38,192 nt of DNA. Source: Pseudomonadota bacterium. Its GTDB lineage: Bacteria; Pseudomonadota; Gammaproteobacteria; Acidithiobacillales; Acidithiobacillaceae. Positions within the stretch are counted from its first letter, which is position 1; each line of letters begins with the position of its first letter. This document shows positions 1 through 38,192 of the stretch, piece after piece. The position numbers were made by a program, and so were the translations under genes. Location: the NCBI GenBank assembly GCA_021794385.1, contig JAJYQY010000082.1, positions 1 through 38,192 on the forward strand. The letters are read 5' to 3'. The notes under the pieces were generated by a model that saw nothing but the letters and a program-made list of their open reading frames with translations, ran no database searches and was not told where the DNA came from.

Positions 1-769
1 TGCCGCGCAAGCCGAAGATGACCCGGGTATTCCCCTCGGAGGCCAGATATTCAGCGGCGTTCAGGGACTCTTCCAGGGTGATGCCAAAGCCGCGCTTCAG
101 GAGCACCGGGAACTCCTGCTGCCGGCCTACGGCCTTCAAGAGTTCAAAGTTTTGCGTGTTGCGGGTGCCGATCTGCAACATGACCCCGGTGGGATGGCCG
201 GTTGCGTGAAGGGCCTCGCGGATCTCGTCCACGTGGGATTCGTGGAGGATCTCCATGGCGACCACGCGAATACCATAGCGGCCCGCCAGATCGAAGACCC
301 AGGGCAGGCAGGCCTTGCCATGCCCCTGGAAGGCGTAGGGGCTGGTGCGCGGCTTGTAGGCGCCCATGCGCGTACAGAGCTGCCCGTTGTCACGCAAAGC
401 CCGCAGCATCTGCTCCACGTGCTCCGGCGTGTCCACGGCGCAGAGCCCCGCAAAGACCTGCAGACCGTCCTGGCCAAAATGCACCCCGTTGTAATCGAAA
501 CCCGTCGCGCGCTGGTCGTTCTGGTGACGGCCGAGCATGCGGTATTCGCGGGAAATCCGGACTACCCGCTCCACCCCCGGCAAGGTCTGCATATCGGCCT
601 CTGCCAAGCGCTGGGTATCTCCCACCAGATAGATCTCCGTGAGCAACTGCTGGCTTCCCTGCTCCCGATGCACCCGCGACTGGATGCCCGCCAAAGCTTG
701 CAAGTGGGCCATGAGCTGGCGGAAGCGCGGATCTTCTTCGCCAAGATCCGCCTCAAGAATCAGTATCAT
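1..769 (-). CDS. aroF: 3-deoxy-7-phosphoheptulonate (DAHP) synthase, class I, N-terminal part
   Basis: This gene makes DAHP from phosphoenolpyruvate and erythrose-4-phosphate, the first step of the shikimate pathway in the cytosol. The first 256 codons are visible and the C-terminus lies beyond the left edge. Residues 1 to about 75 look like the small ferredoxin-like regulatory domain of type I-beta enzymes (start MILILEADLG). The barrel follows, with the family hallmarks GAYKPRTSPYAFQG, QIGTRNTQNFELLK (family: QIGARNMQNFELL) and PVLLKRGFG. The ATG at 769 is preceded by a GAGGATGGG-like purine stretch about 8 bases away. It lies 81 bases downstream of fumC on the same strand, so co-transcription is possible. 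The assignment of function is firm; the aroF/aroG naming is not. Confidence 0.88.
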   Translation of the reverse strand, partial: MILILEADLGEEDPRFRQLMAHLQALAGIQSRVHREQGSQQLLTEIYLVGDTQRLAEADMQTLPGVERVVRISREYRMLGRHQNDQRATGFDYNGVHFGQDGLQVFAGLCAVDTPEHVEQMLRALRDNGQLCTRMGAYKPRTSPYAFQGHGKACLPWVFDLAGRYGIRVVAMEILHESHVDEIREALHATGHPTGVMLQIGTRNTQNFELLKAVGRQQEFPVLLKRGFGITLEESLNAAEYLASEGNTRVIFGLRG

Positions 770-850
770 TGGTTTTTTCCCATCCTCATCCGGACTTTTT
801 GCAAGTGTAGCATTGGCTGGCGGGTACCGATAATGGCAAGGCCGAAGCCC

Positions 851-2239
851 TCAGCCCCGCCCCGGCGCCAGCATCTGCTCGGCCCGCACCGCGCTATCGA
901 AGTCCTCCGCCGACAAATACCCCAAAGCCACCGCCGCCTCGCGCAGGGTGATCTGCTGCGTATGGGCATGGCGGGCGACCTCGGCGGCGCGTTCGTAGCC
1001 GATGATAGGGGTAAGGGCCGTGACCAGCATGAGGGATTGCTGCAGATGCGCGTCCAGTTGCCCGGGGCGGGCCGCAAGACCGGCCACGCAATGGTCGGCA
1101 AAGGAGCGGCAGGCATCGGCCAGCAGCGCCGTCGCCTGGAGAAAGTTATAGGCAATGACGGGCTTGTAGACGTTGAGTTCAAACTGGCCCTGGGAAGCAG
1201 CGAAGGCAATGCTGGCATCGTTGCCGAAGACCTGCACGCAGACCATGGTGAGTGCCTCGGCCTGGGTGGGGTTGACCTTGCCGGGCATGATGGAGGAACC
1301 CGGCTCATTCTCCGGCAGGGTCAGTTCCCCCAGACCGCAGCGCGGGCCGGAGCCCATCCAGCGGATGTCGTTGGCGATCTTCATCAGCGCCATGGCGAGC
1401 AGGCGCAGGGCGCTGCTGGCCCGGAGCATGGCCTCGTGTCCGGCCAGGGCGGCAAAGGGATTGACGGCCGGGCGGAAAGGCAGACCCAACTCTTCGTGGA
1501 GCCGGGCGCAGACGGCGGCGGCAAAGGCGGGGTGGGTATTGAGCCCGGTGCCCACCGCTGTCCCCCCCAGGGCCAGTTCGTACAGCCCCGGCAGCGCCTG
1601 CTCCAAGGCCGCCATGCCCTGCCGCAACTGGGCACGGTAGCCGGAAAACTCCTGCCCCAGGGTCAGGGGCACGGCATCCATCAGATGGGTGCGGCCGATC
1701 TTGATTTGCCCGGCAAAGGCCGCCTCTTTCGCTCCCAGGGTATCCTCCAGATGGGCCAGCGCAGGCAGCAGACGCTGATGCAGCGCCAGCACCGCCGCCA
1801 CATGCATGGCAGAGGGAAAGACGTCGTTGGAGGATTGCCCCAGATTGACATGGTCGTTGGGGTGGACGGGCGTCTTGCCGCCGCGGGGTTGGCCCGCCAG
1901 TTCGTTGGCACGGTTGGCAATGACCTCGTTGACGTTCATGTTGCTCTGGGTACCGCTACCCGTCTGCCAGACGCGCAGGGGGAACTGATCATCCCAGCGC
2001 CCCCCCAGCACCTCACCCGCCGCCTGGGCAATCAACCCGACCCGTTCCGCATCCAGCAGGCCCAGCGCCCCATTCACCACCGCTGCGGCGCCCTTGATGC
2101 GCGCCAGGGCGTGGATGACGGGCAAGGGCATGCGCTCCTCACCGATGGCAAAATAGTGCAGCGAACGCTGGGTCTGCGCGCCCCAGAGGGCGGCTTCGTC
2201 CACTTCCACCGTTCCCAGGCTGTCTTTTTCGCCGCGCAT
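851..2239 (-). CDS. fumC: Class II fumarate hydratase
   Basis: FumC reversibly hydrates fumarate to L-malate in the TCA cycle; class II enzymes are iron-independent homotetramers. The 462-residue product has the usual length. It starts [13 protein letters not shown], like other FumC N-termini, and carries [11 protein letters not shown] near residue 20, [12 protein letters not shown] around 95-106, [14 protein letters not shown] around 126-139, and the superfamily signature [13 protein letters not shown] around 320. The same frame stays open far upstream, but that part overlaps pepF and has no resemblance to fumarase, so the ATG at 2239 is chosen. The start lies 2 bases after the pepF stop, which implies co-transcription and probably translational coupling. 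A GGAGG lies about 14 bases upstream, farther than ideal. Confidence 0.95.
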
Positions 2240-2241
2240 GC

Positions 2242-4041
2242 TCACTGGAGCGCCTCCGCGAGGCGTTCCGCCTCGTCCACCATCCCCTGCAGATAATCCA
2301 GGGCCTTCTCCCAAATCTCCGGCGCCTCCAGATCCACCCCCGTCACCCCCACCACTTCCGCCGGCGCGCGCGCACCACCCAGGCGCAGCATCTCGGTGTA
2401 ACGCGGCACAAAACCCTGGGGATCGGTGCGATAGCGCTGAATGAGGGCCAGGGTCAGCAATTCGCCGAAGGCATAGGCGTAGACATAGCCCGGCGAACTG
2501 ATGAAGTGGGGGATATAGCTCCACCACCAGCGATAGCCCTCGCCCAGTTCGACACTGTCGCCAAACTGCTCGCGCTGGGTCTGCATCCAGAGTTCGGCCA
2601 AACGCTCCTTGCTGAGCTCGCCCTCCTGGCGCCGCGCCTGGTGCATGGCCGCCTCGAAGCGGTGCATGGCCATCTGGCGAAAGACCGTGGCAAAGGTATC
2701 CTCGATCTTGCCGCAAAGCAGGGCCAAGCGGTTGCGCGGGTCGGCCTCCTCCCGCAGCAGACGCTCAAAGGTCAGCATCTCGCCGAAGACCGAGGCCGTC
2801 TCGGCGGTGGTCAGGGGGGTGTCGGCATTGAGATAACCCTGTTCACGCGCCAAAAACTGATGAATCCCGTGTCCCAGTTCATGGGCCACGGTCATCACAT
2901 CGCGCACCGTACCGGTATAGTTGACCATGAGATAAGGGTGGACATCGGGCGTGACCGGATGGGCAAAGGCACCGCCGCGCTTGCCCGGGGCCAGGGCGGC
3001 ATCGATCCAGCCACGCTCGAAGAACTGCTGGCCAATGGCCCCCATTTCCGGGGAAAAATCGGCGCAGGCCTGGAGCACGATGCGCTGGCAGTCCGCCCAG
3101 GAATAATGCCCTTCACCGCCCGGCAGCGGCGCATAGCGGTCGTAATCCAGCAACGGCGAAATGCCCAGCAGGCGCCCCTTGAGCCGGTAATAGCGGGCCA
3201 CCAGGGGATAGCGCCCGACCACGGCACCCTCCAGGGCCGCGACCATGGCATCGGAGATTTCATTGCCCAGGTTGCGTTCCGCCAGCCAATGGGGATAGCG
3301 GCGTAGCCGGTCATCAATGGCCTTGTCGCCGAGAACGGCATTGAAACAGGTGGTCAGGGTATGCAGGCGGCCTTCCAGGCCTTTGGTCATGGCCTCGGCG
3401 GCAGCGTGGCGCAATTCGCGGTCGGGGTTGGACAGGAGTGCCAGCACCTCCTGTTCGCTCAATGCCCGCCCGCGCAGGGGAAAGCGCATCTCGGTGAAGG
3501 TCTCGTCAAAAAGGCGCTCCCAGAGGGCGCGCCCCGTCACCCGTTTTTCGGCCAGGATCTGCTCTTCGCCTTCGCTGCGCAGATGGTCGCGGTACACCCG
3601 CCAGTGCCGCAACATATGCTGCCAGCGGGCCAGCTCCGGTGCTGCCAGCAAGTCCTCGGTGCGGGCGTCGGGAAGCTGGTTCCAGGCAATGTCAAAAAAG
3701 ACCAACTGGTTCTGGATGGCCGTGGCGGCCTCTTCATAGGCCTGCAAGGCCGCGCCGTAGGCAGACTGGTCGGAGTGGGTCACGTAGCTGAGATAGCGAT
3801 AGCTCCCCACCCGTCCCAGACGCTGACGAATGGCCTCCAGCCGCTCCATGGCCGTGCCCAGGCCAGCGGCACTCAGCTTCGCCAGACCCGGCCGGTAATC
3901 GCGGGCAAAGGACGCCGCCTCGCCTGCCGCCCAGGCCATATCTTCTCCCAGGCGGGGATCGTCCAGGCCGGCATAGAGGTCCTCCAGACGCCAGTGTATC
4001 TGTTCCGCGCCCGTCGGCCGGTTCTGCAAGTGTTTGCTCAT
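2242..4041 (-). CDS. pepF: Oligoendopeptidase F (M3 family metallopeptidase)
   Basis: This is a cytosolic zinc peptidase that cuts short peptides. The 599 residues match the family's usual length of about 600. The zinc site is clear: HELGH at residues 387-391 inside [13 protein letters not shown], with the third ligand expected at Glu414 in [11 protein letters not shown]. The N-terminal part (1 to about 190) is the helical oligopeptidase F domain, and the C-terminus holds [20 protein letters not shown], the substrate-binding Tyr/His-rich region of M3 peptidases. No signal peptide is seen. The ATG at 4041 follows GGCGGAG, a good ribosome binding site. It sits between a DUF1841 gene 51 bases upstream and fumC 2 bases downstream. 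Confidence 0.94.
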
Positions 4042-4092
4042 TACTCCGCCACTCCATCCGTTAAAGTCAACAATCGTGGGTAATAGGTTGAT

Positions 4093-4557
4093 TCACCAGT
4101 GTTTCGCAGCGTCCACGTCCGGTGTTGCCAGGGCGAGTCGGCGCCGCACGCAATCCAGCATGGCCGCAAAATCCGGGGCCGCGCCGTAGCGTTGTGCCTG
4201 CCAGATGGCCTCCCCCAGACATTCGACAAAAAAATGCTGCAGCGCATGTGCCTGGATTTTTTCCAGGGCCTTGGCGTAGAGGGTGGCAATGCCCGCCGGC
4301 TGGTCCAGGGCCAGAAACTCCTCCAGACTCACATGCAGGGCCATATGCATGAAGGGGTTGCTCTGCCCCGCCGCGGGGGGGAAATCCCGATCGAGGACGG
4401 CGTCAGGGCTGGCCAGCAAAGCCTGATATTCGGGGTGACGAAGAATGACCGGCACGATGAGAGCCATCACCCCCGCCAAGGGTCGCCCCTGCTGATATGC
4501 CTCCCAACTATCCACGAATACCTGTCGGTAACTTTCCCGTTTATTGCCATAAAGCAT
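4093..4557 (-). CDS. DUF1841 family protein
   Basis: This is a conserved proteobacterial protein of unknown function. The 154-residue product has the typical DUF1841 form: an N-terminal tyrosine-rich stretch (GNKRESYRQVFVDSWEAYQ), a central NPFMHMALHVSLEEFLALDQP segment and a C-terminal predicted helix. The frame extends 36 codons farther upstream. I take the ATG at 4557 because the family begins right there and the upstream residues look unlike any domain. Shine-Dalgarno support is weak for either start (AGGGCGG lies about 8-14 bases before 4557). It probably heads the transcription unit DUF1841-pepF-fumC(-aroF). No enzymatic motif is visible, so no function is proposed. Confidence 0.82.
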   Translation of the reverse strand: MLYGNKRESYRQVFVDSWEAYQQGRPLAGVMALIVPVILRHPEYQALLASPDAVLDRDFPPAAGQSNPFMHMALHVSLEEFLALDQPAGIATLYAKALEKIQAHALQHFFVECLGEAIWQAQRYGAAPDFAAMLDCVRRRLALATPDVDAAKHW

Positions 4558-4718
4558 GATTATGACCGCCCTGGTGTTTATGGGTTTCATCTTAGGACAG
4601 AAGGGTGCGGGTAGGAAAGTGCCGTTTTTTGTGTTAAATAAGGCAACACTCGGAAACAAATCCATCGTAATTAAAAGTATTTATCGCAACATTTATTTCT
4701 GCGGGAGATCAGTGCGTC

Positions 4719-6422
4719 ATGGCCAAGGCAATGGAAGCAGCAGCAACGGAGCAAAGCGGCACCCTGAATGAGCGGCAATGGGAAGGGCTGGGCAAGGTGG
4801 GAGACGCGGCGCTGCAAGCGGAAAACCTTTTGCAACTCCTGCGGGATATCTTGAGCGAAATCCCCGAGGCGGTCGATACCGACCAACTCTTGGAGCGCCT
4901 CAAGCCTCAACTGGAAAGTCTGCGCGGCACCGCCGAGGCCCTGCTGGCCTTTCTCAAGGTCGATTCCGTCGAGGCCGGTGCCGCGCGGCTGCGTAGCGCA
5001 TTGCAGGGCGCCCAGGATACCCATCTCGACGAAAGCCTCGCCGAGATCCTGCAACTGCTGGGCAACCTGCACAAGAGCGGCTTTTTCGCCTCCGTCAACG
5101 CCCTCTCCGCGGAAATGAAGTGCCCCGTCATCGGCGAAAATCCCGATGAAATGATCCAGAAGGTTCACGCCGCCCGCGAGAGCCTCGCCTTTTGGCTCAA
5201 CAGCGCCAAGGAAGGGGTTGGCGTCGTCGGCAACCTCGTGGCCCAGATGGACCTCCCCGACCGCATCGATGAAATCCAGGAAATGGCCGATGAGTGGCTG
5301 AAGCTGGCCAAGCGGGTGCAGAAGCTCCTGCAGGGTGACGCCCCCAACCTGCACGCCCGCCTCAGCGGTCTGGTAGAGATGGCGGAAATCCTCGGCGGCC
5401 AGATGAACATTGCCATCGGCACCCTGCGTGATACGGTCCCGGAGGTGCTGGACAACAGCCAACTGGGCTCCGCCCTGGCCACCATCGGTGCCGGCGGCAG
5501 TCGCTGGATGCGCATTGCCATTCGCGTCAAGGCCCTGGCCCAGGGAGAGAACGCGAGCCTGGCCGATCGCGTGGAAGGCCTGGTGGAGCAGATCGAACAC
5601 CTCGCCGGCTATGGCGAAACCCTGCGCTTCTTCCTCGCAGCCGGCAAGCAGGGCCTCAATGTCGCTCGCGACATGATCAGCGAGGCCAACCTGGCCGACA
5701 AGCTCGATGACCTGCAGGATGCCGCCGACCAGTGGCTGAAGATCGCCATGCGCGCCAAGGCCCTGGCCCAGGGCAATGCCGACAACCTGGCCGAGAGGGT
5801 GAGTGGCCTGCTGGACCTCGCCGAGGCCGTCAGCCGGAAAATGCAGGTTGCCGCCCAAGCCCTGGAAGAAAAGGGTATCGATATCGGTGCCCTCCTCAAC
5901 CCCCGCGGCGACGTGGCCATTGCCTTCGGCACCGCCACCGACGTGGCCACCGAGCTCTGGAATGACGGTACCGTCAAGCGCGTCGTTTTTGCCATTAGCG
6001 AGGGCGTGACCGAGTGGCTGGAAGTGGTCAACATCGCCTGGGCTGTGTTGCAAGGTGATGCCCCCACTTCTGCCGCCCGAGTGAAAGAACTGATACGGGG
6101 TTTGGAGGAGGCGCATCTCAACGACATGCTGCCCGAACTCTTCACCCTCCTCGGCACGGTCCAGAAAGCCGGCCTACTGCACAAGGCCAACCTGATCATG
6201 GCCGGCGTCGCGCCCATGATACCCTCCGATGAGGCCTTTGCCGCCGGGGTACAAAAGGCCACCCGGGCCCTGGAGCAGACCCGGCGGGAAATGCGCGACG
6301 AGGGCAACAAGGGCGGTGGGATCTTTGGCCTGATCAAGATCGTCTTCGCCAAGGACACCCAGTACGTACTGCGCTTTGCCGTGCGCTTCCTGTCTACTTT
6401 CCTGCGCGCTCTGAAAAGTTAA
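4719..6422 (+). CDS. Repetitive alpha-helical protein of unknown function, weak DUF1641 resemblance
   Basis: The 567-residue product has no signal peptide and no clear membrane span, and is almost wholly predicted helix. It is built from diverged repeats. A Trp-centred unit of the form W-(L/M)-(K/R)-(L/I)-A...KAL-x-QG(D/E/N)A..L..R..GL recurs around Trp193, Trp263, Trp339 and, more weakly, Trp433. Residues 158-237 and 304-383 align over about 80 positions. Residues 89-123 and 453-487 share AR..-x-L..G..(D/E)-x-HL-x-(D/E)-x-L-x-E(I/L)-x-x-LLG...K(S/A)G. This last type of motif recalls DUF1641 proteins, which occur beside sulfide:quinone oxidoreductase genes in sulfur oxidisers; that link is only a guess. 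The ATG at 4719 has a GGGAG 11 bases upstream. A terminator 29 bases after the stop suggests a single-gene unit. Confidence 0.85.
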   Translation: MAKAMEAAATEQSGTLNERQWEGLGKVGDAALQAENLLQLLRDILSEIPEAVDTDQLLERLKPQLESLRGTAEALLAFLKVDSVEAGAARLRSALQGAQDTHLDESLAEILQLLGNLHKSGFFASVNALSAEMKCPVIGENPDEMIQKVHAARESLAFWLNSAKEGVGVVGNLVAQMDLPDRIDEIQEMADEWLKLAKRVQKLLQGDAPNLHARLSGLVEMAEILGGQMNIAIGTLRDTVPEVLDNSQLGSALATIGAGGSRWMRIAIRVKALAQGENASLADRVEGLVEQIEHLAGYGETLRFFLAAGKQGLNVARDMISEANLADKLDDLQDAADQWLKIAMRAKALAQGNADNLAERVSGLLDLAEAVSRKMQVAAQALEEKGIDIGALLNPRGDVAIAFGTATDVATELWNDGTVKRVVFAISEGVTEWLEVVNIAWAVLQGDAPTSAARVKELIRGLEEAHLNDMLPELFTLLGTVQKAGLLHKANLIMAGVAPMIPSDEAFAAGVQKATRALEQTRREMRDEGNKGGGIFGLIKIVFAKDTQYVLRFAVRFLSTFLRALKS

Positions 6423-6450
6423 TCCCGAAGCCGGCCGCGCTATCGGCAAA

Positions 6451-6480
6451 GGGGGGTGTCCTTCCGGACATCCCCTTTTT
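6451..6480 (+). terminator. Rho-independent terminator after the repeat protein
   Basis: A 10-bp stem (GGGGGTGTCC pairing with GGACATCCCC, one G-U pair) encloses a TTCC loop and is followed directly by TTTTT. It lies about 29 bases after the stop codon at 6422. Confidence 0.88.
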
Positions 6481-6545
6481 GTATGGGCGCCGCTCAGTCG
6501 GTCACGGGGCCGTTTCCTCCGGCGCGGACCGTTGGCCGTCCAGGA

Positions 6546-7112
6546 TCATGGGCGCCCCTGCCACCAGGCATAGGCCTTTTCTGCGGCCGCCCGGGCCGCC
6601 TGCGGATCATCCAGCCAGGCCTTGGCAAGCTGCACCGTCTCCTCCTGATCCTTGGCCCACACCGCCCCCCCAACGTCCAGCAGACCGCTGCGCCATTCAT
6701 TGTCGGGCATCTGCGGCCCGAGAATCATCGGGCAACGGGCGGCAATGGGCGTGGCCAGGTCCACCGTGCCCCCATGCAGGGTGCCACCGGGGATGCAGAA
6801 ATCCACACAAGGATAAAAGGCATTGCTCACCGCGGCAGTTTCTACAAAATATACCCGGGTCTTGATGGGCACGAAGCTGGTAAAGAGCCGGCTGTGGCGA
6901 ATGGTTTGCAGGTGATATTTCAAAGCATCGCGATAGACCGGCTCAAAGCGCGCCTCCGTATCCGGTGCCAGTACCATCAATCCCATCTGCAGGCGCATCA
7001 GCGACAGGAAAATGCCATAGGCATCGGGGTCCTCGCCCTCGTGCACGTTGGGAAAATAGACCACACAGCGGCCCCGCTCCCGAAATTCCTTAAAGCGCTC
7101 GCATAACTCCAT
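6546..7112 (-). CDS. GT30-like glycosyltransferase domain, C-terminal half only
   Basis: The 188-residue product resembles the C-terminal, nucleotide-sugar-binding half of Kdo transferase WaaA/KdtA, the lipopolysaccharide core enzyme. Visible features are FPNVHEGEDPDAYG (compare the family's T-H-x-G-E-E), VLAPDTEARFEPVYRDAL (compare L-x-P-R-H-P-E-R-F), and CIPGGTLHGGTVDLATPIA followed by CPMILGPQMPDN (compare the family's F-x-G-G-S......GPH segment). A full WaaA has about 420 residues; the N-terminal acceptor domain is absent and a stop codon lies in frame 12 bases before the first ATG at 7118. The second ATG (7112) is chosen because AAGGAG sits 8 bases before it but only 2 bases before the first. 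It could be a real stand-alone protein or a relic; its frame is intact. Confidence 0.68.
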   Translation of the reverse strand: MELCERFKEFRERGRCVVYFPNVHEGEDPDAYGIFLSLMRLQMGLMVLAPDTEARFEPVYRDALKYHLQTIRHSRLFTSFVPIKTRVYFVETAAVSNAFYPCVDFCIPGGTLHGGTVDLATPIAARCPMILGPQMPDNEWRSGLLDVGGAVWAKDQEETVQLAKAWLDDPQAARAAAEKAYAWWQGRP

Positions 7113-7613
7113 CCGCATTGCTCCTTGGCATCATCCAACCGCCCGGTAACGGACGCCCAGGCGGAAAACAGTAGCCCAGGCCGATGCAGCGGCGCAAGCA
7201 ATCACTGCGGGCGGGATAGGGGGACCCGAGTTGACGCTGGCTGGTCTGTCGCCTATGCTCCAAAAAATGATCAGGAAATAAGTGGGGCGGGCACGGGCTT
7301 GCACCGTTGTCCACGGGATGGCCCATGGATTTTGGGGTAAGCGGGGATGGGTCCACGCTAGATGTCGGCTTTGTCAATCACATCGATAAGTGGTGTGAAG
7401 TCAAGCGCATCTCGGGCGGCACCGGATAACCAGGATCATTGTAACAGTCCCTGCCCCGAATATCTTGCATATCTTGGTTATTGAAACGGCCAGACAGCTC
7501 GACTTCCCCAAGATTTTTTACGGGCAATATCACCAGGACCTAGCTCTATCCACTCTGACGTTCCTCTGTTGTTCCTACCAAGCGAATAGATAGCCAATAC
7601 GGAGAGGTGTAAA
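7113..7613. other. About 500 bases without a convincing gene
   Basis: No frame on either strand shows a recognisable protein. Open frames here are short and compositionally odd, and a 34-codon frame from 7325 matches nothing I know. The stretch is less GC-rich near 7440-7613, as expected for a promoter region serving the small lipoprotein at 7614. I could not pick a convincing -35/-10 pair. No tRNA, terminator or strong inverted repeat was found. Confidence 0.5.
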
Positions 7614-7772
7614 ATGCGTAATCGACAAAACACTACCCGACTCGCTGCTCGTCTGGTGTTGCTGCTGGTGGGCATCGCTATGCTTTCCGGATGTGTAATA
7701 GGACCCCCATATGGAGGATATGGTTACCATGGTGGGGGCGAGGGTGACCGGCATCATGGCGAAGATCGATAA
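7614..7772 (+). CDS. Small lipoprotein, 52 residues, Gly/His/Tyr-rich
   Basis: This is a short gene that length cut-offs tend to miss. The ATG at 7614 follows an excellent ribosome binding site (GGAGAGG, 6 bases away). The product has a basic N-terminus (MRNRQNTTRLAARL), a hydrophobic core (VLLLVGIAM) and a lipobox LSGC with the lipidated Cys at residue 27. The mature chain is only 26 residues, rich in Gly, Tyr and His (GPPYGGYGYHGGG) and ends HHGEDR. With no Asp after the Cys, outer-membrane localisation is expected. It lies 109 bases before another small exported Gly/His/Tyr-rich gene, so the two may act together. Function unknown; metal binding by the histidines is possible. Confidence 0.72.
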   Translation: MRNRQNTTRLAARLVLLLVGIAMLSGCVIGPPYGGYGYHGGGEGDRHHGEDR

Positions 7773-7881
7773 GCGCAAGACCCGGGCTTACGAAATGCAG
7801 GCCACGCCGATGCGACATGGGAGATGTTTTTCGCGGTCTGTTGCTGAACATGGCTTACCGTTACAACACTGAGGATCCGCA

Positions 7882-8130
7882 ATGATGCAAAAATATCGTG
7901 TGGCATTACTGGCGATGGTGATGGGAGTCTCTTCACTCGCGACGACCAATGCCATTGCCGACCACGGCGGCGATGGTGGCGGTTATTATGCGCCTCCCTC
8001 CATTTATTATGCACCTCCCTCGGTTTACTACCATCGCCAGCGTGAGCATGACCATGCCGAGTATCGGCACCGTGAGGATGGACGCCATCGCGAGGATGGG
8101 AACCGTTACTATCGGCATGGCGATAACTGA
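7882..8130 (+). CDS. Small exported protein, His/Tyr-rich, with internal repeats
   Basis: The 82-residue product begins MMQKYRVALLAMVMGVSSLA and has a clear Sec signal peptide, with likely cleavage around TTNAIA-DHGG. The mature part has three low-complexity pieces: a Gly-rich start, a tandem (Y)YAPPS(I/V)YY repeat encoded by a 21-base DNA duplication, and a charged (H)REDG(R/N) repeat encoded by a second short duplication. It is rich in His, Tyr, Arg and Asp and has no Cys. GAGGA lies 7 bases before the ATG. The protein probably resides in the periplasm or at the cell surface. Histidine richness suggests metal binding, but this is a guess from composition alone. Confidence 0.72.
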   Translation: MMQKYRVALLAMVMGVSSLATTNAIADHGGDGGGYYAPPSIYYAPPSVYYHRQREHDHAEYRHREDGRHREDGNRYYRHGDN

Positions 8131-8276
8131 TACCCCGGAGCGCCCCATCTCCTTGCCATCCTCTTCCGCGCCGTCCTCATTGATTTCGTCTTTTTTGGCA
8201 CCGGCGGGCAGGCGCTGACCCCCAGCGGCCTTTGTGTTACATTGACAACACCCTGGCCCACGCGGTGACCACAAAT

Positions 8277-9722
8277 ATGTTGCGCATTCTTTTCGCGCTC
8301 TCGGAAATGGTGCCCTACTCCAAGACCGGTGGCTTGGGCGATGTGGGCAGTGCCCTGCCTGCCGCCATTGCCGGCCTGGGGGTAGATATCCGTGTCCTTG
8401 TGCCCTTTTACCACCCCTTCGCCGGGAGCGACCGCCTGCAGTGGCGGGCCCGGGTGACCGTGCCCTTCACCGGCGAAACCGTCGAGCTGTGGTCCCCGGA
8501 GGAACAGCCCCGGGTCCTCTTTCTGCGCTACTCCCCCTATTATGAGCGGCCCGGCAGCCCTTATCAGGACCCCAGCGGGGTGGACTGGCCCGACAACGAC
8601 CAACGCTTCGCCCTGCTCAGCCGCGTCGCCGTGGAAATCGCCCAAGGCCGCGTACCCGCCCTGGACTGGCAGGCCGATATCGTCCACGCCAACGACTGGC
8701 AAACGGGCCTCATCCCCTACTTCCTGTATCTGGAGGCCCGCGTTGGCGCGCAACGGCCGCCGGTGCTGTTCACCATCCACAACCTTGCCTACCAGGGCCG
8801 CTTTGATCCCGGCGCGCTGCGGCGTCTGCATCTGCCGCCCGACGGCTTTCATTGGCAGGGGACCGAATTTTACGGCACCTTCTCTTTCATGAAGACGGCC
8901 TTGATCTATAGCGACCGGCTCAGCACCGTCAGCCCCACCTATGCCCGGGAGATCCAGGAACCGGAACTGGGCATGGGTCTGGAAGGGGTTTTACGCGCCC
9001 GCTCCCGGGATCTTTTCGGCATCCTCAATGGCATTGACACCCAGAGCTGGGACCCCGGCAACGATCCCTATCTGCCCGCCCGGTTTCAGCGCCAGGACAA
9101 GAGCGGCAAAGCCCTATGCAAGGCGCAACTGCAGATGGAGACGGGCCTTTATCCCGCGCCGGAGACCTTTCTCCTCGCCATGGTCAGCCGGCTCGTGACC
9201 CAGAAGGGCGTAGATCTGGTCCTGGATATCCTTCCCGACCTCTTGCGCCGGGGAGTGCAATTCGTCCTTCTCGGCAGTGGTGAACAAGCCTTTGAGGAGG
9301 CCTTCCAGCGTCTGGCGGCAGGACAGCGGGGGCAGATGGCGGTACGCATTGCCTTCGATGAAGGACTCGCCCACCGCATCGAGGCAGGGGCCGATGCCTT
9401 CCTCATGCCCTCCCGCTTCGAGCCCTGCGGCCTCAACCAGATGTACAGCCTGCGTTATGGCACCTTGCCCATCGTCCGGCAGACCGGCGGGCTGGCCGAC
9501 ACGGTGGTGGATGCGGAGCATTTCGGGGGGCAACCCCCCAACGGATTCGTGTTTACCCCCGTGGATCGCAACGCCTTGCTGGCTACCGTCCTGCGGGCCG
9601 AAAGCCATTTTCGTCAGCCCGCCGCCTGGCAGTATTTGCAGGACAACGCCATGGCGCTGGACTTCAGTTGGGAAAGGGCCGCCCGGGCCTATCTGGAAAT
9701 TTATCAGCAGATGCTGCAATAA
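8277..9722 (+). CDS. glgA: Glycogen synthase (ADP-glucose dependent, GT5)
   Basis: GlgA adds glucose from ADP-glucose to the end of alpha-1,4-glucan chains in the cytosol. The 481-residue product has the usual length. The N-terminal KTGGLGDV motif (Lys16) binds ADP-glucose, HANDWQTGLIPYFL follows near residue 140, and the C-terminal Rossmann domain carries SRLVTQKGVDLV, the PSRFEPCGLNQMYSLRYG sugar-binding loop and QTGGLADTVVD. The frame is open upstream, but homology starts exactly at the ATG at 8277 (MLRILFALSEMVPYSKTGG), which has GGTGA 8 bases before it. The gene is followed 15 bases later by a beta-CASP nuclease gene. The partner glycogen phosphorylase is in this window on the other strand. 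Confidence 0.95.
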   Translation: MLRILFALSEMVPYSKTGGLGDVGSALPAAIAGLGVDIRVLVPFYHPFAGSDRLQWRARVTVPFTGETVELWSPEEQPRVLFLRYSPYYERPGSPYQDPSGVDWPDNDQRFALLSRVAVEIAQGRVPALDWQADIVHANDWQTGLIPYFLYLEARVGAQRPPVLFTIHNLAYQGRFDPGALRRLHLPPDGFHWQGTEFYGTFSFMKTALIYSDRLSTVSPTYAREIQEPELGMGLEGVLRARSRDLFGILNGIDTQSWDPGNDPYLPARFQRQDKSGKALCKAQLQMETGLYPAPETFLLAMVSRLVTQKGVDLVLDILPDLLRRGVQFVLLGSGEQAFEEAFQRLAAGQRGQMAVRIAFDEGLAHRIEAGADAFLMPSRFEPCGLNQMYSLRYGTLPIVRQTGGLADTVVDAEHFGGQPPNGFVFTPVDRNALLATVLRAESHFRQPAAWQYLQDNAMALDFSWERAARAYLEIYQQMLQ

Positions 9723-9737
9723 CCCGAAGGAGAACGC

Positions 9738-11126
9738 ATGGAAATGGGATTTTTTGGCGCGGCAGGCGGTGTAACCGGGTCCTGCCACTTCCTCGCCGCC
9801 GCAGGGAAAAAGATGCTCGTCGATTGCGGCATGTTTCAGGGCGAGCACAACATCGACGAGGAAAACCGCGCCGACTTCGGCTTTGATCCCGGCGAGATCG
9901 ACGTTCTCCTCCTCACCCATGCCCACCTCGACCATTGCGGACGCATCCCGCTGCTGGTCAAGCGCGGTTTTCGCGGAGAGATCATCACCACCGCCGCCAC
10001 CCGCGAGCTCACCCGCCTGGTCCTCCTCGACGCCGCCGGACTGGCCGCCGAAGAAGCCCGCCGTGCGGCGCGCTACCGCCAGCGCCGTGGAGAAGAACCC
10101 GAAGCGCCCCTCTATGAAATCACCGACGTGCTCGACAGCATGGATCGTTTCGGGCGGGTGGCGAACTATGGCGAAGCGCTGATCGTCGCCCCGGGGATCA
10201 CGGTGACCTTTGGTGACGCCGGGCATATCCTCGGCTCCGCCTGGATCCTCGTGGAGGCCCAGGAGGGCGAGCGTAACAAGCGCATTCTCTATTCCGGAGA
10301 TCTGGGCAATCGCGGCAAGCCCATCATCAACGCCGCCATCCCAGCGCCCTCCGCGGATGTGGTGGTCATGGAAACCACCTACGGTGACCGCCTGCACAAG
10401 GCCGTTGGACCATCGGTCGAGGAGCTCCGTGATGCCATCCTCACCACCCTGGAGCGCGACGGGAACGCCATCATCCCCACCTTTGCCCTGGAGCGCGCCC
10501 AGGATCTCCTGTACTACCTGCGGGAACTGACGGAAAAACGGGAGCTCCCCGCCAATCTTCCCATTTTCCTGGACTCGCCCATGGCCATTTCCGCCACGGA
10601 GATCTTCCGCCGTCACCCCGAATGCTTCAATGCCGAAACGCGCGAGAATTTCGCCAGTGGCCGCGACCCCTTTGCCCTGCGCAACCTGCATTTCACCCGG
10701 GAAACCAGCGAATCCATGGGCATCAACCAGATCAAGGGCGGCGCCGTCATCATGGCCGGCTCGGGCATGGCCACCGGGGGACGGGTCACCCATCACTTGA
10801 AGCACAACCTCTGGCGGCGCGACAGCAGCGTCATCTTCGTGGGCTATGCCGCCCAGGGAACGCTGGCCCGGCGCATCATTGATGGGGCGGAAAAAGTGCG
10901 GCTCTTTGGTGAAGAGATCAGCGTGAATGCCCGGATCTACACCATCGGCGGCTTTTCCGCCCATGCCGATCACGACGAACTCCTCGCCTGGTACGGTGTG
11001 CAAAAACCGGAGCACACCTTCCTGGTGCATGGCGAAGACAACGGCCGTCAGGGCATTGCCCAGGTCCTTGAGGGGCGTGGACTCCGGGTGCACCTGCCGG
11101 TCATCGGCGATCGTTATCCCCTGTAA
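9738..11126 (+). CDS. Metallo-beta-lactamase / beta-CASP family ribonuclease
   Basis: The 462-residue protein belongs to the beta-CASP RNA-processing nucleases (CPSF73/YSH1-like bacterial branch), which use two zinc ions to cut RNA. The metal site HAHLDH is at residues 61-66; further ligand regions are DAGHILGSAW, YSGDLGNRG and the C-terminal GGFSAHADHDEL and FLVHGE. The beta-CASP insert in the middle includes ETTYGDRLH, IPTFALERAQ and AGSGMATGGR. Length and motif order match the family throughout. AAGGAG lies 6 bases before the ATG. It follows glgA by 15 bases and so is probably co-transcribed, although a direct link between RNA turnover and glycogen is not evident. Confidence 0.92.
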   Translation: MEMGFFGAAGGVTGSCHFLAAAGKKMLVDCGMFQGEHNIDEENRADFGFDPGEIDVLLLTHAHLDHCGRIPLLVKRGFRGEIITTAATRELTRLVLLDAAGLAAEEARRAARYRQRRGEEPEAPLYEITDVLDSMDRFGRVANYGEALIVAPGITVTFGDAGHILGSAWILVEAQEGERNKRILYSGDLGNRGKPIINAAIPAPSADVVVMETTYGDRLHKAVGPSVEELRDAILTTLERDGNAIIPTFALERAQDLLYYLRELTEKRELPANLPIFLDSPMAISATEIFRRHPECFNAETRENFASGRDPFALRNLHFTRETSESMGINQIKGGAVIMAGSGMATGGRVTHHLKHNLWRRDSSVIFVGYAAQGTLARRIIDGAEKVRLFGEEISVNARIYTIGGFSAHADHDELLAWYGVQKPEHTFLVHGEDNGRQGIAQVLEGRGLRVHLPVIGDRYPL

Positions 11127-11139
11127 AAAAGCTTTAGCG

Positions 11140-11167
11140 TTGCGCTGCGCCCATGAACGGTTACAAT
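11140..11167 (+). promoter_or_regulatory. Possible sigma-70 promoter for the histidine-rich protein gene
   Basis: TTGCGC (11140-11145) and TACAAT (11162-11167) are separated by 16 bases and lie about 50 bases before the ATG at 11217. The -10 element matches the consensus at five of six positions, the -35 only at three. Confidence 0.4.
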
Positions 11168-11216
11168 CAGCGGACGCCACCTATACGTACCGAGCGATAC
11201 ACCTTCAGGAGGAGTC

Positions 11217-11633
11217 ATGGCAGGACATTTTCCCTTTTCCGGTAAAGCCAATCGCATTTCGGTTTACGCCTTCTTCGAGGCGCATAACTGGAGTCTGGAT
11301 GCCCAGGAAAAATATTACGAACTCTGGTATCAGTGGACCAAAGACTTTGTCATGAAAGACCCCGACCTGCTGGCCAGCAAGGGTCCGCTTTTCAAAGGGG
11401 ACATCTTCGGGCAGCACGCCGATCACAACTTCCACCTCCATGACTATATCTGGGCGACTCAGCTTTTGGATCTCGGTGAATTCATCAAAGGCAGCATCAT
11501 GCCCAAACTGAGCCATGATGCCCTGCACACCCTGGAACATCTGCACGAGGGCTGGATTGCCGCGGCCGATGCCGTCGCTACCGCCCATCCCCGCCCCGCG
11601 GCGCCGGAAATCGGCCGCTATCGCCACGTTTAG
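11217..11633 (+). CDS. Histidine- and aromatic-rich soluble protein of unknown function
   Basis: I do not recognise this 138-residue protein. It has no signal peptide or membrane span, no cysteine, and twelve histidines. Eight of these form two clusters: His67, 70, 73 and 75 (in GQHADHNFHLHDY) and His100, 104, 108 and 110 (in SHDALHTLEHLHEGW). The second has helical 4-residue spacing, and acidic residues (Asp62, Asp69, Asp76, Asp101, Glu107, Glu111) lie nearby. This layout would suit a metal centre between helices, but no named family was recognised. The N-terminal half is aromatic (YYELWYQW around 33-40). An excellent AGGAGG precedes the ATG by 4 bases. It stands alone, with a possible promoter before it and a terminator-like hairpin after it. 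Confidence 0.85.
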   Translation: MAGHFPFSGKANRISVYAFFEAHNWSLDAQEKYYELWYQWTKDFVMKDPDLLASKGPLFKGDIFGQHADHNFHLHDYIWATQLLDLGEFIKGSIMPKLSHDALHTLEHLHEGWIAAADAVATAHPRPAAPEIGRYRHV

Positions 11634-11648
11634 GGACCCGCCAGCAGA

Positions 11649-11682
11649 GGACGAAGGCGCCACATCGGGGCGCCGTCCCTTT
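11649..11682 (+). terminator. Terminator-like hairpin after the histidine-rich gene
   Basis: GGCGCC (11656-11661) pairs with GGCGCC (11669-11674), extended by GGAC with GTCC across a 3-base bulge, and is followed by CTTT. The T-run is short, so termination strength is uncertain. Confidence 0.4.
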
Positions 11683-11725
11683 GGCGTTGCTTTGGATTCG
11701 GCAGTTGCTGGGGCGTTTTCGGTGT

Positions 11726-12373
11726 ATGGATAGCCAACGCATTACCGCCTGCTTCACCGCCCTCAGCGCGGCGATTCCCCAGCCCAAAACGGAACTGCAC
11801 TACCGCAGCCCCTTTGAGTTGCTCGTTGCCGTGCTGCTCTCGGCGCAAAGCACCGACCGCGCCGTCAACCTCGCCACCCCATCCCTCTTTGCCGCCGCCC
11901 CGACACCCGCCGCCATGGTGCAACTCGGGGAAGCGGGCATAAAAACCCACATTCGCCATCTCGGGCTCTTCAACAACAAGGCCAGGCACCTCTACGCCCT
12001 GGCACAATTACTCGTCACCCGGCATGGCGGCGAGGTACCCGGCGACCGCGAATCGCTGGAAGCCCTCCCGGGCGTCGGGCGAAAAACGGCCAACGTCATT
12101 ATGAACACCCTCTTTGGCGCCCCCACCATTGCCGTCGATACCCACATCTTTCGGGTAGCCAATCGCACCGGGATCGCTCCGGGCAAAACGCCGCTGGCCG
12201 TCGAAAAGGCCCTGCTGCGCGCGGTGCCCGATGCCTTTCGGCAGGATGCCCATCACCTGCTCATCCTCCACGGCCGTTACACCTGCATGGCCCGCCGCCC
12301 CCACTGCGGCCGCTGCCCCCTATTCTCCTGCTGTGCATGGCCGGAAAAGCAGCAGTGGGCCGAGCACCGTTAA
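11726..12373 (+). CDS. nth: Endonuclease III (DNA glycosylase / AP lyase)
   Basis: Nth removes oxidised pyrimidines from DNA and cleaves the abasic site in base excision repair. The 215-residue product aligns along its whole length with E. coli Nth. Visible are SPFELLVAVLLSAQSTD, the helix-hairpin-helix LPGVGRKTANVIMN holding the catalytic Lys, and VDTHIFRVANR holding the catalytic Asp. The C-terminal [4Fe-4S] site is in CMARRPHCGRCPLFSCC with C-x6-C-x2-C-x5-C spacing. The frame is open 15 codons upstream, but the ATG at 11726 matches the E. coli start; its ribosome binding site is weak. The 3' end overlaps the FIST gene by 37 bases. Confidence 0.95.
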   Translation: MDSQRITACFTALSAAIPQPKTELHYRSPFELLVAVLLSAQSTDRAVNLATPSLFAAAPTPAAMVQLGEAGIKTHIRHLGLFNNKARHLYALAQLLVTRHGGEVPGDRESLEALPGVGRKTANVIMNTLFGAPTIAVDTHIFRVANRTGIAPGKTPLAVEKALLRAVPDAFRQDAHHLLILHGRYTCMARRPHCGRCPLFSCCAWPEKQQWAEHR

Positions 12374-13443
12374 GACCCGTCAGCACCGGCTTGGCCATCG
12401 GCCCCCAGGCACCCCAGGAGCTCCTGCATCGCGCCCTGGACCGGGCCGTCCCCAAGCTGGCGGGGCAACCGGTCAGTGCCGCCCTCTGCTTTTTCAGTCC
12501 CACCCTCGCCCAGATCGCCCCTGAGGTCATCCGACAGGTCATGCGCCAACTCGCCTGTCTGCGCCTCCTGGTGGCCACGGTCCCCGGCGTGATCACCGAG
12601 GAGGGCTATGCCATTGGTGAAAACGCCTGTGCCGTCATGCTCCTGGCACCGCCTTTCGGACTTTCGCCGGTCACGGACCAGGTTCAAGGCCAGGCCATCC
12701 TGAGCATGGCCCGTCGGGAACAATGCCACGACGCCTGGCTGCAACGCGCTCCGCGCATGGGCTTTCTCGGCGGTCGCGGCACCCGCTTCTGGCAAAACGC
12801 CCAACCCCTCCCGGGGCCCTGCGAGGCCCTGGTGGAGGGCGCCGCCAGTCCCCAAGCAGCCTATTCGCCCGGCATTCGCCCCCTCCATGCCCCTTTGGCG
12901 GTGAGCCTGCAGGAAGGCAATCTGCTGCTGCGGCTGGAGCGCTATTCAGCGTTGCCTTTGCTGGCCCAAAACCTGCCCTTCAGTATCCGGGAAGAGGGCC
13001 GCCTCCCCCTGGAACGCCTGCTGGTGGGCGAACTGCGGCCCGGGCAATCCTCCGCAGTACCGCCGCAATGGATCAACATTCGCGCCACCGATCTCAATCG
13101 CAGCGGTCTCTGGCTGGAGCGTAGCCTGGCCGCCGATGCCCGCGCTTTTTTTGCCCTACGCGATCCCCAGGTCGCCGAGCGGGATACCCGCATCGCCCTC
13201 GGCGCCGCCCGGGCCGGCCAGGCGGCACCGGCTTTTGCCTGGGTTTTTTCCTCCGTGGGCCGGGATGGTGCGTTTTTCTCCGGCAGCGACCGCGATCACG
13301 CCCTCTGGCAGGAATTTTTCCCCGGCGTTCCGTGCATCGGTGCCTACGGCCTGGCCGAACTAGCCCCCATACAGGATGAAAACCGGATTTTACGTTATAG
13401 TAAGGCGTTTTACTTATTCTCCGCGCAGACGGAGCACGGTTAA
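12337..13443 (+). CDS. FIST-domain protein (FIST N plus FIST C)
   Basis: FIST proteins are predicted ligand-binding sensory modules, thought to bind small molecules such as amino acids, and often occur with signalling domains. Here the 368-residue protein consists only of the sensor parts. The N-terminal FIST domain (about 20-190) includes SAALCFFSPTLAQ and MRQLACLRLLVATVPGVITE. The C-terminal domain (about 220-350) includes AFAWVFSSVGRDGAFF and FFPGVPCIGAYGLAELAPI, close to the family's F-S-C-x-x-R and G-x-x-x-x-G-E-I pattern. No kinase, cyclase or chemotaxis domain is attached. The ATG at 12337 overlaps nth by 37 bases and lacks a clear ribosome binding site; GTG at 12355 is an alternative. 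The stop is 13 bases before the L,D-transpeptidase start. Confidence 0.78.
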   Translation: MAGKAAVGRAPLRPVSTGLAIGPQAPQELLHRALDRAVPKLAGQPVSAALCFFSPTLAQIAPEVIRQVMRQLACLRLLVATVPGVITEEGYAIGENACAVMLLAPPFGLSPVTDQVQGQAILSMARREQCHDAWLQRAPRMGFLGGRGTRFWQNAQPLPGPCEALVEGAASPQAAYSPGIRPLHAPLAVSLQEGNLLLRLERYSALPLLAQNLPFSIREEGRLPLERLLVGELRPGQSSAVPPQWINIRATDLNRSGLWLERSLAADARAFFALRDPQVAERDTRIALGAARAGQAAPAFAWVFSSVGRDGAFFSGSDRDHALWQEFFPGVPCIGAYGLAELAPIQDENRILRYSKAFYLFSAQTEHG

Positions 13444-13456
13444 GAAGGGAGCGTTT

Positions 13457-14755
13457 ATGCGGTATTTCCTGGCCCGCTGGGCCTTGGTGGCGGGGGGCTT
13501 TGCCCCCCTTTGGGCATGGTCCGCCAGCTATCCCCTTCCCCCGCAGGGGGACAACATCGTCGGCAACCTGGCAGCCGTTACGGCCCGCCAGGAGGAGACC
13601 CTGCTGGATATCGGCCGCCGCTATGATCTGGGATATGAGCAGATCACCACCGCCAACCCGGGTGTGGACCCCTGGCTGCCCAAGGGCGGCACCCGGGTCC
13701 TCCTCCCCACCGAGTATGTCCTGCCCGACGCGCCCCGTCAGGGTATCGTGATCAACGTCGCGGCCATGCGCCTCTTTTACTATCCCCCTACCCGTCCGGG
13801 CATGACGCCGGAGGTAGTCACCTACCCCATCGGCATCGGCCGCGAAGGCTGGCATACCCCCGTCGGCCAGGCCAGTGTGACGGGAAAGACCAAGGACCCC
13901 AGTTGGACCCCGCCGGCGAGCATTCGGGAAGAACACGCCAACAACGGCGATCCGCTGCCGGCCGTAGTACCCGCCGGTCCCGACAACCCTCTGGGCCAGT
14001 ACGCCCTGCGTCTCACCCTTCCCGGCTATCTCATCCACGGCAGCAATAAGCCTTGGGGCGTCGGCATGCGGGTGAGCCATGGCTGCATCCGTCTCTATCC
14101 CGAGGACATCAGCCGGCTCTTTGCCAGCATCCCGGTGGGGACAAGCGTACGCATCGTCAACCAGCCCTGGCTCCTCGGCCATCGCCATGGAATCTCCTAC
14201 CTCCAGGCCTTCAAAGCCATCGATCAGGCCCCGGACGCCCATCTGGAGCAGGATCTCGGCGAATGGATCGCTCGCCAACTTCCGCCCGGCACTCCCGTTC
14301 CATGGCAGCGCGTACTGCAAATTGCCCAGGCCGGCCGGGGCATTCCCACGGCCCTGACCGGCCCGGAGCAGGAAGCGCCGGAACGGATCCTCCCGGAAAC
14401 CGTCCAGTCTCCCATGGCCGTCACTGCTGGGGCGGCAGAAGAACAGACGGCGGCCGGCGGCGCCAAAGCCCCCGCCGGCTCCTGGTTTTTCAATGTTGCC
14501 CGTTTTCGCAATCCCGACAATGCCCAAAAGGTGACAGGGCTGCTGGCGCAGATGCAGCCACCCGTGCCCAGCGCCAGCAGCCGTGCCGCCGGCGCCATCC
14601 TCCTCCGGGCTGGCCCCTATCCCAGCAAAATGGCCGCTGAAGCCGAGTCCGAACGCATCGAAAGGACCCTGGGGATCCGCTGTGAGGCACCGCTCCGGGA
14701 CGAAAGCCCGAAGAAAGATCCCTTTTCGCAGGGTGGGGCAGCAACGGGGCGTTGA
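13457..14755 (+). CDS. L,D-transpeptidase (YkuD) with LysM-like and SPOR-like domains
   Basis: This is a periplasmic enzyme that forms 3-3 peptidoglycan crosslinks or attaches proteins to peptidoglycan. It has 432 residues and an N-terminal signal peptide (MRYFLARWALVAGG...WSASA-like cleavage near residue 22-24). A LysM-like segment follows at about 40-90 (ETLLDIGRRYDLGYEQITTA), then the YkuD domain at about 95-240 with His194 (YLIHGSN) and the active-site motif SHGCIRLYPED with Cys210. The C-terminal 345-410 part resembles a SPOR domain (FFNVARFRNPDNAQKVTGLL...RAGPYPSKMAAEAE order), which binds denuded glycan strands. The ATG at 13457 has AAGGGAG 6 bases upstream. It converges on an Lpp-like lipoprotein gene, a candidate substrate. 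Confidence 0.92.
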   Translation: MRYFLARWALVAGGFAPLWAWSASYPLPPQGDNIVGNLAAVTARQEETLLDIGRRYDLGYEQITTANPGVDPWLPKGGTRVLLPTEYVLPDAPRQGIVINVAAMRLFYYPPTRPGMTPEVVTYPIGIGREGWHTPVGQASVTGKTKDPSWTPPASIREEHANNGDPLPAVVPAGPDNPLGQYALRLTLPGYLIHGSNKPWGVGMRVSHGCIRLYPEDISRLFASIPVGTSVRIVNQPWLLGHRHGISYLQAFKAIDQAPDAHLEQDLGEWIARQLPPGTPVPWQRVLQIAQAGRGIPTALTGPEQEAPERILPETVQSPMAVTAGAAEEQTAAGGAKAPAGSWFFNVARFRNPDNAQKVTGLLAQMQPPVPSASSRAAGAILLRAGPYPSKMAAEAESERIERTLGIRCEAPLRDESPKKDPFSQGGAATGR

Positions 14756-14802
14756 GGCGACCCTCCCGGGGCTGGTGTCGATCCTGGCCGCAGGGATAAT
14801 AA

Positions 14803-14836
14803 AAAAAACCCCATTGGTCACCCAATGGGGTTTTTT
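14803..14836. terminator. Bidirectional rho-independent terminator
   Basis: AACCCCATTGG pairs with CCAATGGGGTT around a TCAC loop, flanked by an A-run on the left and TTTTTT on the right. It ends the L,D-transpeptidase gene on the plus strand (stop at 14755) and the Lpp-like gene on the minus strand (stop at 14851). Confidence 0.95.
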
Positions 14837-14850
14837 GTGCTAGCGGCTGA

Positions 14851-15156
14851 TTACTTCATCATGGACTTTTTGAACATGCGCTCTACCTTCGAATTGGCTT
14901 CTTCAGCCTTCTGGTTGGCAGCATTCGCGGTGCTCATGGCCTGATCAGCGGTGCTCTGGGCAGCGCTGGCCTTGCTCAGGGCTTCATTGCCGGTGTTCTG
15001 GGCAGCGTTGGCCTTGGCCAGCGCTTCGTTGGCGGTGGACTGCGCGGCATCAGCCTTGGCAGCAACCTTGTTGAGGTCAGAAGTGGTAGCGCAGCCAGCG
15101 AGCCCCAAGGGCAGGATCAAGGCGGTTACTTTCAAAGCGGTGGACAACTTGCTCAT
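14851..15156 (-). CDS. Lpp/OprI-like alanine-zipper outer-membrane lipoprotein
   Basis: The 101-residue product has a lipoprotein signal peptide with lipobox LAGC (Cys22). The rest is one long coiled coil rich in Ala. Residues 33-88 are four tandem 14-residue repeats of the form (A/S)-K-A-x-A-A-Q-(S/N)-T-(A/G)-(N/D)-(E/Q)-A-(L/M), ending in a basic tail VERMFKKSMMK. As in Braun's lipoprotein the last residue is Lys, the position that L,D-transpeptidases join to peptidoglycan in enteric bacteria. The ATG at 15156 is chosen because AAAGGAG lies 6 bases upstream and the signal peptide starts there; the frame continues 16 codons farther without support. It should tether the outer membrane to the cell wall. 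Confidence 0.92.
   Translation of the reverse strand: MSKLSTALKVTALILPLGLAGCATTSDLNKVAAKADAAQSTANEALAKANAAQNTGNEALSKASAAQSTADQAMSTANAANQKAEEANSKVERMFKKSMMK
14893..15060 (-). repeat. Four tandem 42-base repeats inside the lipoprotein gene
   Basis: Each 42-base unit codes one 14-residue (two-heptad) coiled-coil repeat, residues 33-46, 47-60, 61-74 and 75-88. The first three are the most alike; the fourth has diverged. Copy-number change by recombination would lengthen or shorten the coiled coil by whole heptads. Confidence 0.85.
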
Positions 15157-15241
15157 AGCATGCTCCTTTGTTAGGTTGGTAACGAGCACATACAGCATAG
15201 CCAAAAAAACAACAAAACGCCAGCCGAGGGAGCAATGCTAT

Positions 15242-15895
15242 TTAACCGGCATATTGCAGAATCGCCCAGAACTGCAAGGCCGTGCCGGCAATGACGAAAA
15301 CATGCCAGACGGAATGGAAATATTTCCAGTGATCCAGCAGGAAAAAAAGCGTCCCAACCGTATAGGCGATGCCGCCGGCCGCCAGCCACCACAAAAACCA
15401 GCCAGGGGCAGCCTCGTAGAGGGGGACTGCGGCAAGGACGACCAGCCAACCCATGAGGAGATAAAGCCATAGAGAAACCCACTGATAGCGCGTTCTACCC
15501 ACCGCCAGCAGGACAATGCCTGCCGTCGCGAGGCCCCATTCCAGGGCAAAAAGCGTCCAGCCCCAGGGGTCATGCAGGACCATGAGGGTCACCGGCGTAT
15601 AGGTGCCGGCGATGAGCAGATAAATGGCGGAACGATCCACCAACTGAAAAGCCGCCTTGATGCGCCCCGGCGCCAGAAGGTGATAAATGGTGGATGCGAG
15701 ATAGAGAAGAAGCACGGTAAGCACAAAAACGCTCACGCTAGCCACCGCCAGCCGGCTGCTGTGGAGCGCTGGGCCTGTCAACCAAAGAATGAAGACCAGC
15801 AACGCCAAGGCTGCACCTGCGCCATGCAACAGGCTATTGATCCATTCCTCCCCCCGCGTCTGCTCACGCTGCCCAAGGCCGGCTTCTCGCCCCAT
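15242..15895 (-). CDS. Hemolysin III / TrhA (PAQR) family membrane protein
   Basis: The 217-residue protein has seven predicted membrane spans, as expected for the PAQR/hemolysin III family, whose role in bacteria is linked to membrane energetics and lipid state. Family residues visible are EEWINSLLHGAGAALAL near the start, LASTIYHLL (first His), FQLVDRSAIYLLIAGTYTP with its Asp, and the C-terminal HSVWHVFVIAG with the H-x-x-x-H pair; these His and Asp residues would bind zinc. Two adjacent ATG codons (15898 and 15895) follow AGGAGG; the second is better spaced (5 bases). The frame is open another 54 codons upstream without ribosome binding site or homology. It lies upstream of the Lpp-like gene on the same strand. 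Confidence 0.88.
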   Translation of the reverse strand: MGREAGLGQREQTRGEEWINSLLHGAGAALALLVFILWLTGPALHSSRLAVASVSVFVLTVLLLYLASTIYHLLAPGRIKAAFQLVDRSAIYLLIAGTYTPVTLMVLHDPWGWTLFALEWGLATAGIVLLAVGRTRYQWVSLWLYLLMGWLVVLAAVPLYEAAPGWFLWWLAAGGIAYTVGTLFFLLDHWKYFHSVWHVFVIAGTALQFWAILQYAG

Positions 15896-16117
15896 CATCC
15901 CCTCCTGCCAATCCCCTATGCCATGTTCACCATACTCCATCCCCTGGGCAGGGCCAAGGGCGATGCGAAAAACGGCAAATGCGTTTGCCGAGGACGAGCA
16001 TGGACGGAAGCCGGCGATTTTGCCGACAGGACGTGACCGGCAGGGGAATCCCTTCCTCAAGGCAGCGCTTTGGAACCAGCGCGTAACATGCTGTTTATAT
16101 TTATATTTTCTATCCCT

Positions 16118-16145
16118 TTGATTTCTTCCGGTTTTTATGTAAAAT
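16118..16145 (+). promoter_or_regulatory. Likely sigma-70 promoter of the 3D-domain gene
   Basis: TTGATT (16118-16123) and TAAAAT (16140-16145) are 16 bases apart, with AT-rich sequence just upstream that could act as an UP element. Transcription would begin near 16152 and give an 80-90 base leader. Confidence 0.5.
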
Positions 16146-16171
16146 ACTGTTCTTATTCATTTTTTGAGCAT

Positions 16172-16198
16172 GGATTCCGCTAGGCCGACCCGGAATCC
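16172..16198 (+). promoter_or_regulatory. Perfect inverted repeat in the 3D-gene leader
   Basis: GGATTCCG (16172-16179) and CGGAATCC (16191-16198) are perfect 8-base arms around an 11-base loop. It could be an RNA hairpin in the leader or a DNA operator. There is no T-run, so it is not an intrinsic terminator. Confidence 0.55.
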
Positions 16199-16200
16199 GG

Positions 16201-16227
16201 TCCTTATGACCAATTGCTCAGTAAGGA
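16201..16227 (+). promoter_or_regulatory. Hairpin that would cover the ribosome binding site of the 3D gene
   Basis: TCCTTATGA (16201-16209) can pair with TCA and TAAGGA (16218-16227), leaving one bulged G and an 8-base loop. The right arm contains most of the AAGGAGG Shine-Dalgarno sequence (16223-16229) that serves the ATG at 16236. Folding would block translation until opened by heat, a ligand, a protein or an sRNA. Confidence 0.5.
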
Positions 16228-16235
16228 GGCCATAT

Positions 16236-16790
16236 ATGCTTCAACAACTTTCTGCCGGGCTGGCATTGGCTTTGTTTACCCTCATGCTGCCCAACAGCAC
16301 GAACTTTGCGCAGCCGGATCTACCCTTGCACCTGCTGCAAAAGGTGGAGGCCAGTGCCAATGACCCACAGTGGGGAGGCGATGGCGCGGCCGCGACCGTG
16401 GCCAATACATCCACCGACCATGACGGGGCACTGCTCATGCACCATCAGGTCTTGTATCTGCAGCGGGTCACGGCCTATAACGCCGTCCCCGAACAGACCA
16501 GCAGCGACCCGGATATCGCCGCCTGCGGCCCCAATCGCCCGGATCAAGTTGCGCTTTCCCAGGATCTCTTTTTTCGCAAAAACGGCGGCAACCGCTGCGG
16601 CGAACAGGTGGCCATCGTGTTGCGCTCCGGCCGGGTGATTCGCGGTGTCGTCTGGGATACCATGAATCCCCGCTACCACATGGCGGCCGATATCCTCATG
16701 GGCAGTATCAGCAAGGCGCTGGACTTCGGCGTCAAGGAGGCGGAACTGCACTTCCTCAGCCCCCGCCAGCCCGCCGCCAGCCGCCTGTAA
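16236..16790 (+). CDS. Exported 3D-domain (RlpA/MltA-like barrel) protein
   Basis: The 184-residue product has a Sec signal peptide (MLQQLSAGLALALFTLMLP, cleavage near NFA-QP). Its second half is a 3D domain, the small double-psi beta-barrel found in MltA- and RlpA-type cell-wall enzymes. VTAYNAVPEQTSSDPDIAAC carries Asp91, WDTMNPRYHM carries Asp141 and AADILM carries Asp152, the three aspartates that name the domain; FGVKEAELHF ends it. Two cysteines (97 and 121) may form a disulfide. AAGGAGG lies 6 bases before the ATG at 16236; an in-frame ATG at 16206 has no such site. A role in wall cleavage is inferred from the domain. It converges with glgP, whose stop is 17 bases away. Confidence 0.8.
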   Translation: MLQQLSAGLALALFTLMLPNSTNFAQPDLPLHLLQKVEASANDPQWGGDGAAATVANTSTDHDGALLMHHQVLYLQRVTAYNAVPEQTSSDPDIAACGPNRPDQVALSQDLFFRKNGGNRCGEQVAIVLRSGRVIRGVVWDTMNPRYHMAADILMGSISKALDFGVKEAELHFLSPRQPAASRL

Positions 16791-16807
16791 GCTTAGTGCC
16801 CGGGGTC

Positions 16808-19354
16808 TTAGAGCCAGCGCATGAGGCCCATTTCATAGGGATGGGTCAGCAGCGTGTGATAAGGAAAGATCCGGATCCGATAGCGCAAACTGCCGCAGAG
16901 ATCCGGGATCAGGGCCAGTACGAAATGCTCCTGCCCCTGATCGTTCTGCCCGGCAGGGAGGAAGCGATAGCTGTCCGGGCTGCGTTGCAGGGCTTCATGG
17001 TCACGCTCCAGAAGCAGCTCCACCACCACGTCGGCGGGGTTCAAACCGCCCAGAACCACATCCAGGTGCAGTTCCATGCCCTGACCGAGCTGCAGGCGCT
17101 CGCGCCGCCCCTCCAGGGTGAGTAGGCGCACAAGGGGCCATAGCTCACGAATACGACTCTTCCATACTGACAGCACCTGGGCCGCGACAAAGCTATCCGC
17201 CGCAAAACGCCGCCCGTTACCGGCCGCCGGCCGATAGGCATCGCTGACATAGTCGGCCACCATGCGCTCGGCATTGAAGCGGGGAATAATGCTTTTCATG
17301 GACGCCTTGGACATCTTCACCCAACCCGGGGCGTAGCCGTAGCTACCCCGGTCGTAATAGAGGGGGGCCACCTCCTGTTCCAGGAGGGTATAGACTTCGT
17401 TGGCTTCGTCATGATAGCTGTTGCCACCACCGTCGTCGGGATGGGGCTTGATGCCCCAGCCGTTGTGACCGTTGAAACCCTCTCCCCACCAGCCATCCAG
17501 GACGCTCAAGTTGATGACGCCATTGGCACCGGCCTTTTCTCCGGAGGTGCCGCTGGCTTCCAGGGGGTATTCCGGATTGTTGAGCCAGACATCGACGCCG
17601 CTGACCAGGTGGCGGGCCAGAGCCAGGTCGTAATTCTCGATGACATGAACATGCCCCAGAAACCGGGGATCGTTGGCAAACCGGGCGATGGTACGCACCA
17701 GTTCCTGAGCGGGGGTATCGGCAGGATGGGCTTTGCCGGCAAAGAGGAAAACGATCGGGCGTTGGCTGTGCGTCGCCAGTTGCCGCAAACGCTCCACATC
17801 GTCAAAGAGCAGGGTGGCGCGCTTGTAAGTGGCAAAGCGCCGGGCGAAGCCCACTACCAGCACATTGGGATCAATGGGGTCGAGATGCCGCAACACCCGG
17901 TCCAGGCGCGCCTCGCCCATGCCGTTGCGTAGATGCTGTTCGGTCAGATGCTGGCGAACCGTCGTCAACATCTGACTTTTCAGGGTCTGGCGAATGCTCC
18001 AGAAGAGATGATCGGGGATCTGCTCCACCCGCTCCCAGAAGGGGATCTGCGAAAGCTGATTGCGCCATTGGCCACCCAGGAGACGATCCAGGGTATCCAC
18101 CCACTCGGCAGCGAGAAAGCTGGGGATATGCACCCCGTTGGTCACGTAGCCGACGGGGTTTTCCTCCGCGGGCACCTCCGGCCATAGGGGCGCCAGCATC
18201 CGCGCCGCCACCTCGCCGTGAATCCGGCTGACGCCGTTTTGCCAGCGCGATCCCCGCACCGCCAGCGCCGTCATGCTGAAGCCTTCGCCGGGGTGTGCGC
18301 CCAGATCCAGGAATGCCTGCGCCTCTACACCACACTCGGCAATCATCATCCCGAAATATTCCCGCACCATGTCGGCGGGAAAAATATCGTGCCCTGCAGG
18401 TACGGGGGTGTGGGTGGTAAAGACCGTGGAGGCGGCAACGGCCTCCAGGGCGGCGTAAAAATCCAGCCCCTGGCCAACCAGCTCGCGGATCCGCTCCAGC
18501 ACCAGAAAGGCCGCATGGCCTTCATTGATATGCCAAACGCTGGGCGCCAGACCCACCGCCCGCAGGGCGCGCACACCGCCGACACCGAGGACGATCTCCT
18601 GCTGAATGCGCGTTTGCAGATCGCCGCCATAGAGACGATGGGTAATATAGCGGTCCTGCTCCGTGTTTTCCGCGATGTTCGTATCCAGCAAATAAAGGCG
18701 AATCCGCCCGACCTCCGCCACCCAGAGCTTGGCCTTGACGGCCCGGCCGGGAAAGCAGTCGAGGCTGATGAGCACCTCGCCGCCATCATGGCGCAGCACC
18801 GGACGCACGGGCAGGTCCTCAAAGCGGGCATTCGTATAATCGGCCTGCTGGTTGCCCTGGGCGTCGATGCGTTGGGAGAAATAGCCCTGCCGGTAGAGAA
18901 GACCCACGCTCACGAAGGGCAGCGACAAATCGCTGGCGGCCTTGCAGTGATCGCCGGCGAGAATGCCCAGCCCACCGGAATAAATGGGAAAACTTTCATG
19001 CAGGCCATATTCGGCACAGAAGTAGCCGATGAGATCGTCGGCACCAAACTCACCGGCCGGCCCCTGACTTTGCGGCTCCAGGAGATAGGTATCCCGCGCC
19101 GACAGGACACGATGATAGACATCGATGAACACGCGGTCCTGGGCTGCGGCCTGCAGGCGGCTTTCGTCCACCAGGCGTAGGAAGAGTTTGGGATTGTGAC
19201 CCGTGGCCCGCCACAGGACGGGATCCAGGCGGGCGAAGAGGCTGCGGGTCTGGCGGTCCCAGCTATACCAGAGGTCTTCGGACAAATCCGCGAGACGTGC
19301 CAGTTTGCGGGGGATTTTGGGATTGACCTCAAGGAAAAAATTACTGGCCGGCAT
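16808..19354 (-). CDS. glgP: Alpha-glucan (glycogen) phosphorylase, GT35 with DUF3417 N-terminus
   Basis: The enzyme releases glucose-1-phosphate from glycogen or maltodextrin using phosphate and a PLP cofactor. The 848-residue protein is of the Thermotoga-like type with an N-terminal DUF3417 domain (about 1-110; NLxEDLWYSW-like DLSEDLWYSWDRQT). Catalytic-domain landmarks are YSGGLGILAGDH, WHINEGHAAFL, TTHTPVPAGHD, YVTNGVHIPSF, FARRFATYKRATLL and the PLP-lysine loop ASGTSGEKAGANGVINLS followed by LDGWWGEGFNG. The ATG at 19354 has AAGGGAG 6 bases upstream. It is the last gene of the long minus-strand block, 30 bases after pepP. With glgA at 8277 this gives both synthesis and breakdown of glycogen within about 8 kb. 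Confidence 0.95.
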   Translation of the reverse strand: MPASNFFLEVNPKIPRKLARLADLSEDLWYSWDRQTRSLFARLDPVLWRATGHNPKLFLRLVDESRLQAAAQDRVFIDVYHRVLSARDTYLLEPQSQGPAGEFGADDLIGYFCAEYGLHESFPIYSGGLGILAGDHCKAASDLSLPFVSVGLLYRQGYFSQRIDAQGNQQADYTNARFEDLPVRPVLRHDGGEVLISLDCFPGRAVKAKLWVAEVGRIRLYLLDTNIAENTEQDRYITHRLYGGDLQTRIQQEIVLGVGGVRALRAVGLAPSVWHINEGHAAFLVLERIRELVGQGLDFYAALEAVAASTVFTTHTPVPAGHDIFPADMVREYFGMMIAECGVEAQAFLDLGAHPGEGFSMTALAVRGSRWQNGVSRIHGEVAARMLAPLWPEVPAEENPVGYVTNGVHIPSFLAAEWVDTLDRLLGGQWRNQLSQIPFWERVEQIPDHLFWSIRQTLKSQMLTTVRQHLTEQHLRNGMGEARLDRVLRHLDPIDPNVLVVGFARRFATYKRATLLFDDVERLRQLATHSQRPIVFLFAGKAHPADTPAQELVRTIARFANDPRFLGHVHVIENYDLALARHLVSGVDVWLNNPEYPLEASGTSGEKAGANGVINLSVLDGWWGEGFNGHNGWGIKPHPDDGGGNSYHDEANEVYTLLEQEVAPLYYDRGSYGYAPGWVKMSKASMKSIIPRFNAERMVADYVSDAYRPAAGNGRRFAADSFVAAQVLSVWKSRIRELWPLVRLLTLEGRRERLQLGQGMELHLDVVLGGLNPADVVVELLLERDHEALQRSPDSYRFLPAGQNDQGQEHFVLALIPDLCGSLRYRIRIFPYHTLLTHPYEMGLMRWL

Positions 19355-19384
19355 GCGTCACTCCCTTTACCATGAACTGCGCCG

Positions 19385-20713
19385 TCAATGGCCGATAGCC
19401 ATGGCCGCTTCTACGGCGGCAATGCTCTTGGGCACATCGGCAGAAAGGATTTCGGGGCCGTCCGCCCCGATCAGGACGTCATCCTCGATGCGGATGCCGA
19501 TGCCGCGCCAACGCTCCGGCACCGTCGGATTGTCGGGCGCAAAATAGAGACCCGGCTCCACTGTGAGTACCATCCCGGCCGCCAGGGCACGCCACTCCTT
19601 TTGATTGACCCGGTAATGCCCCACATCATGCACATCCATGCCGAGCCAGTGACCGGTACGGTGCATGTAAAAGGGCTTGTAGGCACCCGTTTCGAGGGCC
19701 TGGTCCAGACTCCCCGCCAGGACCCCTAGATCAATCAGTCCTTGGGCGAGGACTTGCACGGCAGCGTCGTGATAATCCGTCACCGGGCGGCCCACGAACA
19801 AGGCGGCCAGGGCGGCCTCCTGACTGGCCAGGACCAGTTCGTAGATCTCCCGCTGGGCCGGACTGAAGCGGCCATTGACCGGGAGGGTCCGGGTGATGTC
19901 GCCGGCATAGCCCCCCAACTCGGCCCCCGCATCGATGAGCACCAGATCCCCATCCCGCAGTTCGTCATCGTTTTCGGTGTAATGCAGGATACAGGCGTTG
20001 ACACCGCCGCCGACAATGCTGGGGTAGGAAGGGGAAGGTGCGCCGAGACGGTGAAAGACGTATTCGATCTCCGCTGCCAGTTGATACTCGGTAAGCCCAG
20101 GGCGGCAGGAGCGCATGGCATGGCGATGGCCGGCACCGCTGATGCCCACGGCTGCGCGCAGGATCTCCGCCTCGGCCTCGTCCTTGAACAGACGCATTTC
20201 GTGGATCAGTTCGCTGACGTCCACTACTTCCCGGGGATAGCGGATGCCCTGGCGGATCTTCACCTTGGCCAGATTGCGCCAGTGCAGGACCCGGGCATCG
20301 AAGTCTGCCTGCCGGCCCATGGGGTAAAACAGGATCTCCCGATCCTCCAGCAGTTGCGGCAGGATCTCATCCACCTGGTGGATGTCCAGCACCCGATCCA
20401 CCCCGCATTGCTCCCGCGCGCCCTCCAATCCCGCGCGCCGGCCTTCCCAGATTTCCCGTTGGGGGTCCGCGGGCCGACAGAAGAGGATCTGCTCCCCATC
20501 CGGGTGTCCGGGCGCCAGCGCCAGCAGCGCCTCGGGCTCGGTGAAACCGGTCAGGTAGGCAAAGTCGCTATCGGCGCGGAAGGGATATTGCACATCGCCA
20601 TTGCGTTCCTTGACCATAGCGGTGGGGATGATGGCGACCCCTTCCCCCATTTGCGCCATCAGGCGGCGGCGACGGGCCAGGTAATCGGGGCGGGGCAAGG
20701 ACAACGAACGCAT
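19385..20713 (-). CDS. pepP: Xaa-Pro aminopeptidase (M24B)
   Basis: PepP removes N-terminal residues that precede proline, in the cytosol, using two manganese ions. The 442-residue protein has an N-terminal creatinase-like domain (1 to about 170; YPFRADSDFAYLTGF) and a C-terminal pita-bread domain. Metal-ligand regions are LVLIDAGAELGGYAGDITRTLPV with both Asp residues, MHRTGHWLGMDVHDVG with the His, LTVEPGLYF and IGIRIEDDVLI with the two Glu residues. Length equals E. coli PepP (441). The ATG at 20713 has GGAGG 7 bases upstream; the frame runs 29 codons farther without support. Spacing is 58 bases from radA and 30 bases to glgP. Confidence 0.95.
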   Translation of the reverse strand: MRSLSLPRPDYLARRRRLMAQMGEGVAIIPTAMVKERNGDVQYPFRADSDFAYLTGFTEPEALLALAPGHPDGEQILFCRPADPQREIWEGRRAGLEGAREQCGVDRVLDIHQVDEILPQLLEDREILFYPMGRQADFDARVLHWRNLAKVKIRQGIRYPREVVDVSELIHEMRLFKDEAEAEILRAAVGISGAGHRHAMRSCRPGLTEYQLAAEIEYVFHRLGAPSPSYPSIVGGGVNACILHYTENDDELRDGDLVLIDAGAELGGYAGDITRTLPVNGRFSPAQREIYELVLASQEAALAALFVGRPVTDYHDAAVQVLAQGLIDLGVLAGSLDQALETGAYKPFYMHRTGHWLGMDVHDVGHYRVNQKEWRALAAGMVLTVEPGLYFAPDNPTVPERWRGIGIRIEDDVLIGADGPEILSADVPKSIAAVEAAMAIGH

Positions 20714-20771
20714 GGGCAGACCTCCGTTTTGGTGTCCATTATGGCATAGCGGGCCACAGGGGGCGACGTCC

Positions 20772-22127
20772 TCAGGCGTCAAAGGCCGCCGCAATGGCAT
20801 CCCCCAGGCGGGTCGCCGGGGCCAGGGTGAACCCCCGCGGCGCCGGCTCTACCCCGGCGCGGGGCAGAATCGCACCTTTGAAACCGAGCTTGATGGCCTC
20901 GCGCAAGCGGGTGGCGCTACCGGCCACGGCGCGCACCTCACCGGCCAAACCCAACTCGCCGAAGACGACCCGCCGACCGCTCACCGGGCGGTTGCGGAAA
21001 CTGCTGAGCAAGGCCAGGGCCACGGCCAGGTCGGCCGCCGGCTCATTCACCCGCACCCCGCCGGCAATATTGACGAAGACGTCCTGGTCGAAAAAGGCGC
21101 TGCCGCCGTGGCGGTGGAGGATGGCCAGCAGCAGGGAAAGGCGATTGGGGTCCAGGCCGATGGCCACCCGGCGCGGGTTGGCCAGGGGGCTGGGAGTAAC
21201 CAGGGCCTGCACCTCCACCAGCAAAGGCCGCGTCCCTTCCTGGGTGGCCAGGACCACACTGCCGGGCACCGGTCCCTCGTGCTGGGAAAGAAAGAGTTGC
21301 GAGGGATTGGCCACCTCGGTCAGCCCTGCCTCCTGCATCTGAAAGACCCCCAGCTCGTTGGCCGCACCAAAGCGGTTTTTGATGGCGCGAACGATGCGAT
21401 AAGGGCTACCCGCCTCACCCTCGAAATACAGGACGGTATCCACCATGTGCTCCAGGACGCGGGGGCCGGCGATGGCCCCTTCCTTGGTGACATGGCCCAC
21501 CAGCCAGAGGGTGCTGGCCTTGGCCTTGGCGTAGCGCACCAGGCGGGCTGCACATTCGCGTACCTGGGATACCGAGCCGGGGGCCGACTGCAGGGTATCG
21601 GTATAGACCGTCTGGATCGAATCCAGCACCACCACGGCGGGGATCTCCCGGCTGAGCAGGGCCTCGATGGCCTCCAGGTGATTTTCCGCCACCACCCGGA
21701 TATGACTCGGGCCCAGGCCGAGACGCTGACCGCGTAGCGCCACCTGGGCCGCCGACTCCTCCCCCGTCACATAGAGCACCGGGCAGGTCTGGGCCATGTA
21801 ATGGGCGGCTTGCAGGAGCAGGGTGGATTTGCCGATGCCGGGATCACCACCCAGCAGGATGGCCGCCCCGGTCACTTGCCCCCCGCCGAGCACCCGATCC
21901 AGCTCCACTAGGCCGGTGGCCATGCGCCCGGCGTCTTCCAGGGGTACCTCGTGCAACCATTGTGAGGGACTGGCGGTGGCATAGGCCGTATGGGCCTTGC
22001 CACTGCCTTTTTCCGCCCGTTGTTCCACCAGGCTATTCCAGGCGCCGCAGTCGGGGCAACGGCCCAACCACTTGTTGCTGACGCTGCCGCAATCCTGGCA
22101 AACGTAAACGGACTTGGCGCCGGTCAC
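20772..22127 (-). CDS. radA: DNA repair protein RadA
   Basis: RadA (Sms) is a RecA-like ATPase that drives branch migration during recombinational repair. The 451-residue product has the full layout: an N-terminal zinc finger (Cys10, Cys13, Cys24, Cys27), the Walker [11 protein letters not shown] at about 93-102, the RadA-specific KNRFG motif in [13 protein letters not shown] near residue 245, and a C-terminal Lon-like domain ([21 protein letters not shown]). The start is a GTG at 22127 overlapping the alr stop (GTGA, 4 bases), with AAGGAG 5 bases upstream, so it is translationally coupled to alr. Confidence 0.96.
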
Positions 22128-23218
22128 GGCACTCCTTCCCGGGGCACGCGCGCCTGGATGCGGCAGCTCAGTTCATAGGGAATGGTATCCAGACGCCCGG
22201 CCAGGCTTTCCACACTGGGGCCGGCGCTCCCCATGAGCACCACCGGGTCGCCCAAGTCGGCGCGCAGGTCCGTCAGGTCCACAAAAAGCATGTCCATGCT
22301 CACCCGCCCGAGGGTCACCGTGGGCTGACCGGCCACCCGTACCGGCGTTCCCGTTCCCGCCCCCCGCGGGTAGCCGTCCCCGTAACCCGCCGCCACCACC
22401 CCCACCCGCCGCGGGCTAACCGCCTGCCACGCCGCACCATAGCCCAGCCATTCCCCCGCAGCGAGATCGCGGATAGCGACCAGTTTGCTGCGCCAGGACA
22501 ATACCGGCTGCAGGCCCAGATCTACGCCGTCCCGCCCGGGGAAGGGCGAGAGCCCGTAGAGCATGAGGCCGGGGCGCACCCAGGTGTAATGGGGTTGCGC
22601 CAGGGCCAGGATCGCGGCGGAATTGACCAGGGAGTGCTGCCCCTCCAGGCGGCCATCGGCTCCTTCCACGGCGGCGGCGAAGGCGTCGATCTGGCGCTGA
22701 TTATAGGTGTCGGCGGGGGTATCGGGGCGCGCCAGGTGGCTCATGAGACCCAGCACGCGCCAAGCCGGAAAGGCCCGCAGCCGTGCATAGATCTCCGTCA
22801 GGGCGGCAGGGGCAAAGCCCAGGCGGTGCATCCCGCTGTCCACCTTGAGGAAGAAAACGGCGGCCGCTGCCCCGGCGCGTGCTTCGAGCCACTGCAACTG
22901 CCGCCAGTCATGCACGACGAGGATCAGTTGCAAGGCCAGAGCCAGATCCACCTCCTCTGCCGCAAAAAGACCTGCGAGGAGGACGATGGGCTGCTCCAGG
23001 CCCAGGGCCCGAAGCCGCTGCGCCTCCTCAAGGGAGGCCACGGCAAAGGCATCCACCCCCGCCTCTCCCAGCAACGGCGCGCAGAGGGCCACCCCATGGC
23101 CATAGGCATCGGCCTTGACCACGGCCATGATCCGACAACCCGGTGCCCGCGCCTTTACCACCGCCACGTTGTGCTGCAGGGCGCCGGCCGAAATCTGCGC
23201 AACGATGGGGCGGCTCAT
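22124..23218 (-). CDS. alr: Alanine racemase
   Basis: Alr converts L- to D-alanine with PLP, supplying peptidoglycan precursors. The 364-residue protein has [10 protein letters not shown] with the PLP lysine near residue 33, [14 protein letters not shown], the substrate-binding [16 protein letters not shown], and [15 protein letters not shown] followed by [12 protein letters not shown] holding the second catalytic region. The ATG at 23218 is chosen over an in-frame TTG at 23239: family homology starts at [10 protein letters not shown], and GAGGTG lies about 9 bases before it. It sits between dnaB (21 bases) and radA (4-base overlap), a common order in proteobacteria. Confidence 0.95.
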
Positions 23219-23239
23219 GGCTGCCGACACCTCGGGCAA

Positions 23240-24613
23240 TCAGGCAGCGAAGGGGTCCATGGGCGGGGCATAGTTCTCAAAGCGGGTATATTCTCCAAAA
23301 AAGCTCATGCGTACCGATCCGATGGGGCCATTGCGCTGCTTGCCGATAATCACTTCGGCAACGCCCTTGACCTCCTCCTTGTCCTTGTAATAAACCTCAT
23401 CACGATAAAGGAAAAGAATGAGATCCGCATCCTGCTCGATGGCCCCGGACTCGCGCAAATCCGCCATCTGCGGCCGCTTTTCGGTACGGTTTTCCAGCCC
23501 GCGGTTGAGCTGGGAGAGGGCGATGACGGGAATGCTCAGCTCCTTGGACAAGGCCTTGAGGGAGCGACTGATTTCCGAGATCTCGGCCACCCGGTTATCG
23601 GCACGACCCGGCACTTGCATGAGCTGCAGGTAGTCGACGATCACCAGGGCCAGACCGTGATCGCGCTTGAGGCGCCGCGCCCGCGACCGTAATTCCACCG
23701 GTGTCAGCGCCGCCGAGTCATCCACAAAGAGGGGCGCCGTGCTCAGTTCTCCCACCGCATGGGCGATGCGCGGCCAGTCGTCATTGCCCAGGGTACCATT
23801 GCGCAACCGGTGCTGATCAACGCGGCCCCGGGAAGAAAGGGCGCGGAGGACGATCTCCTCGATGGGCATCTCCATGCTGAACACCGCTACCGGCGCCTTT
23901 TCGATACAGGCCACATGCTCGGCGATATTCATGGCAAAGGAGGTCTTACCCATACTCGGACGGCCGGCGACGATAATGAGCTGCCCCGGATGCAGGCCCG
24001 AGGTCTTTTCGTCGAGATCGGCAAAACCCGTGGAAAGGCCGGTAATGCCCTTCTTTTCCCGGGCGATGCGCTCAATGCGGTCGATCACCTGGGGCAGGGC
24101 CGTTTTCAGTTGGGTAAAGCCTTCAGTGCCGCGCTGCTGGCCTTCGGCCAGGCGAAACACCTTGCCCTCCGCGTCATCCAGCAAGGCCTGCGCGTCGCGC
24201 CCCTCGGGATGATAGGCCAATTCGGCAATTTCCCGTCCCACCTGGATCAGGTCGCGCAGCATCGCCCGGTCGCGGACGATCTGCGCATAGGCCCCCACAT
24301 TGGCCGCCGAAGGCGTCTCGTTGGCCAGCAGGATCAGATATTGCAAACCACCCGCATCGGCGAGCTGTTCGCGATTCTGCAGGTATTGGGAAACGGTGAC
24401 GGCATCAACGGGCCGGCCTTCCCCCATCATGGCGGAGATGGCCGCAAAGATCAGTCGATGGCGACGCTCATAGAACGCCGATTCCGTCACTATTTCGGCA
24501 ATTTGATCCCAACTGCCGGGATCGATGAGCACGGCGCCCAGAACCGACTGCTCCGCCTCCGCCGCATGGGGCGGGGCCTTGACGCCGCCGCCCGCGGCCT
24601 CACCCCTATCCAT
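23240..24613 (-). CDS. dnaB: Replicative DNA helicase DnaB
   Basis: DnaB is the hexameric ATP-driven helicase that opens DNA at the replication fork. The 457-residue product has the N-terminal primase-interaction domain (HAAEAEQSVLGAVLIDPGSW, residues about 16-120), a linker helix, and the RecA-like C-terminal domain with Walker A GRPSMGKTSF around 217-226, FSMEMP, the Walker B region LALVIVDYLQLM, and IALSQLNRGLE and DLRESGAIEQDADLILFLYR near the end. No intein is present. The ATG at 24613 has GAGGG nearby. It follows rplI by 33 bases, the usual rplI-dnaB neighbourhood. Confidence 0.97.
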   Translation of the reverse strand: MDRGEAAGGGVKAPPHAAEAEQSVLGAVLIDPGSWDQIAEIVTESAFYERRHRLIFAAISAMMGEGRPVDAVTVSQYLQNREQLADAGGLQYLILLANETPSAANVGAYAQIVRDRAMLRDLIQVGREIAELAYHPEGRDAQALLDDAEGKVFRLAEGQQRGTEGFTQLKTALPQVIDRIERIAREKKGITGLSTGFADLDEKTSGLHPGQLIIVAGRPSMGKTSFAMNIAEHVACIEKAPVAVFSMEMPIEEIVLRALSSRGRVDQHRLRNGTLGNDDWPRIAHAVGELSTAPLFVDDSAALTPVELRSRARRLKRDHGLALVIVDYLQLMQVPGRADNRVAEISEISRSLKALSKELSIPVIALSQLNRGLENRTEKRPQMADLRESGAIEQDADLILFLYRDEVYYKDKEEVKGVAEVIIGKQRNGPIGSVRMSFFGEYTRFENYAPPMDPFAA

Positions 24614-24646
24614 GTTCCGCCCTCATCCCACGCCCGGGGCGCGGCA

Positions 24647-25093
24647 TCACGCGCGGCTGACGTGCACCATCACATCCAGCTCGACTTCCGGATGCAAATG
24701 CAGCCGTACGGGATACTCACCGATCCGCTTGAGGGGACCTTCGGCCAGGCGAATCTCGCTATGGGCCACTTCCTGACCCAGGGCCAGCAGTGCGGCACTG
24801 ATGTCGTGCAAGCCCACCGAACCAAAGAGGCGCCCGTCCTCGCCCGCCTGAATGGCGATCTTGACTACCAGGTCGGCGAGGGCGGCGGCACGGGTCTGGG
24901 CCGCCTGCAAACGCCCCAGCTCGGCCTGTTCCAGGGCCGCCTTGCGCGCCTGGAAGGCTTCCAGACTGGCATTCGTAGCCACTACCGCCTTACCCTGGGG
25001 CACGAGGAAATTACGTCCGTAACCGGGCCGCACCTCCACCACATCGCCCAGCCGCCCCAACTTGTTAATGCGTTCCAGCAAGATCACTTTCAT
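24647..25093 (-). CDS. rplI: 50S ribosomal protein L9
   Basis: L9 binds 23S rRNA at the base of the L1 stalk and helps keep reading frame. The 148-residue protein has the full N-terminal rRNA-binding domain (MKVILLERINKLGRLGDVVE, GYGRNFLVPQGKA), a long connecting helix and the C-terminal domain (GRLFGSVGLHDI...). The ATG at 25093 is chosen over an adjacent TTG at 25096; GGGAGG lies about 8 bases before it. The length matches E. coli L9 (149 residues). Confidence 0.97.
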   Translation of the reverse strand: MKVILLERINKLGRLGDVVEVRPGYGRNFLVPQGKAVVATNASLEAFQARKAALEQAELGRLQAAQTRAAALADLVVKIAIQAGEDGRLFGSVGLHDISAALLALGQEVAHSEIRLAEGPLKRIGEYPVRLHLHPEVELDVMVHVSRA

Positions 25094-25127
25094 CAATCCA
25101 TCCTCCCAAAAATCAAAGCATCACCCA

Positions 25128-26024
25128 TCAGGAACGACGCGCAAAGATGCGTTCGCGCAAATGGAAAATTCGGTCCAGCAAGCCCAGAAAACTGGTGAGC
25201 AGGAGTACCTGCGACAGCAGCACCAGCACCACATAAAAAGCCACCAAGGCCATCCGCGGCCATGCCCGTGCGGCAAACCACAGGTGGATGAGACTCAGGC
25301 CCTGGAGCAAATAAAAACTCCCCAGGAGCAGCACGAGATTCTGCGCCAGCCATAGCAGTGGGCCGTGAACCACCCAGGTCGACAAAACGGCCGCCGAAAA
25401 GAGCCAGAGCGCAGGCTCGGGCGCCGTCCAGTCACGAAAAGAGCGCTCCGGCCGGGTATGAGCGAGCAGCCGGTCGCGCCAGCGGCTGGCCACCAGAGCG
25501 GCCAGCACCCAGAGCAGCCCCATGGCTGATGCCAGCAAGGCGGGCATCAGCCGCGCCAGTTCGCCCAGTATCTGCCGCTGTGCCGGCCCCAGATCCTTCA
25601 CCACGGAGGCCGTGCCCCGCGTCACCTGCGCCTGCCAGAAGGCCTCCCCCTGCGCCCCGGGAATGACCCACAAGGTCAAGGCCAGAATCCCCAAGGCCAG
25701 TAACAGGGCGGCCCAAGCCACCCCCGACCAGTCCTGACGGCGAAGCAGGCCCTCTCCCAGCAAACGCCCCGGCAACCAGGCACCAAGGCCGAAGGCCAGG
25801 GCATAGCGGGGGTCCAGGGTGAAGAGCGCCGTAGCCGCACCGGCGATGACCAGCACCTCCAGGCTCTCGCGCCGCCCCGCCTGTACGACCACCAACGCCA
25901 CCAGGCTGGCACAAAGCAAGAGCAATGGCCCGGCCAGAACCGGCAGCAATGCCGCAAGGGTAAACGCCATTGCCAGCGTCAGACCGGCTTGCCAACGCCC
26001 CCGCAGAAACCACTGCAAAGCCAT
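25128..26024 (-). CDS. DUF2232 integral membrane protein
   Basis: The 298-residue protein is almost wholly hydrophobic with about eight predicted membrane spans. It fits DUF2232 (YybS-like) proteins that sit between rpsR and rplI in several proteobacteria. Charged loops around residues 100 (RRQDWSG) and 190 (RWRDRLLAHTRPERSFRDW) separate the span groups. The C-terminus FHLRERIFARRS is basic and cytoplasmic. ATG at 26024 and an upstream in-frame GTG at 26048 are both possible, with weak ribosome binding sites; the ATG is preferred because the hydrophobic N-terminus begins there. Function unknown. Confidence 0.82.
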   Translation of the reverse strand: MALQWFLRGRWQAGLTLAMAFTLAALLPVLAGPLLLLCASLVALVVVQAGRRESLEVLVIAGAATALFTLDPRYALAFGLGAWLPGRLLGEGLLRRQDWSGVAWAALLLALGILALTLWVIPGAQGEAFWQAQVTRGTASVVKDLGPAQRQILGELARLMPALLASAMGLLWVLAALVASRWRDRLLAHTRPERSFRDWTAPEPALWLFSAAVLSTWVVHGPLLWLAQNLVLLLGSFYLLQGLSLIHLWFAARAWPRMALVAFYVVLVLLSQVLLLTSFLGLLDRIFHLRERIFARRS

Positions 26025-26063
26025 CGTCGCATCAGCTCGCCCTACCACGGGGCTGCATCGCCC

Positions 26064-26345
26064 TCAGCGAACGACGTAAGCCAACAAGGCCAGAAAGCGC
26101 GCCCGCTTGATGGCTGTAGCCAGTTGCCGCTGATAGAGGGCGCTGGTACCGGTAATGCGACTGGGGACGATCTTGCCGGTTTCGCCCACATAGCCCTGCA
26201 ATGTTTTCAGGTCTTTGTAGTCGATTTCCTTGACGCCCTCGGCCCGGAAACGGCAAAACTTCCGGCGGCGAAAGAAGCTGCCACCGCCGCCGCGCTTGTC
26301 ACCATCACCGTCCCGATCCCTGTCCTTGTCTCGATTGAATGCCAT
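26064..26345 (-). CDS. rpsR: 30S ribosomal protein S18
   Basis: S18 pairs with S6 on the 16S rRNA platform. The 93-residue protein has the core from RRRKFCRF through [20 protein letters not shown] to [20 protein letters not shown]. It is about 18 residues longer than usual because of an N-terminal extension of alternating Asp, Arg and Lys followed by GGGG. AGGAGG lies 6 bases before the ATG. It follows rpsF by 15 bases. Confidence 0.97.
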
Positions 26346-26360
26346 ATCCTGCCTCCTGCT

Positions 26361-26762
26361 TTATTCGGCTACCAGCTCATCGCTGGGGGTGGTTTCGCTT
26401 TCCGTCTCGGTCACCGCGTCATCGCTGCGGTCGCGGCGGTCGTTTTCGTCACGGGCCAGGGGCGAAGGGGCGGTGACGGCCTCGGTGCGCGCCAATACCA
26501 GGTGGCGCAAAACGGCGTCGCTGAAGCGGAAGGCATCTTCGAGTTCGGCCAGGGCGGCACCGGTGCATTCGACATTCATCAGGACATAATGGGCCTTGTG
26601 TGCCTTCTTGATGGGGTAGGCCAATTGCCGGCGGCCCCAGTCTTCCAGACGATGGATATGACCGCCGTCCCCTTCGATCATGCCGCGATAGCGCTCGACC
26701 ATCTGGGGGACCTGCTCGCTTTGATCCGGATGGACCAAAAATACTATTTCATAATGACGCAA
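26361..26762 (-). CDS. rpsF: 30S ribosomal protein S6, TTG start
   Basis: S6 forms a heterodimer with S18 in the small subunit. The 133-residue product reads (M)[17 protein letters not shown] at the start and [22 protein letters not shown] in the middle, as in other S6 proteins. The start is a TTG at 26762: AAGGAG lies exactly 6 bases upstream, and homologous S6 proteins begin at MRHYEI. An in-frame GTG 7 codons earlier would put the ribosome binding site inside the gene. The C-terminus (from about 105) is a long acidic tail rich in Asp, Glu, Ser and Thr, as in many gammaproteobacterial S6 proteins. It heads the long operon rpsF to glgP. Confidence 0.95.
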
Positions 26763-26767
26763 AATGC

Positions 26768-26809
26768 GCTCCTTGTGGTTCACGGTGGAGCCCGAACACC
26801 ATTTGTTCG
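26768..26809 (-). promoter_or_regulatory. rpsF leader hairpins covering the Shine-Dalgarno sequence
   Basis: On the minus-strand transcript, CGAACA and TGTTCG (26809-26804 and 26798-26793) form the first hairpin. GCTCC (26791-26787) then pairs with GGAGC (26772-26768), which covers most of the AAGGAG of rpsF. The enclosed loop holds ACCGTG, including a CCG triplet, and a GTG/CAC mini-stem. S6:S18 complexes are known to bind a CCG-containing structured motif in rpsF leaders and repress their own operon. This leader has the right place and parts, but the fold is hand-drawn. Confidence 0.5.
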
Positions 26810-26830
26810 AGCAAGGAGATAAAGGTGAGG

Positions 26831-26846
26831 GCGTATTCTAATACGC
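26831..26846. promoter_or_regulatory. Perfect palindrome overlapping the rpsF -10 element
   Basis: GCGTATT and AATACGC are perfect 7-base arms around a 2-base centre. The palindrome covers the -10 hexamer of the rpsF promoter, as an operator would. It could also be chance. Confidence 0.45.
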
Positions 26847-26862
26847 GAGGCGGGAAAAACAA
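26835..26862 (-). promoter_or_regulatory. Promoter of the rpsF operon
   Basis: On the minus strand TTGTTT (26862-26857) and TAGAAT (26840-26835) are separated by 16 bases. They lie about 70 bases before the rpsF start and downstream of nagZ, so the operon has its own promoter. Confidence 0.6.
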
Positions 26863-26938
26863 GGGGTTAAATCGGCGCGCGGGCGAAAAACCGTTTTGCC
26901 GCCGCAGCAAGCGAGCCCCCTGCAACATACAATGCCCA

Positions 26939-27979
26939 TCAGGACAGGACGGCACTCAGACCCGCAATGCGCCTCGCCAGGGCGGTGGCTTCCGCCGCGG
27001 CAAGCTTCTCGGCGGGACTACCGCCCGCCAGCCCCGCCAGACGTTGGGCACGATCGTCCCAGGAACGGGGAGAGAGGGCGGCCATGGCCTGATTTGCCGC
27101 AGCGGGGTCATTACAGATCAAGAGCAGGTCGCAACCCGCCTCCAGCGCCACCGCGGCCCGCGCGGAGACATCGCCCAGGCCATGGGCCCCGCCCATGCTC
27201 AGATCATCGCTGATGATCGCCCCCGCAAAGCCCATTTGTTCGCGCAGGATATCCTGTAACCAATGCCGGGAAAAACCCGCCGGATGATCATCCACAGCGG
27301 GATAGAGACAATGGGCGGGCATGATGCCGGGAATGTCCGCCGCGATCAGCGCAGCGAAGGGGTAGAGGTCCGCGGCGGCCAATTCTGCCCAGGAGCGCCG
27401 GTCCACCGGCAGGGCCACATGGGAATCCACCGCCACCGCACCGTGACCCGGGAAATGCTTGGCTACGCCGCGCAAACCCGTCGGCGCCATGCCCTGCCAA
27501 AGCGCCACGGCCAGAGTGGCCACCACCTGCGGATCCCGATGCAGAGCACGGTCGCCGATGACCGCCGAGACCCCCCAGTCGAGATCCACACAGGGTGTAA
27601 AATCCAGATCGACCCCCAGGCTGCGCAGCTCTGTTCCCAGCAGACGCCCCCACTCCCGCGCCATGGTCACGGCCGGGGGCATCCCTGCCTGGTCCCAAAG
27701 GCGGCCGAGGCTGGCCTGGGGCGGAAAGCGCGTCACCCCTGCAGTCAAGCGCTGGACACGCCCCCCTTCCTGATCGATGCCGACGAGCAGGGAGGGTTGG
27801 CGCAGGGCGTGCAGATCGGCGCATAAAGCCTGCACCTGAGCCGCATCCACGCAGTTGCGTGCAAAGAGGATCACCCCACCCACCGCCGGATGCAGGAGTC
27901 GCTCCCGTTCTTCCGCCGTCAAAGCCGGCCCGGCCACATCCACCATCAAGGGCCCACGCGGGAGGACTGGCGTATTCAT
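26939..27979 (-). CDS. nagZ: Beta-N-acetylhexosaminidase (GH3)
   Basis: NagZ removes N-acetylglucosamine from anhydromuropeptides in the cytosol during cell-wall recycling. The 346-residue protein has the single GH3 barrel with LMVDVAGPALT at the start, LLVGIDQEGGRVQRL, DLDFTPCVDLDWG, the signature AKHFPGHGAVAVDSHVALP (Lys174, His175, His179) and the nucleophile region ISDDLSMGGA around 256-265. Length matches E. coli NagZ (341). The ATG at 27979 overlaps the stop of the transporter gene (ATGA), so it is translationally coupled and closes the eight-gene block. In Gram-negatives its product feeds 1,6-anhydro-MurNAc peptides that can signal beta-lactamase induction. Confidence 0.95.
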   Translation of the reverse strand: MNTPVLPRGPLMVDVAGPALTAEERERLLHPAVGGVILFARNCVDAAQVQALCADLHALRQPSLLVGIDQEGGRVQRLTAGVTRFPPQASLGRLWDQAGMPPAVTMAREWGRLLGTELRSLGVDLDFTPCVDLDWGVSAVIGDRALHRDPQVVATLAVALWQGMAPTGLRGVAKHFPGHGAVAVDSHVALPVDRRSWAELAAADLYPFAALIAADIPGIMPAHCLYPAVDDHPAGFSRHWLQDILREQMGFAGAIISDDLSMGGAHGLGDVSARAAVALEAGCDLLLICNDPAAANQAMAALSPRSWDDRAQRLAGLAGGSPAEKLAAAEATALARRIAGLSAVLS

Positions 27980-30072
27980 GAGGGTGGTGCCGCTGCCTTC
28001 TCATTGTCCCCCCTCCCCTCTCCTCTCTTGTCATCTCCTTGGATCAGGACGAGATTTTCCGGCATGGAAATGGGCAGGGCGATGCGGGGCGGTTGGCTGG
28101 GAATCCCGCGCACATGGACAGGAATGATCATCATGCTGAAACCGTCATGCTGCAGGCGGTCTTGGATAATAAAACTCACCTCGTCGTGGAGCAAGCCCCA
28201 GAAAGGGGTCTGGTAGGGTGTGTCGATAATACGGCCCGCAAAAAAAATGCTTTGCGGAAAATAACGGATGGCCACCTTGGCCAGTTCTTCCATGGCCTGA
28301 ATACGGTCCGTCGCGTAGGTGGCAAACCAGGTGGCGGCCATGCCCTCGCTCTGGCAAAAAGCCACATATTGAGCCGCCTCCGCCTCGACATACACTTTCA
28401 GTTCTTCAATGGCCTTGACCCCCTTGAATTCGCCCTGGCCGACGATACCGGCGAGCAGGAAGACATAATTCTTGACGAAGCCGCCGACCATGCGATGGGC
28501 AGTCAGGAGGGTGTGCAAGCCCAGACCGTCGAAGCGGCTCACGAAAAATACCGCCGTGGCGCCGCGCGGATCCATCGGTAAAGGAGCACCGGGCTCCAGG
28601 CCCTCGGGCACTACATCCATCATCGTTTCATCGAGATCTTCGGTGATCTTGCTCAACGACTTGTAATGCCGATAGATACGATAACCCAGGACAATAACGA
28701 TCCCGGTCACCAACAGGGTAAACCAGCCACCCTGGTCGAATTTCTCGAAAATGGTAATGGCCAGAATGCTGGCGGAAACGACAAAACCGGCTACACTCAC
28801 GGCCAGTTTCATCAGCCACCGGGTTTCCGTCTCACGGCTGTTTGACCAATGGTGCGCCAAGCCCGCCATGGTCAGCGTAAAGGTGATAAATACGTTGATG
28901 CTGTAGAGCACGACCAGGACACCCACATGCCCTCCCGTCGCCAGCAGTATTGCTATGGACGCCGCGCCAATCAATAAAATACCGTTACGCGAAACAAAGC
29001 GATCGGAAAGATAGGAAAAACGCTCGGGCAGCCAGCGATCCACCGCCATGTTGGCCATGATGATGGGCGCGGTGATGATACCGGTATTGGCCGCAATATA
29101 CAGCAGAAGGCCTTCGGTAAGGAGGGTAAATAGTACCGCATACTGTCCATAATCAATGCCGTCCACCTGCCAGCCATGGGTGACGGCATTATACAAAACC
29201 GCATTCAGGGTCTGCCCCGCATGCTCGTGGACATCATACATGAGGTATAAAAAAATCAGGCTTCCGGCCACCAGCGAGAGAGAAACGGCCAGATAGGTCA
29301 TGGCCCGCTGGCCCGTTTGCACCCGCGGTTCGCGCATGATATGGACGCCGTTGGCCACCGCCTCCAGACCGGTGTAGGTTCCGCCACCGAGGCTAAAGGC
29401 GCGAAATATCAGGGCGATGATGAAGAGCCAGCCGTACTGCATGCTGTCGTGCCTTGCCCCGGCAACGGTATGGTTGACAATCTGCGGCACATCGCCCACA
29501 TGGCTCATCAGCCCCCAGCCCAGGACCAGGATATGGGTGAGGATGAAACCCATAAAAATGGGCAGGAGGACTTTGATGGATTCCTTCATGCCGCGCAGAT
29601 TGATAAAGACCAGGAAAAGCAATATCCCGACATCAAGATAAATGCGCTCCTGATACCAATAAGCAGGAAGAATACTCAGCAATGCCTCGGTGCCGGAGGC
29701 CACGGAAATAGCGGCGGTGAGAATATAATCAACAATCAGGGCCGAGCCACTCACCAGCCCGGCCTTGCGCCCGAGCAAGGTCGAAGCGGTGTGATAACCG
29801 CCGCCTCCGCCCGGAAATAGGGCAATGACCTGTTTGTATCCGGCAGCGATGATAAACACGGACACGGGAATACCAATAGCCAGGACCACCGAGAGATATT
29901 CATGCCCTTTCAAGGCATAGTAAATCTCCGGCGGACCGTAGGCCGATGAGGACAGGGCGTCGGAACCCAACCCCACCCAAGCGAGGAAGGCGGCCAGGGA
30001 AAGATTGTCGAATAGCTTGGGATTAAATACATTGACGGCCTGCGTAAAGCGGGGAAAGCGTATCCAGGCCAT
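27976..30072 (-). CDS. APC-superfamily transporter with C-terminal soluble domain (KimA/YdaO-like)
   Basis: The 698-residue protein has about 12 predicted membrane spans in residues 20-470. The first span carries GLGSDALSSSAYGPPE, like the GxDALSSxAYG motif of KimA-type potassium importers and related amino-acid permeases; PGGGGGYHTA marks the second-span loop. From about residue 475 to the end there is a cytosolic domain of about 220 residues (ATAVFFVSRFDGLGLHTL, ENxxFLLAGI-like NYVFLLAGI) that may be regulatory, as in KimA, where the C-terminal part binds c-di-AMP. Substrate is uncertain (potassium or amino acids). The ATG at 30072 directly follows the stop of the preceding gene (TGAATG) and AGGGGGG lies 6 bases before it. 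Confidence 0.8.
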   Translation of the reverse strand: MAWIRFPRFTQAVNVFNPKLFDNLSLAAFLAWVGLGSDALSSSAYGPPEIYYALKGHEYLSVVLAIGIPVSVFIIAAGYKQVIALFPGGGGGYHTASTLLGRKAGLVSGSALIVDYILTAAISVASGTEALLSILPAYWYQERIYLDVGILLFLVFINLRGMKESIKVLLPIFMGFILTHILVLGWGLMSHVGDVPQIVNHTVAGARHDSMQYGWLFIIALIFRAFSLGGGTYTGLEAVANGVHIMREPRVQTGQRAMTYLAVSLSLVAGSLIFLYLMYDVHEHAGQTLNAVLYNAVTHGWQVDGIDYGQYAVLFTLLTEGLLLYIAANTGIITAPIIMANMAVDRWLPERFSYLSDRFVSRNGILLIGAASIAILLATGGHVGVLVVLYSINVFITFTLTMAGLAHHWSNSRETETRWLMKLAVSVAGFVVSASILAITIFEKFDQGGWFTLLVTGIVIVLGYRIYRHYKSLSKITEDLDETMMDVVPEGLEPGAPLPMDPRGATAVFFVSRFDGLGLHTLLTAHRMVGGFVKNYVFLLAGIVGQGEFKGVKAIEELKVYVEAEAAQYVAFCQSEGMAATWFATYATDRIQAMEELAKVAIRYFPQSIFFAGRIIDTPYQTPFWGLLHDEVSFIIQDRLQHDGFSMMIIPVHVRGIPSQPPRIALPISMPENLVLIQGDDKRGEGRGDNEKAAAPPS

Positions 30073-30627
30073 TCACGACCCCCCTGGGGAAAGAAAGGAT
30101 TGAGGCGGTTCATCACCAATAAAAACCGGCACACCGACAGCAACTTGGGGAAACAGCGTCAGCATATCTTCGCTGCCCAGGCGTACACAGCCGGCAGAAA
30201 CCGGCTTGCCGAGATGGGTTTCGTCGGCAGTACCGTGGATATAAATATAACGACGAAAGGTATCCACCCGCCCCCCCCGGTTGCGCCCCGGCTCCAGGCC
30301 GGAAAGCCAGAGGATACGTCCCAGGATCCAGTCGCGGGCCGGCTGCTCTGCGGCCTTGGCCGGCGTGTAGCACTCCCCCGTCCAGCGCCGCCCGCGCAAG
30401 ATCGCGTTGCCGGGCAGCCCCTCGCCGATACGCGCCCGCACCACATGCCAGCCGCGCGGCGTGCAGCCGCTTCCCCGGCTTTCCCCCAGGCCATTGGCCG
30501 CCGTGGAGATGGGAAAGGTCATCGCCGCTTTCCGGCCCGTCATGATCCCCAACTGCTGCCGGGACACATCCACCCACAGCCACCGGCCTTGGGGATCAGC
30601 GCTGAAAGAGAGCAATGGATTCCACAT
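30073..30627 (-). CDS. Small L,D-transpeptidase (YkuD domain only)
   Basis: The 184-residue product is essentially a YkuD domain: [17 protein letters not shown] at the start, a catalytic-His region [14 protein letters not shown] (His131) and the active-site segment [12 protein letters not shown] (Cys147). The usual SHGC is SAGC here, so the His next to the nucleophile is replaced by Ala145; the first His, thought to act as the base, is kept. No signal peptide is visible, which is odd for a periplasmic enzyme. The ATG at 30627 lies within the end of rlmD (32-base overlap) and lacks a ribosome binding site; TTG at 30615 is an alternative. It is followed with no gap by the transporter gene. Confidence 0.75.
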
Positions 30628-31921
30628 GGGCAGTATGGGGAAACATATTGACCACGCCGGCGGCGACCAGCCGATAGCCGCGCACGTAGACGAGATACTC
30701 CGCATCCCGGGCGAGGGTAGCGGGGCCGCAGGAGACATAAACAATGCGCTCGGGATGCACCTTCCCCAAGGCCTTGAGGACCTCCATGGCACCGCTCCGG
30801 GGCGGATCAATGAGCATTTTGTCCACTCGGCCCCAGGCGCTCAGGTCCTCCGGGCCGATCCGGGTAAGATCAGCGACGGCAAAACGGGCCAATGCCTGCA
30901 GGCCGTTGCTTTGGGCATTTTCACCGGCCAGCGCCACCAGACGCGCATCGCCTTCCACACCCAGGACCTCCGCGCCCATACGGGCGATAGGCAGAGTAAA
31001 ATTCCCCAGACCACAAAAAAGATCCAGGATCCGCTCTCCGGGACGCGGCTGGAGCAGGGCCATGGCACGGCGCACCAGGCTCTGGTTCATTGCCTGGTTG
31101 ACCTGGGTAAAGACCAGCGGGTCGAAACGCAGGCTGACATTGAACTCCGGGAGCCGGTAACACAGGGGCGCCGGCTCCGCCGGCCAGACGCAGTGAATGG
31201 TGGCAGGGCCGCCGGACTGCAACCATAGTTGAACGCCATGTTGTTGCGCGAAATCCCGCATCAGCGCGACATCCTGACTACTCAGCGGCAGCAAATGACG
31301 GAAGACCAGGGCGACCACTTCGGGAGTCGTGGCCACTTCAATCTGCGGAATCCCCTGGGGCTCGCCGAGCTTCGCCACCAGGGCGCGCAGGGGGAGGAGC
31401 AGATGCGCGACGCGGGGATCCAGAGTGAAGCAGTAGTTCATATCCGCGACGTAACTGCTCTGGCGCTCGCGGAAACCCACCAGGGCGCCGCGACTCTGGG
31501 GCACCCGCACCGAAAGCCGCGCCTTGCTGCGATAGCCCAGACTGGGACCGAAGATGGGCGGCAGGATGCGCTCCGGCCGCACCTTGCCAATGCGCCACAG
31601 GTTTTCTTCCAGTTGGCGCTGTTTGACCGCGACCTGGGCGCCGGGTTCCAGGTGCTGCAGGGTACAGCCTCCACAGAGGCCAAAGTGCGGGCACGGCGGC
31701 GTCACCCGTTGCGCGGCCGCCCGCTCCACGGAGACTACTTCGGCCCGGTCGAAACGGCTGCTGCCCTGAAAGCGGCGGCTCCAGACGCGCTCGCCGGCCA
31801 GGGCCCCGTCCACGAAGATGACCTTGCCCTCCACCCGCGCCACACCAAAGCCATCGGCGTCCAGCGCGCTGATCTCCATCCGCTCGGGGGCGGCGTTACG
31901 GATCGGTTTACCCTTGGACAT
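30596..31921 (-). CDS. rlmD: 23S rRNA (uracil-1939-C5) methyltransferase RlmD
   Basis: RlmD (RumA) makes m5U at position 1939 of 23S rRNA using S-adenosylmethionine. The 441-residue protein has a TRAM domain ([17 protein letters not shown], about 16-70), a [4Fe-4S] cluster site [10 protein letters not shown] with a fourth Cys in MNYCFTL, the SAM-binding [26 protein letters not shown] and the catalytic Cys in [12 protein letters not shown]. These are the family's full set. The ATG at 31921 overlaps the upstream exonuclease stop by 14 bases; its ribosome binding site is poor. ATG at 31879 ([10 protein letters not shown]) is an alternative. Other RlmC/TrmA paralogues are possible, but length and motifs favour RlmD. 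Confidence 0.9.
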
Positions 31922-32735
31922 GAGGGAGGTTTTCGGGCCAGAGGGCAAGGAATTCGGCGAGGTGAGGCTCGCCACGGCTGACGAGATGGCTACGCAATTG
32001 CTCTTGCCGGGCCGCATAGCTCGCCCCATCGAGATGGCCGCGGGTGAGTTCAAAACGCAGATGGATCAGGGCGGTATTCAATACATCCACTTCACAATAC
32101 TGGCGGATGGCGGCCATCTCCCCGGCCTGATAGCGCGTCCAGACCTCCCCGCCCGACATGCCCAGCTTGCCGGGCAAACCGAGCAGGAGGGCCATTTCCT
32201 GTAGGCGCACCACATTACGACCCTGAAAACCCGAGAGGACATCCATGAGATCCAGATGGCGCTCGTGGTAACGACTCAGGTAGTTGTTCCAGCGGTAGCT
32301 CTGGTCGTTCTGCCCCTGCTCCCAGTAGCGGGCAGCGGGGATGCCATGGAGCAGAGCACGATAATGCAAGACGGGGAGGTCGAAGGCGGCGCCATTCCAG
32401 GAAACCAGTTGCGGTGCATGGCGCTCGATGAACTGGAAGAAGGCCGCCACCAGACGCGGCTCATCGTCCTCCACTGCGCCAAAGCTGCTGAGTTTGATCT
32501 GCTCGCCATGCCACCATAGGGCAGAAATGGCAATGACCCGATGCAAATGGGGGCGCATGAATTCCGTGGCACCCTGGGTCTCGATCCGGCGCTGATGCTG
32601 CAGGAGTTCGGCCACGCCCTGGTCATCGCCGTCACGCAAGCCGTGGATACGCCGGCCGCCGGCTACGTCGGGGACGGTTTCAATGTCGAAAACCAGGGTA
32701 TCGCGCAAGGATGGCGTGCTTATTTCTGCTGCCAT
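31908..32735 (-). CDS. Predicted PolB-type 3'-5' exonuclease (DEDDy)
   Basis: The 275-residue protein is a stand-alone nuclease of the family related to the proofreading domain of DNA polymerase B. The metal-binding residues are in [11 protein letters not shown] (Asp17 and Glu19), [17 protein letters not shown] and the last motif YCEVDVLNT, where Tyr precedes the Asp (DEDDy type). [12 protein letters not shown] and [16 protein letters not shown] also fit the family. The frame runs upstream into unrelated sequence, so the ATG at 32735, in the last 16 bases of the lipoprotein gene, is chosen. It probably acts on DNA or RNA ends, but its cellular role is not defined. Confidence 0.85.
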
Positions 32736-33400
32736 TGCCCGGCACTGTTCTGAAACCATCTGCCCGGCGGTGCCTTGTTGATCCAGGCCTGGGCGAAGGC
32801 CTCCTGGATTTGTGCCTTCCACTCCGGATGCCCGTTGGCATCGGCTATCTGTTGATAGAGATTCTGCAGGAGGGAGTTGTTGGTAGACACCAGAGCACTG
32901 ACCTGAGCCCGCTGGGCCAGCGGCACGGCATTCAGATCGCGGATGGCCACCAAGCCAGCGGCGGTGAAACCTACGGCACCGCTTTCCAGATACGGGCGCA
33001 TCTGCGGCACGAAGTCTTCCAGACGATCCTTTGCCTCCACTACCCCGGGGCTGCTCGCATCCAGGTTGGCCGCTGCGCTGGCCTGCCCGCTCACCGTGCT
33101 GAATCCCAGATTCAGCACATATCCGGCAAGATGCCAGGGAGAGGAGAGCATGCTCAGCGGGCCCCCGGAGGAGCGGGTAGGCGCTGATACCGTCGGGGCA
33201 GCAGAGTTGCCCGGAGCCACCACCGCCGGGACCTTGGATTCGGCCTGGTACACCTGTTCCACCACCTTGTCGGCCAGCTTCTTGGCAGCGGCGGCGGGAA
33301 AGTAGATATTCACCGTCACACAAGCGCTCAGGGCCAGGCCCAAGGCCAGACCGAGCAGGGCTCGTCCATAGCGTCCGCTTATCGTTCCCGAAATTTTCAT
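32720..33400 (-). CDS. YdbL-like (DUF1318) lipoprotein
   Basis: The 226-residue product starts MKISGTISGRYGRALLGLAL and has lipobox LSAC (Cys27), followed by VTVNIYFPAAAAKKLADKVV, typical of lipoprotein DUF1318 members. A Pro/Ser/Ala linker (about 55-80) leads to a C-terminal YdbL-like domain: ALVSTNNSLLQNLYQQIADA through [19 protein letters not shown] matches the end of E. coli YdbL. In E. coli, YdbH, the small lipoprotein YnbE and YdbL are separate, and YdbH-YnbE forms a bridge for lipid transport to the outer membrane. Here a lipoprotein head and a YdbL-like tail are one chain. The gene follows the YdbH-like gene by 17 bases. Confidence 0.82.
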   Translation of the reverse strand: MKISGTISGRYGRALLGLALGLALSACVTVNIYFPAAAAKKLADKVVEQVYQAESKVPAVVAPGNSAAPTVSAPTRSSGGPLSMLSSPWHLAGYVLNLGFSTVSGQASAAANLDASSPGVVEAKDRLEDFVPQMRPYLESGAVGFTAAGLVAIRDLNAVPLAQRAQVSALVSTNNSLLQNLYQQIADANGHPEWKAQIQEAFAQAWINKAPPGRWFQNSAGQWQQK

Positions 33401-33417
33401 CGCTTATTCCCCTGTCT

Positions 33418-35526
33418 TTACCTGACTGTCTTTACCTGAGCCCCGGAGTGCATGGCCGTCGCCAATCGGGCCAGGAGCTCTGACCAGCCGACACGCTGAT
33501 TGTACCCTACCACATCGACCCGTGGCAGCCCTTCTCCCTGTAAAATGACAAAACCCTTGTCCTCACGACCCACCCCGGAAAGCTCGGCGACATTGTCGTG
33601 GAGGGTGATACCCAGACCCAGATGGGCGTAGCGGAAGGTCTTGAACATGCGCAGAAAGAGGGTCTGGAAGAAACCGGATATCCCATTGCCGCCGCCCAGC
33701 CGGGTGAGGTTTTGCACCGCGGCCTGACTGATCCGTTGTGGTACTCCGGGGCTGCGCACCGTATAAAAACGCGCGGAAAAGGCGTCCGGCCGCCAGTTCA
33801 AGAGGCGAAGATCGTGGACGTCGCCATCGAGAACGCCGCTGATAAAACCAAAGTGAAAGGCCTCGGTAAGGGGTTTCAGTTGCAGACCGCGCATTTGGAC
33901 ATTGGCGGTGAGAACGGGGAAGGCACCCAGGAGATTGCGGATGTGCAGATCCTGTACCAGGACATTGCCACCAAAGGCCTGCGCCGAGAGTACGCCGGTA
34001 GTCTCCAGATTGCCCTGGGTGTAGCGCAATTCGGGGATGACCGCCGCCACCCTGCCGGTGAAGGGGGGCCAATGAAAGACAGTGGAGAGGGCCGTCAGAT
34101 CTGCATTCTGCAAGGCTCCAGCCAGACGGAAACCGGCTTGGGTCCCGCCCCAGCTCCCGTCCAGTTGCTGCACCCGCAGCGACCCGCCCAGCAGGGCGAC
34201 CTCCACCGGATGGAGCAGGGAGAATCCCTTCCGGACCAGGAGAAAGCGGCCATCCACCGGTCCCACGGGGAGACGATAGAGATCGGCGCTACGCCACGCC
34301 AGACTGGCCGGTGACGCCGGCCCTCGGGCTGCCCAGCGCCCCTGCGATGCCAGGCCCTGGACGGCGATGCGCCTTTGCGTATCCTGCAGGCCGGCGTCAC
34401 TGATCTGCCAGGCTAGGGCCTGCAGGCCGCCCTGCCAATCCAGGGAGAAGCGCAACCTTCCCTGGGCCTGCAAATCGGCAGCCAGGCCGCCCGCAGCGGT
34501 AAGGGGCTTGACCCAGGTGGCATAAAAGGGCCCTGCCGCCAGGTCCGCATGATCAATCTTCCATAGCGCCACGCCACCCCGCCGCGGAAAGCGGGCCGTA
34601 CCGCGGGCGGTCCCCAGTCCCGGCCACATGATCTGCCAGGCCGTCAGACGCAGTTCCCTTGCCCCGGCCTGCCAGCGCAAGCGGCTGGTAACGGGCTGCG
34701 CCGCCGGTGCGCTCCAGTACCAAGGGCTCCATAAGACACCACCCTTGCGCCAGCGCAGTTGCGCAGTACCGGACCAGGTCTTGCCCCGGTTGCCTTCGGC
34801 TGCCATCTCCAGTTGCACATCCTGGGCTGCCCGCAGACCGGCGGCATTGCTGAAGGCCAGGCCCTGCCCACGCAGATTCAGGGCAAAGTGCTCGGCCCCG
34901 GTCCAACGCACACCCGTCGCGCGCAGGGTCAGGGCCGTTTGTCCCTGCGCCCGCCAGCCCTTGGGCAGAAAACCGGCGCCGGCAAGGAGCGGCGCCATCT
35001 GCAGATCTCCCTGCCCATGGGCCGTCCAGCGACCTGCCACGCTGCGCCAATCCAGATTCAGCCAACCCGGCCCCTGGCCCTGCATCCGTAGCCGGACCGA
35101 GGCGTTTCCGCCGATCTGCAGCACTGCCGCCGAAAACTGCCCGCTGAGACCACCCCAGGGGCTGCCCTGTATGGCAAGCCGCCCCGGGGTGCAGGACCAG
35201 CCGGCCCGGCTCTCCAGCCGGGCGCAGTCCAGGGAGGCACCCGTCCACCCCCGATGGCGGGAAAGCTGCAGCGGGCCCGTATGCAACTGCACGGAGAATC
35301 CGGGCCCGGCGGGTTTGGCCGTAACGTAAACATTGTGTAGCGACCAGTTCACCCCCCTGATCTCGGCCGCCTGAATCTCCAGATCCGTGGCGCCGGCGGG
35401 TAGAGCGAGAAACAGGCCGAGGAAGGCCGCCAAGGCCACCCTCAGGCAGGACGGCCAAGGACGGAAAGGGATGACCTTTCGCGCAGCGGCGCAGATCCGG
35501 CAGATCCGGCTAGGCCGGGAAAACAC
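33418..35526 (-). CDS. YdbH-like AsmA-type intermembrane transport protein
   Basis: The long periplasmic beta-rich protein (about 700 residues) has an N-terminal hydrophobic segment (LAAFLGLFLALPAGA) that anchors or exports it. Its C-terminal 250 residues match the YdbH family (LLGGSLRVQQLDGSWGG, LQNADLTALSTVF, GFISGVLDGDVHDLRLLNW, GGNGISGFFQTLF). YdbH, with TamB and YhdP, is one of the AsmA-like proteins that carry phospholipid to the outer membrane. There is no ATG near the start. GTG at 35526 (overlapping cysM by 17 bases), GTG at 35439 and an earlier GTG at 35577 are all in frame, none with a good ribosome binding site, so the start is uncertain. It precedes the YdbL-like lipoprotein. Confidence 0.8.
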   Translation of the reverse strand: MFSRPSRICRICAAARKVIPFRPWPSCLRVALAAFLGLFLALPAGATDLEIQAAEIRGVNWSLHNVYVTAKPAGPGFSVQLHTGPLQLSRHRGWTGASLDCARLESRAGWSCTPGRLAIQGSPWGGLSGQFSAAVLQIGGNASVRLRMQGQGPGWLNLDWRSVAGRWTAHGQGDLQMAPLLAGAGFLPKGWRAQGQTALTLRATGVRWTGAEHFALNLRGQGLAFSNAAGLRAAQDVQLEMAAEGNRGKTWSGTAQLRWRKGGVLWSPWYWSAPAAQPVTSRLRWQAGARELRLTAWQIMWPGLGTARGTARFPRRGGVALWKIDHADLAAGPFYATWVKPLTAAGGLAADLQAQGRLRFSLDWQGGLQALAWQISDAGLQDTQRRIAVQGLASQGRWAARGPASPASLAWRSADLYRLPVGPVDGRFLLVRKGFSLLHPVEVALLGGSLRVQQLDGSWGGTQAGFRLAGALQNADLTALSTVFHWPPFTGRVAAVIPELRYTQGNLETTGVLSAQAFGGNVLVQDLHIRNLLGAFPVLTANVQMRGLQLKPLTEAFHFGFISGVLDGDVHDLRLLNWRPDAFSARFYTVRSPGVPQRISQAAVQNLTRLGGGNGISGFFQTLFLRMFKTFRYAHLGLGITLHDNVAELSGVGREDKGFVILQGEGLPRVDVVGYNQRVGWSELLARLATAMHSGAQVKTVR

Positions 35527-36394
35527 CCGTAGAAAGATAGCGTTCCCCCCGATCACAAATGATGACCACGATGACACCGCTTTCCAGACTGGCCGCCAGG
35601 CGCAGGGCCGCAGCCACCGCTCCGCCCGAGGAGATCCCGGCCAGGATGCCCTCCTCCCGTGCCAGGCGACGGGTCATTTCCTCGGCCTCGTCCTGGGATA
35701 CGTCAATGATACGATCCACCTGTTCCGGATGGTAAATCCGCGGCAGGTACTCCTGGGGCCAGCGGCGGATACCCGGGATCCGCGCCCCTTCCGTCGGCTG
35801 CACCCCGACAACCCTGATGGCCGGCTGTACCTGACGCAGGTAGCGTGCCGTCCCCATGATGGTGCCCGTAGTCCCCATGGCCGACACGAAATGCGTCACC
35901 GTCCCGCGCGTGTCCCGCCAGATCTCGGGGCCCGTCCCGAGAGTATGGGCCTCGGGATTGTCGGGATTGGAAAACTGGTCGAGCATGACCCCCTCTCCCG
36001 CCGCCACCATCTGCCGCGCCTGGTCGATGGCCCCCTCCATGCCGGTTTTTTCGGAAGTAAGGACCAGATCGGCGCCATAGGCGCGCATCACCTGGCGCCG
36101 CTCCACACTCATGTTCTCGGGCATGATCAGGGTCATCCTCAGCCCCTGCATGGCCGCCACCATGGCCAGGGCGATGCCGGTATTACCGCTGGTAGGCTCC
36201 ACCAGGCGCATCCCGGGGGTCAGGGTACCCCGCTCCAGGCCGCGACGAATCATGTTCAGGGCCGGGCGATCCTTCACCGAGCCACCGGGGTTGTTGCCCT
36301 CCAGCTTGGCGAATATCTGCACCGTCTTTTTCGGGGCGACCCGTTGCAAGCGGCACAACGGGGTATTGCCCACCAAATCTTCCAAACCGAACAT
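35510..36394 (-). CDS. cysM: Cysteine synthase B (O-acetylserine sulfhydrylase)
   Basis: CysM makes cysteine from O-acetylserine and sulfide or thiosulfate with PLP in the cytosol. The 294-residue protein has the PLP lysine Lys41 in GGSVKDRPALNM, the substrate loop PTSGNTGIALA, the phosphate-binding SAMGTTGTIMG and a C-terminal ISSGGAVAAALRLA. The length and the GxFGRPSV-free middle favour CysM over CysK (about 310-320). GGAGG lies about 7 bases before the ATG. It is the first gene of the eight-gene minus-strand block and is divergent from the VIT transporter, so the promoter should lie between 36395 and 36577. Confidence 0.92.
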   Translation of the reverse strand: MFGLEDLVGNTPLCRLQRVAPKKTVQIFAKLEGNNPGGSVKDRPALNMIRRGLERGTLTPGMRLVEPTSGNTGIALAMVAAMQGLRMTLIMPENMSVERRQVMRAYGADLVLTSEKTGMEGAIDQARQMVAAGEGVMLDQFSNPDNPEAHTLGTGPEIWRDTRGTVTHFVSAMGTTGTIMGTARYLRQVQPAIRVVGVQPTEGARIPGIRRWPQEYLPRIYHPEQVDRIIDVSQDEAEEMTRRLAREEGILAGISSGGAVAAALRLAASLESGVIVVIICDRGERYLSTGVFPA

Positions 36395-36577
36395 CTCTTC
36401 CCTCCCTTGCCTCTTGCCCCACCATCATACGGTGCCCCCAGCTTTCTGCGAAGCCTCCATGCCGACAGCCCCGGACACCCAGCGCGGCGCAATCCGCCGA
36501 AGTTCCATGCTATAGTTTTCCCCCTCGGCATCAAACCGTATATGGTTCATCCCCTGAAACGAGGGCAAGGGAATCCC

Positions 36578-37276
36578 ATGACCACCATCCACCATGAGCA
36601 CCATAAGCACGAAAATATCGGCTGGCTGCGGGCCAGTGTCCTGGGGGCCAACGATGGCATCCTTTCCACGGCCAGCCTCCTCACCGGCGTGGCAGCAGGC
36701 GGGGCCGACCATCATCAGATCCTCCTGGCCGGTGTGGCAGGGCTGATCGCCGGCGCCCTGGCCATGGCCGCCGGCGAATATGTCTCGGTGAGTTCCCAGG
36801 CCGATACCCAGCGCGCCGATCTCGAAACCGAAAAGCGCGAACTGGCGAAAAATCCCCATTCCGAGCTACGCGAGCTGGCGGGTATTTACGAGCAACGCGG
36901 CCTGGAACCGGCTCTGGCCGAACAGGTGGCCGAACGGCTCATGGCTCACGATGCCCTGGGCGCCCATGCCCGGGACGAACTGGGTTTAACCGCAATGGCG
37001 GCGGCGCGCCCCATCCAGGCCGCCCTGGCCTCCGCCGCCTCCTTTGCCGCCGGCGCCATCGTGCCCCTGGCGGCGGCGGCTTTTACGCCGCTGGCCTGGA
37101 TCTTCCCCGGCATCTTCGGCAGCGCCATCATCCTGCTGGCCTTTCTCGGCGCTCTGGCGGCGCGGGCCGGGGGCGCAGCCCCGGGGATCGGCGCCCTGCG
37201 GGTGACTTTCTGGGGCGCCATCTCCATGCTGGTCACCGCCGGAGTAGGAACCCTGGTGGGCCATGTCGGCCTCTAA
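36578..37276 (+). CDS. VIT1/CCC1 family iron/manganese transporter
   Basis: The 232-residue membrane protein moves Fe2+ or Mn2+. The N-terminus is His-rich (MTTIHHEHHKHENIGWL), a possible metal-binding start, followed by RASVLGANDGILSTASLLTG, the family's first span. A metal-binding cytoplasmic stretch has EYVSVSSQADTQRADLETEK and a run of Glu and Asp to about residue 130. Three more spans follow (ASFAAGAIVPLAAAAF, IILLAFLGALAARAGG, AISMLVTAGVGTLVG), five in all. AAGGGA lies 6 bases before the ATG at 36578; an in-frame ATG at 36542 lacks a site. A possible -10 element TATAGT is at 36511-36516. The gene lies 38 bases before pgl. Confidence 0.92.
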   Translation: MTTIHHEHHKHENIGWLRASVLGANDGILSTASLLTGVAAGGADHHQILLAGVAGLIAGALAMAAGEYVSVSSQADTQRADLETEKRELAKNPHSELRELAGIYEQRGLEPALAEQVAERLMAHDALGAHARDELGLTAMAAARPIQAALASAASFAAGAIVPLAAAAFTPLAWIFPGIFGSAIILLAFLGALAARAGGAAPGIGALRVTFWGAISMLVTAGVGTLVGHVGL

Positions 37277-37314
37277 CCCCGGTTCGGCATTTTCCGCTTT
37301 TCAGGACAGCAGCG

Positions 37315-38016
37315 ATGAACACTGAAGCGATCCGCGGGGCGCCATCCTGGCATATCCACCCCGACGCCGAGGCCCTTACCAGGCATCTCGCCCGCGCCAT
37401 TGTCCGCATGGCCGACGCGGCCATCACCGCGCGCGGGGCCTTTCACCTGGTCCTGGCGGGCGGCAATACGCCGCGGGCGGTCTATGCCGCCCTTGTCTCC
37501 GGAGGACGGCGCTGGGACGCCTGGCACCTCTACCACGGAGACGAGCGCTGTCTCCCCCCCCAAAACCTCCAGCGCAACAGCCGCATGGCGGAAAGCGTCT
37601 GGCTGCAACATGTGCCCATCCCCCGCGCCCAGATCCATGACATTCCCGCCGAAATGGGGGCGGAGGCGGCCGCTGCGACCTATGCGACCATCCTTCCCCC
37701 GCAGCGCTTTGATCTCGTCCTCCTCGGGATCGGCGAGGACGGCCATACGGCCAGCCTCTTCCCCGGCCAGCAATGGGGACTGGATCCGACAACGCCCGCG
37801 GTGCTCGCTGTCCACAATGCCCCCAAGGCCCCCGCCGAACGGGTTTCCCTCAGCGCCTGGCGCCTGCAGCAGAGCCGCGAGATCTTCTTCATTGCCACCG
37901 GCAGCGGCAAGCGCGATGCCCTGGCGGCCTGGCGGCGGGGGGAGGAGATCCCCGCCGCACGGGTGGGCGTGGGGGCCACGGTATGGCTGGACGCGGCCGC
38001 CTGGCCCGAAACGTAA
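37315..38016 (+). CDS. pgl: 6-phosphogluconolactonase
   Basis: Pgl hydrolyses 6-phosphogluconolactone to 6-phosphogluconate in the oxidative pentose phosphate pathway. The 233-residue DevB-type protein has HLVLAGGNTPRAVYAAL, WHLYHGDERCLPP, the signature FDLVLLGIGEDGHTASLFPG and a C-terminal FFIATGSGKRDALAAW, all in family order. Length is typical (about 230). AGGA lies 9 bases before the ATG at 37315. It follows the VIT transporter by 38 bases and converges with the SPFH gene at the right edge. No zwf or gnd gene is visible nearby. Confidence 0.93.
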   Translation: MNTEAIRGAPSWHIHPDAEALTRHLARAIVRMADAAITARGAFHLVLAGGNTPRAVYAALVSGGRRWDAWHLYHGDERCLPPQNLQRNSRMAESVWLQHVPIPRAQIHDIPAEMGAEAAAATYATILPPQRFDLVLLGIGEDGHTASLFPGQQWGLDPTTPAVLAVHNAPKAPAERVSLSAWRLQQSREIFFIATGSGKRDALAAWRRGEEIPAARVGVGATVWLDAAAWPET

Positions 38017-38055
38017 CCGGGATATGGTGGTTGTACCATCAAGATGCAGCAACGC

Positions 38056-38192
38056 TCAGGCGCGTGCGCCGCTTTTCTTGACCATCTCCAGGGCCGTCCC
38101 CACTACGGCACCGATATTGCCCAGATCGGCGGGGATCACCAGGGTGGTTCCGGCCTTGGCGAGATTGCCCCATTTTTCGATGAAATCCTTGG
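38056..38192 (-). CDS. SPFH/stomatin-like (band 7) protein, C-terminal fragment
   Basis: Only the last 44 codons are in the window; the rest lies beyond the right edge. The sequence FIEKWGNLAKAGTTLVIPAD is close to the conserved C-terminal end of SPFH/band 7 membrane-scaffold proteins, which typically read F-x-x-LAxAGxTxxxPAx, and ends in LEMVKKSGARA. The stop codon at 38056 lies 39 bases from the pgl stop on the other strand. The short sequence between (ATGGT/ACCAT, 5-base arms) is too weak to call a terminator. Confidence 0.72.
   Translation of the reverse strand, partial: KDFIEKWGNLAKAGTTLVIPADLGNIGAVVGTALEMVKKSGARA

Follow-up and report, generated by a model that had tools for sequence, protein, structure and literature searches.

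A small, histidine-rich open reading frame lies immediately upstream of nth, the gene for endonuclease III, in the 38,192-nucleotide stretch of DNA analysed here (the window). This locus raises three questions: whether the reading frame is a gene, whether its histidines form a metal site, and whether its place beside a DNA repair gene reflects function or inherited order.

A 138-residue protein and its relatives

The initial annotation of the window described a 138-residue product with 12 His and no Cys, and translation of the frame gives exactly that. The excess of His over a mean of 2.5% in 30 other window intervals, hand-chosen as likely genes, has a binomial P of 2e-4, uncorrected for the number of features that might have been singled out. 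The open reading frame is a real gene, with purifying selection acting on the sense frame. Compared with its nearest relative (L002, from A. sulfuriphilus, 90% identical), the sense frame has a dN/dS of 0.23, and six further pairs range from 0.00 to 0.23. An antisense open reading frame (11205-11663) was rejected; its dN/dS against L002 is 0.64, and L002 carries a stop in it. Of the expression signals proposed earlier, the strong AGGAGG ahead of the ATG can be read directly (Table 1), and most of the 59 loci described below have an AGGAG-like sequence before the corresponding ATG. The hairpin after the gene is also present but weak, three such sites having been found in the region against 0.9 expected. 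With this terminator-like site lying between them, co-transcription of the gene with nth in the window is not assured. A promoter of its own, which had been thought possible, found no support, as the searched region around the gene contains no sigma-70-like site.

Table 1. Features of the window discussed in the text
Feature	Position	Strand	Basis or remark
138-residue histidine-conserved protein, unnamed family	11217..11633	+	Open reading frame, relatives, purifying selection, two AlphaFold2 models
Shine-Dalgarno AGGAGG of the gene	11207..11212	+	Direct reading, just before ATG
Codons M-A-G-H, possible ATCUN (NH2-X-X-His) after Met removal	11217..11228	+	Motif in 59/59
G-[QT]-H-x4-F-H-L loop (G65, H67, F72, H73, L74, H75)	11409..11441	+	All but H75 invariant in 59/59
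Final helix (residues 100-123), carrying His104 and His110	11514..11585	+	Predicted helix in both models
C-terminal Y-R-H-V	11619..11630	+	R136 and H137 invariant in 59/59
Terminator-like hairpin between gene and nth	11669..11688	+	Weak
nth, endonuclease III ([4Fe-4S] DNA glycosylase/AP lyase)	11729..12373	+	Pfam HhH-GPD and HHH
Beta-CASP/RMMBL metallo-beta-lactamase RNase	9738-11126	+	Directly upstream of the gene
Gene after nth	12391-13443	+	Sub-threshold FIST_C match only, E 0.0007
DUF1841 protein	4093-4665	-	PF08897, E 7e-45

Relatives were found at 27 loci in the named genome collection, mostly in Acidithiobacillus or Igneacidithiobacillus, with five more distant loci from MAGs (L023-L027). 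Together with 18 and 13 members from further genome searches and the window protein itself, the family as counted here comprises 59 members. All 31 genomes of the window's order carry the gene, each in a single copy, as do 21 of the 57 from a second order (that of genome G428). With a wider profile, 369 genomes sampled from the class yielded 18 carriers, 14 of these being new, while the phylum sample returned a single carrier among 398 genomes, namely the window's own, by the narrow and wide profiles alike. By these counts, every genome of one order carries the family, and its distribution across the rest of the class is patchy. Enlarging the search in the order of genome G711 (three genomes) added no new member. 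A mobile or phage origin was rejected, as viral contigs hold no relatives and plasmids gave one chance match at an E-value of 10. Members are 138 to 145 residues long, and the most divergent are 30-32% identical to the window protein. Following the PF motif, several (L099 and L102-L108) have an R-, G- and Y-rich insertion of six or seven residues, such as RGxRYGLAP.

The initial annotation did not recognize the family, and profile searches likewise gave no credible name. Matches to Pfam, NCBIfam, PHROGs and PADLOC were not credible for the family as a whole: the best Pfam value was 0.0088, in single or few members only; the best PADLOC value was 0.0044, for Cas8b in 1 of 31 members; and the best PHROGs and NCBIfam values were 0.052 (1 of 28) and 0.076 (1 of 34), respectively. 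A sequence search of the PDB returned nothing for the single protein, and three alignments gave best E-values of 0.21 to 0.81, which we judge to be chance; a designed di-Zn protein, matched at 0.81, was discarded on the same grounds. The product is a cytosolic, Cys-poor, mainly helical protein with no apparent export signal, and it forms an unnamed gammaproteobacterial family.

Neighbouring nth and Rnf genes

At all 59 loci the gene is followed directly, on its own strand, by nth, a tie that the initial annotation had missed. The match to nth starts 10 to 125 bases past the stop codon, and the adjacency extends to the members 30-32% identical to the window protein. It covers 11 families of the class sample as well as the second order, and the outer flanks vary. 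These nth genes look functional, judging from their motifs: the C-x6-C-x2-C-x5-C pattern of the Fe-S cluster and the Lys motif of the helix-hairpin-helix are each present in 57 of 59, and VDTH in 58. The two exceptions to the Fe-S motif are L004, whose sequence contains Ns, and L108. In the case of L108 (G822 C1:658762-659331, a single contig), nth has one in-frame TAA next to an intact neighbour gene; sequencing error, recent decay and recoding are possible causes.

The association is a one-way rule, in that nth often occurs without the gene, whereas the gene was never found without nth among loci with flanking sequence. To illustrate, all 21 carriers in the second order have an nth above cut-off adjoining the gene, and such an nth is also present in 31 of the 36 non-carriers. 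These counts, and the gene's rarity in the class sample (18 of 369) and the phylum sample (1 of 398), show that Nth can in general do without it. Of the five genomes of the second order that have no canonical nth, two (G440 and G445) are listed among the carriers yet lack the gene as well, which may reflect co-loss or an assembly gap. We regard the family and its obligate linkage to nth as nearly certain.

Gene neighbourhood is not interaction, however, and a fixed gene block passed on by vertical descent would look no different. Identity distances of the protein and of Nth are strongly correlated (Mantel r = 0.80, with none of 2000 permutations as high), but this is expected of joint vertical descent and of a functional link alike, and so cannot tell them apart. 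Plain inherited gene order is therefore a serious rival. On that account the protein would be an enzyme or structural protein whose invariant His, Glu, Asp and Arg residues act without metal, and nth would be its neighbour by chromosome order only. The Mantel correlation suits such descent, and the strong tail motifs, the invariant aromatic residues and the lack of any Foldseek match in the PDB at an E-value below 2 are in keeping with a metal-free protein. Nevertheless, adjacency in 59 of 59 loci, across 11 class-sample families and a second order with variable outer flanks, is in our judgement more than chromosome order usually keeps, and we hold this account to be somewhat unlikely.

The rnf-nth block itself is already known: an excerpt of one source (PMC2907692) lists nth of E. 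coli as one unit with rsxABCDGE, and an excerpt of another (PMC4014512) refers to an earlier proposal of endonuclease III as an extra Rnf component. The loci L100 and L099 reprise this block, with Rnf genes followed by nth, but place one added gene between rnfE and nth; the order, read by eye, is rnfB-C-D-G-E-gene-nth-DUF1841, of which RnfB, RnfE and DUF1841 of L100 were confirmed by Pfam. As far as we could check, this conserved extra member is apparently undescribed. Our search of the open-licence literature found no paper on the gene, which is not proof of absence. The proposed extra Rnf subunit RnfH (an excerpt of PMC4014512) is likewise a small protein encoded beside rnf genes.

Could the protein then be an accessory of the Rnf complex, serving in assembly or cofactor delivery, with its place before nth a leftover of the rnf-nth operon? 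The gene sits directly after rnfE in L100 and L099, and of the 12 carriers with RnfD, 10 encode it no more than about 2 kb upstream of the gene. RnfB-like ferredoxin genes stand alone just upstream of the gene-nth pair at L081 (2913-3545) and L105 (3633-4487), in genomes without RnfD, which would fit an Rnf origin; an RnfB remnant tied to nth may merit study in its own right. General co-occurrence with the Rnf complex, on the other hand, was not found. RnfD (TIGR01946) is present in 12 of 66 carriers, and unlike E. coli, most carriers lack it but retain the gene, intact and under purifying selection, together with nth. The 54 carriers without RnfD include all 29 members of the window's family, and indicate that the link is to nth and not to Rnf. 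In the second order, RnfD occurs in none of the 21 carriers versus 6 of the 36 non-carriers. Moreover, in genomes G706 and G597 over 50 kb of contig separates RnfD from the gene, which is still beside nth. An Rnf accessory is accordingly quite improbable.

In the window and many relatives the order is glgA-beta-CASP RNase-gene-nth, with glgA named by eye. The RNase gene is missing from this upstream site in a subset of relatives, where glgA adjoins the gene instead. A homologue of the gene that follows nth in the window occupies the same place in most loci. A DUF1841 homologue lies just 3' of nth, or of the next gene, in many relatives (L100, L099, L109 and L081, for instance), and the window's copy is some 7 kb off, on the opposite strand.

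Invariant residues and predicted fold

Seventeen residues are invariant in the 59 members (M1, H4, P6, F7, R13, E21, Y33, L51, G65, H67, F72, H73, L74, L86, G87, R136 and H137), four of them His, two of which stand near the ends of the chain, and position 85 is Asp or Glu throughout. His104 and His110 are each found in 54 of 59, and at least one of the two is His in every member. The remaining histidines are less constant: His75 is kept in 47 members, His23 and His108 in 34 each, His70 in 33, His124 in 24 and His100 in 21.

The initial annotation had drawn a metal centre formed jointly by His67/70/73/75 and His100/104/108/110, and had named conservation of these eight His as decisive. All eight occur together in 15 of 59 members, every one from the window's order. 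The first cluster is complete in 22 members and the second in 15; the His100/104/108 triplet, whose i, i+4, i+8 spacing had been offered as a site, is likewise kept in 15, with His70, His100 and His108 the variable positions. The prediction of a helix over residues 100-123 is in its favour. Nevertheless, the eight-His centre is largely refuted family-wide and, as a common site, very improbable; it may be an extra site peculiar to one lineage. What survives of the proposal is the more general idea of a His-based site. The initial annotation had overlooked the invariant His4, His137, Glu21 and Asp/Glu85. Every one of the 59 members has these residues as well as His67 and His73, which makes a conserved His-based site plausible. 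The combination of invariant His and acidic residues with an absence of Cys suggests metal binding or catalysis, and we put a metal site at an even chance.

AlphaFold2 models of two members, the window protein and L025 (28 sequences each), agree on helices at residues 13-22, 27-47, 49-59, about 79-97 and 100-123, with a mean pLDDT of 80-81 and a pTM of 0.77 in both. Confidence is low at both tails and in residues 60-80, which is where the four invariant His are located. The second His cluster had been placed on a predicted helix, in agreement with both models. On that helix His100, His104 and His108 would share a face, and His104 and His110 would be about 120 degrees apart (ideal helix, 100 degrees per residue), so the latter two need not bind the same metal. 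RnfH is a beta-grasp protein, unlike the window protein, which is helical in both models.

Comparison of the models with known folds gave no clear counterpart. Foldseek against the PDB returned a best E-value of 2.1 for the first model and nothing for the second, and the viral structure library gave a best of 4.5 for the second model, which is not meaningful. VIA-align found nothing for the first model; for the second its best match, the Set2 SRI domain (Z 3.6 over 71 residues, rmsd 4.2), was judged not meaningful. As helical bundles are concerned, a missing fold counterpart is weak evidence. Hemerythrin-like and other helical-bundle metal proteins are helical with conserved His and acidic residues, as the models suggest here. 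No hemerythrin model appears among the Pfam matches of the scanned members, nor do Foldseek or VIA-align list such a fold, which excludes nothing. Metallochaperones of the HypB, SlyD and Hpn type are a different case. They carry runs of consecutive His; the translation of the window protein lacks even a single HH pair.

All 59 members start with M-[SA]-[GA]-H (Ser in 42 and Ala in 17 at position 2; Gly in 58 and Ala in 1 at position 3; His throughout at position 4), and the same motif is found in six non-identical members outside the alignment and in one truncated member. A small second residue permits removal of Met, and the mature chain would then have His at position 3, in the NH2-X-X-His pattern of ATCUN sites. 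The start codon is credible, since a Shine-Dalgarno-like sequence accompanies it in most loci and 29 of the 59 have no alternative start codon before the upstream in-frame stop. The other 30 have an in-frame start or an open frame further upstream, and a longer start is possible; in L035 and its like, a Shine-Dalgarno-like sequence lies inside a possible five-codon extension.

An ATCUN site for Cu(II) or Ni(II) would make the protein a cytosolic copper or nickel buffer or sensor protecting the adjacent [4Fe-4S] enzyme. The constancy of the motif, including in the extra and truncated members, argues for this, as do the 29 loci with one possible start and the very low model confidence of the N-terminal tail, as expected of a free ATCUN. 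Yet His4 may serve folding or another site, with P6 and F7 equally invariant; a longer start is possible in the 30 other loci; and the cytosol is reducing, with little free Cu(II). Albumin, the histatins and human Ctr1 share the NH2-X-X-His pattern and are extracellular, whereas the present family is bacterial, without apparent export signal, its metal binding putative. We consider such a buffer or sensor unlikely. The fuller version, in which an nth-linked family uses the invariant N-terminal motif together with the loop and C-terminal His to guard or tune the [4Fe-4S] cluster of endonuclease III, is more doubtful still than the Rnf accessory considered above; if true, a base-excision repair enzyme would have a metal or redox partner of its own, linked at first to electron supply by Rnf and later independent of it.

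A putative accessory of endonuclease III

The explanation that we prefer, tentatively, is a small helical, putatively metal-binding accessory of endonuclease III or of its Fe-S redox maintenance. The invariant His4, His67, His73 and His137, with Glu21, Asp/Glu85 and His104 or His110, would form a site, closed off by both conserved tails, that binds a metal or catalyses a reaction. As an accessory dedicated to Nth, the protein would most likely keep the enzyme or its [4Fe-4S] cluster metal- and redox-competent, a role that may once have been fed by Rnf and been retained after Rnf was lost. Its fixed place beside nth and its retention after Rnf loss suggest that it serves endonuclease III and not Rnf. 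That the protein acts upon or together with Nth or the Fe-S cluster of Nth is an extrapolation from gene neighbourhood, which we hold slightly more loosely than the explanation as a whole. The L108 carrier, with its stop in nth beside an intact gene, counts against a role with Nth.

Why nth ends the Rnf/Rsx operon, and what cellular role the redox state of its [4Fe-4S] cluster plays, are the questions that this gene addresses. A small protein encoded between rnfE and nth, and kept after the loss of Rnf, offers a direct genetic handle on both. The gene is present in all 31 searched genomes of the order that holds the Acidithiobacillus species, which live under heavy metal and oxidant stress.
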